Shown piece by piece: positions 1 to 46,406 of a DNA stretch of 46,406 nt. Position 1 is the first letter of the stretch, and every line of letters begins with the position of its first letter. This DNA is from a virus. Location of the stretch: IMG/VR virus record IMGVR_UViG_3300032087_004063, positions 1 through 46,406 of that record. One strand, given 5' to 3'. The notes under the pieces were generated by a model. That model saw only the letters and a program-made list of their open reading frames with translations. It searched no databases and was not told where the DNA came from. The position numbers and the translations under genes were made by a program.

Positions 1-74
1 GCAGATTCAAACGCCGGTGATTTTCCCAGATAATCTGTAGTACCTAAACGTTTTCAATAACTTACAATCAACCA

Positions 75-788
75 TCACTTACGCATCATCCTTTTAATCT
101 GGTAGTCCAATCTATTCATATAAAATCTAGGCGCTTGTTCATAGGCTTTCTTGGTCGCTGGTGCTAGCCATGGCTTAGGCTTTGATATCACAGCTCTGTG
201 CTCTGTCTTGTATAGTCTATCCAACTGGTATCGCTTCTTGTTGCCCTTCACTCTGAATATGTTCGTCTCACCGTTGCGTTCTAACTCAATGAATCTTCTT
301 TTTGATTTAATAGCCTCTTGGATTAATGCCGCGTTACGCTCACGTCTAGGTAATTCTTTCATGCGCTTACTAGGCATCTTGAGCATATTCCTACGGTTAG
401 GCTTGCGTACTGGCTTGCGTCTAATCGTCTTGCCTTGCGCGCCACCTTTACGCTCACCTGATGCTACTGGTGTCGGTATAGCCACTGCCCCGGTAAATCT
501 ATCGGGCTGACTGATAAAGCCCTCCTCTTGCTTAGCCATATACCCCAACGTCGATCCAAACTCAGCAAGCGGCTTTCCCCGCTTCGCTTTATCAATCGGA
601 TTATTCCTTGGCGAGAGAGTCCACTTGTTCCTTACGGTGAAATTACGCTCTATTTGCTCCCGTGCTTGCGTACGCGCTTCGAAAGCTAAGTCATTGAGTG
701 TTTGCTCGGTTGCGATCTTAAAGCCCGTCTTGTTGGCTCTCAGGAGCTTTAACTCGTATTGTCGTAATTGTTTAGTATCTATTTCCAT
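75..788 (-). CDS. putative minor tail / neck protein (gpZ- or gp10-like)
   Basis: A basic 237-residue protein. The N-terminal helix is followed by a central stretch reading GSTLGYMAKQEEGF and then IPTPVASGERKGG. A YMAKQEEG segment followed by an IPT motif and an arginine-rich stretch is the pattern I associate with phage minor tail or neck proteins (gpZ/HK97 gp10 style), which bridge head and tail. That family link is recall of a pattern, not a search. The start at 788 has GGAG six bases upstream. It lies far from the other structural genes in linear coordinates, but on a circular map it is transcribed in the same direction as the late cluster. It sits just beyond the terminator hairpin of the upstream gene, so it needs read-through or its own promoter. 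It converges on the rightward ORF that would end at base 40. Confidence 0.5.
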   Translation of the reverse strand: MEIDTKQLRQYELKLLRANKTGFKIATEQTLNDLAFEARTQAREQIERNFTVRNKWTLSPRNNPIDKAKRGKPLAEFGSTLGYMAKQEEGFISQPDRFTGAVAIPTPVASGERKGGAQGKTIRRKPVRKPNRRNMLKMPSKRMKELPRRERNAALIQEAIKSKRRFIELERNGETNIFRVKGNKKRYQLDRLYKTEHRAVISKPKPWLAPATKKAYEQAPRFYMNRLDYQIKRMMRK

Positions 789-800
789 GCTAGCTCCAAA

Positions 801-827
801 TAAAAAGCCCTATCGTGTGATAGGGCT
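801..827 (-). terminator. Rho-independent terminator after the 851-1333 gene
   Basis: A perfect 9-bp stem (AGCCCTATC at 806-814, GATAGGGCT at 819-827) has a GTGT loop. On the minus strand it is followed by five T residues (801-805). It lies between two leftward genes, so transcription of the downstream tail-like gene must read through it. Confidence 0.8.
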
Positions 828-850
828 AGTTTAGCATGTGACCAAAATAA

Positions 851-1333
851 CTACCGCCAAACCTTAACGCTCAACATTCCTGACTTACCAAGTTTGCAAA
901 TCCCTTTAACACCATTCAGCTCAGTCGGTTTAGTGTTGCCTGTCCATGCTTTGCCGTTCTTGCCTGTGTCGATGTACATCTTGCAAACTAGGCCTAGATC
1001 GTTACCTGCTTTTAATAGCTCAATATCAAGCGGTTGATTGCTCCACACTTTTATTGCTTTGACCTTTGTGTCTTCTGGTCGGCAAATGCTCACGATATCC
1101 CCATAAGCATCATGATGACTTCGGCCATCTCTTCGGTGCGTGTGCATCATTGAACCAGCTTGAGGTAAATCAATCCATAACCTAGCCTCTGCAATATCTC
1201 CATGATTAAAGGTCACTACATCAGTAACACTCGTTACATGTCCAACATTGCCATTGGATAATAAAACCGATGTGCCGATCAACAAGTCGTTTAGGTTTTT
1301 CAGCTTACCTGCTGGTATTAGTTTTTTAGTCAT
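851..1333 (-). CDS. hypothetical protein, first leftward gene from the control region
   Basis: A 160-residue protein that I do not recognise. Its N-terminal half is rich in valine, glycine and threonine (SNGNVGHVTSVTDVVTF), suggesting a beta-barrel fold. It also has a histidine-rich segment, MMHTHRRDGRSHHD, around residues 62-75 that could bind metal or nucleic acid. The C-terminal half has evenly spaced lysines and glycines. The gene begins at an ATG preceded by an ACAGGAC-type ribosome binding site and has a good promoter at 1367-1395, whose -35 box lies inside the repeat array. It ends at a strong terminator. Because it is the only leftward gene served by the control region, a regulatory or origin-related role is possible but unproven. 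Confidence 0.75.
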   Translation of the reverse strand: MTKKLIPAGKLKNLNDLLIGTSVLLSNGNVGHVTSVTDVVTFNHGDIAEARLWIDLPQAGSMMHTHRRDGRSHHDAYGDIVSICRPEDTKVKAIKVWSNQPLDIELLKAGNDLGLVCKMYIDTGKNGKAWTGNTKPTELNGVKGICKLGKSGMLSVKVWR

Positions 1334-1366
1334 TGCCGTTTAGTCCTGTTTTGTTTGTGTGTTTGA

Positions 1367-1395
1367 ATAATAAAACAAAGTTAAGCACAAATCAA
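1367..1395 (-). promoter_or_regulatory. leftward promoter in the iteron region
   Basis: Reading the minus strand, TTGATT (1395-1390), a 17-base spacer and TATTAT (1372-1367) match a sigma-70 promoter. The -35 box overlaps the first CAAATCA copy (1388-1394), so a protein bound to the repeats would block it. Confidence 0.6.
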
Positions 1396-1732
1396 CGTCA
1401 AACGTTCAAATCACAGCAAATCACACAACCATGATTTGACTATGATTTCCCCAGCCCTTGCTACATAAGGGCTCGCAGCTCAAATCACAAATCACACTCT
1501 AATATAAAGATGTTTAATATTTATTATTATAAATAAAGGGGTATAAGGGGAAAGCACTGGTTATTTATACAGTAAAAAAATTAAGAGAAAAATAATTGTA
1601 TTTATTTCTGATAAGCGATGATTTGATGATTTGATGATTTGACACAAAAAATCCTTACAAATCAGTAAGTCGCAAGTCATACGATGCTGTGATTTGACTT
1701 TATGATTTGCCAAATCATGATTTGATGATTGA
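1388..1732. repeat. iteron array TGATTTG/CAAATCA; candidate origin or operator cluster
   Basis: The 7-mer TGATTTG occurs exactly at 1432, 1619, 1627, 1635, 1690, 1703 and 1718. Its complement CAAATCA occurs at 1388, 1407, 1417, 1481, 1488, 1658 and 1711. That is 14 exact copies in about 340 bases; near-copies lie at 1443, 1673 and 1726. Three copies at 1619-1641 are in tandem with an 8-base period, and 1711-1724 is a back-to-back inverted pair. Between the two groups lies a very AT-rich stretch (about 1500-1620) that could unwind. A 7-bp hairpin (1453-1459 with 1467-1473) lies inside the left group. The 1334-1799 stretch has no gene. Iterons for a replication initiator, or operators for the divergent promoters, both fit. 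Confidence 0.85.
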
Positions 1733-1757
1733 TATGTGTTCCTAAATGTTTTAAAGT
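1729..1757 (+). promoter_or_regulatory. rightward promoter of the replication operon
   Basis: TTGATA (1729-1734), a 17-base spacer and TAAAGT (1752-1757) lie 43 bases before the first rightward gene. The -35 box overlaps the last, imperfect repeat unit, mirroring the arrangement of the leftward promoter. Confidence 0.5.
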
Positions 1758-1799
1758 AATCACTGTTATTAAACAGAGATTAAAAAAGGAAACAACGCA

Positions 1800-2027
1800 A
1801 TGAAAAAACTGACACCAGAAGAAGCCCAAGCTCTAACCATGACAAAAACAGCGTTATTCATCAGTTGGGTTAACGATGTGGAACCATATGACTCTGTGCT
1901 TGTTGAGCTACCAGAAGACACTGGATTTCAAACATTCCGAACAACAGTGAACCGTTACTACAAAGGTGAGCGCTCTTTCTCAATGAAGAAAACGCCAAAA
2001 GGCATCGTAGTTACTCGAATCAAGTAG
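1800..2027 (+). CDS. small early protein, unknown
   Basis: A 75-residue protein and the first gene of the rightward replication operon. It has an N-terminal helix (KKLTPEEAQALTMTKTALFI) and then a compact segment with a basic, aromatic-containing C-terminal half (RTTVNRYYKGERSFSMKKTPKGIVVTRIK) compatible with DNA binding. The ribosome binding site is AAGGAAA. It ends ten bases before the primase start. I do not recognise a family. Its place immediately after the iteron array makes it a reasonable candidate for a repeat-binding or replication accessory protein, but that is inference only. Confidence 0.7.
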   Translation: MKKLTPEEAQALTMTKTALFISWVNDVEPYDSVLVELPEDTGFQTFRTTVNRYYKGERSFSMKKTPKGIVVTRIK

Positions 2028-2036
2028 GTATTGGAT

Positions 2037-4349
2037 ATGATCTACGAGAGCGCAAAGAAATACCATGATGCTGGACTGTCGCTAGTCAACTTGCATCCTA
2101 TAGAAAATGGTAAGTGCGGGTGTGGCAATCCTGACTGCAAAATGGCAGGTAAGCACCCACAAAATTCCAACTGGCAAATAATGATAGGCATGAGCAATCA
2201 ATTTGAGCTTATTGAGAACTACCACAACTTCAACATGCTGTGCACTGGTTTTGGATGGTTATTGGAAGACCACCACTTGGTTGTGGATGTAGACCCAAAG
2301 AATGGCGGTTTTGAATCGTTCGATAAACTATGTGAAAAGGTGCCACAACTAAAAGAATGTGGAGTTGGTGTTAAAACTGGTGGAGGCGGATTCCACCTTT
2401 ACTACAACAAGCCTGCAGAACTTGATGTCCGTGGTACTCATCCTGATTACCCTGGCATCGACTTTAAACACAAAGGAGGCTTTGTTGTTGCTGGTGGCTC
2501 ATTACATAACAGCGGTAAATACTACACGATTGACCATTGTTATGATGATGACCTAACAAACCTTGATGATGCACCAGTTGAACTACTGTCAATCATTGAA
2601 AAAGTTGTGTGCACTAGGGATTTTGAAGGAGATTTTGAAGGAGATTTGTCCGAGGTTGTTTCGTACATACCAAACAATGATGACCACTATGACGACTTCA
2701 TTGAAATAGGCATGGCCATCCATGACACCGATCCAAATGCTTATCCACTATGGGAGGCGTGGGCCTCTAAATCATCAAAGTTTGATGAAGCTGAAATGTT
2801 GGTTAAATGGGATTCGTTTGGCAAAAACCCTAGCCGTGTAACCATTGGTACGTTGATTAAAAAAGCAATAGAGCATGGTTACAAGTTGCCAGCAAAAGGC
2901 GGGACTAAAGTTGTAATACCTGACGACTACGACCCAGAAGATGATTTATGTACTAACCACATTGATATTCTAAAACCCCACGGTCTTATTGGGGATATTG
3001 TCAGCTTCATTAACGCTAACGCACACAGACAGCGCCCAGCTATTGCCGTGCTATCTGCATTGTGGGGCTTGGGTTCAGTGATGGGTAAAATGTACATTGC
3101 TCCCAATGGAGTTAGGCCAAACCTGATCACTTTGTCTATTGCTGCCTCAGGAACTGGTAAAAATGCACCGCTTGGTTTTGCGCGTGACATCCTATTGTCT
3201 TGTGGTGTTGGTGAAGCTTTGCACGGCAGTATTTCATCAGCTCCAGAGATGAACAATAACGTGGTTGACCACCAGCATGCATTTTACGCTGTCGATGAGG
3301 TGCATAGAATATTCAGTGCATCAGACGACCCAAGAGCGCCAGCTTATTACAAGGCCGTTAACGATACGCTTATGACTCAGTACACCGATAGCCGCCTAGT
3401 GCTCCGTGGTAACGATGCTATAGCGCTTAAATCTAAGATATCAAAGAGCATTGCACACCTTGAAGCATCGATTGAGGATGCAGAGAAGGGCCTAGAGTTT
3501 ATTGTTAAAACTCAAATTGAACTTGAAAAAAAGAAGATGGATTACGTTAAAAACGGCGTTCCAGATCCATTCATGAGTTTTTACGGCACATCTACACCAG
3601 TTAACCTCGATGGACTTGTCACACCTGGAAATATCGCATCTGGCTTAGTTGGCCGCTCGATAATACTAAAGGAATACGATAACTATCCACCAGCTACGAG
3701 TTATGGCCTTGGAAGTAGCATGCTTAAAAAGGAGTTGCCAAGCGAAATAAAAGAGCGAGTTAAAAATATATACCTGAAAGGTAGAGCGCAAGACAGAACA
3801 GTGACATGGCGAGAAGATTACGGTTTAGAGTTTTGGGGTGAGCCTATTGTCGTTGGTGCAACTGACGAAGCTATGGCCCTGAGTTCTAAAATACATGCTT
3901 ACTTCGACTCAATGGGGTACAAGGCCACATCTTCTGCACAGCCGCTTTACACGAGGGCTTTCGAGTTAGTGGTAAAGGTGGCGATGATCATTGCGGCTGA
4001 AAGTGGAATGATGAACAAAGAAGACCTTATGTACGCCTTTGCCCTAATCAAATCTGATATCTCCACAAAGATTGCCTTGCTTCATGTCGCGGAGGGTGAT
4101 GAGAAGGGCTCTAGTTCAGATGATAGAGAAAAGGCTCTGTTAATTCGACTGTCAGAACTTTGTTCCACAAAGGGAGGGCTTACAAGGGGCCAGATAAAAG
4201 ACCGTACGAAGAAGAAGTACAAAGAGGAGGATGTAAAGGCAGCCATTAGCAAGTTGGTAGATTCTGGACACATCCAGAAGGAAGAATTTGTGGGTGGGAA
4301 CAATAAAAAGACAATTAGATACACAACATCGAAAAAATTAGAACTTTAG
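2037..4349 (+). CDS. bifunctional primase-polymerase / DUF3987-type helicase primase
   Basis: About 770 residues. Residues 1-190 form an archaeo-eukaryotic Prim-Pol domain. It has a Cys/His cluster (CGCGNPDCKMAGKHP), the metal-binding motif VVDVDP near residue 85, GGGGFHLYY with the catalytic-type histidine near 120, and GIDFKHKGGFVVAGGS near 142. Residues about 210-285 look like a PriCT-2 linker domain (IGMAIHDTDPNAYPLWEAW). From about 315 a DUF3987-like ATPase follows, with the P-loop AASGTGKNAP near 370 and YAVDEVH as Walker B. The family synthesises primers and unwinds DNA at the fork. The ATG at 2037 has AGG eight bases upstream; the in-frame TTG at 2031 is too close to that site. A 12-bp direct repeat at 2619-2642 encodes DFEGDFEG in the interdomain linker. 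Confidence 0.9.
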   Translation: MIYESAKKYHDAGLSLVNLHPIENGKCGCGNPDCKMAGKHPQNSNWQIMIGMSNQFELIENYHNFNMLCTGFGWLLEDHHLVVDVDPKNGGFESFDKLCEKVPQLKECGVGVKTGGGGFHLYYNKPAELDVRGTHPDYPGIDFKHKGGFVVAGGSLHNSGKYYTIDHCYDDDLTNLDDAPVELLSIIEKVVCTRDFEGDFEGDLSEVVSYIPNNDDHYDDFIEIGMAIHDTDPNAYPLWEAWASKSSKFDEAEMLVKWDSFGKNPSRVTIGTLIKKAIEHGYKLPAKGGTKVVIPDDYDPEDDLCTNHIDILKPHGLIGDIVSFINANAHRQRPAIAVLSALWGLGSVMGKMYIAPNGVRPNLITLSIAASGTGKNAPLGFARDILLSCGVGEALHGSISSAPEMNNNVVDHQHAFYAVDEVHRIFSASDDPRAPAYYKAVNDTLMTQYTDSRLVLRGNDAIALKSKISKSIAHLEASIEDAEKGLEFIVKTQIELEKKKMDYVKNGVPDPFMSFYGTSTPVNLDGLVTPGNIASGLVGRSIILKEYDNYPPATSYGLGSSMLKKELPSEIKERVKNIYLKGRAQDRTVTWREDYGLEFWGEPIVVGATDEAMALSSKIHAYFDSMGYKATSSAQPLYTRAFELVVKVAMIIAAESGMMNKEDLMYAFALIKSDISTKIALLHVAEGDEKGSSSDDREKALLIRLSELCSTKGGLTRGQIKDRTKKKYKEEDVKAAISKLVDSGHIQKEEFVGGNNKKTIRYTTSKKLEL

Positions 4350-4351
4350 TG

Positions 4352-4380
4352 TTGCATTGAGTTAAAAACTGTTTTATATT
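4352..4380 (+). promoter_or_regulatory. promoter before the Sak4-like gene
   Basis: TTGCAT (4352-4357), a 17-base spacer and TATATT (4375-4380) lie just after the primase stop. The leader CCAAGTTAAACGA (4386-4398) that follows is nearly the same as the one after the 13.2-kb promoter. Confidence 0.55.
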
Positions 4381-4412
4381 TAATACCAAGTTAAACGAGA
4401 GAGAGCAAAAAC

Positions 4413-5192
4413 ATGAGCTTATTTGAAAAACTATCACAACCTACCAAACAGCCAGTCATGGCAGTTATCGCAGGTGAGCAAGGTCTAGGTAAAACATCAC
4501 TAGGCGCACTAATGCCAAAGCCTGTAATGATTCGCACGGAAGACGGTGCAAGTGCTATTGAGGGAATGGATGTTCAAATGTTCCCGGTAGCAAAAAGCAT
4601 TAATGATGTTTACGAGCAGATCAAAATGCTTGCAACTGAAGAGCACGACTTTAAAACGCTTCTTGTGGACTCAACCACGGCCTTTGATTCACTGGCAGTG
4701 CTAGACGTACAAACGCGAAACAAGACAGCCAACCTATCAGCGTGTGACGGCGGTTTTGGTGGTGGATACCACACAGTACGCGCTGAGCATGAAAAGCTTT
4801 TAAATCGCTGCAAACGTCTTAGTGATGAAAAGAGAATGAACATTATGTTTATCTCACACGTTGAAACTGAAGAGATGAACCCGCCGGATGCAGAGTCTTA
4901 TACTCGATACAACATCCAGTTAACTAAAACAAAGTCGGTTGATTGCTCAAAGGTTTATACAAACAACTGTGATCTTGTGGCATTCATGAAGATGGTGACT
5001 TATGTCGTAGATGGCAAAGCTAAGTCTGACGGTTCACGCGTACTAACATGTTACCCAAGTGCAGCGCACGTAAGTAAAAACCGATACAAAATCACTGAAG
5101 ATCTACCGTTTGAAGAAGGTGTTAACCCATTCAACGGAATTATCAAACAACTAACTACTAAAACAGTAACTAAACAAGAAGAAGGTAAATAA
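4413..5192 (+). CDS. Sak4-like RecA-fold ATPase (AAA_24 type)
   Basis: A 259-residue P-loop ATPase. The Walker A motif GEQGLGKTS lies near residues 21-29. TLLVDSTTAF near 81-90 is Walker B, and IMFISHVE near 145-152 is the RecA-type strand with the conserved polar end. Proteins of this type are short RecA cousins that anneal or pair single strands during phage recombination, normally with a dedicated ssDNA-binding partner. Here that partner gene follows after one base, and a Cas4-like nuclease comes next, which is the usual Sak4 module. A local promoter at 4352-4380 gives it expression independent of the primase. The C-terminus (about 200-259) is basic and threonine-rich. Confidence 0.85.
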   Translation: MSLFEKLSQPTKQPVMAVIAGEQGLGKTSLGALMPKPVMIRTEDGASAIEGMDVQMFPVAKSINDVYEQIKMLATEEHDFKTLLVDSTTAFDSLAVLDVQTRNKTANLSACDGGFGGGYHTVRAEHEKLLNRCKRLSDEKRMNIMFISHVETEEMNPPDAESYTRYNIQLTKTKSVDCSKVYTNNCDLVAFMKMVTYVVDGKAKSDGSRVLTCYPSAAHVSKNRYKITEDLPFEEGVNPFNGIIKQLTTKTVTKQEEGK

Positions 5193-5193
5193 T

Positions 5194-5745
5194 ATGGGAT
5201 TTTTCGACCAGTTCGCACATGAAGGCAAAAAAGTAGACGGCTCTGAAGAGAACGCAACAGTAGTAACATCATCAATTGTACCAGGTGGCACCAAAGCAGT
5301 TGCTATGCTTGAAAGCGTTAAATGGGATGAGTACGAAGGCAACCGCAAAGTTAAGGCGCAATGGAAAATTGCTGCAGGTACTTTCACAGGCCGCGTTGTA
5401 TTCCAGAATATTGAGTTATTCGCTAAGAAGTTCGGCACTCAAGAAGCTGACGAAAAGAAAGCATTTCGAGCTGCTAACGTCCTAAAACGTCTATTCATGC
5501 TAACAGGTGCACCAATCCCGGATGCAGAGCCAACAGACGCAGACTTTGCACAAATGGTTGGCAAGATGGCGGGCATCTCAATTGAGCTTTGGGAAATGAA
5601 CGGAAAAAGCGGTAACTGGATCTCAGAGATTCAACCGAGCAAAGGTTTTGAAAGTGTAGACGGTACTGAAATGCCAACGGGTAACACTAGCTCTGCTGCT
5701 GGGACTGCTGGACAGCCTGAGCTATCTGGTGATGACGATTGGTAA
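5194..5745 (+). CDS. single-stranded DNA-binding protein (DUF669-like)
   Basis: A 183-residue protein. The first 130 residues alternate beta-strand-like segments (KAVAMLESVKWDEY, KVKAQWKIAAGTFTGRVVFQ) with a helical stretch rich in lysine and alanine. Residues about 150-183 form a disordered Ser/Thr/Gly tail ending in the acidic, aromatic tip LSGDDDW. An OB-like core with a disordered linker and acidic aromatic tip is how SSB proteins recruit partners. Its place one base after a Sak4-like ATPase supports the assignment to the DUF669 group, which often accompanies Sak4. I identify the family from layout and sequence style, so a different small replication factor is possible. Confidence 0.7.
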   Translation: MGFFDQFAHEGKKVDGSEENATVVTSSIVPGGTKAVAMLESVKWDEYEGNRKVKAQWKIAAGTFTGRVVFQNIELFAKKFGTQEADEKKAFRAANVLKRLFMLTGAPIPDAEPTDADFAQMVGKMAGISIELWEMNGKSGNWISEIQPSKGFESVDGTEMPTGNTSSAAGTAGQPELSGDDDW

Positions 5746-5761
5746 AAACTAGATAAAAAAA

Positions 5762-5783
5762 TAGGGCCGTAATAGCGGCCCTA
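5762..5783. other. hairpin between the SSB-like and nuclease genes
   Basis: AGGGCCG (5763-5769) pairs with CGGCCCT (5776-5782) across a TAATAG loop, extended by T5762-A5783. No T-run follows on the plus strand, but A-rich sequence precedes it. It would therefore terminate leftward, not rightward, transcription. On the rightward message it could protect the 3' end of the SSB message or partly attenuate it. Confidence 0.5.
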
Positions 5784-5811
5784 ATAACATCGTCAAACGA
5801 GAGGTAATCAA

Positions 5812-6879
5812 ATGTCTAAGACAACTATAGCACAAGCTATTGATCTTGCCTATGAGCAGGACAAGAACGGCAGCGACCGCAAACACTTGGGAATGAGCCA
5901 GATAGGTGCAGAGTGTGAGCGTCAAATCTGGTACTCATTCAACAAGGCAAAAACAGTTCAGCACAGCGGTCGATTACTTCGACTTTTCCAGTTTGGGCAT
6001 GATATGGAGCAAGGCTTTGCTGATCTATTAAAAAGCATTGGCTTTCGTGTTTACCTTGATAACCCAGCAACCGGTGAACAATTCCACGTACAAGACCCAG
6101 ATAATAAGTTTTTTAGTGGTTCACTTGATGGTGTGGCCGTATCTCCAAGTGATGTTGAATTTGATGGTGTAGAACCTGACACGGCTTACTTGGTTGACTA
6201 CAAGACAGCAAACAAAAGCAGTTTCAACCAGTTTGTAAAAAAAGGTCTTTTCGATTGGAATATTAAGTATTACCTGCAGCTTATTTGCTATATGGGCTTT
6301 AGTGATCAACTTGGCAAAAAACCCATTCGTGATGCAATGATTTTTGTTTTCAACAAAGACAACCACGAGATAGCAACAGAGACCATTAAGTTTAACCAAG
6401 AATTATTTGATGCAATGCGAGCTAGAGCATTCATGATTGTTGAATCAGAAAAGCCGCCAGTTCGAATCAGTGACGATCCAGAAAACTTTAAGTGTCGATT
6501 TTGTGATTACAAAGAAATATGCCACGGGGAAGAGTTAGCCGAGCCATCATGCAGACTGTGCGGATTCTGCCAGAAGAAAGCGGCTAAAGGTGAGCGATGC
6601 GAAAAGGGTTACAAGCTTACACCATGCGCTGAGCACATATACAACCCTAATGTGTTTGAGGATGATTTTATACCAATCCAGTACCACATGGATGATGGCG
6701 CTATGGAGTACGACGCGATTGTTAACGCCCCAGCACGAAATAAAGACAAGTTTGGCGATAAGCCAGTATTGACCAGTAAAGAGATTTACGAGCTTTACCT
6801 ACAGAACGATGACAAAGAGCTTATCGATACTATCCTTGAGTTCGCCGGTAAATTTGACGCGGGAGTCGATTGGTTATGA
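5812..6879 (+). CDS. Cas4-like PD-(D/E)XK nuclease
   Basis: A 355-residue protein. GMSQIGAECERQIWY near residue 27 resembles the Cas4/RecB-type entry with its first cysteine. SGSLDGVAV near 102 and YLVDYKTANK near 124 supply the aspartate and the D-x-K of the PD-(D/E)XK active site. The YLQLICYMG segment contains the following conserved glutamine. After residue 220 the cluster CRFCDYKEIC then CRLCGFC could carry an iron-sulphur cluster or zinc. Members of this family degrade or resect DNA ends. The neighbours, a recombinase-like ATPase and an ssDNA-binding protein, fit a recombination module. The last 85 residues have no motif I recognise. The stop overlaps the helicase start in an ATGA. Confidence 0.85.
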   Translation: MSKTTIAQAIDLAYEQDKNGSDRKHLGMSQIGAECERQIWYSFNKAKTVQHSGRLLRLFQFGHDMEQGFADLLKSIGFRVYLDNPATGEQFHVQDPDNKFFSGSLDGVAVSPSDVEFDGVEPDTAYLVDYKTANKSSFNQFVKKGLFDWNIKYYLQLICYMGFSDQLGKKPIRDAMIFVFNKDNHEIATETIKFNQELFDAMRARAFMIVESEKPPVRISDDPENFKCRFCDYKEICHGEELAEPSCRLCGFCQKKAAKGERCEKGYKLTPCAEHIYNPNVFEDDFIPIQYHMDDGAMEYDAIVNAPARNKDKFGDKPVLTSKEIYELYLQNDDKELIDTILEFAGKFDAGVDWL

Positions 6880-8291
6880 TTAACCTAAAACTAAAACAGC
6901 AAGAAGCGCTAGGTTTAATGAAAACGGGCGCCAACGTATTTCTAACAGGTAAAGCTGGCACAGGTAAATCATTTGTTACCGATCTATTTACCGAGTGGGC
7001 CAATGAGCAAGAAAAAAACATATTGATTTGTGCACCAACGGGAATCGCTGCGCTCAATATCGGCGGGGCAACAATACACAGAACATTCAAGCTTCCTATC
7101 AACTACGTATCAGACAGCAGCCATCTATATTCATCAAATGAAGGTAGAGCGCTTATTGAAGCTGCAGACATTGTGTTGATTGATGAAGTGTCAATGCTAC
7201 GCGCTGATACATTCTCACACGTTGAATACAAGATGAGAGAGTCTGTGCTAAGTGGTTCGGCTTTCGGAGGTAAGCAAATCGTTGTAGTCGGCGACTTCTA
7301 CCAATTGCCTCCTGTCATTAAGAATGAAGAGCGTGCAGATTTAAAGGCGCACTTTGGTGGAAGCTACGCGTTTGAATGCCAGGCGTGGAAAGATGCCAAG
7401 TTTCAAATGATTGAGTTAGATGAAGTGGTTAGGCAAAGCGATCTTGAGTTTGTAGACGCGCTGAACTCCGTTCGTGAGAAGAACGCGCACAGCAACAAAT
7501 CATTGGGTTACATAAACCATAACGCCAATGGCGACTTAATGGAAAATGACGTTGTCACTTTGTGCTTTACCAATAAGGTTGCGGAGCAGATCAACAAAAA
7601 AGAATTAGCAAAGATTGAAGCGCTACCCGTTGAATTTATCGCTTCAGTTACTGGAACAGTAAAAGAAAGTGAAAAACCAGTACCAGAGCACCTTGAGTTA
7701 AAGGTAGGCGCAAAGGTTATATTTTGCGTTAACGATCAGGATGGGCGCTTTGTTAATGGCACCACTGGCTATGTAACAGGTTTTGATGGTGACTTTATTG
7801 TTATCGATGACAGCATTAACCTGGATAAAAACACTTGGGAAGTGACAGAGCCAAAGCTAAATGAGCTAACCGGAAAGATTGAGCACGATGTTATCGGTAC
7901 ATACCAGCAATACCCGGTTAAGTTGGCGTGGGCGATCACGATACATAAGTCACAAGGTCAGACTATAAAGGGCCGAGTTCACATGCAAATGGACGGCAGC
8001 TTTCGACCTCATGGCGCTTTGTACGTTGCATTGTCTCGATGTACTGACATTAACAATCTTAGCCTTGAGCGCGAGCTAGGCGCTTATGATTTGGTTGTTG
8101 ATGAGAGTGTTAGAACTGCGTTGCTGTCAATGAGTCCAGGTGTCACAACGATTGAGATCCCCGCGTATTCAATCGGGCTATTCGAAAAACTAAAAGAAGT
8201 GATCGAACTAAACCCTAGCGAGAACCAATTAAATGCAATGCTGAAGAGATTAGGAGATTGGGAGGATAAATTATCATGCCAAAAATACTAA
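6876..8291 (+). CDS. Pif1/RecD2-like superfamily 1 DNA helicase
   Basis: About 471 residues. Walker A is GKAGTGKSF near residue 26, motif Ia is APTGIAALNIGGATIHRTF, Walker B is VLIDEVSML, motif III is VVGDFYQLPPV, and near the C-terminus AITIHKSQGQT and YVALSRC are motifs V and VI. This is the complete set for a Pif1-type 5'-3' helicase, as in T4 Dda. It probably acts at forks or in recombination. The ATG at 6876 overlaps the upstream stop (ATGA); the longer TTG start adds only two residues and is less likely. The 3' end overlaps the next helicase gene by 16 bases, so translation of the three genes is coupled. Confidence 0.9.
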   Translation: MINLKLKQQEALGLMKTGANVFLTGKAGTGKSFVTDLFTEWANEQEKNILICAPTGIAALNIGGATIHRTFKLPINYVSDSSHLYSSNEGRALIEAADIVLIDEVSMLRADTFSHVEYKMRESVLSGSAFGGKQIVVVGDFYQLPPVIKNEERADLKAHFGGSYAFECQAWKDAKFQMIELDEVVRQSDLEFVDALNSVREKNAHSNKSLGYINHNANGDLMENDVVTLCFTNKVAEQINKKELAKIEALPVEFIASVTGTVKESEKPVPEHLELKVGAKVIFCVNDQDGRFVNGTTGYVTGFDGDFIVIDDSINLDKNTWEVTEPKLNELTGKIEHDVIGTYQQYPVKLAWAITIHKSQGQTIKGRVHMQMDGSFRPHGALYVALSRCTDINNLSLERELGAYDLVVDESVRTALLSMSPGVTTIEIPAYSIGLFEKLKEVIELNPSENQLNAMLKRLGDWEDKLSCQKY

Positions 8292-9967
8292 GGCCGTACC
8301 AAGCTGAAGCGGTGGCAAACACCATCGCTCAACTTAAAAAGTCACCAGAGCCATGTTTGATTGATGCCTCGGTTAGTGCAGGTAAAACTTTGATCGTTGC
8401 CGCTTTAATGAAGGCTATGGAAGATAATAACCGCAACTCTTTATGCTTATCTATGAGCTCAGAGCTTATAGAGCAAAACTCCGATGAGTACGCAGACTAC
8501 GCTCACAAGTGTTCAGTATTTTGCGCTGGATTGGGTAAAAAGAACTGGCGACTACCTGCGGTATTTTCCACGCCACAAACATTATGGGCCGCAATAAAGA
8601 AAGGCCATAAGATTGCAAAGAAAAAGTTTTCTTTAATCACCATTGATGAGTGTCACAACGTAAACGCTAATGACGATAAAACCACGTACATGAAGATCAT
8701 TAGCCACTATCAAGAGATAAACCCAGGTATCCGTATTGTAGGCCTAACTGGAACACCTTTCCGTGGTAAAGGTACGTCAATCCTTGGTGATGAAAAGTTT
8801 TTCAAACACAAGACTGCAGATATCAGTCTAAAGTGGCTAACAGAAAATAATTTTGTTGTGCCTATTAAGTACGGCAACCATGAGGCAACTGATTATGACT
8901 TTTCAGATTGTAAACTGCAGAGCAATGGCAAATTTCGCGCAAGCGATCTAGAGAAAGCAAGTGAAGGTAAGGGCCGTTTAACTGCAGATATCGTGAACGA
9001 GGTAGTGAAAAACTCACAAGACCGTGGAGGCGTGATCATCTTTGGATCAACCATTGCACACTGTGAGGAAATATTATCATCACTACCAACTGGTATTAGC
9101 GCGATCATCACAGGCAAGACACCAGATAAAGAACGTGCAGATATCGTGCGCAAAGTAAAAAGTGGTGAGATTAAATACATTGTTAATTTATCGGTTTTAA
9201 CTACTGGCTTTAATGCTCCAGTCATCGACCATGTTGTTTTCATGCGCCCCACTGAGTCAGCGGTATTATGGGTTCAAGCTGCAGGGCGTGGCGTTCGCCA
9301 ACTGGAAGGAAAAGACCATTGTTTGGTTTCTGACTATGCGAACAACCTAGACAGACTTGGTGATGTTGACAATCCAATGATCACAGAGATGGTTAAGACT
9401 CGCGATCTTGAAGTTGAAAAAGAGGTGCCGTGTCCAGAGTGTGGTGAGCTAAATACTATCTTTGCGCGTCGATGTGTTGGTTTCGTTGGCCAAGTTAGAT
9501 GTGGTTTTTTCTTTAGCTTCAATGAGTGTCCAAAATGTGAAACCAAAAACGATGCTACCGCTAAAAACTGCCGTTGCTGTAATTTTGAGTTAATTGATCC
9601 AAACCAGAAGTTAACAAGAAAAGCGGCATTTCGCGTTGGCGTTGAGCCTGTAAGAGTGCAGTTAATTGGCACTGAGTACACTAGGCACAAGAAGAAAGGA
9701 AAAGTTGATACATTACGCGTTGATTACATGTATGAGCGACCAGACGGGAACGCAGACACATTAAGCGAGTGGTTCAGCCCAGACGGTGAAGGCTATCCAT
9801 TGCATTTATTTAAACGTGAGTTTGTCGCTAAACATGCACCAGAGCTAGATGGTCACAGCTTGGATATGGTACTAGCAAGTAAGCATCTAATAAAAAGCCC
9901 TAAGTCGCTGCTAATTAATAAACAGGTTGGCAGCAAGTATTTTTCGATCGTGTTGAAGGAATTTTAA
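8276..9967 (+). CDS. superfamily 2 DEAD/DEAH-type helicase with C-terminal zinc ribbons
   Basis: A 563-residue protein. The N-terminus has LRPYQAEAV (Q-like motif) and P-loop DASVSAGKT near residue 30. DECHN is motif II, GLTGTPFRGKG motif III, and QAAGRGVRQ motif VI. Residues 375-440 contain CPECGELN then CPKCETKN and CRCC, a pair of zinc-ribbon modules. The SF2 core resembles the UvsW or RecG-like/type III restriction helicases that remodel branched DNA. With the VRR-NUC gene six bases downstream, a role in processing recombination intermediates is likely. The ATG at 8276 lies inside the end of the previous gene. No key motif is missing. Confidence 0.88.
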   Translation: MPKILRPYQAEAVANTIAQLKKSPEPCLIDASVSAGKTLIVAALMKAMEDNNRNSLCLSMSSELIEQNSDEYADYAHKCSVFCAGLGKKNWRLPAVFSTPQTLWAAIKKGHKIAKKKFSLITIDECHNVNANDDKTTYMKIISHYQEINPGIRIVGLTGTPFRGKGTSILGDEKFFKHKTADISLKWLTENNFVVPIKYGNHEATDYDFSDCKLQSNGKFRASDLEKASEGKGRLTADIVNEVVKNSQDRGGVIIFGSTIAHCEEILSSLPTGISAIITGKTPDKERADIVRKVKSGEIKYIVNLSVLTTGFNAPVIDHVVFMRPTESAVLWVQAAGRGVRQLEGKDHCLVSDYANNLDRLGDVDNPMITEMVKTRDLEVEKEVPCPECGELNTIFARRCVGFVGQVRCGFFFSFNECPKCETKNDATAKNCRCCNFELIDPNQKLTRKAAFRVGVEPVRVQLIGTEYTRHKKKGKVDTLRVDYMYERPDGNADTLSEWFSPDGEGYPLHLFKREFVAKHAPELDGHSLDMVLASKHLIKSPKSLLINKQVGSKYFSIVLKEF

Positions 9968-9972
9968 TTTCA

Positions 9973-10389
9973 ATGAAAATATCAAAAGGTAGTCAGTACA
10001 AAGTTTACGGTGATCTATCATCAAGAGGTAAATGTATTAGTGAAGATGCAGTTCACATTGCCTTTGTGGCGTGGATTAGGCATAACCACCAGAGCGAAGC
10101 GTTACTTTTGTTGCATCCAAAAAATGAGGGGAAACGCACACCTCAGCAAGTTGCAATGGATAAAAAGATGGGGAGCATCACAAAAGGAGCAAGCGACATA
10201 ATCATACCTGGCAATCCTGCATTTGTATGTGAGCTAAAAAGAGACGATCCAACCAAGTGCCACTGGCAACCAGGTCAAGAGGATTATTTGAATATCGCTC
10301 ACGAACACGGCGCCTTTGCTTGTGTTGCTTTCGGCCTCAATGCTGCTAAGGATGCATTTATAGACTGGCAGCGTATAAACAACCAATAA
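9973..10389 (+). CDS. VRR-NUC domain nuclease
   Basis: A 138-residue protein with the short VRR-NUC fold. It has an N-terminal acidic SEDAVHIAFVAWIR, then HPKNEGKR, then KGASDIIIP with the catalytic aspartate, AFVCELKRDD with the E-x-K, and WQPGQEDYL with the conserved glutamine. Stand-alone VRR-NUC proteins are structure-specific nucleases for branched DNA such as Holliday junctions. It is the last gene of the replication/recombination module, following a branch-migration-type helicase, and is closed by a strong terminator. Confidence 0.88.
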   Translation: MKISKGSQYKVYGDLSSRGKCISEDAVHIAFVAWIRHNHQSEALLLLHPKNEGKRTPQQVAMDKKMGSITKGASDIIIPGNPAFVCELKRDDPTKCHWQPGQEDYLNIAHEHGAFACVAFGLNAAKDAFIDWQRINNQ

Positions 10390-10394
10390 CCCAC

Positions 10395-10420
10395 ACCCCT
10401 TCCAGTAAGGGGTTTTTATT
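10395..10420 (+). terminator. terminator of the replication module
   Basis: ACCCCTT (10395-10401) pairs with AAGGGGT (10407-10413) around a CCAGT loop. The T-rich tail TTTTTATT (10413-10420) follows directly. It is a canonical rightward terminator. Confidence 0.9.
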
Positions 10421-10459
10421 GCCTGCCTTAAATAAATTCACGTTAATGAATAAAATATG

Positions 10460-10488
10460 TTGACGATAATTAATTAAATGTCTATTAT
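10460..10488 (+). promoter_or_regulatory. strong promoter of the accessory operon
   Basis: TTGACG (10460-10465), a 17-base spacer and TATTAT (10483-10488) match sigma-70 closely. The leader that follows contains ATCGAAAC, then AACAGGACGAATGA, then the ATG. The DenV promoter at 20.5 kb has a nearly identical leader. Confidence 0.8.
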
Positions 10489-10532
10489 TGCTTTATCGAA
10501 ACGAAACACACTAAACAACAGGACGAATGATT

Positions 10533-10952
10533 ATGACTAAGCAACAAGCACTTAAAGCAATGAACGAAGCAACAAACGAAATGGCTCGCATGACTGAAGG
10601 TTCAGACCTTTACAACGCAGCAAAAGCTAAACACGTTCAAGCCAAAGCGGCTCTAATTGCAATCATGAATTCTGAGTCTGTTGAAATTGAAGTTGAAGCG
10701 GCAGAAGTTGAACTAACAGAAATCGTTTCTAACGTAGAAGTACGTAACAACGAGCTAGTATCTAACGCTGGCGTAAACACAAACTCAATCATTGGCGCCA
10801 TCGCTTCGGGTTCAATTAGCACACAGACACCAGAGGAAACGCAGCGCATCTATGAGTTAAAGCAACTACTAATGGCAAGCAGTCAATACATTAGACAGGC
10901 AGCAAGACAGAGAAACCTAGCGAGAGTTGCGGCTAGAAATTCCAGAGCATAA
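10533..10952 (+). CDS. hypothetical alanine/glutamate-rich protein
   Basis: A 139-residue protein from the ATG at 10533, which has AGGA nine bases upstream; the ATG at 10527 is only three bases from that site. Residues 1-45 are helical (KQQALKAMNEATNEMARM). A beta-like acidic stretch (EIEVEAAEVELTEIVSN) follows, then a Ser/Thr/Asn-rich linker, and the C-terminal 40 residues are a basic helix (YIRQAARQRNLARVAARNSRA). I recognise no family. It is the first gene behind the strongest promoter in the window, so it is probably made early and abundantly. Such proteins often target host functions, but there is no direct evidence here. Confidence 0.7.
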   Translation: MTKQQALKAMNEATNEMARMTEGSDLYNAAKAKHVQAKAALIAIMNSESVEIEVEAAEVELTEIVSNVEVRNNELVSNAGVNTNSIIGAIASGSISTQTPEETQRIYELKQLLMASSQYIRQAARQRNLARVAARNSRA

Positions 10953-10967
10953 ACAGGACACAAACCA

Positions 10968-11057
10968 ATGAAAATTAAACTAACCATAAAGCAATTCCAC
11001 AAAGTTATGCACCTATTGACTCCGAGCCAGAATGATCGTGTTGAGATTATCCTATGA
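10968..11057 (+). CDS. 29-residue small protein
   Basis: A short frame beginning MKIKLTIKQFHKVMHLL, preceded by ACAGGAC, the ribosome binding site used across this genome. Its stop overlaps the start of the next gene in an ATGA. The size is near the limit of what can be believed. The ribosome binding site and the coupling to the next gene are the support. Confidence 0.45.
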   Translation: MKIKLTIKQFHKVMHLLTPSQNDRVEIIL

Positions 11058-11233
11058 CCCAAATAACCATCCCAATCAAAGTAAACAGCCCATCACACAA
11101 CTGGTTAACGGTAGGTGTTGAGCGATTTGGTGCCAACTACCGACATAAGTGGAAAGGTCAGTATTACAAGGTTGTTGGTTGTCAGCCATCGGTAAAAGGT
11201 GAATTTAAATTGATATTGGAGCCAATTTTATGA
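11054..11233 (+). CDS. 59-residue hypothetical protein
   Basis: It begins MTQITIPIKVNSPSHNWLTV and continues through an aromatic, basic segment (FGANYRHKWKGQYYKVVG) to LILEPIL. The strand-rich pattern suggests a small beta protein. It is joined by ATGA overlaps to the genes on both sides, which supports it as a real translated link in the operon. Its function is unknown. Confidence 0.6.
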   Translation: MTQITIPIKVNSPSHNWLTVGVERFGANYRHKWKGQYYKVVGCQPSVKGEFKLILEPIL

Positions 11234-11643
11234 GCTTCGTAAGAACCAGAGTCATGATCGCCATTGAACAACCAGTCACGCGTCAAGAGGTGGTGAAGCA
11301 AACAGGCTTAACACTGACTCAGATTAAAGACGGACTAACCGAGCTGAAGCGATACGGGCAACCAGTACAAGCGATTGGTCACGGTGACAATAGGCATTAC
11401 TACTTGCCAAAGCACCACCAAGTACCGATGAAGCGACAATGTAAAAGCACGTATCTTTTAGACTTAATCACTAAAAATTGGGTGCCGGGTGAGGAGTTAA
11501 TTGCAACGCTCGACATTGAATACTATCAAATGAAAAACTACATCAAGAGTCTGCGCCGTAAGGGGTGGGAGATTAGCACAAGACAAAGCGAGCGCGGAAT
11601 GCGAATGCATGAGTATAAAATGACAGGTAAGGCGGGGATATGA
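11230..11643 (+). CDS. putative tandem winged-helix DNA-binding protein
   Basis: A 137-residue protein with two similar halves. The first has QPVTRQEVVKQTGLTLTQIK followed by a DGLTELKRYG helix and a hairpin ending HYYL. The second has NWVPGEELIATLDIEYYQMK, a YIKSLRRKGWE helix and a hairpin ending HEYKM. Each resembles a winged-helix unit (helix-turn-helix plus wing), so it is probably a transcription regulator. No cI- or Q-type regulator is recognisable elsewhere, which makes this a candidate for middle or late gene control. It overlaps both neighbours by four bases. Confidence 0.6.
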   Translation: MSFVRTRVMIAIEQPVTRQEVVKQTGLTLTQIKDGLTELKRYGQPVQAIGHGDNRHYYLPKHHQVPMKRQCKSTYLLDLITKNWVPGEELIATLDIEYYQMKNYIKSLRRKGWEISTRQSERGMRMHEYKMTGKAGI

Positions 11644-12029
11644 AACCATCACAAATAGCAAAGCAGCTAGGCGCAAAAACACTCTCAGAAGTGGCGCGAG
11701 CTTATGACGTACACGATGCACACTTAGTGCAAGTTAACAAAATCGATCCAGAGCGATTCACCCACATGGTCAAGGTTCATGTTTTAGCAAAAGAGTTAGG
11801 CGTATCAACTCAGCACCTCAATTTCATGCTTCAGCACACGGTAGGTAGCGTGAAAGGCACTAACGCGGCTGATTACTTCTTGAATGATCCAGAGGTCAAA
11901 AAGGAACTCACTCGTGCTTACGTGGTTGATTTTCGTGTGCGCATGAAGGATATGTGTCAAAAGATACTTGATAGCGAAATGGTGCAAGAGTCGGTTGGTG
12001 ATTTGGTTGGTGAGAAGTTGGGCAAATAG
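11640..12029 (+). CDS. hypothetical protein with helix-turn-helix-like N-terminus
   Basis: A 129-residue, mainly helical protein. Residues 1-25 (KPSQIAKQLGAKTLSEVARAY) and 45-65 (KVHVLAKELGVSTQHLNFML) each look like a helix-turn-helix with a central Gly or Ala. No family is recognised. It is coupled by ATGA overlap to the putative winged-helix gene upstream, so the two may form a regulatory pair. The end lies ten bases before the methyltransferase start. Confidence 0.6.
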   Translation: MKPSQIAKQLGAKTLSEVARAYDVHDAHLVQVNKIDPERFTHMVKVHVLAKELGVSTQHLNFMLQHTVGSVKGTNAADYFLNDPEVKKELTRAYVVDFRVRMKDMCQKILDSEMVQESVGDLVGEKLGK

Positions 12030-12039
12030 GACGGGAAGA

Positions 12040-12618
12040 ATGAAAGTAGATATTTACGACACAGATAAAAAGTACGATGTTATTTATGCCGATCCACCAT
12101 GGCAATTTAACAACAAGAAAACGGGCGGCTCAATGAAGTCTGGCAGCGAGCATCAATACAAGTCTGTCATGTCAATTGACGACTTAAAGAAGATGCCAAT
12201 ACCAGAAATTTCCAGTGACAATTGCTTGCTTGTCATGTGGTGGGTTGGCTCAATGCCACAAGAAGCGATCGACTTGGTTAACTCTTGGGGCTTCACCATC
12301 AAGAACATGAACGGCTTTGTGTGGAATAAGATCACCCAAAACAACAAGCCATATTTCGGCATGGGGTTTTATACCCGCGCAGGGAGTGAGTCATGTGTGA
12401 TTGCCACTAAAGGCAAATTTAAGCCAGTTAGCCGATCTGTTCGAGCTGTGTTCTGTGCTGAGTCTCAAATTCAATTTGAAGCAAAGGTGACAAAGCACTC
12501 AGAAAAGCCGCACCAAGTAAGAGATTTAATTGTTGATCTAGCGGGTGACGTACCACGAATTGAGTTATTCGCGCGTAAAACTGCGGATGGTTGGGATTGT
12601 TTTGGAAATGAGGTGTAG
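12040..12618 (+). CDS. MT-A70 family adenine N6 methyltransferase
   Basis: A 192-residue protein from the ATG at 12040, preceded by GGGAAG. A longer upstream frame to 11968 lacks a ribosome binding site. The catalytic motif DPPW is at residues 18-21 in VIYADPPWQFNN. CLLVMWWVGSMPQEAIDLVNSWGF is the typical MT-A70 core, and GFYTRAGSESCVIATKGK is the other family hallmark. It should transfer methyl groups from S-adenosylmethionine to adenine N6 in DNA, perhaps shielding phage DNA from host restriction. No partner restriction enzyme is present. Confidence 0.92.
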   Translation: MKVDIYDTDKKYDVIYADPPWQFNNKKTGGSMKSGSEHQYKSVMSIDDLKKMPIPEISSDNCLLVMWWVGSMPQEAIDLVNSWGFTIKNMNGFVWNKITQNNKPYFGMGFYTRAGSESCVIATKGKFKPVSRSVRAVFCAESQIQFEAKVTKHSEKPHQVRDLIVDLAGDVPRIELFARKTADGWDCFGNEV

Positions 12619-13137
12619 ATGATGTCCCACTACGAATGCAAAGAGTGTCAAAAACCTTATCAATATTGTGAATGTAAACAGGAAAATAAAATGAACGAAT
12701 TAAAACGCACGAAAGAATGGTTTGAGCAAGCGATTCCAGAACCGACAATGAAAGATAAGCGCGTCCAACTTGGTTGTCATTTTGAAGAGTTTGGTGAGAT
12801 GCTCGAGTCTATTGGCTACGAGAAAACACCAGAACTTGAGATGATCACTCACGAAGCTGATTGGTTTAAAGGTAAGCATTCTCGATGGGTTGACCAGCAA
12901 GAAGATATGATTACCCATTGTGATAAGGATACATTACTAGACGCACTAGCTGATCAAATCGTCACAGCTATCGGTGTGTGCCACGTGATGGGTTTTGATA
13001 TCGAAGGCGCGCTTGCAGAAGTTAACCGCTCTAACTTTTCCAAGTTCGAAGATGGCAAGCCGGTATTTGATGCTAACGGCAAGATAACCAAGGGAAAGCA
13101 CTACACACCGCCAGAGTTGGGTGATTTTATTAAGTAA
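12619..13137 (+). CDS. MazG-like nucleoside triphosphate pyrophosphohydrolase
   Basis: A 172-residue all-alpha NTP pyrophosphatase. HFEEFGEMLESIG (about 53-65) and LLDALADQIVTAIG (about 112-125) carry the metal-binding E-x2-E and D-x-x-D type residues. The C-terminus has the frequent phage motif GKITKGKHYTPPEL. The family hydrolyses nucleoside triphosphates and can lower ppGpp or clear odd nucleotides. A second in-frame ATG at 12691 has a strong AGGAAA site. Starting there would drop a 24-residue Cys-rich lead (CKECQKPYQYCEC). The gene may yield two forms, or the shorter form may be the true one. Confidence 0.82.
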   Translation: MMSHYECKECQKPYQYCECKQENKMNELKRTKEWFEQAIPEPTMKDKRVQLGCHFEEFGEMLESIGYEKTPELEMITHEADWFKGKHSRWVDQQEDMITHCDKDTLLDALADQIVTAIGVCHVMGFDIEGALAEVNRSNFSKFEDGKPVFDANGKITKGKHYTPPELGDFIK

Positions 13138-13143
13138 AAACCT

Positions 13144-13168
13144 AGGGCAATTAATTTTGCCCTTTTTT
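13144..13168 (+). terminator. terminator after the MazG-like gene
   Basis: AGGGCAA (13144-13150) and TTGCCCT (13157-13163) pair around TTAATT, followed by a run of six T residues (13163-13168). Confidence 0.9.
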
Positions 13169-13178
13169 AAATTAATTG

Positions 13179-13207
13179 TTTACAATGAAATTAAATTAAA
13201 CTACTAT
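13179..13207 (+). promoter_or_regulatory. promoter of the small-gene and lysis operon
   Basis: TTTACA (13179-13184), 17 bases, then TACTAT (13202-13207), directly after a terminator. The leader continues with CCAAGTTAACGA, shared with the leader at 4386. Confidence 0.5.
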
Positions 13208-13236
13208 AAATCCAAGTTAACGAATTGGAGAGATTC

Positions 13237-13371
13237 TTGAAGAAAGAAAACAAGCGTAACGCAGGCCGAAAGCCTAACGGTTACGATTCAAAGCAAATCA
13301 GCGTACCGGTTGCACTAATACCGGAGTTTAAGAAACGAATTGAAGAATGGAAATTGCAATGCCAAAACTAA
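13237..13371 (+). CDS. 44-residue basic protein with AGRKP motif
   Basis: It starts at TTG 13237 with GGAGA five bases upstream. The sequence opens MKKENKRNAGRKPNGYDSKQ and continues with ISVPVALIPEFKKRIEEWK. The AGRKP plus VPVAL-IPEF pattern is common in short phage and prophage proteins that resemble half of a ribbon-helix-helix DNA-binding unit. It is the first gene after the 13.2-kb promoter and may regulate it. It overlaps the next gene by 13 bases. Confidence 0.65.
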   Translation: MKKENKRNAGRKPNGYDSKQISVPVALIPEFKKRIEEWKLQCQN

Positions 13372-13490
13372 TCATATTACTAACCATAACGATGCTAACA
13401 ATCGCAACCAGTCATGAAATGGACTGGGCAGAAAGCAAGTGCGCAGAGATTGGCAATACACCACAACAGTGCGCTTTGTTGGCGCAGTAG
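13359..13490 (+). CDS. 43-residue exported peptide
   Basis: It starts MPKLIILLTITMLTIATSHE, a textbook short signal peptide or single membrane segment. A 24-residue polar part with two cysteines follows (MDWAESKCAEIGNTPQQC), which could form one disulphide. The gene starts inside the end of the previous one. Export to the periplasm is inferred from the leader; the function is unknown. It lies about 1.4 kb before the lysis genes in the same operon, so a minor envelope role is plausible. Confidence 0.6.
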   Translation: MPKLIILLTITMLTIATSHEMDWAESKCAEIGNTPQQCALLAQ

Positions 13491-13513
13491 AATTTAGAAC
13501 AGGACACCACACC

Positions 13514-13807
13514 ATGAGCATGACCCAACAACAAATCAAAGAAGCCGCCAAGGCCATAGCCAAAATGCGCCCAGAACCAACACGTAAGCGCTTGCCACGC
13601 AATTCACGCGCATTGGAAATAGACCATATTCGAGATTTACAGGCGCTCGTCAAGTTAGAGAATGGCGAAGAAATTGAAGTGCCAAGCTACAAATTGTCGG
13701 AGCCAAACAAAATCAACTACAGTCAGCAATCGATTTATGGCGCGCGTACTGGCAAACAAAATTCACCTTGGCAGCAAGGTTGCTACTTGAATAAGACGAG
13801 TGTTTAG
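13514..13807 (+). CDS. hypothetical 97-residue protein
   Basis: It begins at ATG 13514, ten bases after an ACAGGACA site. A longer frame reaching 13439 lacks a start signal. The N-terminal half is helical and basic (QQQIKEAAKAIAKMRPEPTRKR); the C-terminal half is polar with YSQQSIYGARTGKQNSPWQQ. I recognise no domain. It lies two bases before the YopX gene. Confidence 0.6.
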   Translation: MSMTQQQIKEAAKAIAKMRPEPTRKRLPRNSRALEIDHIRDLQALVKLENGEEIEVPSYKLSEPNKINYSQQSIYGARTGKQNSPWQQGCYLNKTSV

Positions 13808-13809
13808 TT

Positions 13810-14193
13810 ATGAGAAGTATTAAATTTGAATTTATGTGGAAGCATGAAGGAAGCATGGCAAAAGCTAAGTATGACATTGACGACATAGCAAAAGGAGTTG
13901 CGACACCACCAAGACCAAAACAGGGCGCGATACTTAAGTGCTGGGAACTTGTGGCAAGACGTCAGTTTACCGGGCTAAAAGACAGAAAAGGCGTTGAGAT
14001 CTATGAGGGAGATATTATTCATAACTCAAACTTTACGGATGACTGTAACCACGTAGTAGACATGTTCGAAGACTTAGGTTGTTGGTTTATGACTGATATT
14101 AAAGAAGGGTACGCAGAGCAATTGAGTGAATGGTTAGACTCTAGCGTTGTTATTGGCAACGTTCACCAAAACCCTGAACTTTTGGAATCATAG
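13810..14193 (+). CDS. YopX family protein
   Basis: A 127-residue protein. The N-terminus is IKFEFMWKHEG, and the middle has the diagnostic RQFTGLKDRKGVEIYEGDII. The C-terminus has SVVIGNVHQNPELLE, matching the typical YopX ending (IGNIYENPELL). YopX proteins are widespread in phages and form an oligomeric beta-rich fold. Their role is not established. Confidence 0.88.
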   Translation: MRSIKFEFMWKHEGSMAKAKYDIDDIAKGVATPPRPKQGAILKCWELVARRQFTGLKDRKGVEIYEGDIIHNSNFTDDCNHVVDMFEDLGCWFMTDIKEGYAEQLSEWLDSSVVIGNVHQNPELLES

Positions 14194-14195
14194 CC

Positions 14196-14699
14196 ATGCC
14201 ACCAAAAATATCCCAAATCAAAAACAAACGCACACGCGCACGATTCATTAAGATCCAACAAGCGCAAACGCGTAAGATACTAGCAAACAATTACAGCGTG
14301 TTTGAGCCTGCAACGTGCGAGAAAGGCGTGATGATGTTTGGTAAGGACTGCAAGCCTAACTCAATCACAAGCGCAGCAGCAGAGGCGATTGGGCGCATTG
14401 AAAGCAAGTGGTCAATTATGCTTTACATCATGGTGCGCGAGAAAAACGGCAAGAACAAACTGGAAGTGACGCCAGTTGAGATTCATACGCCATGTAAACA
14501 CTCAGACATTCGCAGTCAGATAGCTGATGCGCACTGGCAGTGGATAGAAGAACACAAAATACCAGACTGCATTTTAACGGCAGGATGGATAGCAGCGGCG
14601 CTTGGTAATGAGCCAACAATCGAAGAGGCCTATAAAATGTTTGATCACTTAGGTGTTTGGAATGATTTAATCGCAGAATGGGAGAATAAGGCGGCGTGA
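14196..14699 (+). CDS. hypothetical 167-residue protein
   Basis: The N-terminus is strongly basic (KNKRTRARFIKIQQAQTRK). A middle with scattered cysteines (TCEKGVMMFGKDCKP) follows, then a C-terminal helical domain with tryptophans (DAHWQWIEEHKIPDC, AGWIAAALGNEPTIEEAYKMF). No family is recognised. It could bind nucleic acid through the basic start. It overlaps the next gene in a GTGA. Confidence 0.65.
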   Translation: MPPKISQIKNKRTRARFIKIQQAQTRKILANNYSVFEPATCEKGVMMFGKDCKPNSITSAAAEAIGRIESKWSIMLYIMVREKNGKNKLEVTPVEIHTPCKHSDIRSQIADAHWQWIEEHKIPDCILTAGWIAAALGNEPTIEEAYKMFDHLGVWNDLIAEWENKAA

Positions 14700-14881
14700 A
14701 GAATAAACGAGTAAAGCAGATGATATGTGATGCGCACAAAGATAGTAACAGAAATGTAGAATTTGCTACTTTCAGAAATTCTTTGTATGCATGGCACTAT
14801 CCTCCATGCGAAGGCGGGTGGTTTATATATCACAAAAAGAAAGTATCACTAACAGCACAACAACTACGAGAAACAAAATGA
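14696..14881 (+). CDS. 61-residue hypothetical protein
   Basis: It starts at GTG 14696 overlapping the upstream stop. It ends at a TGA that overlaps the endolysin ATG, so it forms a tight translational link. The sequence is basic at the start (MKNKRVKQMICDAHKD) and aromatic in the middle (LYAWHYPPCEGGWFIYHKKK). Its function is unknown. Confidence 0.55.
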   Translation: MKNKRVKQMICDAHKDSNRNVEFATFRNSLYAWHYPPCEGGWFIYHKKKVSLTAQQLRETK

Positions 14882-15219
14882 ACACAGCACATTTCAAAGA
14901 AAAAGAATTCGCATGCAAATGCTGCGGAGAAACCAAACCAAACAGCGAGTTAATGGCGGTATTGCAACTTGTGCGATTGCACTTCAATAAACCGGTGATT
15001 ATCACATCAAGCTATCGCTGCCCGAAACACAACAAAGCAGTCGGTGGCGCTAGCAAGTCAAAGCATCTAGAAGGAATTGCAGCGGATATCCAAGTAAAAG
15101 ACACAGAGCCAATGGAGGTTTATCACTTGCTTGATTCTATATTCCCTAACCACTACGGAATTGGTTCTTACAAATCATTCACCCACATTGACGTTAGGCC
15201 TACCAAGGCAAGGTGGTAA
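14878..15219 (+). CDS. endolysin: M15-type peptidase (D-Ala-D-Ala carboxypeptidase-like)
   Basis: A 113-residue protein from ATG 14878; a longer frame to 14791 is only an open upstream stretch. Zinc ligands of the peptidase M15_3 fold are His63 (SKSKHLEG), Asp70 (AADI) and His103 (THIDVR). SSYRCPKHNKAVGG precedes them as in the family. A Cys cluster at the N-terminus (FACKCCGE) resembles that of related phage lysins. It cleaves peptide cross-links of peptidoglycan. There is no signal peptide, so release depends on the adjacent holin. Confidence 0.92.
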   Translation: MNTAHFKEKEFACKCCGETKPNSELMAVLQLVRLHFNKPVIITSSYRCPKHNKAVGGASKSKHLEGIAADIQVKDTEPMEVYHLLDSIFPNHYGIGSYKSFTHIDVRPTKARW

Positions 15220-15221
15220 CT

Positions 15222-15731
15222 ATGGAATGGCTAAAAAAAATAGCCGGTTACGCACCTGATATTGTTGGTGCAATCGTATCTGGTGGCGCAACGCTGCCAG
15301 CTACGGCGCTTCGCATTATCAGCAAAGAGTTGACCGGCGTTGAAACTGACAATATTGATCTGGTTGAAAAGGCAGTGAACAACGCCACACCAGATCAGCT
15401 ATTGAAATTAAGACAGGCGAACAATGATTTTATTGTCCGAAAGATAGAGCTGCAAAACGAAGAGTTAGCCAACCAGCGAGGTGACACGCAAGACGCACGC
15501 AAGGTACACAAAGGTCACTGGATGACTTGGTTGTTACCTTTGCTTATGTTCTTGCTGTTTAGCGCCATGGCTTATGGGTTGATCAAGTACGCGATACCAG
15601 TCGAGAACAAAGACATACTTGTCTTCATGGCAGGTCAAGTGTCTGGATTTATGGCGGCAGGCGTTACGTATTGGCTAGGGTCTAGCCGCGGCAGTGCTGA
15701 GAAGCAAATGGATATCAAGGGAGTGAAGTGA
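15222..15731 (+). CDS. holin of the 3TM type
   Basis: About 169 residues from ATG 15222, which has AGG eight bases upstream; the GTG at 15213 is the alternative. The N-terminal segment PDIVGAIVSGGATLPATALR is amphipathic. The middle is charged. Two C-terminal membrane segments are WMTWLLPLLMFLLFSAMAYG and ILVFMAGQVSGFMAAGVTYWLG. This matches the holin_3TM family that opens the inner membrane for the endolysin. It overlaps the endolysin region closely and shares one base with the next gene (TGATG). Confidence 0.85.
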   Translation: MEWLKKIAGYAPDIVGAIVSGGATLPATALRIISKELTGVETDNIDLVEKAVNNATPDQLLKLRQANNDFIVRKIELQNEELANQRGDTQDARKVHKGHWMTWLLPLLMFLLFSAMAYGLIKYAIPVENKDILVFMAGQVSGFMAAGVTYWLGSSRGSAEKQMDIKGVK

Positions 15732-15865
15732 TGGAAATACCAATGTGGTTGGTCTATTTAATAGGCGTGCCGTTAGCGTTAGTAGTTGCGGTGCTTACAT
15801 TCATCTTACTGGCTTGCGGATTTTTGTTTTTAAAACACTTCCCATCATCGCCTTTTAGAAAGTAA
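15731..15865 (+). CDS. 44-residue single-span membrane protein, possible antiholin or lysis accessory
   Basis: The sequence starts MEIPMWLVYLIGVPLALVVA and continues hydrophobic through LTFILLACGFLFL. It ends with a short basic tail (KHFPSSPFRK). One or two membrane spans are likely. The one-base overlap with the holin stop indicates coupled translation, so a role in tuning lysis is plausible. It is not recognised as a spanin. Confidence 0.65.
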   Translation: MEIPMWLVYLIGVPLALVVAVLTFILLACGFLFLKHFPSSPFRK

Positions 15866-15875
15866 CACATACAAA

Positions 15876-15899
15876 AAAGCCCCTCGGCAAAGGGGCTTT
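15876..15899 (+). terminator. terminator after the holin operon
   Basis: AAAGCCCCT (15876-15884) pairs with AGGGGCTTT (15891-15899) around CGGCAA. The T-run is short, so termination may be partial and let the lipoprotein gene be read. Confidence 0.7.
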
Positions 15900-15954
15900 A
15901 AAACTAACTACCAATTAACAACAGGTTCGAACATTTAAACAGGAAGGTTATACA

Positions 15955-16563
15955 ATGAAAAGCTTACTAACCGTGGTAATAGTAACGTGCTTAGTGTCTG
16001 GGTGCAACTCAGAGCAAAGCGCGCCAGTGCAACAAAATACAGTAACAGAGCCAGATACAAAACCGCAAGTCGATCCGCCAGTATTGGTTCCAGAGCCAGA
16101 AATACCAACACAGCCGCCAGTAGTGGAAGTGCCAGTAATTCCGCTAGAGCCGTCAGTGCCAGTTACACCGCCAAAACCAACACTACCAATATTCATCGGT
16201 GAAGGCATAGCAACACACACGCAGCAAACATACAGCGGCACCATTACACGCGGTGGTGATGCGTATTTGCGCTACAACCAAAAGGCGCAGTATTTCAATG
16301 ATTTTGAGTTGCCAGAGTGGAGTGTCACATATCGCTATGAGCCGTTTCTCGAAGTATTGATCACTAACGGAGCCGAAACGCTTTGCGCCCGCTATTCATG
16401 GCAGAAGAAAGGATTTGGATATGCTCGACCAGTGTGCTTGTGGTCAGATACTCGCGCAGCAGTGCTGCTTGATGACATGAAACAGGCATACTACGGCCAT
16501 CAAATAGTTGAAAGCCGTGTATGGATTAGTGGGGTTGTTGGGCTTGGTGTTAAGGTAGAGTAG
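15955..16563 (+). CDS. proline-rich outer-membrane-type lipoprotein
   Basis: A 202-residue protein. The signal peptide ends in the lipobox LVSGC near residue 17, so Cys17 should be lipid-modified. Residues 25-80 are proline- and valine-rich (PPVLVPEPEIPTQPP style), a stalk that could span the periplasm or project outward. The C-terminal 120 residues are globular, with two cysteines (TLCARYSW, PVCLWS) and several aromatic residues. It follows the lysis genes and could be an o-spanin-like or receptor-blocking protein. It is much longer than usual o-spanins. The leader TTAAACAGGAAGG is shared with the 32.8-kb cassette. Confidence 0.7.
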   Translation: MKSLLTVVIVTCLVSGCNSEQSAPVQQNTVTEPDTKPQVDPPVLVPEPEIPTQPPVVEVPVIPLEPSVPVTPPKPTLPIFIGEGIATHTQQTYSGTITRGGDAYLRYNQKAQYFNDFELPEWSVTYRYEPFLEVLITNGAETLCARYSWQKKGFGYARPVCLWSDTRAAVLLDDMKQAYYGHQIVESRVWISGVVGLGVKVE

Positions 16564-16569
16564 CACAAC

Positions 16570-16601
16570 AAAAAAAGGCCGCAATTGAGCGGCCTTTTTT
16601 T
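16570..16601. terminator. bidirectional terminator between the rightward and leftward arms
   Basis: GGCCGC (16577-16582) and GCGGCC (16589-16594) form a stem with an AATTGA loop. A7 lies before it (16570-16576) and T7 after it (16595-16601), so it works in both directions. It separates the lipoprotein and tailspike genes, which converge here. Confidence 0.95.
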
Positions 16602-18903
16602 ATCTAACAATGTTAGGGCTTGTCTCAATCGTAATGGTTGATGCTGGTAGAGCCACACCCGAACCACTTTTACCAATTGAAAGCTGTAGCGACCAAAGAG
16701 GTCTCAGTAACGTTTGAGCTGGTAAATTAAGCACCTCGCTTGTTTTAGCGGGTATGTTTCCAGTCCCACCTGTTATTTTAGTTGTAGTTGTTGCAGTATC
16801 AATGAGCGCCCCATTCTCATCAAACACCCTTAAAACAATACTCGCATAGTCTACGTCGTCACCTGTTACGGTATCATTTACAGTTATTACCGCCCTGACT
16901 ATATTACAATCCTTTTCAATTATACGTAAAGGCGTGCCGCCCAACTCCTCTGCTGGATCTGTTTGTTCAGCGAGTTCATAGGTTAAAAATTGCATATTGA
17001 GGTCATTTATATATTTAAGGTTTGTAAGAGGTGTTACAGTGTTGTTTGGGGTAGACCCATCGGACAAGAAAGACCAACCATCAATTGTCACTTTACCATT
17101 CCCACTCATAGATTCAACTTCAAGCACGTTGGTTATAGCCGCCCCATCATCAGTATTTAGATTCCTTAATGCACCCTGCCTTGCGTCACTGAAACGAAGT
17201 CCTGTCCTGTTATTGCCTCCCCCTGGGTTGCCGCCATTCCACTCTACTGAGGCTCTTCCCAAAACATCCACACCAATCTTTCCGTCTTCATTGTCAACAA
17301 CGTTAGAATCTACAAATTTACAAGCCGTAATAAACCCAGCTCCACCACCTATCCTGTTCAATGCCCCCGTCGCAGTGTGTGGATCTTCGCCGTTGTAGTC
17401 CGTTGCTGGCAGGTTTGCGGTGCCATGAATGAATGCATCATTAAATGTAAATTTGCGCATTGCACCCGAAAATCCTGCGCGGTTGTTAACAATGTCTAAC
17501 CCTAATCCATACGGGTATACTATTTTAGGCTGATTAAATATTAAATTGTTATGTGTGTCTTCTGTTGCTGTAGCGCTACGACCTATACGAAGTGCTGGCA
17601 GTGCAGCGGTCCCGCAATTTTTAATATGCAATTGATTAAAAACAGATTCACGAACCGCTTGTGGTCCAGTGGTGACTGAATCTGGATCGCCTAAGTCTAA
17701 AGCAATACCTTTAAATCCATAAGCTTGTATGTCGCAAAGAACATCATCATTTAGCCCTTCATACACAAGACCACTAGCGCCATCGTATGAGCGGGAGTCA
17801 CCAGATAGAATTATTCCAGATAGCCCTGCACCATTGGCTTGTTCTTTTTCCCAGAACTGAGCTTGTCCAGTTGTCTTTCTAGAACAGTTAATTTGCTTCC
17901 ATAGGTAAGCCCCACCATTAAGCTGGAAAACAGTAGCCATGTGGCCGCTGGAGACAAATTGAAGCGCTTTCTCTTCAACGTCAATTTCATTAATGTTATA
18001 AAGCCCCGAAGGCACCAAAATAGTCCCCCTATTGCTAAAGGCCTCAATAGCATCCTTGAAGTAGAGTGATAAGTCTAGAGTCGATGTGTAGTCATAAATA
18101 TCACTTAGGATTTTTCTATCTTTTGGTAGAAATACAGACAATGGCAATTCACCTCCCATCTGAGCTTGAGATATAGTTGACAGATAGACAGGCGCGCGTA
18201 CGTCGGTAAAGTCTTCGCTACCTTTGCCGACACCATGACCCGTAGCCACAGCACCCTGCTCAAACTTCACAGATCCAAGCGGAGTAAGCACAGTGCCAGT
18301 ATCCTCAAGCGCATCAACTCCAACCGTCACGCGATACTCATCACCAACTAAAGCGAATGACACGCCGCGAGTTCGTGGCTTGCCGTCGAAGTCGGCTACT
18401 GATGCGGTTAATTGTGCAGCGGTCAAGCGAGCGATTGCGCCAGTATTCGGAACAGCAAAATACAAATCACCACCACTGAACGAAACACGACCATCAATGT
18501 AAGTTAGGTTCGTGATGCCCGTCGTTTCATTGGCAAAAACACCAGAGAAGATTTGATAACCGGAAGGGTAACTTGTTGGCGTAGCGCTAGGCAGAGGCTG
18601 AGAATCGTCCGGCGTTTGAATTAGGAAGTTGTGATTTGATAGCAGGTTTGCTCCATTGCCAAGCGAGGCTTTGTAGGCGGCAAATAATTGCGAATCTTGA
18701 GGTGTATCAGCCACACCGCTGTACTCAAAGCCAGCGTCATTCATGATCGCTTCGTCACGAGCTAGTAACTCGTTGCGGTCAATGGCTTTTAACGGAGAGC
18801 CGTTATTCGTTGTGGATGGGTTATTGTCGCGGAATTTACCGCCTTGATAATCCGGATCGACATCGACTGCGCCCGGATACTTTTCGCTAGGTGAGTAAGC
18901 CAT
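16600..18903 (-). CDS. tailspike / receptor-binding protein with pectate-lyase-like beta-helix
   Basis: A 767-residue protein. Residues 1-90 look like a virion-anchoring part (KYPGAVDVDPDYQGGKFRDN). Residues 90-250 hold beta-rich adaptor segments. From about 285 the line YFKDAIEAFSNRGTILVPSG plus LYNINEIDVEEKALQFVSSG is the classic entry into a pectate-lyase-type right-handed beta-helix (GGTVLVPPGTYLI pattern). Repeated short strands with Asn and Gly turns follow to about 640, and a small beta-sandwich ends the protein. Such spikes bind and often depolymerise surface polysaccharide. It is the last late gene, ending in the bidirectional terminator. Whether it is an enzyme cannot be read from the sequence. 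Confidence 0.82.
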   Translation of the reverse strand: MAYSPSEKYPGAVDVDPDYQGGKFRDNNPSTTNNGSPLKAIDRNELLARDEAIMNDAGFEYSGVADTPQDSQLFAAYKASLGNGANLLSNHNFLIQTPDDSQPLPSATPTSYPSGYQIFSGVFANETTGITNLTYIDGRVSFSGGDLYFAVPNTGAIARLTAAQLTASVADFDGKPRTRGVSFALVGDEYRVTVGVDALEDTGTVLTPLGSVKFEQGAVATGHGVGKGSEDFTDVRAPVYLSTISQAQMGGELPLSVFLPKDRKILSDIYDYTSTLDLSLYFKDAIEAFSNRGTILVPSGLYNINEIDVEEKALQFVSSGHMATVFQLNGGAYLWKQINCSRKTTGQAQFWEKEQANGAGLSGIILSGDSRSYDGASGLVYEGLNDDVLCDIQAYGFKGIALDLGDPDSVTTGPQAVRESVFNQLHIKNCGTAALPALRIGRSATATEDTHNNLIFNQPKIVYPYGLGLDIVNNRAGFSGAMRKFTFNDAFIHGTANLPATDYNGEDPHTATGALNRIGGGAGFITACKFVDSNVVDNEDGKIGVDVLGRASVEWNGGNPGGGNNRTGLRFSDARQGALRNLNTDDGAAITNVLEVESMSGNGKVTIDGWSFLSDGSTPNNTVTPLTNLKYINDLNMQFLTYELAEQTDPAEELGGTPLRIIEKDCNIVRAVITVNDTVTGDDVDYASIVLRVFDENGALIDTATTTTKITGGTGNIPAKTSEVLNLPAQTLLRPLWSLQLSIGKSGSGVALPASTITIETSPNIVR

Positions 18904-18950
18904 TGCTATTCCTCGTTAGGCCAAGGAATAGCGTTAGCCGCGTGGTGTGG

Positions 18951-19328
18951 CTATTCCGTTGGTTTATCTTCACTAAGTGATATTAAATCACGCGTATTCA
19001 CATAGTATACATCAAGCTTGCCTAGAGCGAAAAACTCAACTTTAGCGGTTACGCCGATATCGAACGCGGTCACGTCTTTATCTTGTGGGATAGTGGTGCA
19101 TGAGTTGTTGACCTCTGCCAATTGAACTTCTAGCACTGGCTCGTTGATCAGCATGCGCTCGGCATAGTTGAGAGTGGTGAGTGTTTTACATGCCACTGAT
19201 TTGGCTGCTAGTTGCATGTTTGGTGCGGCTTGTGCGGAATACGAGGCAAACACAAACACAGCAGCGACAGCGCTAAATAAAACTGCGCACGTGGTGTTTA
19301 GCAAAACCTCTTTTGTTGATTTGTTCAT
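18951..19328 (-). CDS. exported hypothetical protein
   Basis: A 125-residue protein. Residues 1-35 are a long signal peptide with a hydrophobic core (TTCAVLFSAVAAVFVFAS) and a likely cleavage after AQA. The mature part has two cysteines (SVACKTL, NSCTTIP) that may form a disulphide. The role is unknown. It sits in a leftward run with a membrane coiled-coil protein just upstream, so the two may form a periplasmic pair. Confidence 0.7.
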   Translation of the reverse strand: MNKSTKEVLLNTTCAVLFSAVAAVFVFASYSAQAAPNMQLAAKSVACKTLTTLNYAERMLINEPVLEVQLAEVNNSCTTIPQDKDVTAFDIGVTAKVEFFALGKLDVYYVNTRDLISLSEDKPTE

Positions 19329-19339
19329 AACTTGTCCTG

Positions 19340-19681
19340 TTAATTGTTAATCTTCGCGTTAATCTCTTTGATATCAACCTCGATTGCACCAATCTTTGTG
19401 GACTGCTTGGCTGAATCGATGCGAATGGCTGATATCTCTTTTAGAATCTCTTTCTGGCCTTCGATCACTAATTTCTCATAGGTATCTAAGCGCCTTTCCA
19501 TTGCTCTAATGTTGCTTTTCATTACGGGAACATCGGCAACAGCTAGTGTGTTTTTTGCGATATCATCCGTATTACTTTGTATCTGTTTATCTTGCTGCCC
19601 TGCGTAGAATGCGGCGCTGGCAAAGCTCACGCATCCAGCAGTTACGACAGCAATAGCTACTTGTTGTAGTGGGGTAGACAT
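19340..19681 (-). CDS. membrane-anchored coiled-coil protein
   Basis: A 113-residue protein. One membrane segment (VAIAVVTAGCVSFASAAFY) is followed by about 85 residues of heptad-rich helix (DDIAKNTLAVADVPVMKSNI, IRAMERRLDTYEKLVIEGQK). This is the topology of i-spanins and of XhlA-like proteins: inner-membrane anchor and periplasmic coil. No membership in a named family is claimed. It may act in cell lysis or envelope interference. Confidence 0.65.
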   Translation of the reverse strand: MSTPLQQVAIAVVTAGCVSFASAAFYAGQQDKQIQSNTDDIAKNTLAVADVPVMKSNIRAMERRLDTYEKLVIEGQKEILKEISAIRIDSAKQSTKIGAIEVDIKEINAKINN

Positions 19682-19743
19682 GTTTTAAAGCCCTGATTTG
19701 GTTGAATGGTTTCAGTATATCAAAAACAGGGCGATTGGTTTTG

Positions 19744-20175
19744 TTAGGATGGTTTTTTAGCTAGTAGCGCACCAGCTTCATTAACTACATCGTTAAACTT
19801 TGCATGAATTGATGCTGCGTCTTCTTCATCTTCAACATCGTCCACATTCAGTAAGTCAATGCCATTACCTATCAGTTTCTTTAGAATTTCACGCAACTCT
19901 GCATTCTCTTCTGCTAGTCGTTTGTTGTCTTCATTTTCATTAAAGTTTTCATTCAACAACTTATTCACTGTTGCGTTAAAAGCTCTGTTTTCTCGCTCTA
20001 GTTCATCCTGATTTTCATATGCTAACTCAGCCAGCCTAACGATACTCATGCTTGCAAATTGATCATCATTAACTGCGATATCAAAATCATCACACTCAAT
20101 ATCACTAGAATCAAACCCTGCAAGTTGCTGCAATGCGTAACGAATCATTTCACTGCTCATCTTCATATCACTCAT
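19744..20175 (-). CDS. acidic coiled-coil hypothetical protein
   Basis: A 143-residue, highly acidic protein with a helical N-terminus and a long coil through residues 60-105 (QDELERENRAFNATVNKLL, EENAELREILKKLIG). An Asp/Glu-rich stretch (NVDDVEDEEDAASIHAKF) follows. Its charge suggests a DNA mimic or a partner of a basic protein, but this is speculation. Its start overlaps the stop of the upstream 33-residue gene. Confidence 0.65.
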   Translation of the reverse strand: MSDMKMSSEMIRYALQQLAGFDSSDIECDDFDIAVNDDQFASMSIVRLAELAYENQDELERENRAFNATVNKLLNENFNENEDNKRLAEENAELREILKKLIGNGIDLLNVDDVEDEEDAASIHAKFNDVVNEAGALLAKKPS

Positions 20176-20273
20176 AAAACCACCACCTCATAAAACCCAA
20201 TCAAATACTTGCACACTAGGCAAGCGAATAATGCGTACACGCTGTTAGTTAATATTTTGTCCATTGTGGTCAT
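20172..20273 (-). CDS. 33-residue membrane peptide
   Basis: The frame begins MTTMDKILTNSVYALFACLV and ends with a second hydrophobic stretch. The start shares a base with the upstream stop (TAATG) and the stop overlaps the next start (ATGA), so three genes are translationally linked. A single membrane span is likely. Its function is unknown. Confidence 0.5.
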   Translation of the reverse strand: MTTMDKILTNSVYALFACLVCKYLIGFYEVVVL

Positions 20274-20464
20274 TAGATGCCCACCTTCATATAAGCCGTT
20301 ACCAATTCATTAAGCACATCATCGTGCGTTATCTTGCGAGCTTTCTCGCCGTTAGCGATTAAGTTGTCATGGTTGATCTTCTTAACCAGATATTCGAATC
20401 GCTCCTTGGTTGTTTCTTTAACACCAATCATTACGCGCTTTTCTGTTGTCTTTTCAATTGCCAT
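20273..20464 (-). CDS. 63-residue putative ribbon-helix-helix regulator
   Basis: It begins at ATG 20464 after a CAGGAATT site; a longer frame to 20701 runs through the divergent promoter and DenV gene and is not real. The protein opens MAIEKTTEKRVMIGVKETTK, a strand-like segment, then a helix (ERFEYLVKKINHDN), a loop and another helix (HDDVLNELVTAYMK). Strand-helix-helix with an EKRVMIGVKETTKERF start is typical of RHH/CopG-type regulators. It may control its own divergent promoter region. The leftward promoter is at 20496-20524. Confidence 0.65.
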   Translation of the reverse strand: MAIEKTTEKRVMIGVKETTKERFEYLVKKINHDNLIANGEKARKITHDDVLNELVTAYMKVGI

Positions 20465-20495
20465 TTTTAATTCCTGTCTTTGGGTTTGTGAATAC

Positions 20496-20524
20496 ACAAT
20501 AGCACTACATAAAAATAAATACAA
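20496..20524 (-). promoter_or_regulatory. leftward promoter opposite the DenV promoter
   Basis: On the minus strand TTGTAT (20524-20519), a 17-base spacer and TATTGT (20501-20496) precede the 63-residue putative regulator gene. Confidence 0.45.
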
Positions 20525-20538
20525 ATAAATATATTCTG

Positions 20539-20567
20539 TTGACAACCACCAATAACAAGACAATAAT
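20539..20567 (+). promoter_or_regulatory. promoter of the DenV cassette
   Basis: Perfect -35 TTGACA (20539-20544), 17 bases, then AATAAT (20562-20567), which is one base from consensus. The leader contains ATCGAAAC and AACAGGATGAATGA, as after the 10.46-kb promoter. Confidence 0.85.
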
Positions 20568-20597
20568 GAATCATCGAAACAAACAGGATGAATGACA

Positions 20598-20987
20598 ATG
20601 ACACGCATCAACGTAGTACCAGCAAGCGAACTAAACCAAAAAGAACTTGGCGGCGAGTGGAAAGAATTACCGCGCACATTCACACTAATCAAAGCTCGCA
20701 TTGCGAAAGGTCAATCACCTTCTGACATCAAGCAGCCATCTGAGTATGTGCTAGGTCGTGGCCACGTTATGTTCTTCTTTACTCGCGTTCAGTATCTAGT
20801 AAATCGATACACCGAGTTGTGTGGTGAAATGCTTAATCGTGGTTATAAGCCAAACCTAGAAATGTTCAACAACATAATCGATGACGTAGAATCGTCTATC
20901 CCATTAGCATGGTGGGGTGATTACGTGCCGACAGACGCAGCCATTGATATGAACATTCAACGTATGATTGATAATGGGACAAGATAA
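20598..20987 (+). CDS. denV: pyrimidine dimer DNA glycosylase / AP lyase (T4 endonuclease V family)
   Basis: A 129-residue protein. It starts MTRIN, then SEL at 10-12, and ELPR at 23-26, lining up position for position with T4 DenV. The T4 catalytic residues Thr2 (whose free amine attacks the damaged sugar), Arg3, Glu23 and Arg26 are all present. LGRGHVMFFFTRVQYLVNR matches the next conserved block, and WWGDYVPTDAAI matches the DYIPHEASI end. It nicks DNA at UV-induced cyclobutane dimers. The catalytic need for Thr2 at the N-terminus fixes the start at 20598, nine bases from AGGA, and not at the earlier ATG 20592. It has its own strong promoter and leads a four-gene rightward cassette inserted in the leftward tail cluster. 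Confidence 0.93.
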   Translation: MTRINVVPASELNQKELGGEWKELPRTFTLIKARIAKGQSPSDIKQPSEYVLGRGHVMFFFTRVQYLVNRYTELCGEMLNRGYKPNLEMFNNIIDDVESSIPLAWWGDYVPTDAAIDMNIQRMIDNGTR

Positions 20988-21170
20988 ATGAAAAACAACC
21001 AAATGTGTGAGCTCGTAGAAAAACGAGCTCTATGTAGACGACAAGCCGATCGCATCGCTGAACTTGAGCGAATGCTGGTAAGGGCTTCAAATAAACTCGA
21101 ATCCTACGATGGCACGGAGTTTTTTGTGGCCAAGGTTAATATGGTTTTGGAGGGCACCAATGCTAAATAA
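20988..21170 (+). CDS. 60-residue helical protein
   Basis: It begins directly after the DenV stop. The sequence is charged and helical (LVEKRALCRRQADRIAELER, then MLVRASNKLE), typical of a small coiled-coil protein. It overlaps the next gene by 11 bases. Its function is unknown. Confidence 0.6.
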   Translation: MKNNQMCELVEKRALCRRQADRIAELERMLVRASNKLESYDGTEFFVAKVNMVLEGTNAK

Positions 21171-21288
21171 ACTAATAGGCGCAATTTGCACAACAACAGG
21201 CGCGATAGTGTGCTTTCTTGTGTGGTGTTTAATGTTCGGATTGGTGATGTTTGCACCGGCTTTGGTTTTGTTGGTTGGGGGTGCGTGA
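21160..21288 (+). CDS. 42-residue membrane protein
   Basis: It begins MLNKLIGAICTTTGAIVCFL and is hydrophobic over almost its full length (WCLMFGLVMFAPALVLLVGG), enough for one long or two short membrane spans. It shares a base with the next gene (TGATG). Its function is unknown. Confidence 0.55.
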   Translation: MLNKLIGAICTTTGAIVCFLVWCLMFGLVMFAPALVLLVGGA

Positions 21289-21497
21289 TGTGGCAAAAAA
21301 TAAAGTGCCTTATTGGTCTTCACGTTTATTACCCATGCTATTCTCAACGCCAATGGAGAACAGCAAAAGGCAGGCACTGCTATAGCGAATTCCAAATGGA
21401 GTGCAAATGCTGTGGAAAGAAAACCAAGTGGATTAAGCTCAGCAAGTATAAAGAATTTACATCCAGCCTAGGCAATAGATATGGTTGGAGAAACTAA
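21288..21497 (+). CDS. 69-residue zinc-finger-like protein
   Basis: The real start is ATG 21288, coupled to the upstream stop; the longer frame to 21186 overlaps the membrane gene. It has KCLIGLH and YYPCYS near the start and ECKCCGKKTKW near residue 38, giving Cys/His pairs that could bind zinc. Basic residues surround the CxCC unit. It ends the DenV cassette before a bidirectional terminator. Confidence 0.6.
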   Translation: MWQKIKCLIGLHVYYPCYSQRQWRTAKGRHCYSEFQMECKCCGKKTKWIKLSKYKEFTSSLGNRYGWRN

Positions 21498-21502
21498 AAA
21501 AC

Positions 21503-21526
21503 AAACCCCTCATGAGAGGGGTTTTT
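21503..21526. terminator. bidirectional terminator between the DenV cassette and a tail gene
   Basis: AAACCCCTC (21503-21511) pairs with GAGGGGTTT (21516-21524) around ATGA. T residues follow on the plus strand (21522-21526), and a TTTTTT run follows the stem on the minus strand. It serves the convergent genes on both sides. Confidence 0.88.
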
Positions 21527-21531
21527 GGTTT

Positions 21532-22374
21532 CTATGGTCTAGGCAAATCAAGTTCACCTTCGTACCAAGTAAGGAAACTAGATATATTTTGCGTTGACGA
21601 ATCCAGAGAAGTCAATCGCAACAGGTACGCGGTATTGGGCTTAAGTAGCTTCTCACTACCAAGCGTTGATTGTATCCCACCCTTACCCTGATTCGATTCA
21701 TTACCAAACGAGTAAGTTGGCGCAAAAGCTAAGTCACCGTCATTCGTTATTGTTGCGCCAACTATAATTTGAGTTAACCCCGCAACAGGGTTGATGTCAG
21801 ATGCATTTTGATACTCAGCAGGTGTGCCACCAGTGTAAGTTGCTCCGGTGTATATCTCACCTTTAACGCCAACCCCATCAAAGTTAATAACTCGACCCTT
21901 TAGAGCGACGGGCAGCGATCCAGTTAGGAGTATAGTGTCATTAGACGCACCAGCGGCTACATTTTGAAGCAGCGTCGAACCCTCGTGCTGAACTCCGATC
22001 TTTGAGTTGGCTTCAACATATGATTGCACGGTAATAGCTCTAATACCCTCATACAGCCCGCTTGGCGCAGGCTCACCACCAACAGGTGTTGCTGTTAATG
22101 AAAGTAACTGATCGCCAGACTGAGATACAGCCCAAAGCTTTGTTTCTACATTGAATGGCTCGCTTTCGCCGCTCTTTAGGTAAATCGTAGCGGGATTTTC
22201 TTGAAATCGCTTTGCGCTATCAGTGTCTAGCGTCGGTTTGATCGCAGCCTCAACAATGATGATTGAGCTCGCCGTGGTTGCTGAACCTTGATGCAACACC
22301 GAGCCACTCGCACCTGCATCAGCCAGTTCAATGAAATCATCATCTGGCACTGTAAATTGTATTGCATCAGCCAT
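21532..22374 (-). CDS. tail-associated structural protein, possible fibre or adaptor
   Basis: A 280-residue, beta-rich protein with no membrane segment. It has Gly/Thr/Ser-rich loops (SGSVLHQGSATTASS, GEIYTGATYTGGTPAEYQ) and ends STQNISSFLTWYEGELDLPR. It directly follows the gp48-like gene in the late cluster, the position where Mu-type phages encode tail fibres, so a virion role is likely. I do not recognise a fold. It could be the adaptor on which the downstream tailspike is mounted. Confidence 0.55.
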   Translation of the reverse strand: MADAIQFTVPDDDFIELADAGASGSVLHQGSATTASSIIIVEAAIKPTLDTDSAKRFQENPATIYLKSGESEPFNVETKLWAVSQSGDQLLSLTATPVGGEPAPSGLYEGIRAITVQSYVEANSKIGVQHEGSTLLQNVAAGASNDTILLTGSLPVALKGRVINFDGVGVKGEIYTGATYTGGTPAEYQNASDINPVAGLTQIIVGATITNDGDLAFAPTYSFGNESNQGKGGIQSTLGSEKLLKPNTAYLLRLTSLDSSTQNISSFLTWYEGELDLPRP

Positions 22375-22402
22375 TATCGCTGCTCCTTATGTGCGTCCTG
22401 TG

Positions 22403-23170
22403 TTAGACATACTCAACAATCACACCGACCCATTTGGCGGCAGGAAATATTGACAAAATTAACTCTTCAAACTCTGCTTTTCTTTCTAGCGGCACCGTTG
22501 CTTGGTTTGGCATGGTTTCGCCTGCCACATACACAAACCCTCGCCACTTAACTGGATCGGCAGGTATTGGGTAGAAATCACCGCTCTCGGTCTTTCTAAG
22601 CGATCCCATAAAGGAATCTTCACCATTCATAAATGCGTCTTCACTACCCATCGATAGTGGCGCATAGCTCGTTACTGAGGTGCGGTTGACTAATGGGTAG
22701 TATGGATCGACTAAAACCAAGTTAGGATTCCATGGCACTGGATATTCAACAATCTGCGCGCCCATGCGCGCATTCTCACCACCCATGAAAGCATCATCAC
22801 CACCCATGGTTAGATCGAGTATTTGCTCATCTGGCATCCACCAATCATGAACGTAAACATCAAAGCCGTATCCTCGAAGAATGCTTTGCAAGTAACCCGG
22901 ACTTTGACCGCCTGTCATTTTCCAAGTTGCTTCAAGTCGGTCGCGTCGCTCTTGCTCAGTCAATCCCGAAGATGGTAAATAAAATTGCTCTTCCCATCTA
23001 ACCAAGTTATCGGTTACTTGCGGATCGAGTTGCTTGTACGTGGTATCAAACAAGTCGCGGTAATACTGCGGATAACTCAGGCCCTGATAAAACAGGCGCA
23101 TTGTCTTGGTGATAATCAGACTGAATGCGCGTGATTGCGGTAGGGCGATTTTCCATAGGTTTATTGGCAT
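22403..23170 (-). CDS. gp48-like baseplate wedge protein (YmfQ / DUF2313 family)
   Basis: A 255-residue protein. The N-terminal half has LFYQGLSYPQYYRDLFDTT and LTEQERRDRLEATWKMTGGQS, then YLQSILRGYGFDVYVHDWW, as in the YmfQ family. Residues 122-137 and 174-189 are two copies of an MG-x-x-DAF-M-(G/N)-GE unit, each made of two seven-residue repeats. It follows gp47-like J and should connect the baseplate wedge to fibres, like P2 gpI. It ends ten bases before the next start region. Confidence 0.85.
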   Translation of the reverse strand: MPINLWKIALPQSRAFSLIITKTMRLFYQGLSYPQYYRDLFDTTYKQLDPQVTDNLVRWEEQFYLPSSGLTEQERRDRLEATWKMTGGQSPGYLQSILRGYGFDVYVHDWWMPDEQILDLTMGGDDAFMGGENARMGAQIVEYPVPWNPNLVLVDPYYPLVNRTSVTSYAPLSMGSEDAFMNGEDSFMGSLRKTESGDFYPIPADPVKWRGFVYVAGETMPNQATVPLERKAEFEELILSIFPAAKWVGVIVEYV

Positions 23171-23179
23171 ATCTTCACC

Positions 23180-24373
23180 CTACACAAAAGAAATTGAGAC
23201 CATCTTGGCCTTTTCACCAGTACCAAGTTGATAGCTTGGATCGACGGGCGCGCCACTTTGGAAAAGGTAAATACTTGCACTGATAAATGAGCCGTTGTTT
23301 GCACGAACAATATCATTGATCACCCCCTCAACCGCAATCTTCGAGATTGAGTCTTTACGTGGTGGCACTGACAAGCCAGTAATGAACGGTTCAGCATCTA
23401 AAAAGAAATCCGTTAGGCCATCTTCTATTTGCTCTTGCACTTGCGCAGGGTTGTTCACGATAAGACCCGCAACTGCAACCGTAAAGCCAGTGCGCGAGAT
23501 TGGGTAAACATTAACGAACACACCTGCAGGTCGTCGTGATGCTTTGCCGTTTTGGTCAAACTCAATGGAATCTTTCACTTCTTGAATCTGCGTAGGTGTT
23601 GGAATGCCGTCAGGGTTGCCGCTGCTAGCTGGTGTGGCTTCTGCGTAAACATCCATCTCCATTGGTGCGCCGGTGTACGGATAAACGTTAGAAATGCCGT
23701 CTACTTCTTCACCCCAGATTTGATAGTCGATATACGCACCACCTTGCTTGCGACGCCTAAACGCTTTTTGCACTCGCTTACGGTATGACTCTGCGGTTTC
23801 TGGCTCTGCACCTGTGACAAGTTGCCCTGTAACGGTTGCGATTTTACCTACCTGCGCCAACGGGTTAACAAAAGATAGTTCAGCACCATTCGCTAAATTA
23901 CCATTGGCACCAACGCCATTATTGAAAGTTGGATCGTCAGCAGCTTTGACGTTTATCTCAATTGGATTGGTCGTCAAGATGTACGCTTGTGTTGTGATGT
24001 ACGTGAAACCATTCTGTGAAGACTGCAATTGCGTGCCAGCATCAAGCGTGTCGCCAATTTGCTCAACCACAACGCTAATAGTGTGCTCTGCGCGCTGTCC
24101 CGGCTTTCTACCATCCAAGCCAATGAGATTGCCCCAGAAGTTTAGCGGGTTGACCGTTACGCCAAGGACCTTGATATCTTCACTTGAACAAGTAGACACA
24201 AACCACTGTTTCAGCATGAATGTGGAATAGTGCTCAAGCATCACGAATATAGACGCAGTCGCCTTGGAGTGTGCGCGCATAAATGACTTAGCCAGTAATG
24301 GGATCTTCTGGTTTAGTGTCGATTCAAGTTGCGCGATTATGCTATCGGAAATTTCTTTGATTGTTCTAGCCAT
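23180..24373 (-). CDS. baseplate J-like protein (Mu gp47 family)
   Basis: About 397 residues from ATG 24373 (MARTIKEISDSIIAQLE); the 18 residues before it in the open frame lack a ribosome binding site and overlap the gp46-like gene. It has the J-family features TISVVVEQIGDTLDAGTQLQ, then ETAESYRKRVQKAFRRRKQG, then GISNVYPYTG and a C-terminal ISKIAVEGVINDIVRA. This protein forms the rim of the baseplate wedge. It overlaps its upstream neighbour by eight bases. Confidence 0.9.
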   Translation of the reverse strand: MARTIKEISDSIIAQLESTLNQKIPLLAKSFMRAHSKATASIFVMLEHYSTFMLKQWFVSTCSSEDIKVLGVTVNPLNFWGNLIGLDGRKPGQRAEHTISVVVEQIGDTLDAGTQLQSSQNGFTYITTQAYILTTNPIEINVKAADDPTFNNGVGANGNLANGAELSFVNPLAQVGKIATVTGQLVTGAEPETAESYRKRVQKAFRRRKQGGAYIDYQIWGEEVDGISNVYPYTGAPMEMDVYAEATPASSGNPDGIPTPTQIQEVKDSIEFDQNGKASRRPAGVFVNVYPISRTGFTVAVAGLIVNNPAQVQEQIEDGLTDFFLDAEPFITGLSVPPRKDSISKIAVEGVINDIVRANNGSFISASIYLFQSGAPVDPSYQLGTGEKAKMVSISFV

Positions 24374-24773
24374 TGGTTCCCCACTCAACCGGAAGCGTGA
24401 TATTAGTTGAGCTAGAATCCTGCTCAATCGTTATGCTAATGATAACACGGTTTAAGCCATCCGAAGAAACAGAGGTGTCAATTGAGTTAGCATTACCATT
24501 GGTCACAAGCCACTTCAAATCAGCATTCACCGCTTGCACCAGTAGCTGATAGTTTTTCGAGGATTGAGGTTTGTTTTGTATGATCGCTTCTGTTTGAGAT
24601 GATAGCTTTTCGTCGTTGGTTTCTGCTGCTTCGTTTAGGTAGGTATCAACAGGCGAAAATAGCGATAGATACACCGCTGTTTCGAGTCCCTGAGTCATTT
24701 GTACGATGCCATCAGTGATTGAGATATCACCGTCGTTAAGCGTCTGAAAGAGTAGTACGTCGCCTTCTTGCAT
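24366..24773 (-). CDS. gp46-like baseplate wedge protein (phage GP46 family)
   Basis: A 135-residue protein. DVLLFQTLNDGDISITDGIV and GLETAVYLSLFSP at the start, NYQLLVQAVNADLKWLV in the middle and RVIISITIEQ at the end follow the GP46/gpW-type wedge layout. It lies between spike and gp47, the exact Mu order, but a small cassette separates it from the spike gene. Its ribosome binding site AAGG (24784-24781) is locked in a 10-bp RNA stem, see 24781-24817. Confidence 0.87.
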   Translation of the reverse strand: MQEGDVLLFQTLNDGDISITDGIVQMTQGLETAVYLSLFSPVDTYLNEAAETNDEKLSSQTEAIIQNKPQSSKNYQLLVQAVNADLKWLVTNGNANSIDTSVSSDGLNRVIISITIEQDSSSTNITLPVEWGTNG

Positions 24774-24780
24774 TGCGCGC

Positions 24781-24817
24781 CCTTAGTGTAAGTGGTTTTG
24801 TTAAGTATACACTAAGG
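24781..24817 (-). promoter_or_regulatory. RNA hairpin covering the gp46-like ribosome binding site
   Basis: A perfect 10-bp inverted repeat: CCTTAGTGTA at 24781-24790 and TACACTAAGG at 24808-24817, with a 17-base loop. On the leftward message the 3' arm contains the AAGG Shine-Dalgarno sequence, seven bases before ATG 24773. The stem would hide the site until opened. Confidence 0.7.
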
Positions 24818-24831
24818 TTGATAGGTGATAA

Positions 24832-24855
24832 AAAGCCCCTGCGGTGAGGGGCTTT
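24832..24855 (-). terminator. terminator closing the 25-kb cassette
   Basis: AAAGCCCCT (24832-24840) and AGGGGCTTT (24847-24855) pair around a GCGGTG loop. On the minus strand a T-run follows the stem (TTTTTATC). Confidence 0.85.
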
Positions 24856-24858
24856 GTT

Positions 24859-25062
24859 TTATTTCTTGTTGAAAATCCAGTACACAAACCAGAATGGAGC
24901 CAGTATCCAGAAAATCCATGAGAATACTTTACAATGAAATACCGTAGTGCCATGAGGGGCGGCGTGTAAATCGTTAACCATAAAGTTAAATAGACGCTTT
25001 CTTTCTGTAAACATCCACCCGTAAGCGAAGAAGCAGTAGAATGCCAATATCTCAATCATCAC
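24859..25062 (-). CDS. 67-residue membrane protein
   Basis: Two hydrophobic segments: ILAFYCFFAYGWMF near the start and VFSWIFWILAPFWFVYWIF at the end, with a polar loop holding histidines between them. The start overlaps the upstream stop in an ATGA. It is the second gene of a moron-like cassette with its own promoter and terminator. Superinfection exclusion is a typical role for such proteins, but that is a guess. Confidence 0.65.
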   Translation of the reverse strand: MMIEILAFYCFFAYGWMFTERKRLFNFMVNDLHAAPHGTTVFHCKVFSWIFWILAPFWFVYWIFNKK

Positions 25063-25628
25063 TTCACCCCCTTGCGGTAGTTTGTTTTGTCTACGATGGC
25101 TAGGCTGTCGTACATTCTGCTCAGTATGTCTTTATATGTCATGGTGCCTATTAATTTAACCTCGCTAGCCCATCGCTCAATCCATTCACGCTTTTCTTTT
25201 TCTTCTTGGGTTTCGGGTTTGTTTTTTGATAGGTCTTCACGATCCCAATAGTGGTACGTTCCTGTGCTATCAAGTCCGTAAATCATGTTTGGGTTGATAA
25301 TTGTTATTTCATTTCCATCGCAGTCATAAGCAATATCGCCATTCTTCCACTCAACTTCACCACTAAACGCGCTCATTTCTTCTTGGTGTTCGGTTTGCGT
25401 TTCAACTTTGTCGATGTTCATTTGGTTTTCCAAATCAGATAGCAAAAATACACTTGGCTGAAAAATATCTCTAAATACATTAATGAACACTTCATCAAGT
25501 GATGAGATTACCGTTTCGTTTTTGTAGTATTGAGTTTTGCCTTCAATGCACGAGAAGTGAGTCGCCTCTTTTGGTGCGCCCTCAATAATTTCTTTGGCTT
25601 TATTGTTGCTAATATCTGTTAGTTTCAT
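25059..25628 (-). CDS. hypothetical cassette protein
   Basis: A 189-residue, acidic protein. TVISSLDEVFINVFRDIFQP and WKNGDIAYDCDGNEITIINP are its most distinctive parts; the second looks like a small SH3-like beta motif. The C-terminal third is charged helix (QEEKEKREWIERWASEVK). I recognise no family. The ribosome binding site is ACAGGACG. It is the first gene of the cassette driven by the palindromic promoter at 25660-25699. Confidence 0.7.
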   Translation of the reverse strand: MKLTDISNNKAKEIIEGAPKEATHFSCIEGKTQYYKNETVISSLDEVFINVFRDIFQPSVFLLSDLENQMNIDKVETQTEHQEEMSAFSGEVEWKNGDIAYDCDGNEITIINPNMIYGLDSTGTYHYWDREDLSKNKPETQEEKEKREWIERWASEVKLIGTMTYKDILSRMYDSLAIVDKTNYRKGVK

Positions 25629-25659
25629 CTTTCATCGTCCTGTTTATTAACCTACAAAC

Positions 25660-25699
25660 ACAATAACCGACCTAATGATTAAAATCAAGTCAGTTATTG
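25660..25699 (-). promoter_or_regulatory. moron promoter with palindromic operator, copy 1
   Basis: On the minus strand TTGATT (25688-25683), 17 bases, TATTGT (25665-25660). The promoter lies inside an inverted repeat: CAATAACCGACCT (25661-25673) against AAGTCAGTTATTG (25687-25699), with two mismatches. It contains the 12-mer GACTTGATTTTA shared with 30.1 kb and 32.7 kb. Confidence 0.75.
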
Positions 25700-25710
25700 C
25701 ATTATTTTTA

Positions 25711-26367
25711 TTAAGGCTGCGAACCGCTATTACCAGTGATTGGTCTAGATTCAGCATCCAAGTAATCACCCGCCGCGTGAACGTGGTCTTTCTGCTCCTT
25801 ACCTGCAACAGTAAGAGACGATGAACCACTAAGCACTGGAGCACCAACACTAACAGGTGAGGTTGCCGAGCCATCAGGATTAATGATAAAGCCGTTTAAG
25901 TTAAACGCCCGCCCCGTTTGCGTCATCGCCCCACTATCATCAACCGTCTTGGTATAAGCGCCATTAGTCTCAGTGTAAGACCCATCAGCATTAACCGATT
26001 TAGAATAAACTCCGTTAGTCTCCACCCATGAGCCATCAGGGCTAATCGTCTTGCTGTAGCTGTCATTGGCAATAATGATAGTGCCGTCTTTCTTGAGGTA
26101 AACATGGTTAACCACTTCGCCAGCATCGTTACGCGCATAAGTTCTTTTTTCCCCTGGTTCTGCAATCTTGTTGTCGTAGTCAAACGCACCTAAGTAAACG
26201 TCAACACCATTTTGGCTCGTGCGATCGCTCCATCCGTCATCTTGTGGTAGTGGCTTTGAATCGTCACCTAGTGGCTGTAGGTGCTCCATTTCGTTTATGT
26301 CACTAGCATCAATCACGGCCTTTATTCGGTCGCCAATTGCGCTAAGTGCGCGTGTTATTCTTCCCAC
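25711..26367 (-). CDS. baseplate central spike protein (Mu gp45 / P2 gpV-like)
   Basis: A 218-residue protein. Residues 1-95 form the OB-like collar (QPLGDDSKPLPQDDGW, GVDVYLGAFDYDN). Residues 104-154 are three 17-residue repeats starting YSKT, YSKS and YTKT, each with a (D/G)-G-S-x-x-x-T-N-G turn, as expected for a triple-stranded beta-helix. The end has KDHVHAAGDYLD; the H-x-H at 195-197 is the metal-binding tip motif known from P2 and Mu spikes, where iron is held at the point. It pierces the outer membrane on contraction. It overlaps the hub gene by 13 bases. Confidence 0.92.
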   Translation of the reverse strand: MGRITRALSAIGDRIKAVIDASDINEMEHLQPLGDDSKPLPQDDGWSDRTSQNGVDVYLGAFDYDNKIAEPGEKRTYARNDAGEVVNHVYLKKDGTIIIANDSYSKTISPDGSWVETNGVYSKSVNADGSYTETNGAYTKTVDDSGAMTQTGRAFNLNGFIINPDGSATSPVSVGAPVLSGSSSLTVAGKEQKDHVHAAGDYLDAESRPITGNSGSQP

Positions 26368-27566
26368 GGTAAAACCTCCACATCTTCACCATTGTAAGAT
26401 TCTGGTAACGTCAACTCTAAAGCGCATGTTCTTGCATTTGGAGTTAGTGACATTGTAACGCCTCGCACAAACATCTTAGTGTCACGATAAACCATAGCGG
26501 TTGGCGCTTGAATGTTCACAAACGTATTTACCGCGTACAAGTCACCTTGTGGATCGCGTAGCGTTGCCAGCTCGCACGAATAACGAATTGAATTAGCCAA
26601 CCCTCGCGCCCTACGACTCACAGCAACGGTCTTTTCGTCACCGTTAAATGAATCGGTCGCCATGTAGTTATCAACGCGCAGGGAGTTCGTAAGCTTGCGA
26701 TTTTTAGCCGTGTAGCTTGTTGGATTCTGGCGAATGATAACGGGCAATATAGCGGTGTAATCGCTGTAATAACTTTGCTCACTAAATTGCGGGATAACCG
26801 ATAGCAATGGCGGTTGATTGTCTTTAAGGAATGCCACGCTTTCAGATTCGCTTGCTTTAGTTAAAAGCAAGTTACCTTCTAAGTTATTAGTGATAACAAT
26901 ATCACGCTGCTTGGCCAGCTCAGTGAGGTATGATGCCACTCGCTTGTCTGGCTTGATAGTCGCCACGTTAAACGATGCGCCAACATCAGCATCAACCACA
27001 ACATCAAACGGGAATACCTCCGTGATAGTCTTGGCAATGCGATCAAGCTTAAAGCCCCTAACCTCAACAGGATAAGCCGAGATAGGGACGCAAGTATCAT
27101 TAATCACAGCACAACGAGAATAGGCCGACAGCGTAACAGTGCGACTTTGTGGTGTGACCGACGGGTTAACGCCCATTTGTGTGCCACTAAATACCAGCTC
27201 TTCACCAATAAACACTTCTATTGATTGGTAACTAAACGGCTTGAATAGCTCTCTGAACTGCGTGTTTTCTGGCTCGAATGGCGCGATAATGTCGCACGTA
27301 TCGAAGCTGTCAAAGCGCTGGCTAATCACCACCTCTAGAAAGTTTTTAAACTCAATCGACCCAATCAACACGGTAACTTCATCAAGTGTTGGATTAATCT
27401 TCGTCTTGCTTGGTGTTTTGGGAATAAATAGCTGTGTACCCGCGTCAAGCTCTGCACCTGCTGACGGGTTAGCCTTGCGCAGTTTGGCGGTGCTGTCTTC
27501 TGTGCCGTACTCCTTTCGGCTTACGTCTTCAAAGGTTTCACCTTGTTTGGTGGTGTAGGTTGTCAT
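26355..27566 (-). CDS. baseplate hub protein (Mu gpP / gp44-like) with LysM-like start
   Basis: About 403 residues from ATG 27566. The 16-residue extension of the open frame, with weak starts, runs toward a terminator hairpin and is dropped. Residues 1-55 (QGETFEDVSRKEYGTEDSTA then LDAGTQLFIPKT) form a LysM-like domain. The main body has VTVLIGSIEFKNFLEVVISQ, VEVFIGEELVFSG, VTLSAYSRCAVINDT and REL-type hub features, as in Mu gp44 and T4 gp27. It carries the spike, whose gene follows directly. Confidence 0.85.
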   Translation of the reverse strand: MTTYTTKQGETFEDVSRKEYGTEDSTAKLRKANPSAGAELDAGTQLFIPKTPSKTKINPTLDEVTVLIGSIEFKNFLEVVISQRFDSFDTCDIIAPFEPENTQFRELFKPFSYQSIEVFIGEELVFSGTQMGVNPSVTPQSRTVTLSAYSRCAVINDTCVPISAYPVEVRGFKLDRIAKTITEVFPFDVVVDADVGASFNVATIKPDKRVASYLTELAKQRDIVITNNLEGNLLLTKASESESVAFLKDNQPPLLSVIPQFSEQSYYSDYTAILPVIIRQNPTSYTAKNRKLTNSLRVDNYMATDSFNGDEKTVAVSRRARGLANSIRYSCELATLRDPQGDLYAVNTFVNIQAPTAMVYRDTKMFVRGVTMSLTPNARTCALELTLPESYNGEDVEVLPWEE

Positions 27567-27611
27567 TGTTTCCATACCATAGTGGTGTTTTGGATAGTAT
27601 AACACGCACAA

Positions 27612-27637
27612 AAAAGCCCACTAGGTTGTGGGCTTTT
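27612..27637 (-). terminator. terminator after the tRNA-like element
   Basis: AAAAGCCCAC (27612-27621) and GTGGGCTTTT (27628-27637) form a 10-bp stem with a TAGGTT loop. On the minus strand, T residues continue after the stem. It lies nine bases beyond the 3' end of the tRNA-like element. Confidence 0.85.
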
Positions 27638-27645
27638 AAATTGGG

Positions 27646-27739
27646 TGGTTACTGAAGGATTCGAACCTGCAACGCGACTGGGCATATCATCTGAGTCGTC
27701 CGCTTATTGCCTCCGTGTACCACTTCCGGCACAGCAACC
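27646..27739 (-). tRNA. tRNA-like element, class II size, aberrant anticodon region
   Basis: The minus strand reads a 94-nt element. The acceptor stem is GGTTGCT/AGTAACC (7 bp, one G-T pair). The D arm has CCG/CGG with a loop containing GTGGTA. The T arm is GCAGG-TTCGAAT-CCTTC with one mismatch and the invariant TTCGA, and the discriminator is A. The 3' end continues CCC, so CCA is not encoded. The 41 bases between the D and T arms do not form a canonical 5-bp, 7-nt anticodon arm in any phase I tried. The nearest anticodon-like context is CTCAGAT (CAG, Leu) without a stem. It may be a degenerate tRNA-Ser/Leu, an interrupted tRNA, or a tRNA-like RNA with another job. Confidence 0.6.
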
Positions 27740-27792
27740 GTTAATATCCAGTATAGCACACAAAGGTAAACTAGATCGGATGGCTCTAGAGG

Positions 27793-27936
27793 TCATGTAA
27801 AGTACAACAGGCAAACTAGCGCAACCCACAAGACCAACTCTCTACCTGTAATTGATATGCGATAGGAGTCTTTTGCTTCCCACTCGAACCTCCATCCTTT
27901 ATTGTAAATAACCAGTTTATGTGTGAGTATTTTCAT
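27793..27936 (-). CDS. 47-residue small membrane protein
   Basis: It begins at ATG 27936 after an AAACAGGAC site. The frame opens MKILTHKLVIYNKGWRFEWE and ends with the hydrophobic LVLWVALVCLLYFT, one possible C-terminal membrane span. It lies between the gpN-like gene and the tRNA-like element. Support is the strong ribosome binding site and the plausible topology. Its function is unknown. Confidence 0.55.
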   Translation of the reverse strand: MKILTHKLVIYNKGWRFEWEAKDSYRISITGRELVLWVALVCLLYFT

Positions 27937-27958
27937 TTTCACTGTCCTGTTTCATTGT

Positions 27959-29209
27959 TTATTGTACAAGGTAGCGCATCAAGCGCCCTTTCGGTATCGT
28001 CCAAATATCCGAGTTATCCAACCCATTCAGCAAAACAACTCTTTCCACCGTATCGCTATCACTGGTTCCGAAATACTGATACGCAAAGTCTAGCACCAGC
28101 ATATCTCGCTCAAGCACTACGTTTCTGTAACGCTGTAGTGATGATGCAGATTCAATAACACTGCCGACCGTTTTGGTTACGTGATCGAGCAATGCCTCGT
28201 ACCCTGCGCCCTCATCTTCAATAGATACCGATGCAAAGTTGCGCTCCTTCCACTCTACATATTCAAAGAATGAATCTTGAATGGTTATAGCTGCGGTTAG
28301 TGCTTCGTCACGCGTTTCAAACTCCGTTGCAAGAATGCTATCGGCAATCGCTGACACGTTGCTTGATGCAAACAAATCTTGTGTTTGTACTGAGTTTTGA
28401 CCGACGTTGTTATATGTCGGCGTGGTGGTTGTGTTGTCGGGTCCTATAATGTCGTCAAGCAAATCACCATAAGCATCAAACTTAGCACTGATTAATGCGG
28501 CTGTGTTGGTGGCTGATTTAACCAACTGCGTACATTGAAAAGCCAGTGTAAGTGGTGTGCCAATAAGAGTATCGATGCCGTTAGTGATTGAGTTGGACAC
28601 ATCATTTAGAAACTCTTCAGCATCCGCGACGCCTTCCACTAGCGGTTTTAGACCTTCTTCCACACTGCCAACAAAATCATTGATCTCATTAATCAGCGAT
28701 TGTTCTTCAGCGACAGACTCCAGGTTGATCCCATCGGCAAATTCTTCACTTTTCACATTGTCAAAGTTAGTGCTTGCCGCTTGCGCCGACTCATTTCGGT
28801 TTGTCTGTGCGCTTGGATACAGGTCGGTAATTGTTTCAATGAAAGTGATAGTAAATGCGCTCTGGTTTGCACCAGTTTTTAATCTATCGACTTGCTCAAT
28901 ATCATCGGTCGCGTTAACCGTTAACAGTCCGTAGATTGGATGCTGTAGCTTTCCTGCGCCTTGCTCTGATAATGCTTCGAAAAACTCATTCGCTTGCGTG
29001 TCGTGGTCTTCCCCTGAGAAATAAACGCTCATTGGGTAAGTCTTCGCACCAGCAAAGTTATCTTGCACGTACACATCATTGCTTGAGACAAACTCAAACA
29101 CGGTTGTTTTCTTTTTAATCTTGCGTCTTACATCTTCATACTGAAGCGTAAATTCTGCGCCACTTGGTGAGGTGTAGACGCAGCTTTGTAGGCGGTCTTG
29201 CCATGCCAT
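27959..29209 (-). CDS. DNA circularisation / tail protein (Mu gpN family)
   Basis: A 416-residue protein. The opening AWQDRLQSCVYTSPSGAEFT, then KTTVFEFVSSNDVYVQDNFA and YPMSVYFSGEDHDTQANEFF, is the DNA_circ_N pattern. The middle is helical (LISAKFDAYGDLLDDI). The C-terminus has ERDMLVLDFAYQYFG and WTIPKGR. The name comes from a reported DNA circularisation role of SfV Orf; in Mu-like tails the protein is a baseplate hub component. It follows the tape measure after a small cassette. Confidence 0.87.
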   Translation of the reverse strand: MAWQDRLQSCVYTSPSGAEFTLQYEDVRRKIKKKTTVFEFVSSNDVYVQDNFAGAKTYPMSVYFSGEDHDTQANEFFEALSEQGAGKLQHPIYGLLTVNATDDIEQVDRLKTGANQSAFTITFIETITDLYPSAQTNRNESAQAASTNFDNVKSEEFADGINLESVAEEQSLINEINDFVGSVEEGLKPLVEGVADAEEFLNDVSNSITNGIDTLIGTPLTLAFQCTQLVKSATNTAALISAKFDAYGDLLDDIIGPDNTTTTPTYNNVGQNSVQTQDLFASSNVSAIADSILATEFETRDEALTAAITIQDSFFEYVEWKERNFASVSIEDEGAGYEALLDHVTKTVGSVIESASSLQRYRNVVLERDMLVLDFAYQYFGTSDSDTVERVVLLNGLDNSDIWTIPKGRLMRYLVQ

Positions 29210-29261
29210 TGGTTAGCCCTCTATGGAAGGTGGAATATTGGTTATTGTAGCATGAAAGGAA

Positions 29262-29281
29262 AACCCCTCTGGTGAGGGGTT
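29262..29281 (-). terminator. terminator closing the 29-30-kb cassette
   Basis: AACCCCTC (29262-29269) pairs with GAGGGGTT (29274-29281) around TGGT. It overlaps the stop codon of the last cassette gene. On the minus strand T residues follow. Confidence 0.82.
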
Positions 29282-29516
29282 AGTTTAGCTTCGGTGGTAA
29301 GAAATGGCTATCATGCCAATCCAGTTGAGACATAGCACCGTGGTTGTCCCAGCCGTGGTTATCCATAGGTGCGCCACACATACATGTGTCATTGCACGCC
29401 AACCGCCTAGTTTCATTCCAGCTTGATAATTCAATTCTGTACTTTCCAATAGAAAATGCAATGTAAATCCAGCACGCTAAAAATCCGCCTAAGCATAGTG
29501 AAATGATATCAACCAT
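29280..29516 (-). CDS. 78-residue membrane protein with Cys/His-rich tail
   Basis: The start at ATG 29516 has AGGGG eight bases before it; a GTG at 29525 would add three residues. One membrane segment (IISLCLGGFLACWIYIAFSI) is followed by a polar tail with CNDTCMCGAP and the histidine-rich DNHGWDNHGAMSQLDWHDSH, a likely metal-binding patch. Topology suggests the tail is outside or in the cytoplasm next to the membrane. It is the last gene of the cassette. Confidence 0.65.
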   Translation of the reverse strand: MVDIISLCLGGFLACWIYIAFSIGKYRIELSSWNETRRLACNDTCMCGAPMDNHGWDNHGAMSQLDWHDSHFLPPKLN

Positions 29517-29611
29517 CACATCCACCCCTCACTAACCGCACAATAAACAACATAAGACCAAAGCGCCACGCCTGTTAGCACGATGGCAAAGAATTTCTTT
29601 TTAGATATCAT
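29516..29611 (-). CDS. 31-residue membrane peptide
   Basis: It begins MISKKKFFAIVLTGVALWSY after a GGAGGA site and has one membrane span. The stop TGA overlaps the next ATG (TGATG), giving coupled translation. Its function is unknown. Confidence 0.55.
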   Translation of the reverse strand: MISKKKFFAIVLTGVALWSYVVYCAVSEGWM

Positions 29612-29883
29612 GAGTCCTCCATACTTTTCATAAACATCTTGCCAAGTGCAGTAAGTCTTTTCTTATCTCCACTTTTCGCGTCATACATGAACCCACCATC
29701 GACAATTAAATGGTAAGCAGTATGTCCTGACCAGTAACCATTCAATTGATCGGTTAAGTTTTTGTGTAACTGCTTTCTCATTCGATCAATGCCAGCCTTG
29801 GCGATATCGTCAGACCATCGCGCACTAAACAGATCGTAGATTATCTTATTGATGTCGCTTAGTTCTTCATAATTAGTTGGCAT
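29608..29883 (-). CDS. 91-residue hypothetical protein
   Basis: The start at ATG 29883 has the near-perfect site AAGGAGAT; the longer frame to 29964 overlaps the upstream membrane gene. Helical at the start (TNYEELSDINKIIYDLFSA), then LHKNLTDQLNGYWSGHTAYH and a basic end (GDKKRLTALGKMFMKSM). It resembles a small winged-helix or toxin-like protein only loosely. No family is assigned. Confidence 0.65.
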   Translation of the reverse strand: MPTNYEELSDINKIIYDLFSARWSDDIAKAGIDRMRKQLHKNLTDQLNGYWSGHTAYHLIVDGGFMYDAKSGDKKRLTALGKMFMKSMEDS

Positions 29884-30043
29884 TGTTGATCTCCTTTCTG
29901 AAGATGAAGCGAGCCGCAAGAGCGGTGGCAGCAACCCAGTAAGCAAGATAAGCACCGCTGGCAAATGCTGAATATCCAGATAGTGGAATGATTGGAGTAA
30001 GTAGTGTTAGTGAAACTAGGGTTAGTTTGATTGGTTTTTTCAT
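29873..30043 (-). CDS. 56-residue two-span membrane protein
   Basis: It begins MKKPIKLTLVSLTLLTPIIP, followed by a Ser/Gly turn and a second span (GAYLAYWVAATALAARFIF). The ribosome binding site is AGGACGG. It overlaps the next gene by 11 bases, and that gene's AAGGAGAT site lies inside it. It is the first gene after the palindromic promoter at 30.1 kb. Confidence 0.6.
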   Translation of the reverse strand: MKKPIKLTLVSLTLLTPIIPLSGYSAFASGAYLAYWVAATALAARFIFRKEINNAN

Positions 30044-30073
30044 ATGTCCGTCCTGATTTGTTAGTTCACAATA

Positions 30074-30112
30074 AAAATAACCGACTTAATGGCTAAAATC
30101 AAGTCGGTTATT
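30074..30112 (-). promoter_or_regulatory. moron promoter with palindromic operator, copy 2
   Basis: On the minus strand TTGATT (30102-30097), 17 bases, TATTTT (30079-30074). The inverted repeat AATAACCGACTT (30076-30087) and AAGTCGGTTATT (30101-30112) is perfect over 12 bp, with a 13-base centre. It contains GACTTGATTTTA. Confidence 0.78.
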
Positions 30113-30131
30113 GTATTTATTTTAACTGTGG

Positions 30132-31682
30132 CTAATTTCCCGTATTAATCAGATTAAGCCTTGGTGATTGCATCGGACTTGATACAGTAGCACCATTCTG
30201 ACCCGTAACATTAATATCAAACGTTTCCCTATTCTCATTGATAGATCGACTTATACGCTCTTGAGGTGTGACCACGTTGTTTGTATCAATGGTCATTGAT
30301 CGGCTTACCTCTGTATCGGTATCATCACCAAAGCCAAAGAAGTCTTTAGCCGCGTTAACTTTCCCCATTACCGCACCAACTGTGGACTGGTACATGTCAG
30401 CAATGCCACCGAATAATCCAGCAAAGTAATCAGTAATTCCACTCCAGTTTTCAATGATCATTCCTAGTGGCGACCAACTGAAAGCGGTTTTTACAAACTC
30501 AAAGCCAATATTGAACGTAGTTTTTATTGATTCCCACATATCCGAGAACCAAGCCGATATTCCATCCCAGTTTTTGTATACCAGATAAGCAGCTCCTGCC
30601 AATGCCGCAACCGTTAGCACTACAGCTGCAATTATTGGATTAGCCATAACCAAGTTAACCGCAGTCATTACACCAATAAACAACTTCAAAGCCACCATTA
30701 AGCCAGTGATTGCCAGTGCCAGCGCTCCAACCCACTTAGCCCACTTCAAAAACTCGCTAAAGTTCGCACCCAAATCACCAATCCAACCGATCAACGTTTC
30801 CATGTGCTGACCTACATCGCCAACTGAATTACCAATCGAGTTAAATAGCTTGTCTAGGTTCTGGCTAATTAGCTCTTTATTGTTGATCATGAACTCGTTG
30901 AACTTTGTGATCATCGGTGCAAGTGCTTTACCAATCAATCCAGACACTTCTTGAGTTAGTGAGCCGATTATCTTGGCCGTTTTGGATTGCGCCTTGGCCA
31001 TATCCTCGGCACCTTTCCTTGATTGGTCGGTTCTGAAGTTCATCATTTGGTAGTTCTTAGTGATATCTTCCATCGACTTGCCTTGCAGGCGTAGTGTGGA
31101 GATGATTTTATTTGCTTCACCGCCCATCAGGATATCGGCAGCGGCGGCGGCTTGTGTGGCGTCTTCCATCTTGAGCGCTGCGTCAGTAATGGCTTTGAAT
31201 TGTTCGTCTGGGGATAGTTTCTTGATCTCATTAAACTGCAAGCCAAGTATGCCAAGCGATTCAGTGACAGCGGTTATTTCTTCGATACCTGCCGACTCAC
31301 CGAGCTTATTGTTCATCTCCTCATAAAGATCTGTGACATTCTCCGCATTTAAGCCGATGCTTTTGATTGCACTTGTGACCGCCTCCGCAGTTTCTATGTT
31401 GCCACCCATAGCCCGCGTCATATTGTCAGATTCAAGTTTCATTTGGTTAACTGCGCCAGCACCAACCACTAAAGCTGAGGTTAATCCAGCAATTCCAAGT
31501 GCGGCTTTTTTGCCAACGCCAAACATGGATTCAGTTACTTTTGAGGTTGCAGCGTCAATTTTGCGGAGACCGACTTCGGTTTTTTCGGTCATTTTTTGAA
31601 TTGAGCCTGTCATTTTTCTGACAGGCTTACTCATATTATCTATGCCACGGAACACCGTGCTGATCGTATACTTCGAGGCCAT
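30132..31682 (-). CDS. tail tape measure protein
   Basis: A 516-residue protein. The N-terminal 280 residues are long amphipathic helix (SGSIQKMT-type heptads, ATSKVTESMFGVGKKAALGI, EDMAKAQSKTAKIIGSL). Residues about 310-370 are hydrophobic membrane-active segments (VGALALAITGLMVALKLFIG, IIAAVVLTVAALAGAAYLVY). YKNWDGISAWFSDMWESIK is typical of Mu-type tape measures. Its length sets tail length; 516 residues implies a short tail. The protein is shorter than most siphovirus versions but in line with small myoviruses. Its gene directly follows the frameshifted chaperone, the universal order. Confidence 0.92.
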   Translation of the reverse strand: MASKYTISTVFRGIDNMSKPVRKMTGSIQKMTEKTEVGLRKIDAATSKVTESMFGVGKKAALGIAGLTSALVVGAGAVNQMKLESDNMTRAMGGNIETAEAVTSAIKSIGLNAENVTDLYEEMNNKLGESAGIEEITAVTESLGILGLQFNEIKKLSPDEQFKAITDAALKMEDATQAAAAADILMGGEANKIISTLRLQGKSMEDITKNYQMMNFRTDQSRKGAEDMAKAQSKTAKIIGSLTQEVSGLIGKALAPMITKFNEFMINNKELISQNLDKLFNSIGNSVGDVGQHMETLIGWIGDLGANFSEFLKWAKWVGALALAITGLMVALKLFIGVMTAVNLVMANPIIAAVVLTVAALAGAAYLVYKNWDGISAWFSDMWESIKTTFNIGFEFVKTAFSWSPLGMIIENWSGITDYFAGLFGGIADMYQSTVGAVMGKVNAAKDFFGFGDDTDTEVSRSMTIDTNNVVTPQERISRSINENRETFDINVTGQNGATVSSPMQSPRLNLINTGN

Positions 31683-31685
31683 TAC

Positions 31686-31925
31686 TTATTCCTTTCGTTT
31701 TTGAAAGCTCATTAATTCTGGCACAAGTAGATCGTAGTAGAAGCGCAATTCTTGAACGGTTATTTCAGTCGGTCTAGGTGTGTTTGCAAAATCCCTAGCC
31801 ACTTGTGCATACATTGTTGTGTATATATTAGCACGTGTGTTGGGGTCGACGTATTTACCGAAGTGCAAACGAATAGGGAGCCTCTGAAGCTCCCCACCGT
31901 TGACGACTCTAACCGTGGTTAGGCC
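31686..31925 (-). CDS. C-terminal part of the tail assembly chaperone reached by -1 frameshift
   Basis: This frame has no good start of its own; the TTG at 31868 has no ribosome binding site. After a -1 slip at TTTTTTG it is read from GGC at 31925 for 79 codons with no stop, through LQRLPIRLHFGKYVDP and PTEITVQELRFYYDLLVPEL. The fusion would be about 216 residues. In P2, Mu and lambda the equivalent E' / T part binds the tape measure and tail tube during assembly. The gene ends four bases before the tape measure start. Confidence 0.85.
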   Translation of the reverse strand, partial: GLTTVRVVNGGELQRLPIRLHFGKYVDPNTRANIYTTMYAQVARDFANTPRPTEITVQELRFYYDLLVPELMSFQKRKE

Positions 31926-32335
31926 AAAAAAAGCAATGCAAACTCTTTGAGGATTTTTAGATCTGAGTTTGGAAGCTTACAGATTTGAACGTATGGTACG
32001 CCAACCATGCCGCTAATGAACATCATTAGCTTTTTCATGTCTTGATTCTTGCCGCCCTTGTCCATCATTTCCCAAGCAAGGCCACCTGGCTCTTTAATGG
32101 CAATGGTATTCTCATTATCGCTGATTGGTTTTTTAAGCGTTAGCACGTAGCTATCACCATCAACAATAGCGCGACCTAGTGAGATAGGTTTAGCGAGCGT
32201 ACGAAGCTTGTCTTTGAAGTCTTTCGCGTCATCTTCAAGCATTGAATCAACATCTGTGTCGATGTCCATTGCTTCGAATAGGGTGGTGAGTTCAGCCTCT
32301 GCGGCTTCTAGTGGGATAGAGATATTTTTAGTCAT
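31919..32335 (-). CDS. tail assembly chaperone (gp41/E-like)
   Basis: A 138-residue protein. SIPLEAAEAELTTLFEAMDI and ISLGRAIVDGDSYVLTLKKP are followed by LAWEMMDKGGKNQDMKKLMM and ICKLPNSDLKILKEFALLFL, which resembles the Mu gp41 / P2 E-type short chaperone. It coats the tape measure during tail assembly and is absent from the virion. The last codons contain the slippery heptamer, so most ribosomes stop at TAA (31921-31919) and a minority make the longer product. Confidence 0.85.
   Translation of the reverse strand: MTKNISIPLEAAEAELTTLFEAMDIDTDVDSMLEDDAKDFKDKLRTLAKPISLGRAIVDGDSYVLTLKKPISDNENTIAIKEPGGLAWEMMDKGGKNQDMKKLMMFISGMVGVPYVQICKLPNSDLKILKEFALLFLA
31925..31931 (-). other. -1 programmed ribosomal frameshift site T TTT TTG
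   Basis: Seven T residues on the minus strand, with zero-frame codons CTT TTT TTG GCC TAA, give the X-XXY-YYZ heptamer T-TTT-TTG. An inverted repeat CTAAC-CACG-GTTAG starts two bases downstream. A second hairpin (GGGAGC 31876-31881 with GCTCCC 31889-31894) lies about 30 bases downstream. Confidence 0.85.
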
Positions 32336-32340
32336 GGGGA

Positions 32341-32619
32341 TTAGTCCTGTGGTTTACCGTTTTCAATAATTGTACGTGCTTCTGGCGCTGTCGGTGCTTT
32401 TGGTGGTTGCTGAATGCGCTCATTGCTAGGTGAAGCTAATTTTGAGAGCTCTTTTGCGATGTCGTCAATAGCTTTGTTGACTGGGTCTTTTTCGGTTTCA
32501 GAGTTGCTACGGTGAATTACTGTTCTCAACGGTGATAGTCCATCAAGTGCTTTTGCAAGCGCATTAATTCGGTCGGTTGTCTCTTGGTGCGTCATGGCAC
32601 CGCATTGTTTATTGCACAT
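32341..32619 (-). CDS. 92-residue hypothetical protein before the tail chaperone
   Basis: It starts at ATG 32619 with CAGGAC nine bases upstream; the 16 extra residues of the open frame lack a site. The N-terminus has MCNKQCGAMTHQE with two cysteines. The middle is helical (TTDRINALAKALDGLSPLRT, then NKAIDDIAKELSKLASP), and the end is proline-rich. It lies where a tail accessory protein would be expected. No family is recognised. Confidence 0.6.
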   Translation of the reverse strand: MCNKQCGAMTHQETTDRINALAKALDGLSPLRTVIHRSNSETEKDPVNKAIDDIAKELSKLASPSNERIQQPPKAPTAPEARTIIENGKPQD

Positions 32620-32725
32620 AAATATAGTCCTGAGTTTAATGCTCCCCACCACAATGGCTAAAGGCACAGGACAGAGCCGGGGAGCCTGTTAAGTATAACT
32701 ACTAAAAAATAATTAAACAAATGAC

Positions 32726-32754
32726 TTGATTTTACCCGATTCAGTGACTAAGAT
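32726..32754 (+). promoter_or_regulatory. moron promoter, copy 3 (rightward)
   Basis: TTGATT (32726-32731), 17 bases, TAAGAT (32749-32754). The exact 12-mer GACTTGATTTTA (32723-32734) and the following CGATTCAGT align with the 25.7-kb and 30.1-kb promoters, but the palindromic arms are degenerate here. Confidence 0.65.
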
Positions 32755-32782
32755 TAATTCAACTTAAACAGGAAGGAATATT

Positions 32783-32998
32783 ATGAAATTCACAGACAAG
32801 CCAACCACAACGCTTGATGAACTGCTTGAGTTTACGCATGGCAATAAGTCACACGCAGCCACTAAGATTGGCATTACTCGCACAACGTTGCGTAATTACA
32901 TCGCTAAAAAAGACAAAGTTTTACTGGTGCAAATTGATGGAAAGCTAGTGCCGTTTGTTGCTGACCGCCGTCAAGGGCATCATAAGAAGGGCAATTGA
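32783..32998 (+). CDS. Fis-type helix-turn-helix protein (NinH-like)
   Basis: A 71-residue protein. TTLDELLEFTHGNKSHAATK then IGITRTTLRNYIAKKD is a Fis-family helix-turn-helix: a helix, the HGNKSHAA-type turn, and the recognition helix TRTTLRNYI. The layout and size match lambda NinH. It should bind DNA, and as first gene of its cassette it may control the cassette promoter family. It begins after TTAAACAGGAAGG. It is transcribed against the surrounding late genes. Confidence 0.8.
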   Translation: MKFTDKPTTTLDELLEFTHGNKSHAATKIGITRTTLRNYIAKKDKVLLVQIDGKLVPFVADRRQGHHKKGN

Positions 32999-32999
32999 C

Positions 33000-33185
33000 A
33001 TGCAATCACCAAACTACGCAAGGAACGCGCACAAGGCAGCGCAAGCAGAAAGGCAGCACGACTACCCTATGGCGGTTGTGTTTTGGCAGAAGGCAGCAAA
33101 GAGCGAATGCAGCGATAAACAACGCCATTGGGCTGAGTGTCGCTGTCAGCACTGTAATAGATTTGTGGAGATGTGGGATGTTTAA
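33000..33185 (+). CDS. ANR-type small regulator-like protein
   Basis: A 61-residue protein. NYARNAHKAAQAERQHDYPM, then AVVFWQKAAKSECSDKQRHW and AECRCQHCNRFVEMW, follow the short ANR pattern (A-x-x-A-E-R-x-x-D-Y-x-x-A-x-x-W-x-x-A, then N/Q-R-x-W-A-x-x-R). ANR proteins are small negative regulators that bind AraC-type activators in enteric pathogens; phages carry relatives of unknown role. The assignment is by motif recall. It may act on host or phage regulators. It starts two bases after the NinH-like stop. Confidence 0.6.
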   Translation: MQSPNYARNAHKAAQAERQHDYPMAVVFWQKAAKSECSDKQRHWAECRCQHCNRFVEMWDV

Positions 33186-33342
33186 TCAAGCGAGCAACTA
33201 CGACAAATGGATCAACCAAAACAAAGAACGACTAATCGACGCATGGGAAGTTGGCTTTTTAGATGAAACGCCAATCACTGCCGACACCTATGAGGACTTT
33301 GTTTTAAATGAATGGTCGAATCAATGCCAAGACCAAAAATAA
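33178..33342 (+). CDS. 54-residue acidic hypothetical protein
   Basis: It begins MFNQASNYDKWINQNKERLI and continues WEVGFLDETPITADTYEDFV. Helical and acidic with three tryptophans. It starts inside the end of the previous gene and overlaps the next. It is unrecognised. Confidence 0.55.
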   Translation: MFNQASNYDKWINQNKERLIDAWEVGFLDETPITADTYEDFVLNEWSNQCQDQK

Positions 33343-33518
33343 ACAAGTGTCGCGATTGCTGGACACCTTCAGAAACCGACTGCCTTGGTTTGTGTGAAGC
33401 GTGTGCCGGCGATCCGATTATCGTTAACGAGAAAATCAGAGCCGCGCAAGTCACCAAAGAAATTAGAGGTGGGTTGGCGGGGTTTTATAGAGAGTTGAGA
33501 CAGGAAAGTAGAAAATGA
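33312..33518 (+). CDS. small zinc-ribbon protein
   Basis: 68 residues, or 64 if the second ATG at 33324 is used. NKCRDCWTPSETDCLGLCEA holds CxxC and CxxxCxxC pairs suited to one or two zinc ions. The rest is a basic helix (EKIRAAQVTKEIRGGLAGFY). It is joined to the next gene by ATGA. A nucleic-acid or protein-binding role is likely for this type. Confidence 0.6.
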   Translation: MVESMPRPKINKCRDCWTPSETDCLGLCEACAGDPIIVNEKIRAAQVTKEIRGGLAGFYRELRQESRK

Positions 33519-33904
33519 ACGAACAATTACAAAATGCAGTAGCAACAATTCTAGAGCGAGCAATTACAGGTATTGATTCAAGTGTAGAATTCATGCAAGC
33601 AGAGTTACCAGAAGTTATTGAGCAGCTGTTGATGTGGTACGCGGTTAAGAGCGTAGTGTTAACGGTTATTGGGTGTTTGGTTTTGTTTGCACTCCTATAT
33701 GCAGACTACCTATCGCTTAAGTACTGCAAGAGTGAAAAGTCACATCTAGACGCATTTGAAATCATGACATTTTATGGCGCTCTTGGGTGTATAGCTAGGA
33801 TTGTATATCTGATACCAATATCAATGATGTCGCTAGATTGGCTTCAAATATGGATTGCACCAAAGATATGGTTAATGGAATATGCCGCTAGCATCGTAAA
33901 GTAA
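33515..33904 (+). CDS. 129-residue multi-span membrane protein
   Basis: The N-terminal 40 residues are amphipathic and acidic (QNAVATILERAITGIDSSVE). Three hydrophobic segments follow: VVLTVIGCLVLFALLYADYL, IMTFYGALGCIARIVYLIPI and LDWLQIWIAPKIWLMEY. It is the last gene of the cassette. Membrane proteins in morons often block superinfection, though that is not shown here. Confidence 0.65.
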   Translation: MNEQLQNAVATILERAITGIDSSVEFMQAELPEVIEQLLMWYAVKSVVLTVIGCLVLFALLYADYLSLKYCKSEKSHLDAFEIMTFYGALGCIARIVYLIPISMMSLDWLQIWIAPKIWLMEYAASIVK

Positions 33905-33914
33905 CCAATAACAA

Positions 33915-33936
33915 AAACCCCTCAATCGAGGGGTTT
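33915..33936. terminator. bidirectional terminator between the cassette and the tail tube gene
   Basis: AAACCCCTC (33915-33923) and GAGGGGTTT (33928-33936) pair around AATC. A residues lie before and T residues after, so it can stop transcription from both sides. Its left arm is identical to that of the 21.5-kb terminator. Confidence 0.87.
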
Positions 33937-33947
33937 ATCATTTCTAC

Positions 33948-34325
33948 TTACTGCTTCTGAAATTTTCCTGGGCCTTCCAAAGTCAAAGGCGCAGTACCAT
34001 TCATCGAACTGACTTCAATATCGCCCGTGATATTACCCTGACCAGCTCGCACCGTACCATCTGAATAAACCGCCTTCATTGGTACAAACCGACCACCATC
34101 CGCAATATTCTGCAAGAACTCTAGATCGTCGTTGTCGTCATCGACAGCAAAGTTAACGCCTGAGAACTTCCAGCCAGTAACCGTTTGGATTAAACGACCA
34201 CTAATACCGTCACCGTTCGCACTAAACTCGTTACTCTTACCGCCTAGCATCGTGTTACCGTCCGCATCGGCTGCGCATTTAAAGCTACGGCCATTAACCG
34301 CAAATTCTACTAATGAACCTGGCAT
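33948..34325 (-). CDS. tail tube protein (Mu gpM-like)
   Basis: A 125-residue protein. VEFAVNGRSFKCAADADGNT and GGKSNEFSANGDGISGRLIQ, then TGWKFSGVNFAVDDDNDDLE and VRAGQGNITGDIEVSSMNGT, are the beta-barrel segments of the Mu-type tube. It lies one base after the sheath gene stop, the standard order sheath then tube, and forms the inner tube of the tail. Confidence 0.88.
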   Translation of the reverse strand: MPGSLVEFAVNGRSFKCAADADGNTMLGGKSNEFSANGDGISGRLIQTVTGWKFSGVNFAVDDDNDDLEFLQNIADGGRFVPMKAVYSDGTVRAGQGNITGDIEVSSMNGTAPLTLEGPGKFQKQ

Positions 34326-34326
34326 A

Positions 34327-35787
34327 TTATGCGCCTCCTAAGTAAAAGCCGAACAACAGATCAAGGCTGTGAATATCCCAGTTGCCAGACAGCTTAACAG
34401 GGTACGTTGTGTTAACTCGGTTTGGATTCGAGCCATCAATAGCCGCCACTGTGTTCGCTTTGGTAAAGTCAGGGTCAGAAATGATCGCCTGATTCGACAA
34501 GTTATCCGTTAACACTGCAAGCGCTGCCACTGCGTCACTCGGCTTGCGAGCGTTAGGGTTAGTGCTAACTTGGAAATCAGGAATTAGCGGGGCCTTCTTC
34601 CATTCTGGTTGATTAAAAATTAAATCCAAGTTGTAGATGATATTCTGCAGCTTAACGATGTAAATAATCTTGCCGTACTCTGGATCAGGCTTACCATCTG
34701 GATGGTAGAAAGTCAGAGTATTGTCTAACTTGATTGCGCCATCTTCGATAATCGTAGAAGAAACACCCGCCTTCCAAGCTAAATCGCGCTCATCGTAGTT
34801 CCACTGTGCGCCATCTGCACCGTTAACAACAGTATCAAGTGTCATGCCACGGTATTCAGTTGCCGGATCTTCATTCGCTTGTGATGCGATTCGAGCCGCT
34901 GCGCGACCTGCAATAATCCATGGTGCGGTTGGCGTGCCCGGACAAGGGATAACTGCATTGGTGCGGTCTAACTTGCGGTTTTCTGTGTAAGCCTTTAATA
35001 CCGTTTCGTCAGTCTCGTTAGTGCCATATAAAGCAAATAACGGCTTACGTACTAGCTGACCCCAGCGCCCTTCGTTAAACGCGCTCAGTTCATCGTGTGC
35101 GACTGTACCAAGTTGGTTAACAATCATGGTTTCCCATACGTTACCCATTTGCGCTGTAGCGACTGCTGTTGATGGATCGACTAAACCACCCGTCATTGTG
35201 CCAACTGCGAACGTTACGCCTTGTGGTGTGCCGATGAGCTCAACCACTAAGTCATTACCAGTAGTACCTTTGTGCTTCGCTGTCAGTGTTACCTTGCCAG
35301 TACCATCAGTCGCGATAACAGGCATATCAAGATTGCCGTTAATAGCGGTGATCATCTTAGGTACAATTTCAGTCGGAGTTTCATCTTTCAGCGCGGTAAA
35401 CGCATTAGATTCCACACCACCTACACGGACGGTATATTGAGCCGCGACCGTTTGCGTACCTGTTGGCGTAATGTCTGCCGAAGCTGCAACACCAGACGCT
35501 TCATTTGGTAGCGGGTAAACAGTAACGCCAGCACCAAGGGCACCTTCACCACTGTCAGGGAAAATCTGTTTTGCAATCAAGTGAGCCGGAGAGCCAAAGC
35601 CCATCGCCTCAGCAACATCTAAGCTAGATGTGATTTCAAATTTGTCTGTTGAGTATGTCGCCGCGTCACTGCCCTGTGCAAAAATAGCAATTCGCTGTTG
35701 CAGAAGGTAAACCGCGCCGACGTTAAAGTTTTTGTATTGCGTATCGATGCCAATGGCACTTGCTCGCAATGAATTTGGTAATCCCAT
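34327..35787 (-). CDS. tail sheath protein (Mu gpL-like)
   Basis: A 486-residue protein, close to the usual length. The N-terminus LPNSLRASAIGIDTQYKNFN, IFPDSGEGALGAGVTVYPLP in the second block, and NQLGTVAHDELSAFNEGRWG and CPGTPTAPWIIAGRAAARIA further on match the contractile sheath fold. The C-terminus WDIHSLDLLFGFYLGG is the conserved arm end. It contracts to drive the tube through the envelope. Confidence 0.93.
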   Translation of the reverse strand: MGLPNSLRASAIGIDTQYKNFNVGAVYLLQQRIAIFAQGSDAATYSTDKFEITSSLDVAEAMGFGSPAHLIAKQIFPDSGEGALGAGVTVYPLPNEASGVAASADITPTGTQTVAAQYTVRVGGVESNAFTALKDETPTEIVPKMITAINGNLDMPVIATDGTGKVTLTAKHKGTTGNDLVVELIGTPQGVTFAVGTMTGGLVDPSTAVATAQMGNVWETMIVNQLGTVAHDELSAFNEGRWGQLVRKPLFALYGTNETDETVLKAYTENRKLDRTNAVIPCPGTPTAPWIIAGRAAARIASQANEDPATEYRGMTLDTVVNGADGAQWNYDERDLAWKAGVSSTIIEDGAIKLDNTLTFYHPDGKPDPEYGKIIYIVKLQNIIYNLDLIFNQPEWKKAPLIPDFQVSTNPNARKPSDAVAALAVLTDNLSNQAIISDPDFTKANTVAAIDGSNPNRVNTTYPVKLSGNWDIHSLDLLFGFYLGGA

Positions 35788-35798
35788 GTTTTACCTCG

Positions 35799-36470
35799 TT
35801 ATGATGTGTAATCGTATTCGCACGTTGTGTAAATCTCGCCGCTATCGCCTCGCTCTACATCAATCACAATACCCTCTAGCTCTACACCGTTGTTTATGAC
35901 TGGTGTGTCGATCACGTTGCACTGCAAAGAAATGCGCTTTACAACGACAGGGCCTAATTGACGCGAATCAAAGTCAGGCTCGAAATACTGCTCACCTGTA
36001 ATATTAACAGAATTTACCAACTTGCGATCGAGCTGCAAATTTTGATTAATGTCGGCTTTTAAAATCTTGTTGACTAGGTTGGCAACGCGTCGACAATCTT
36101 GTGAAGCGTCTAAATCTGCAGGTCTGTGTCCGTCGACGGTTTGTTCTGCGCGGCCAATGCCGAAACAGTCAATATTCAGAGTTAATAGCTTTTGCTGCTT
36201 GCCGTGGTTTGCACTTACACCCATTTGCTTAGAATCATCAGACTCTTTAATGCTAATGACGGGCGTTGTGTTGTCTTTCATGTTGTCGAATGGGTTAAAC
36301 CTATCGGCGAACACGCGCAACGCGTACAATTCTGGTTCTTCACCGCCGGCCAATGCTAACGCTTGCTGATTCGCTGACTCATTGATCAGTATCTCGCCAA
36401 CCTTATCAATCACAATCTGAATTGTGTTTTCACTAAGGTCAATTAAACCTGGAATAACACTAGTAGCCAT
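35799..36470 (-). CDS. putative tail terminator / tail completion protein
   Basis: About 223 residues from ATG 36470; the longer frame to 36509 overlaps the neck gene. Between head-tail connector and sheath, the place of Mu gpK/gp37 and lambda U-type proteins. VIPGLIDLSENTIQIVIDKV is the N-terminal helix, TVDGHRPADLDASQDCRRVA the middle, and FDSRQLGPVVVKRISLQCNV the late part. Assignment is by position more than by sequence. Confidence 0.55.
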   Translation of the reverse strand: MATSVIPGLIDLSENTIQIVIDKVGEILINESANQQALALAGGEEPELYALRVFADRFNPFDNMKDNTTPVISIKESDDSKQMGVSANHGKQQKLLTLNIDCFGIGRAEQTVDGHRPADLDASQDCRRVANLVNKILKADINQNLQLDRKLVNSVNITGEQYFEPDFDSRQLGPVVVKRISLQCNVIDTPVINNGVELEGIVIDVERGDSGEIYTTCEYDYTS

Positions 36471-36843
36471 AAGACCCCAAATCACAAAGTATGTTGCCGT
36501 TAGCCTCATCAGGCGCAGCGCGTGTGATTTTATAAGTCACTACTACGCCATCAATATTAGTCTCGCGCACTGTCCACGGTCTTTGCAACTCGTCAGACAC
36601 GCCTTCTGGCAACGTAATACCAAGCGCGTTAAGGTCTAAACGGTTAATGGACGCAGTAGCAAGATATCCAGACACAGGTTGACCCGTATCTGGATCGATT
36701 AGATTGTGGATAACAGTCAGAACAGACTTCAACGGATACTCAACATCATTGGGATCAATTAGGACAATGTCCGTGCTAAACCCAAACTTTGAAGAGTTCA
36801 TGATCCGCTGTGAGTCTTTTTGTAGCCGCTGAAGTAAACTCAT
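36460..36843 (-). CDS. putative head-tail joining / neck protein
   Basis: A 127-residue protein. LLQRLQKDSQRIMNSSKFGF then STDIVLIDPNDVEYPLKSVL and VSGYLATASINRLDLNALGI; the C-terminus has VTYKITRAAPDEANGNILCD. The position after the FI-like gene and small beta-rich character fit lambda FII-type attachment proteins. Its start overlaps the previous stop by one base. Confidence 0.55.
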   Translation of the reverse strand: MSLLQRLQKDSQRIMNSSKFGFSTDIVLIDPNDVEYPLKSVLTVIHNLIDPDTGQPVSGYLATASINRLDLNALGITLPEGVSDELQRPWTVRETNIDGVVVTYKITRAAPDEANGNILCDLGSYGY

Positions 36844-37229
36844 TATTGTTTAACCACCAAGCCGCGCTCTAGCATTGACGCTAAAAGCTTATCGTTAGAC
36901 TTAAACTCAGGCCAAGTAACATCAACCACATCGCCTGCTGTCTTAATGCCAGCACGGAAACCGATTGATTGACCTTTAGCTACAACGTAGCCGCTAGTTT
37001 TAATCGTAATACCGCGCTCTTGCTCTACAGCTATTTCCGTAGGAACATCTTGCTCACCATCAAGCGCAGCAATAGCACCCTCGATCAACTCAAGCGCACC
37101 TTTGCGTGGTGATTTATCCGACTTTTCAGCCTTAAGCAGTGAATCTAAAAACGACTTAGAAAAAGAGCCCTTCGCGAGCTCAGTTTCTAGTTCGTCAAGA
37201 TTCAGTTTAACTAAATCTTGAACTTTCAT
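36843..37229 (-). CDS. FI-like head accessory / connector protein
   Basis: A 128-residue protein. The N-terminal third is helical (VQDLVKLNLDELETELAKGS, then FSKSFLDSLLKAEKSDKSPR). The C-terminal half is beta-rich (EIAVEQERGITIKTSGYVVA, then DVTWPEFKSNDKLLASM). It stands three bases after the major capsid gene, like lambda FI. It could help packaging or seal the portal. The exact role is not proven by sequence. Confidence 0.5.
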   Translation of the reverse strand: MKVQDLVKLNLDELETELAKGSFSKSFLDSLLKAEKSDKSPRKGALELIEGAIAALDGEQDVPTEIAVEQERGITIKTSGYVVAKGQSIGFRAGIKTAGDVVDVTWPEFKSNDKLLASMLERGLVVKQ

Positions 37230-37232
37230 AGC

Positions 37233-38312
37233 TTACACCGTTTTCAGACAGCCGAAGCGGTCGATTGAGGTTGGGATAAGTAGCGGGCGAGAGCCTAGCG
37301 TACCAGTAATTGATTCACCGTCTTGCGATACCCATGCGTTTGTCGTGAAGTCCATACCAACAGAAGCCATCGGTAAACGACCAGACAGGAAGCTCATAGC
37401 GCGTGTTTCTGGCGGTACGATTTGAGGGATTGCACCCCAAGTAGCATCTAGACGCATGTTCTCAGAAAGAACAATCACGTTGTTGCTATCTAGGTAACGC
37501 GAGTTAGTCGTTGCGCCCACATCTTTGTACTCACCTTTGTAAGTGTAAAGCGATAGACGGTAGCCTGTTAGGTCGATATAACCCATGTAACGCAAACCTG
37601 GTCGCGCTTCTTCTGGATCAACACCACCTTGAACAATGCGACGACCATTTAGAAGCTCTTGAACTTTCTCGCTACGGATGAAGTTCTGCCAAGCTGCCTT
37701 GCCAAAGATTGCGCGGTCTGGTGTAGATTGACCATCCGTGTGGATTGCATCACATAGGTTTTCAAGGTCGATTGCAGGATCACAGTTAGCTGCATCAGTC
37801 CAAGCCGTAGCTGCTGTTGGGAAGTGAGTCGCTTTAGGCTTAAAGTCGATTGTATAAGCGTCACCGCCTTTGTCGTCTTTAAGTGTCACTGTACCCGTTT
37901 GCAGGATTTGCGCTGCCATCAGCTCGATAGTACGACGTTGACGCTTGCCGCCGTAACGCATGTGCTTCATGAACTGAGTCATTGCGTTAGCGCGGAAGTT
38001 TGGATCGGTGAATGAGATTTGACCCAATTGGCGCTTCATCATGTCGAAAGCGTTGATCGAAAATTCTTCACGGATAACCGGAGCTTTAAATTCTTTGTTT
38101 GTGTACTCATCAAGAGCAAACTTAGTGTTGCCGTTTTTGATGTCTGTTAGTACGGGTGCGATCTCTTCGCCTTCACGCTCAATGTCAAACTCAATAAATT
38201 CGCTTGAGTAGTAGTTACGAGCGTCAGAAGTGAACAGGGAAGATAGCGCCATTGGTGTTGGAGCTTCTTGCACATATGCACGCGCCATGTGTTTAGTAAC
38301 TGCGTTAGTCAT
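37233..38312 (-). CDS. major capsid protein (lambda gpE-like)
   Basis: A 359-residue protein. MARAYVQEAPTPMALSSLFT, then FIEFDIEREGEEIAPVLTDI, YGGKRQRRTIELMAAQILQT and MRLDATWGAIPQIVPPETRA are typical of the phage_cap_E family, as are the C-terminal lines GMDFTTNAWVSQDGESITG and SRPLLIPTSID. It builds the icosahedral head, with the D-like decoration protein next door. Confidence 0.93.
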   Translation of the reverse strand: MTNAVTKHMARAYVQEAPTPMALSSLFTSDARNYYSSEFIEFDIEREGEEIAPVLTDIKNGNTKFALDEYTNKEFKAPVIREEFSINAFDMMKRQLGQISFTDPNFRANAMTQFMKHMRYGGKRQRRTIELMAAQILQTGTVTLKDDKGGDAYTIDFKPKATHFPTAATAWTDAANCDPAIDLENLCDAIHTDGQSTPDRAIFGKAAWQNFIRSEKVQELLNGRRIVQGGVDPEEARPGLRYMGYIDLTGYRLSLYTYKGEYKDVGATTNSRYLDSNNVIVLSENMRLDATWGAIPQIVPPETRAMSFLSGRLPMASVGMDFTTNAWVSQDGESITGTLGSRPLLIPTSIDRFGCLKTV

Positions 38313-38325
38313 AGTCTGCTAGCTC

Positions 38326-38724
38326 CTATTGATTGTCTAGCACTGAGTAATCAGTGGTGTTTAGTGCAAGGATTGAATTGTCTTTAAGGCCAGACACTTC
38401 ACGATAGTCAACAGTGCCGCCTGCTTTGATAATTAGCTTATCTTGGCGCACTTTACCGCCCTGCATTACGCGAACGTTTTTAGTTCCAGCCGTAACGTCT
38501 GCCGCTGTCACTACTGTGTCAGAAAGAAGCACGTAACGCGCGATCTCAAGTCCAGTAGTATCACCACGCGTGTAGAAACCACCTGCGCCCGTTGCTGTAA
38601 CTTCAGCAAGGATAGTGCCTTCTTTAAGTGTTTCTGCTGCTGTAACCGCCAGTGTTAGCGTTTCAGCGTTAGCGCAATCAATGGTTACGCCATGCAAATT
38701 AATGTTGGTTACTGTCATGCTCAT
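38326..38724 (-). CDS. head decoration protein (lambda gpD-like)
   Basis: A 132-residue protein. GTILAEVTATGAGGFYTRGD, followed by ARYVLLSDTVVTAADVTAGT and KNVRVMQGGKVRQDKLII, gives the GxxL-G(T/V)-type beta fold and the R/K-rich strand of the D family. It stabilises the expanded capsid as trimers. It lies between protease and capsid genes, as in lambda. Confidence 0.88.
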   Translation of the reverse strand: MSMTVTNINLHGVTIDCANAETLTLAVTAAETLKEGTILAEVTATGAGGFYTRGDTTGLEIARYVLLSDTVVTAADVTAGTKNVRVMQGGKVRQDKLIIKAGGTVDYREVSGLKDNSILALNTTDYSVLDNQ

Positions 38725-39086
38725 TAGTAAGTCTCCATTTTTTGCGCACCAAACGCTGCGATCGTAGCTTCATCAAGCTTTTCGTCGTCAGTCTTAGCTT
38801 CTGGCGCTTCTGGTTTGATATTATCAGTATCAACATTGTCAGCCGCTAGAGCGCTTAGTGATTGGTTTTTCATTTGAGCTGCCATGAACTTCGCATTGAT
38901 TGATGCTGAATGCTCTGTACCGTCTTTGATGCATGCCATTGCTAGCTCATTAGCGCCAGCCGCTTCACCAAGTTCAGCAAATGCACTTACACGCTCTTGC
39001 TCTTGAGTTTTACCCGCTTGAATGCCTTCGTTTTTGATTTCAGCATATAGCTCAGGGTGCTTAGCTTGTAGTTCTGCTTTATTCAT
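38724..39086 (-). CDS. nested scaffold protein from an internal start (Nu3-like)
   Basis: An in-frame ATG at 39086 inside the protease gene is preceded by GTGAGGAAATC, a strong Shine-Dalgarno site at proper spacing. The product of 120 residues begins MNKAELQAKHPELYAEIKNE and is charged and helical (EQERVSAFAELGEAAGANEL), the character of a scaffold. It mirrors lambda Nu3 within C. The overlap with the protease C-terminus lets the protease co-assemble. Confidence 0.75.
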   Translation of the reverse strand: MNKAELQAKHPELYAEIKNEGIQAGKTQEQERVSAFAELGEAAGANELAMACIKDGTEHSASINAKFMAAQMKNQSLSALAADNVDTDNIKPEAPEAKTDDEKLDEATIAAFGAQKMETY

Positions 39087-39905
39087 GATTTCCTCACTGT
39101 TAGCAGTTGGTTGGTGCTCAGTTTCGCCCTGAGCGGTTAAATTTGTTTGTGAACCTGCTAATGCAGTGCCACTTTGTGACGCGATTGAATCAATCATACC
39201 AGATTTTAAAGCGTTGCGTGCAGTGGTTACTGAACCTTGCCCGTAGTTCTTTTTGATATCATCTGTTGTTGTGTTACGACCGCTTGCAATTGCTTCCATG
39301 AACAGGTCTTCATAAGCATCCAGTTCAGCGCGGATTTGTGCCACACCTTCTTCTGTTGATGCGTCCGGGCGCTTGTTGGGCGCGTTAGTAGAAGTGATGC
39401 TTTTAACGTTTTCGTCAATATAAGCTTCGACCACAATACCAATTGAACCAATACCCTCACCTTCGGAAGCAGTAATGATGCTGTCACACTGTGAAGCAAT
39501 CGCATAAGCCGCACTACAACACATTCCCGACACTTCACAGGTCATCGGTGTTTTCATTGATTCCATTTGGGCGATCAAATCAAACAGACCAGACACTTGA
39601 CCGCCGCCCGAGTTCATTTTAACTCGAATGTCGGTAATTTCTGGATCGAGCTCAGCCATTTGCATAGCTGTCATGATATCCGTGTAAGCGGTGCCGCCCA
39701 TTAACCATGTCATAAAACCGTATGAGTGAGTTAGCACGCCTGCAATTGCAATCGTTGCTACATTGCCACTCACAGATAGAATGCGGCTATTGGCTTGACC
39801 GTCTTGAGCAATGCCCGCTTCGTATTTAGTGCGCATGTCGGCAGATATCGCATTCATATCGAATGATCGAACCTGCCTAATTACGTCATTACTCGCTAGA
39901 TACAT
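38724..39905 (-). CDS. S49-type head maturation protease with C-terminal scaffold region (lambda C-like)
   Basis: A 393-residue protein. Residues 45-215 are the S49/ClpP-like serine protease: MNSGGGQVSGLFDLIAQMES is the substrate-binding loop, SGMCCSAAYAIASQCD supplies the nucleophile Ser131, GEGIGSIGIVVEA is the following strand, and Lys178 in NAPNKRPD is the expected general base. Residues 274-393 are helical and charged and can also be made alone as scaffold from an internal start. It removes the scaffold and processes the portal. Its start abuts the portal stop. Confidence 0.9.
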   Translation of the reverse strand: MYLASNDVIRQVRSFDMNAISADMRTKYEAGIAQDGQANSRILSVSGNVATIAIAGVLTHSYGFMTWLMGGTAYTDIMTAMQMAELDPEITDIRVKMNSGGGQVSGLFDLIAQMESMKTPMTCEVSGMCCSAAYAIASQCDSIITASEGEGIGSIGIVVEAYIDENVKSITSTNAPNKRPDASTEEGVAQIRAELDAYEDLFMEAIASGRNTTTDDIKKNYGQGSVTTARNALKSGMIDSIASQSGTALAGSQTNLTAQGETEHQPTANSEEIMNKAELQAKHPELYAEIKNEGIQAGKTQEQERVSAFAELGEAAGANELAMACIKDGTEHSASINAKFMAAQMKNQSLSALAADNVDTDNIKPEAPEAKTDDEKLDEATIAAFGAQKMETY

Positions 39906-41521
39906 TATTCTGAATCCTCTTCATTGTCGTCCTGCTTTTTATTAGAACCGGACTCTTGTTCTTCAATTATACCTTGTTGGCGATTTTCTGCAAAAGGCCC
40001 TAACGCTTCCATCACTTGCGCTTTCTTGGTGTTCTCATGAATAAGTTGCATCATGATCAGGTTGTTCTTACGACCAAATAGAGCTTTTGATGCCATTTCG
40101 TGTGTCGCCAGTCCTGCGTCTATAGCATCAGCCCAGCCCTTAACCTCTTTCACAAAGTCAGCATTCAACTTAACAGATCCAGACCAATCTGATTGAGTCC
40201 ACGCGCCAACCAAAGCGTATTTGTTTGGATCATTCCATGCTTCAACCATGCCCGGCGCTTTAATGTTGCCTTTTACCGTTTCAACATATAACCACTCTTT
40301 GTAAAGCGGTTGGTCATTGGTTGTGGTGGTTGCTGTGCGCTCTGAATCCAAGAACATATTAAACTCAGCCGTGGCTTGCTTGGATGCTGCGTAGTTAGAG
40401 CCAAAAGACATCTTTAAGATTTCTGGAGGCATACCTTTAGACCATGCGACTGCATTTATGATCGACGCTTCAAAGTCACCAAACGATAAGTCCGTTCCAT
40501 CACTACCCATCAACTTGATTTTATGACCTGCCGGCATGTCGTCAATGAAAACGCCCGGATTAAAGTCTTTCATGTTGAGCTTATATTTGCCGTCACCGCT
40601 AGAAATGTTAGCAGATCGACTCGCTGCGCTTGCTAATGGCTTCGCACCAATGGTATCTGCGTCTTTTTCCACTGCTAGAGCCAAGAATGACGTTGTTAGC
40701 GCTTTACGCTGCACAGAATCACGGTAGCGGTCTATTTCACGTAATGATTGCAATACGTTGCCAATTAACGGCATTCCACGGCTTTGACCCATCAAACGCT
40801 TACCAGGGCGGTATAAATTAGCCACAACACGGCCAGATTTAGCACCTACACGCGGGAATCGTGAGTATTTACCATCGTCTTTTAGTACGTGGTAAGCCAC
40901 TTCACGGCCTTTTGAATCAAATTCAACACCATGCTCTACGTAATGACCATCAGCCACGCCGCCGTCACCGTCTAAAGGTGATTGAACGCAGTTGGAGCTT
41001 ATCAATTGAATCTTAGGTAGGTTGGTTTTCGTGTCAAAGTGGTGAACCACCAGCACATCACCTTCAACTAACGCCTGTAATTCACGCTGTACCTGCAATT
41101 GTGACAATGTTTGCTCGCCGTAATAGTCCACTAACTGCGGATTATTACAGTACATGGTAAAACGCGCTTCAACATCGTCCGTCCAAGTGTTTAACGTTTC
41201 TTGATCGACACCTAAGATGCTTGCTACCGGTTTTGCTTCCAGTGTTAAGCCAGTGTTCACGATGTTGGTTATGAAGCGGTTGATTAGGCCCGATGCGTAA
41301 ATATTTTCAGCATAGAGAGCGATGGACCTGTTTCTTAGGGTCCAGTAGTCAATCATCAATAACTGAGTGTTTCCGTACCCGTTGACGAATTTGTCTCCGT
41401 TGAGTTGTGCAAACTGATACGGCGCGTCAAAGTTACCGGCGGCTGCGGTTGGCAGTTGGTCGACGCCGATTGTCGGTACTTTCGTCTCACTGGAGAAGAA
41501 GCTTTTTATTTTATCGAACAT
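39905..41521 (-). CDS. portal protein (lambda gpB-like)
   Basis: A 538-residue protein. FVNGYGNTQLLMIDYWTLRN, then RSIALYAENIYASGLINRFI, NIVNTGLTLEAKP, REIDRYRDSVQRKALTTSFL and MPPEILKMSFGSNYAASKQA are typical of the lambda-type portal. The C-terminus is acidic (SNKKQDDNEEDSE). Twelve copies form the channel at the head vertex through which terminase drives DNA. It shares a base junction with the protease gene. Confidence 0.94.
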   Translation of the reverse strand: MFDKIKSFFSSETKVPTIGVDQLPTAAAGNFDAPYQFAQLNGDKFVNGYGNTQLLMIDYWTLRNRSIALYAENIYASGLINRFITNIVNTGLTLEAKPVASILGVDQETLNTWTDDVEARFTMYCNNPQLVDYYGEQTLSQLQVQRELQALVEGDVLVVHHFDTKTNLPKIQLISSNCVQSPLDGDGGVADGHYVEHGVEFDSKGREVAYHVLKDDGKYSRFPRVGAKSGRVVANLYRPGKRLMGQSRGMPLIGNVLQSLREIDRYRDSVQRKALTTSFLALAVEKDADTIGAKPLASAASRSANISSGDGKYKLNMKDFNPGVFIDDMPAGHKIKLMGSDGTDLSFGDFEASIINAVAWSKGMPPEILKMSFGSNYAASKQATAEFNMFLDSERTATTTTNDQPLYKEWLYVETVKGNIKAPGMVEAWNDPNKYALVGAWTQSDWSGSVKLNADFVKEVKGWADAIDAGLATHEMASKALFGRKNNLIMMQLIHENTKKAQVMEALGPFAENRQQGIIEEQESGSNKKQDDNEEDSE

Positions 41522-41523
41522 TG

Positions 41524-41706
41524 TTACTCCTTACCCGGTGGCGTTGGATTTTTCGGTGCCATCTTGTGGCATGGTTGATAACCGCTGTTTGGATTTCGGC
41601 TTATTTGGCAGCCGTTGCAGTTGCATTCATTGTCCATTGCTTTATTTAGCCACATACACACTCCAATACATGACAATACAGATAGTGTTAAATAAATCAT
41701 TACCAT
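41524..41706 (-). CDS. 60-residue membrane-anchored Cys-rich protein
   Basis: One hydrophobic segment (VMIYLTLSVLSCIGVCMWLN) is followed by NECNCNGCQISRNPNSGYQP and CHKM, a four-cysteine plus histidine unit that may bind a metal. It lies between gpW-like and portal genes, where lambda has no gene. The start overlaps the gpW stop by seven bases. Insertion of a membrane protein inside the head block is odd and its role is unknown. Confidence 0.6.
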   Translation of the reverse strand: MVMIYLTLSVLSCIGVCMWLNKAMDNECNCNGCQISRNPNSGYQPCHKMAPKNPTPPGKE

Positions 41707-41957
41707 GCTGGCCCCGCGTTAAATGAACCACTATCCAAGCCGCAACGTTGGCGCAAAGTGTCGCGGCGTGCCAATAGGCTATCAATGTATGCTTGAAGGT
41801 CTTTTAAATTAGCCTTTGTGACCGTTTGTACAGTCTGGCTTGTGTTAAACGTGTAGCTCTCAATAGCATCTGTGCTCAACTCTAAACTAGCAGTCATAGC
41901 CGCTGTTATGTTCGCTTCAATGTCGCTAATCAATCCACACAAAAATGAATCGCTCAT
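41700..41957 (-). CDS. head-tail joining protein (lambda gpW-like)
   Basis: An 85-residue protein. LISDIEANITAAMTASLELS, then YTFNTSQTVQTVTKANLKDL and YIDSLLARRDTLRQRCGLDS. The long helix ending in QAYIDSLLARRDTLR is the W-family hallmark. It sits between terminase and portal as in lambda and fills the head-tail connector after packaging. Confidence 0.82.
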   Translation of the reverse strand: MSDSFLCGLISDIEANITAAMTASLELSTDAIESYTFNTSQTVQTVTKANLKDLQAYIDSLLARRDTLRQRCGLDSGSFNAGPAW

Positions 41958-41980
41958 AAATGTTGTGCTCCAAATGTTAA

Positions 41981-42011
41981 AAGGTGCGATAACACAATAT
42001 TATCACACCTT
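41981..42011 (-). terminator. hairpin between the large terminase and gpW-like genes
   Basis: AAGGTG-C-GATAA (41981-41992) pairs with TTATC-A-CACCTT (42000-42011) with one mismatch and a CACAATA loop. On the minus strand TTTT follows. It may be a leaky terminator or an RNA processing site that sets the ratio of terminase to head proteins. Confidence 0.6.
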
Positions 42012-42021
42012 GGGGTTTTAG

Positions 42022-43980
42022 TTATTGTTCGTAGAAAACGGGTAAGCCGTCATTACCTGTTTTGCAGTAATCGAAAAATTCAATCCAATTCACTATGTCA
42101 CGACCCGATTGTCGAATCATGATATCCCAAGCCAGAATGTCGAGCGTAGCGTTATTGTACACAAGTAAATCCCAGTTCTCGTTATCACCTTTACGCTCCC
42201 ATTTAAATCCTTGAATAGCACCAGTAACTGGATCTTTAACTGGAACTTTAGTTTCAGCTTTGAACTCCATCATTTGTTCTCGAGTCATGTCGATCGGGAA
42301 GTTAATACAGTATTCATGCTGCATTTCTGGCTCTGACCACTTACGGTTTAATGATGAGTACCATCTATCCTTGTACATATTTGTGTTCAAATGCGCTACT
42401 GGTACACCAAGTTTTGTCTCTGTCATCTTAAATTCTGAGAATGTAGACCCCTTTTGCGCGCCGTGTAGGCCCTTAATTGGGATCACCCCGTCAGTGTCGT
42501 AACAAAATTCTAGTACTTCATGTTGAGCGTAACCGGAATCTATGGCGGTTAATTGAATTCGATACCTTTTTCCATCATCTGCAGTGTAGACTTTGTTGTA
42601 GATCATCTCTTTCAGCTTAACCCAAGGCTCTGACTGCAGGTTGTGGCAATCACCATACAATCTAAACGAGTCAACCAAGAAAGATCGGTTTCTGTCGGCC
42701 CATCCGTAAACGGCAACGGCAAGGTTTGATTTATGAACATCGACTGCGCAAGTTAGTACTAATATTTCACTACCACAATGCTTCACAGCAAAGTTGTTTG
42801 GCACTTCACCAAGTCTATATGCTGTGCGTCTGTGTGATGCTACGCCGCTGTATTTAAGTCTGTCTGTCAGTACTTCAAACGGTTCGCCAAGGACATTGTT
42901 GTAAAAGGTTCTAAGCTTGTCATTATCTCTTGATTCGTTCTTTACTACGTCCCAGCACTCAAACCAATCTCTTACACAAGCCTCGAAGCTCTTCATGCCG
43001 ACTGGTGAGTAAAGTGCGTTAATGAAATAGCTGCGCCTTGTCTTATCTTCACACTCTGCAGTAGCTCTCCATTCTCCATTGTTTAGCATCTTGGTTTTAT
43101 CAGCGTTCTTGTGTGGCTCTCCACAGTACTTGCAAACGTACCTAACTGAATCAATATCAAGCCTTCCATTATCGTGCTCAAATATCAGGCCGTAGTTTGC
43201 GCCAGTCTCTTTATCTCGCTTGAACCACTCGAGCGTCTGCATCATTTCGCATTTCTTGCATGGAACAAAATACTTACGTTGATCACCAAGCTTGTAGTTG
43301 TCGTCAATAATTGAATTGCCTTTTTCAAGAGGCGTTGACAGCATACAAACTTTTTTAGATTGCGTATAACCTGCAGTACGGTCTATTGCTAGCTTTACCG
43401 GAGAACCATCTCGACCAACTGATTTTTTATAGCCGTCAACTTCATCAAGAAATAGGTACTGAATAGAGAATGAGCGAAGCTTACCCGGCGAGTTACTACC
43501 AAAGAATAAGCCATAGCCACCACCGAACCATGATAAACGGTCTTTTGTCTTGCCTGTTTTGCGTCCGTTAGTTTCTGCATCGTTCGCTTGAATTAGGTGA
43601 TCGAGGTTTGAATGCTGCAACATGGGCCCAATATTCTGTTCTAGTCTCAGCTTGGCCACGGTATCGTCAACAGTTAAGATCATGGCTGGCGCATTCTTTA
43701 CGTGAGCTATGCAGTACAACAGGCCGGATTCGACTAGGGCCACGGTTGCTCCAACTTGTGCACTTTTTTTAACGGCTATCGTTCTGATTGGAGAAGACAA
43801 GGAAAGGCAGTCCACAACCTCACGCCAAAACGGAGTCACATCAAACGAGTAATAGCCGGGCATTGGCGACACGCTGGCGGGTAAATACCGTGTTGATTCT
43901 GTAAATTCAGAAACAGACAAAACGTTGTGCGTATCTTTTAGGGCGCTGAACTGATCAATTAGCCATTCGCTATCATTCAT
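42022..43980 (-). CDS. terminase large subunit (lambda gpA family)
   Basis: A 652-residue protein. The gpA-type opening LPASVSPMPGYYSFDVTPFW is followed by Walker A VKKSAQVGATVA near residue 72 and FLDEVDGYKKSVGRDG as Walker B. A zinc-ribbon-like CKKCEMMQTLEWF and CKYCGEPH appear near 245-290. The nuclease part has CAVDVHKSNLAVAVYGW and AIDSGYAQHEVLEF with the metal-binding aspartates. It pumps DNA into the head and makes the cut at cos or pac. It is longer than T4-type enzymes, as expected for the gpA group. Confidence 0.94.
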   Translation of the reverse strand: MNDSEWLIDQFSALKDTHNVLSVSEFTESTRYLPASVSPMPGYYSFDVTPFWREVVDCLSLSSPIRTIAVKKSAQVGATVALVESGLLYCIAHVKNAPAMILTVDDTVAKLRLEQNIGPMLQHSNLDHLIQANDAETNGRKTGKTKDRLSWFGGGYGLFFGSNSPGKLRSFSIQYLFLDEVDGYKKSVGRDGSPVKLAIDRTAGYTQSKKVCMLSTPLEKGNSIIDDNYKLGDQRKYFVPCKKCEMMQTLEWFKRDKETGANYGLIFEHDNGRLDIDSVRYVCKYCGEPHKNADKTKMLNNGEWRATAECEDKTRRSYFINALYSPVGMKSFEACVRDWFECWDVVKNESRDNDKLRTFYNNVLGEPFEVLTDRLKYSGVASHRRTAYRLGEVPNNFAVKHCGSEILVLTCAVDVHKSNLAVAVYGWADRNRSFLVDSFRLYGDCHNLQSEPWVKLKEMIYNKVYTADDGKRYRIQLTAIDSGYAQHEVLEFCYDTDGVIPIKGLHGAQKGSTFSEFKMTETKLGVPVAHLNTNMYKDRWYSSLNRKWSEPEMQHEYCINFPIDMTREQMMEFKAETKVPVKDPVTGAIQGFKWERKGDNENWDLLVYNNATLDILAWDIMIRQSGRDIVNWIEFFDYCKTGNDGLPVFYEQ

Positions 43981-44678
43981 TATTCCTCTCCAATGTTTCT
44001 AACAATTTGCGCTTTGGCATTTTGAATAGGCTTGCTGATCTCACCACGAACTGTCTTGGTTGCTTCTTCTATGGTGTCGCCAGATTCACAATGCGCATAA
44101 ATCTTTGTTGCAATCGTAACGGCAGAGTCAACCAGTAGTCTTGAGTTCATTTCCTCAAGAAAACCAAACACGCTTTTTTTCATGGCCTCGCGCTTAACTA
44201 CTTCACCGGTCTTTTCTTCAACCTTAATTTCTCTCTCGACTATTTCTACTTGAGTTTTTTTGGCCTGAAGCCATCCGCGATAGGATTCGTCAGATCCAAA
44301 ATAGGCCACCAGTTCGTTCAAGGTTAGATTCCCATGATCTGATATGTCGACTTGCTCAACGGTTTTGTTTTGCGTGGCGGTTATCTTTGGTCTTTCGCTT
44401 TGGGTTCCGTTGCCGCGCCTAGATATGGATAGCTTACTTTCACGCTGACTAACCGGCGTGGTTGCTAAGTGGCTTGTTCGTTCTTCTGCAGGTTTTAATT
44501 GAGCTGACATGTCAGCACCCTTACTTTGCATAAACGCATGCATGACAGGGTGATTAATATCTATCTTGGTTCCGATCTTAGCATCAGGGCAATGCTCTTT
44601 GCAGTAGCGGTTGATGTACTGTCTCGTGACTCCAGTTGCTTCCCCGACTCTAGCGGCTGAATATAATCTTTGTTCCAT
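43980..44678 (-). CDS. terminase small subunit (Nu1-like)
   Basis: About 232 residues from ATG 44678. The 20 residues before it in the open frame come from the repeat region and lack a good start. EQRLYSAARVGEATGVTRQY then INRYCKEHCPDAKIGTKIDI is a winged helix-turn-helix of the Nu1 type. A coiled middle (WLQAKKTQVEIVEREIKVEE) allows oligomers. The C-terminal region NAKAQIVRNIGEE should contact the large subunit. It would recognise the packaging site, perhaps the direct repeats just upstream. Confidence 0.8.
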   Translation of the reverse strand: MEQRLYSAARVGEATGVTRQYINRYCKEHCPDAKIGTKIDINHPVMHAFMQSKGADMSAQLKPAEERTSHLATTPVSQRESKLSISRRGNGTQSERPKITATQNKTVEQVDISDHGNLTLNELVAYFGSDESYRGWLQAKKTQVEIVEREIKVEEKTGEVVKREAMKKSVFGFLEEMNSRLLVDSAVTIATKIYAHCESGDTIEEATKTVRGEISKPIQNAKAQIVRNIGEE

Positions 44679-44708
44679 TACCAAATCTCTGCTTGCTTCG
44701 TTGGAATC

Positions 44709-44755
44709 ATTGTAACAGAGAAATGGAAACGGAAACAAAAAGTGGAAACGGAAAC
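44709..44755. repeat. GGAAAC direct repeats upstream of small terminase; candidate packaging site
   Basis: TGGAAACGGAAAC occurs exactly at 44724-44736 and 44743-44755, separated by six bases. This gives four GGAAAC units. On the minus strand TTGTTT (44738-44733), 18 bases and TACAAT (44714-44709) could also act as a weak promoter for the terminase genes. Confidence 0.6.
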
Positions 44756-44759
44756 GGGA

Positions 44760-46076
44760 TTAGTGCTTTAGACCTAATTTTAATGGCACATCTATAATTG
44801 ATCCATCGGCTATAAGCCACTCCGTTGCACCGTCAAAACCTGATAGTTTCGCAGATTCAAACATTTGATGCATTTTTGTTTCTGCGGATAAGGCTTTCTT
44901 TCCGTCAACATCACTATAGATACCAACTATGTCGAAATTAAATGGAGTCGATCGCACCAACTGTTCGAACCTTTGCTCTGGTATATTTGATATACCAACC
45001 TTGTAGAAGTTTTCACTCTCATGCCTCAATATGTACAGATAACCTTTTCGTGATGTTTTATATCCACCGCCGTTGCACTCATTGCAATTTGGTCTCTGTG
45101 AAAATTGGTATGGTCGAACTGATATTTCATGACCTAAGCTACACTTAACGCTCACTCTTGAATTGTTGTCAACAAAGTCACCTAAAACCTCAAAACCATT
45201 GTTAACAGCTGTGTTTATGAACTTATCTTCTCTCTTCTTATTAGTGCATTCTGGACACTTATCATACCAACTTGCGATCGTCTTACTAATCAACCTACCC
45301 GCCGTTATATTAAACGTGTGATCACACTTTAGGCACTTGACAACACTTTGTTGTTCGGTTCCATTTTTTGCTCGTAAACCCCTCTTTACTATCTTGTATC
45401 CCAAAGACAAAGCTTTGTTAAATGTCTCTTCTTTTTTCTTTTCTTGCAGTAAGTTACATACTCCGCAACTCCAGCCTTTATGCTTTAAGAAGCTTGGTTG
45501 AGGGCTGGTTGTGTGGCCTAAATTGCAGGTCATCTTGACAGGTGTATGTGCTGAAACATACTTACCAAGTAGAGTGAATCCGTGCTCTTTAGTTAGCCGA
45601 TAGAAGTCACGCTCACATTGCTTAAATCTAGCGTTGCTACTGTTTTTGTTTTCTAGCTTCTTAGTCTTAAATTGTAGTGATTTTGGGATTGTTGGGTTGA
45701 ACTTGTACCCATTCAATAATTGGGGAACAGTTGCTGAGTAGCACACTTTGTTTTCATGATCTTCTACCGAGAAAACTTTACCTAAAACTCTCTTAGTGGT
45801 TAGCCCAGACCGAGATAATCTTATTTTGTTTTGTTCTTCTGTGTACTGGTATGGTGAGCAAGCGCAAGGGCATTGGCCTTTATCCATTTGGAATTTGTTG
45901 CCATCGAAGGGGTGTGGGAACAACTCTTTATCTTGCGAGCAAATTGAGCACTCAACTTCCCAGATGATATTTTTTCCTCTGCGTCTTCCGCTTTCGCCGA
46001 TTACGGTTAGAGTGCCACCTTTTGGTGTTTGGTATTGAGTGCCGACATAGGAAAGATTTACTTGTCCGATCTTCAT
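44760..46076 (-). CDS. free-standing GIY-YIG-superfamily (T5orf172-like) endonuclease with zinc-ribbon modules
   Basis: A 438-residue protein. The C-terminal 90 residues, GYLYILRHESENFYKVGISN then IPEQRFEQLVRSTPFNFDIV and a late ALSAETKMHQMFE glutamate, match the T5orf172/MUG113 branch of the GIY-YIG nucleases. Upstream are three similar modules of about 60 residues, each ending in a C-x2-C or CNLGH-type ligand set: MTCNLGHTTSPQPSF with CGVC, VKCLKCDHTFNI with CPEC, and VKCSLGHEISVRPYQF with CNEC. They probably bind DNA. A further Cys set (CSICSQ, CPCAC) lies at 40-75. Position next to terminase is typical of homing endonucleases. A restriction or defence role is the alternative. GAGG lies five bases before the start. 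Confidence 0.8.
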   Translation of the reverse strand: MKIGQVNLSYVGTQYQTPKGGTLTVIGESGRRRGKNIIWEVECSICSQDKELFPHPFDGNKFQMDKGQCPCACSPYQYTEEQNKIRLSRSGLTTKRVLGKVFSVEDHENKVCYSATVPQLLNGYKFNPTIPKSLQFKTKKLENKNSSNARFKQCERDFYRLTKEHGFTLLGKYVSAHTPVKMTCNLGHTTSPQPSFLKHKGWSCGVCNLLQEKKKEETFNKALSLGYKIVKRGLRAKNGTEQQSVVKCLKCDHTFNITAGRLISKTIASWYDKCPECTNKKREDKFINTAVNNGFEVLGDFVDNNSRVSVKCSLGHEISVRPYQFSQRPNCNECNGGGYKTSRKGYLYILRHESENFYKVGISNIPEQRFEQLVRSTPFNFDIVGIYSDVDGKKALSAETKMHQMFESAKLSGFDGATEWLIADGSIIDVPLKLGLKH

Positions 46077-46170
46077 AATAACCTCGTGTAGTTATTCGTG
46101 ATTGAGGGTCGAGGAAATCAGTCACGATACTGACTTGTCGGGTGGCCTCCCTATCCTCTAGCTTGCGCAT

Positions 46171-46406
46171 GTGACCATTGTAGCAACGTTGTTAGTATCC
46201 GACAAATGGAAATCTCAAATTGATTCATTCGTTCGCGGCAGATTCAAACTTGTCACAAAACCAAAGCGTCGGCGCGAAAAAATCCAGCGTAGCAAGCCCA
46301 AACCAGTTGCCGAAACACCAAAGGAATTACCACCAACGCCCACGAAGGCTGCAGTCAGTTCAAGCCCTGGGTCACCAAAACGTAAGTCAGCCACCCGCAC
46401 TCGCAG
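46171..46406 (+). CDS. partial rightward ORF, open at the right end, continuing at base 1
   Basis: From GTG 46171 an open frame runs off the window end. It encodes a hydrophobic start (TIVATLLVSDKW) followed by a basic and proline-rich tail (KLVTKPKRRREKIQRSKPKP, then PKELPPTPTKAAVSSSPGSP). Joined to base 1 it continues RQIQTPVIFPDNL and stops at TAG 38-40, making 91 residues. No ribosome binding site precedes the GTG, so the start is uncertain. The overlap with a leftward promoter at 46177-46205 is also a caution. Its function is unknown. Confidence 0.35.
   Translation, partial: MTIVATLLVSDKWKSQIDSFVRGRFKLVTKPKRRREKIQRSKPKPVAETPKELPPTPTKAAVSSSPGSPKRKSATRTR
46177..46205 (-). promoter_or_regulatory. 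leftward late promoter before the endonuclease-terminase operon
   Basis: On the minus strand TTGTCG (46205-46200), 17 bases and TACAAT (46182-46177) lie about 100 bases before the endonuclease ATG. It heads the entire late cluster. The 46077-46176 leader holds no gene that I accept. Confidence 0.6.

Follow-up and report, generated by a model that had tools for sequence, protein, structure and literature searches.

Dense clusters of short repeats next to a replication gene raise the question of whether they mark an origin or a regulatory switch and, in the former case, which protein reads them. Such a cluster is present in the 46.4-kb virus record IMGVR_UViG_3300032087_004063 (hereafter, the window, that is, the whole stretch of DNA analyzed), upstream of a 75-aa ORF and the gene for a 772-aa primase-helicase. 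An exact motif search yielded 14 copies of TGATTTG/CAAATCA, seven per strand, between positions 1388 and 1724. The remaining ~46 kb of the window contains 21 copies, which corresponds to 0.157 expected per 345 bp and gives a Poisson probability of 6e-23 for at least 14 copies in a segment of this length; other 7-mers reach at most 8 copies per 350-bp stretch anywhere in the window, and the next-ranked ones are overlapping versions of the same motif. The dense array, its division into two groups around an AT-rich core and an 8-bp tandem set had been described in a sequence-only reading of this DNA, and all three hold.

The left group (1388–1494) includes six copies, five of these on the minus strand (CAAATCA at 1388, 1407, 1417, 1481 and 1488) and one in the opposite orientation (TGATTTG at 1432). 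The right group (1619–1724) includes eight copies, six on the plus strand, such that the two groups mainly face opposite ways. The inner plus-strand copies of the right group form a head-to-tail triple, TGATTTGATGATTTGATGATTTG (1619–1641), with an exact 8-bp period (1619, 1627 and 1635), and are followed by outer copies at 1658–1724 (TGATTTG at 1690, 1703 and 1718; CAAATCA at 1658 and 1711) and a degenerate copy at about 1730. Between the groups lies the probable unwinding region, with an AT content of 80% (1501–1610) and the plus-strand sequence CTAATATA at its left edge (1499–1506). With a 7–9-bp motif spaced at 7–8 bp in the inner and 10–19 bp in the outer parts, the array is unlike those of classical iteron plasmids, which consist of helix-phased direct iterons of about 20–22 bp. 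No DnaA boxes (TTWTNCACA) were detected in 1334–1800 and no IHF consensus sites in the AT-rich core. The global minimum of the cumulative GC skew, a check that the sequence-only reading had proposed, falls here, at about 2 kb, with a sign change at 1–3 kb, as would be expected of an origin, although this signal is confounded with gene direction. Two IMG/VR contigs with an exact TGATTTG triple (L021 and L022) proved to be simple tandem repeats that have nothing else in common with the window.

In a close relative, Vibrio phage 1.174.O, the primase of which is 97% identical to that of the window, the array is likewise made of TGATTTG copies and contains the 8-bp triple. In five other relatives, MAG7, 1.124.O, 1.164.O, 13VT501A and the IMG/VR phage IMGVR_3300035070_002886 (L007), the same place is occupied by arrays of a different iteron, GGAAAAATG; the primases of this group are 59–63% identical to the window's (the left part of the MAG7 array is not seen because that record begins inside the region). 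When the arrays of the window, 1.174.O, 1.124.O, 1.164.O, L007 and 13VT501A are aligned, both kinds of iteron occupy the same columns: the 7-bp left pair (1481/1488) and the 8-bp right triple are kept throughout, with TGATTTGATGATTTGATGATTTG replaced in place by GGAAAAATGGAAAAATGGAAAAATG, and CTAATATA, between the pair and the triple, is invariant in all six phages regardless of the iteron type. Thus, in this comparison of repeat spacing in relatives, one of the checks proposed in the sequence-only reading, all copies have been rewritten while the geometry and the core were kept. The gene to the left of the array varies, encoding a 160-aa protein in the window and a ribonuclease-H-like protein in 1.164.O; in 13VT501A, this position is held by the gene that adjoins the one for the terminase large subunit. 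The 160-aa protein (851–1333), which is divergent to the array and belongs to no known family, is kept in L007 and supplanted by other genes in other relatives.

Comparison of the window with L007 at the DNA level indicates that the array was exchanged together with a part of the primase-helicase gene. The two genomes are 93% identical over 1–1379, 87% over 2037–3013 and 96% over 4413–10535, but fail to align over 1380–2036, that is, the array and the 75-aa gene (1800–2027, plus strand), and over 3014–4344, the helicase and C-terminal half of the primase-helicase. The two unaligned blocks are not adjacent, the PrimPol and PriCT2 half of the gene (2037–3013, plus strand) lying between them; this half shows 87% identity to L007 and L023, phages with different iterons, whereas the half encoded by 3014–4344 (plus strand) has no BLASTN match in either, despite flanks that are 93–96% identical. 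Exchange of two separate blocks is what a matched origin and initiator pair would leave, although, given that the window genome is mosaic elsewhere too and that this is a single exchange event in the lineage, coincidence could account for the linkage. Within the first 11.5 kb, the other unaligned parts are an extra L007 gene beside position 4413 and about 430 bp at 10536–10967. The former (L007:6305–6892, up to 195 aa) separates the primase gene of L007 from the Sak4-like one and is absent from the window; a similar-sized gene is annotated in the equivalent place in MAG7, 1.124.O and 1.164.O. The latter surrounds a 141-aa ORF (10527–10952) and represents another exchanged gene.

The 772-aa protein (2031–4349, plus strand), the probable initiator, contains Prim-Pol (6e-14) and PriCT_2 (1e-15) domains according to Pfam and matches phrog_3022, ‘DNA primase’, over its full length (1.6e-90). 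The AlphaFold2 model (mean pLDDT 83.5) has a winged-helix topology at the end of the chain, predicted for residues about 695–772 (4113–4346, plus strand) and consisting of helices 696–710, 719–726 and 732–744 and strands 748–754 and 760–766. In Foldseek searches, the N-terminal half of the model matches the PrimPols of NrS-1 (N300) and pRN1, and the rest matches MCM helicases (E about 1e-4, probability 1.0) with low TM-scores of 0.2–0.3. A DUF3987 match at E≤1 was obtained for 24 of 28 family members, the window protein reaching only 0.11, and one member matches the MCM_C winged helix (E 0.0037). A search of PDB sequences with the primase profile returned nothing significant, and no relatives of the primase were found in GTDB genomes with the patterns used. 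Downstream, there are genes for a Sak4-like annealing protein, an SSB, a Cas4-like exonuclease and helicases; the window also encodes a terminase large subunit (42022–43980), a portal, a head protease and tail proteins.

Beyond the close relatives, about 20 more array types, built of other 7–9-mers, were found in IMG/VR and phage records next to primases that are 29–40% identical, either upstream or downstream of the primase gene. At the sensitivity used, and with many loci truncated, 29 of 97 loci passed a strict array test, 17 of these with the array upstream and 12 with the array downstream of the primase. We analyzed the spacing in 22 dereplicated arrays, picked by eye from an automatic list, against a null of random placement. 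Same-strand spacings peak at 8 bp (25 observed vs 5.3 expected) and 11 bp (18 vs 4.3), and no peak was detected for opposite-strand spacings in the same 22 arrays. Pairs spaced by 7–9 bp lie nearer the center than those spaced by 10–12 bp (p 3e-5), and opposed inner pairs are present on both sides in 10 of the 18 arrays with a definable center, the clearest case being H103 (−4808 −4819 | −4875 −4882 | +4936 +4943 | +5009 +5020). The cores of most sister arrays are AT-rich, several of them only slightly. Hence the 8-bp period, singled out as unusual in the sequence-only reading, is indeed so, and it is a recurrent inner spacing across these array types. In the gap tested in H188 and 1.246.O, which have much more distant primases, no such array was found.

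Several comparisons suggest that the iterons are most likely read by the C-terminal winged helix; each of them is correlational, and it is their combination that favors this domain. Between the window and the GGAAAAATG group, PrimPol is 83–94% and PriCT2 78–87% identical, whereas the helicase is 45–46% and the C-terminus 34–36% identical; between 13VT501A and L007, which share GGAAAAATG, these latter values are 83% and 76%. In the pair L063 and L102, the helicases are 97% and the C-termini 80% identical, the iterons differ (ACCAAGCAAT vs ACGGATAGTT on one strand), and DNA identity drops in the array, in the PriCT2 portion and once more at the C-terminus. Among nine enzymes that are 98–99% identical, the last 58 aa contain 9 of the 27 variable residues, against an expectation of 2.1 (p 1.4e-4), chiefly in the predicted wing; in the members of this set with readable arrays, L070, L072 and L073, the outer iterons differ. 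The C-termini of L072 and L073 are 94% identical, yet their outer iterons are clearly different, which requires either that few residues set the specificity or that the outer sites have a second reader. The outer iterons of these three phages lie downstream of the primase, some with a 10-bp period (CCAATGTAGG, GAAGGTTAGC), and are possibly recognized by such a second protein. In L067 and L074, ORFs of 138–139 aa (L067:5871–6287 and L074:5837–6256) are located downstream of the primase-helicase, with arrays beyond them; the encoded protein ends in a copy of the C-terminal winged-helix domain, so that a stand-alone copy of this domain lies next to a second array.

Two other proteins or domains could be involved in reading the iterons of an origin at this site. 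The 75-aa protein, encoded between the array and the primase, might bind the iterons and then recruit the primase-helicase. Its gene was exchanged in one block with the array (1380–2036), the versions of the protein in the TGATTTG phages and in the 1.124.O, 1.164.O and MAG7 group share 42–43% identity, and in some distant relatives (L013 and L017) there are small regulators ahead of the primase. However, 13VT501A combines a GGAAAAATG array with an unrelated 84-aa ORF in place of this gene (22% identity in the alignment and no BLASTP match), and in many arrayed relatives the primase gene comes first and the array follows it. The protein belongs to no known family and is predicted to adopt a helix-strand-helix-hairpin structure for which no match to PDB folds, including DNA-binding ones, was found at E≤0.001; there are no convincing PHROG matches for either this protein or the 160-aa one, and no relatives of it were found in IMG/VR with the patterns used. 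We therefore regard the 75-aa protein as an unlikely reader, the C-terminal part of the 772-aa protein being the more likely one. Still less probable, and in our estimate very improbable, is that the iterons are template start sites for the PrimPol domain. This domain is of the same fold class as NrS-1 N300, as indicated by Foldseek, and an 8-nt sequence is required for priming by NrS-1 (PMC7102993), but that sequence reportedly occurs in only two copies in the genome and forms no array (PMC7102993), and the PrimPol domains of phages with completely different iterons are 93–94% identical.

Alternatively, the array might be an operator through which a repressor or activator controls both the replication operon and the 160-aa gene that diverges from it, with no origin function. 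It is intergenic between divergent genes, and of the two −35 boxes that the sequence-only reading placed over the outermost copies, the leftward one (TTGATT, 1395–1390) does overlap the copy at 1388. The rightward one does not: the only acceptable candidate, TTGATA (1729–1734), lies outside the last exact copy (1718–1724) and touches only the degenerate iteron at 1730. With 4 promoter-like matches in the array region against 3.5 expected, such matches are at the chance level, and given also the arrays of several relatives downstream of the primase (12 of the 29 arrayed loci), a switch with divergent promoters, as originally envisaged, finds little support. Furthermore, the layout is kept although the left-hand gene changes, and an operator leaves the strand-opposed arrangement around an AT-rich core unexplained. 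A purely regulatory role thus appears improbable, more so than the 75-aa reader, although autoregulation on top of origin function is possible. A packaging (pac or cos) or other structural signal is the most improbable reading of all: the 13VT501A array is near the terminase genes, but in the window the large subunit gene is at 42022–43980, and across the relatives the array follows the primase gene rather than the terminase.

We conclude that the array is probably the replication origin of the phage, with the iterons bound by the C-terminal winged helices of the neighboring PrimPol-helicase. The candidate origin proposed in the sequence-only reading is well supported, its layout being conserved beside homologous PrimPol-helicase genes and exchanged together with the helicase and C-terminal half. 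From these computed features, we infer binding, ring assembly, melting and a bidirectional start at the array. Under this scenario, the winged helices would bind the opposed inner iterons; given that the two iteron sets face opposite ways, one helicase ring would probably form on each side of the AT-rich core, the two rings facing each other; the core would melt; and the PrimPol half would prime both forks, resulting in bidirectional replication. In evolution, the iteron sequence and the reader domain would change together, with the spacing and core kept. Because an 8-bp step covers roughly three quarters of a helical turn, neighboring sites point in different directions, which, as a geometric argument, would suit domains of a ring arranged around DNA. 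The predicted protein is more easily reconciled with a ring-forming helicase, in which each subunit carries a single winged helix, than with the filament suggested in the sequence-only reading. More tentatively, and with odds that we judge to be somewhat against it, these loci could represent a type of origin that is widespread among phages and has a constant dyad arrangement, with opposed strands and spacings of 8 bp in the inner and 11 bp in the outer pairs. An MCM-like PrimPol-helicase would then self-load onto the duplex in the form of two rings that face each other, and the iterons would be rewritten at all sites at once along with a few wing residues, so that phages that are closely related would no longer fire one another's origins.

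With regard to known systems, the array is best explained as a bidirectional origin like those of satellite islands (PICI/SaPI). These islands are described as encoding a primase and helicase initiator with a C-terminal origin-binding domain, their iteron sequences as differing between elements, and Rep as binding as two hexamers (PMC6092414, PMC7581432). The corresponding initiator feature here would be the predicted C-terminal winged helix along with the linked variation. There are clear differences as well: PICI/SaPI origins are located 3' of rep, whereas the array in the window is 5' of the gene; the islands are helper-dependent satellites, whereas the window is a tailed phage with its own capsid and packaging genes; SaPI Reps are described as containing DUF927 or D5-type helicases, whereas here a PrimPol with PriCT2 is joined to a helicase that is weakly DUF3987/MCM-like; and the portions of these accounts available to us (PMC6092414, PMC7581432) give no 8- and 11-bp inner and outer spacing. 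The P4 alpha protein is reported to prime and unwind DNA and also to bind origin repeats through its C-terminal winged helix (PMC4234260), with a TOPRIM-type primase in place of the Prim-Pol and PriCT_2 domains that Pfam identifies in the 772-aa protein. NrS-1 and pRN1 have a PrimPol fold like that of its N-terminal half (PMC7102993, PMC4234260), and pRN1 likewise has a C-terminal winged helix, but its suggested origin is a stem-loop without iterons (PMC4234260). The SCCmec module Cch2-CCPol-MP is described as including a self-loading helicase, the C-terminal domain of which binds a few short direct repeats beside its gene (PMC7581432); it differs in its separate polypeptides, 5-nt iterons in three copies and D5-type helicase. 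The domain order is shared with the PrimPol-PV1 proteins (PrimQH, all3500), described with a DUF3987/MCM-like ATPase and a C-terminal winged helix (PMC5862659); the predicted chain of the 772-aa protein likewise unites PrimPol, PriCT2, ATPase and C-terminal winged helix. Origin recognition by this winged helix has been proposed for PrimPol-DUF3987/MCM-like proteins, and the part of that account available to us does not describe cognate origins (PMC5862659), for which candidates, together with linked variation, are supplied here.

Origins of PrimPol-helicase phages are largely unmapped: we found none in the open-access literature, where searches for PrimPol or DUF3987 together with iteron retrieved no papers. 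The new elements are a candidate origin in this class of phages, the fixed 8- and 11-bp geometry, and the coupled changes in the iterons and their reader. The conserved geometry provides a simple way to find such origins, and near-identical phages that differ only in the iterons and the reader are ready-made swaps for identifying the origin-reading residues. The analysis also suggests a single-polypeptide MCM-like loader, which would allow the assembly of double rings to be followed on natural DNA.

In the records of 1.124.O and 1.164.O, a 42-bp feature annotated as a ‘CRISPR spacer’ ncRNA (L003:1627–1668 and L004:1627–1668) covers part of the GGAAAAATG iterons. We considered and rejected a CRISPR array at this site, where the long identical repeats and unique spacers of constant length that define such arrays are lacking; the annotation is probably erroneous.
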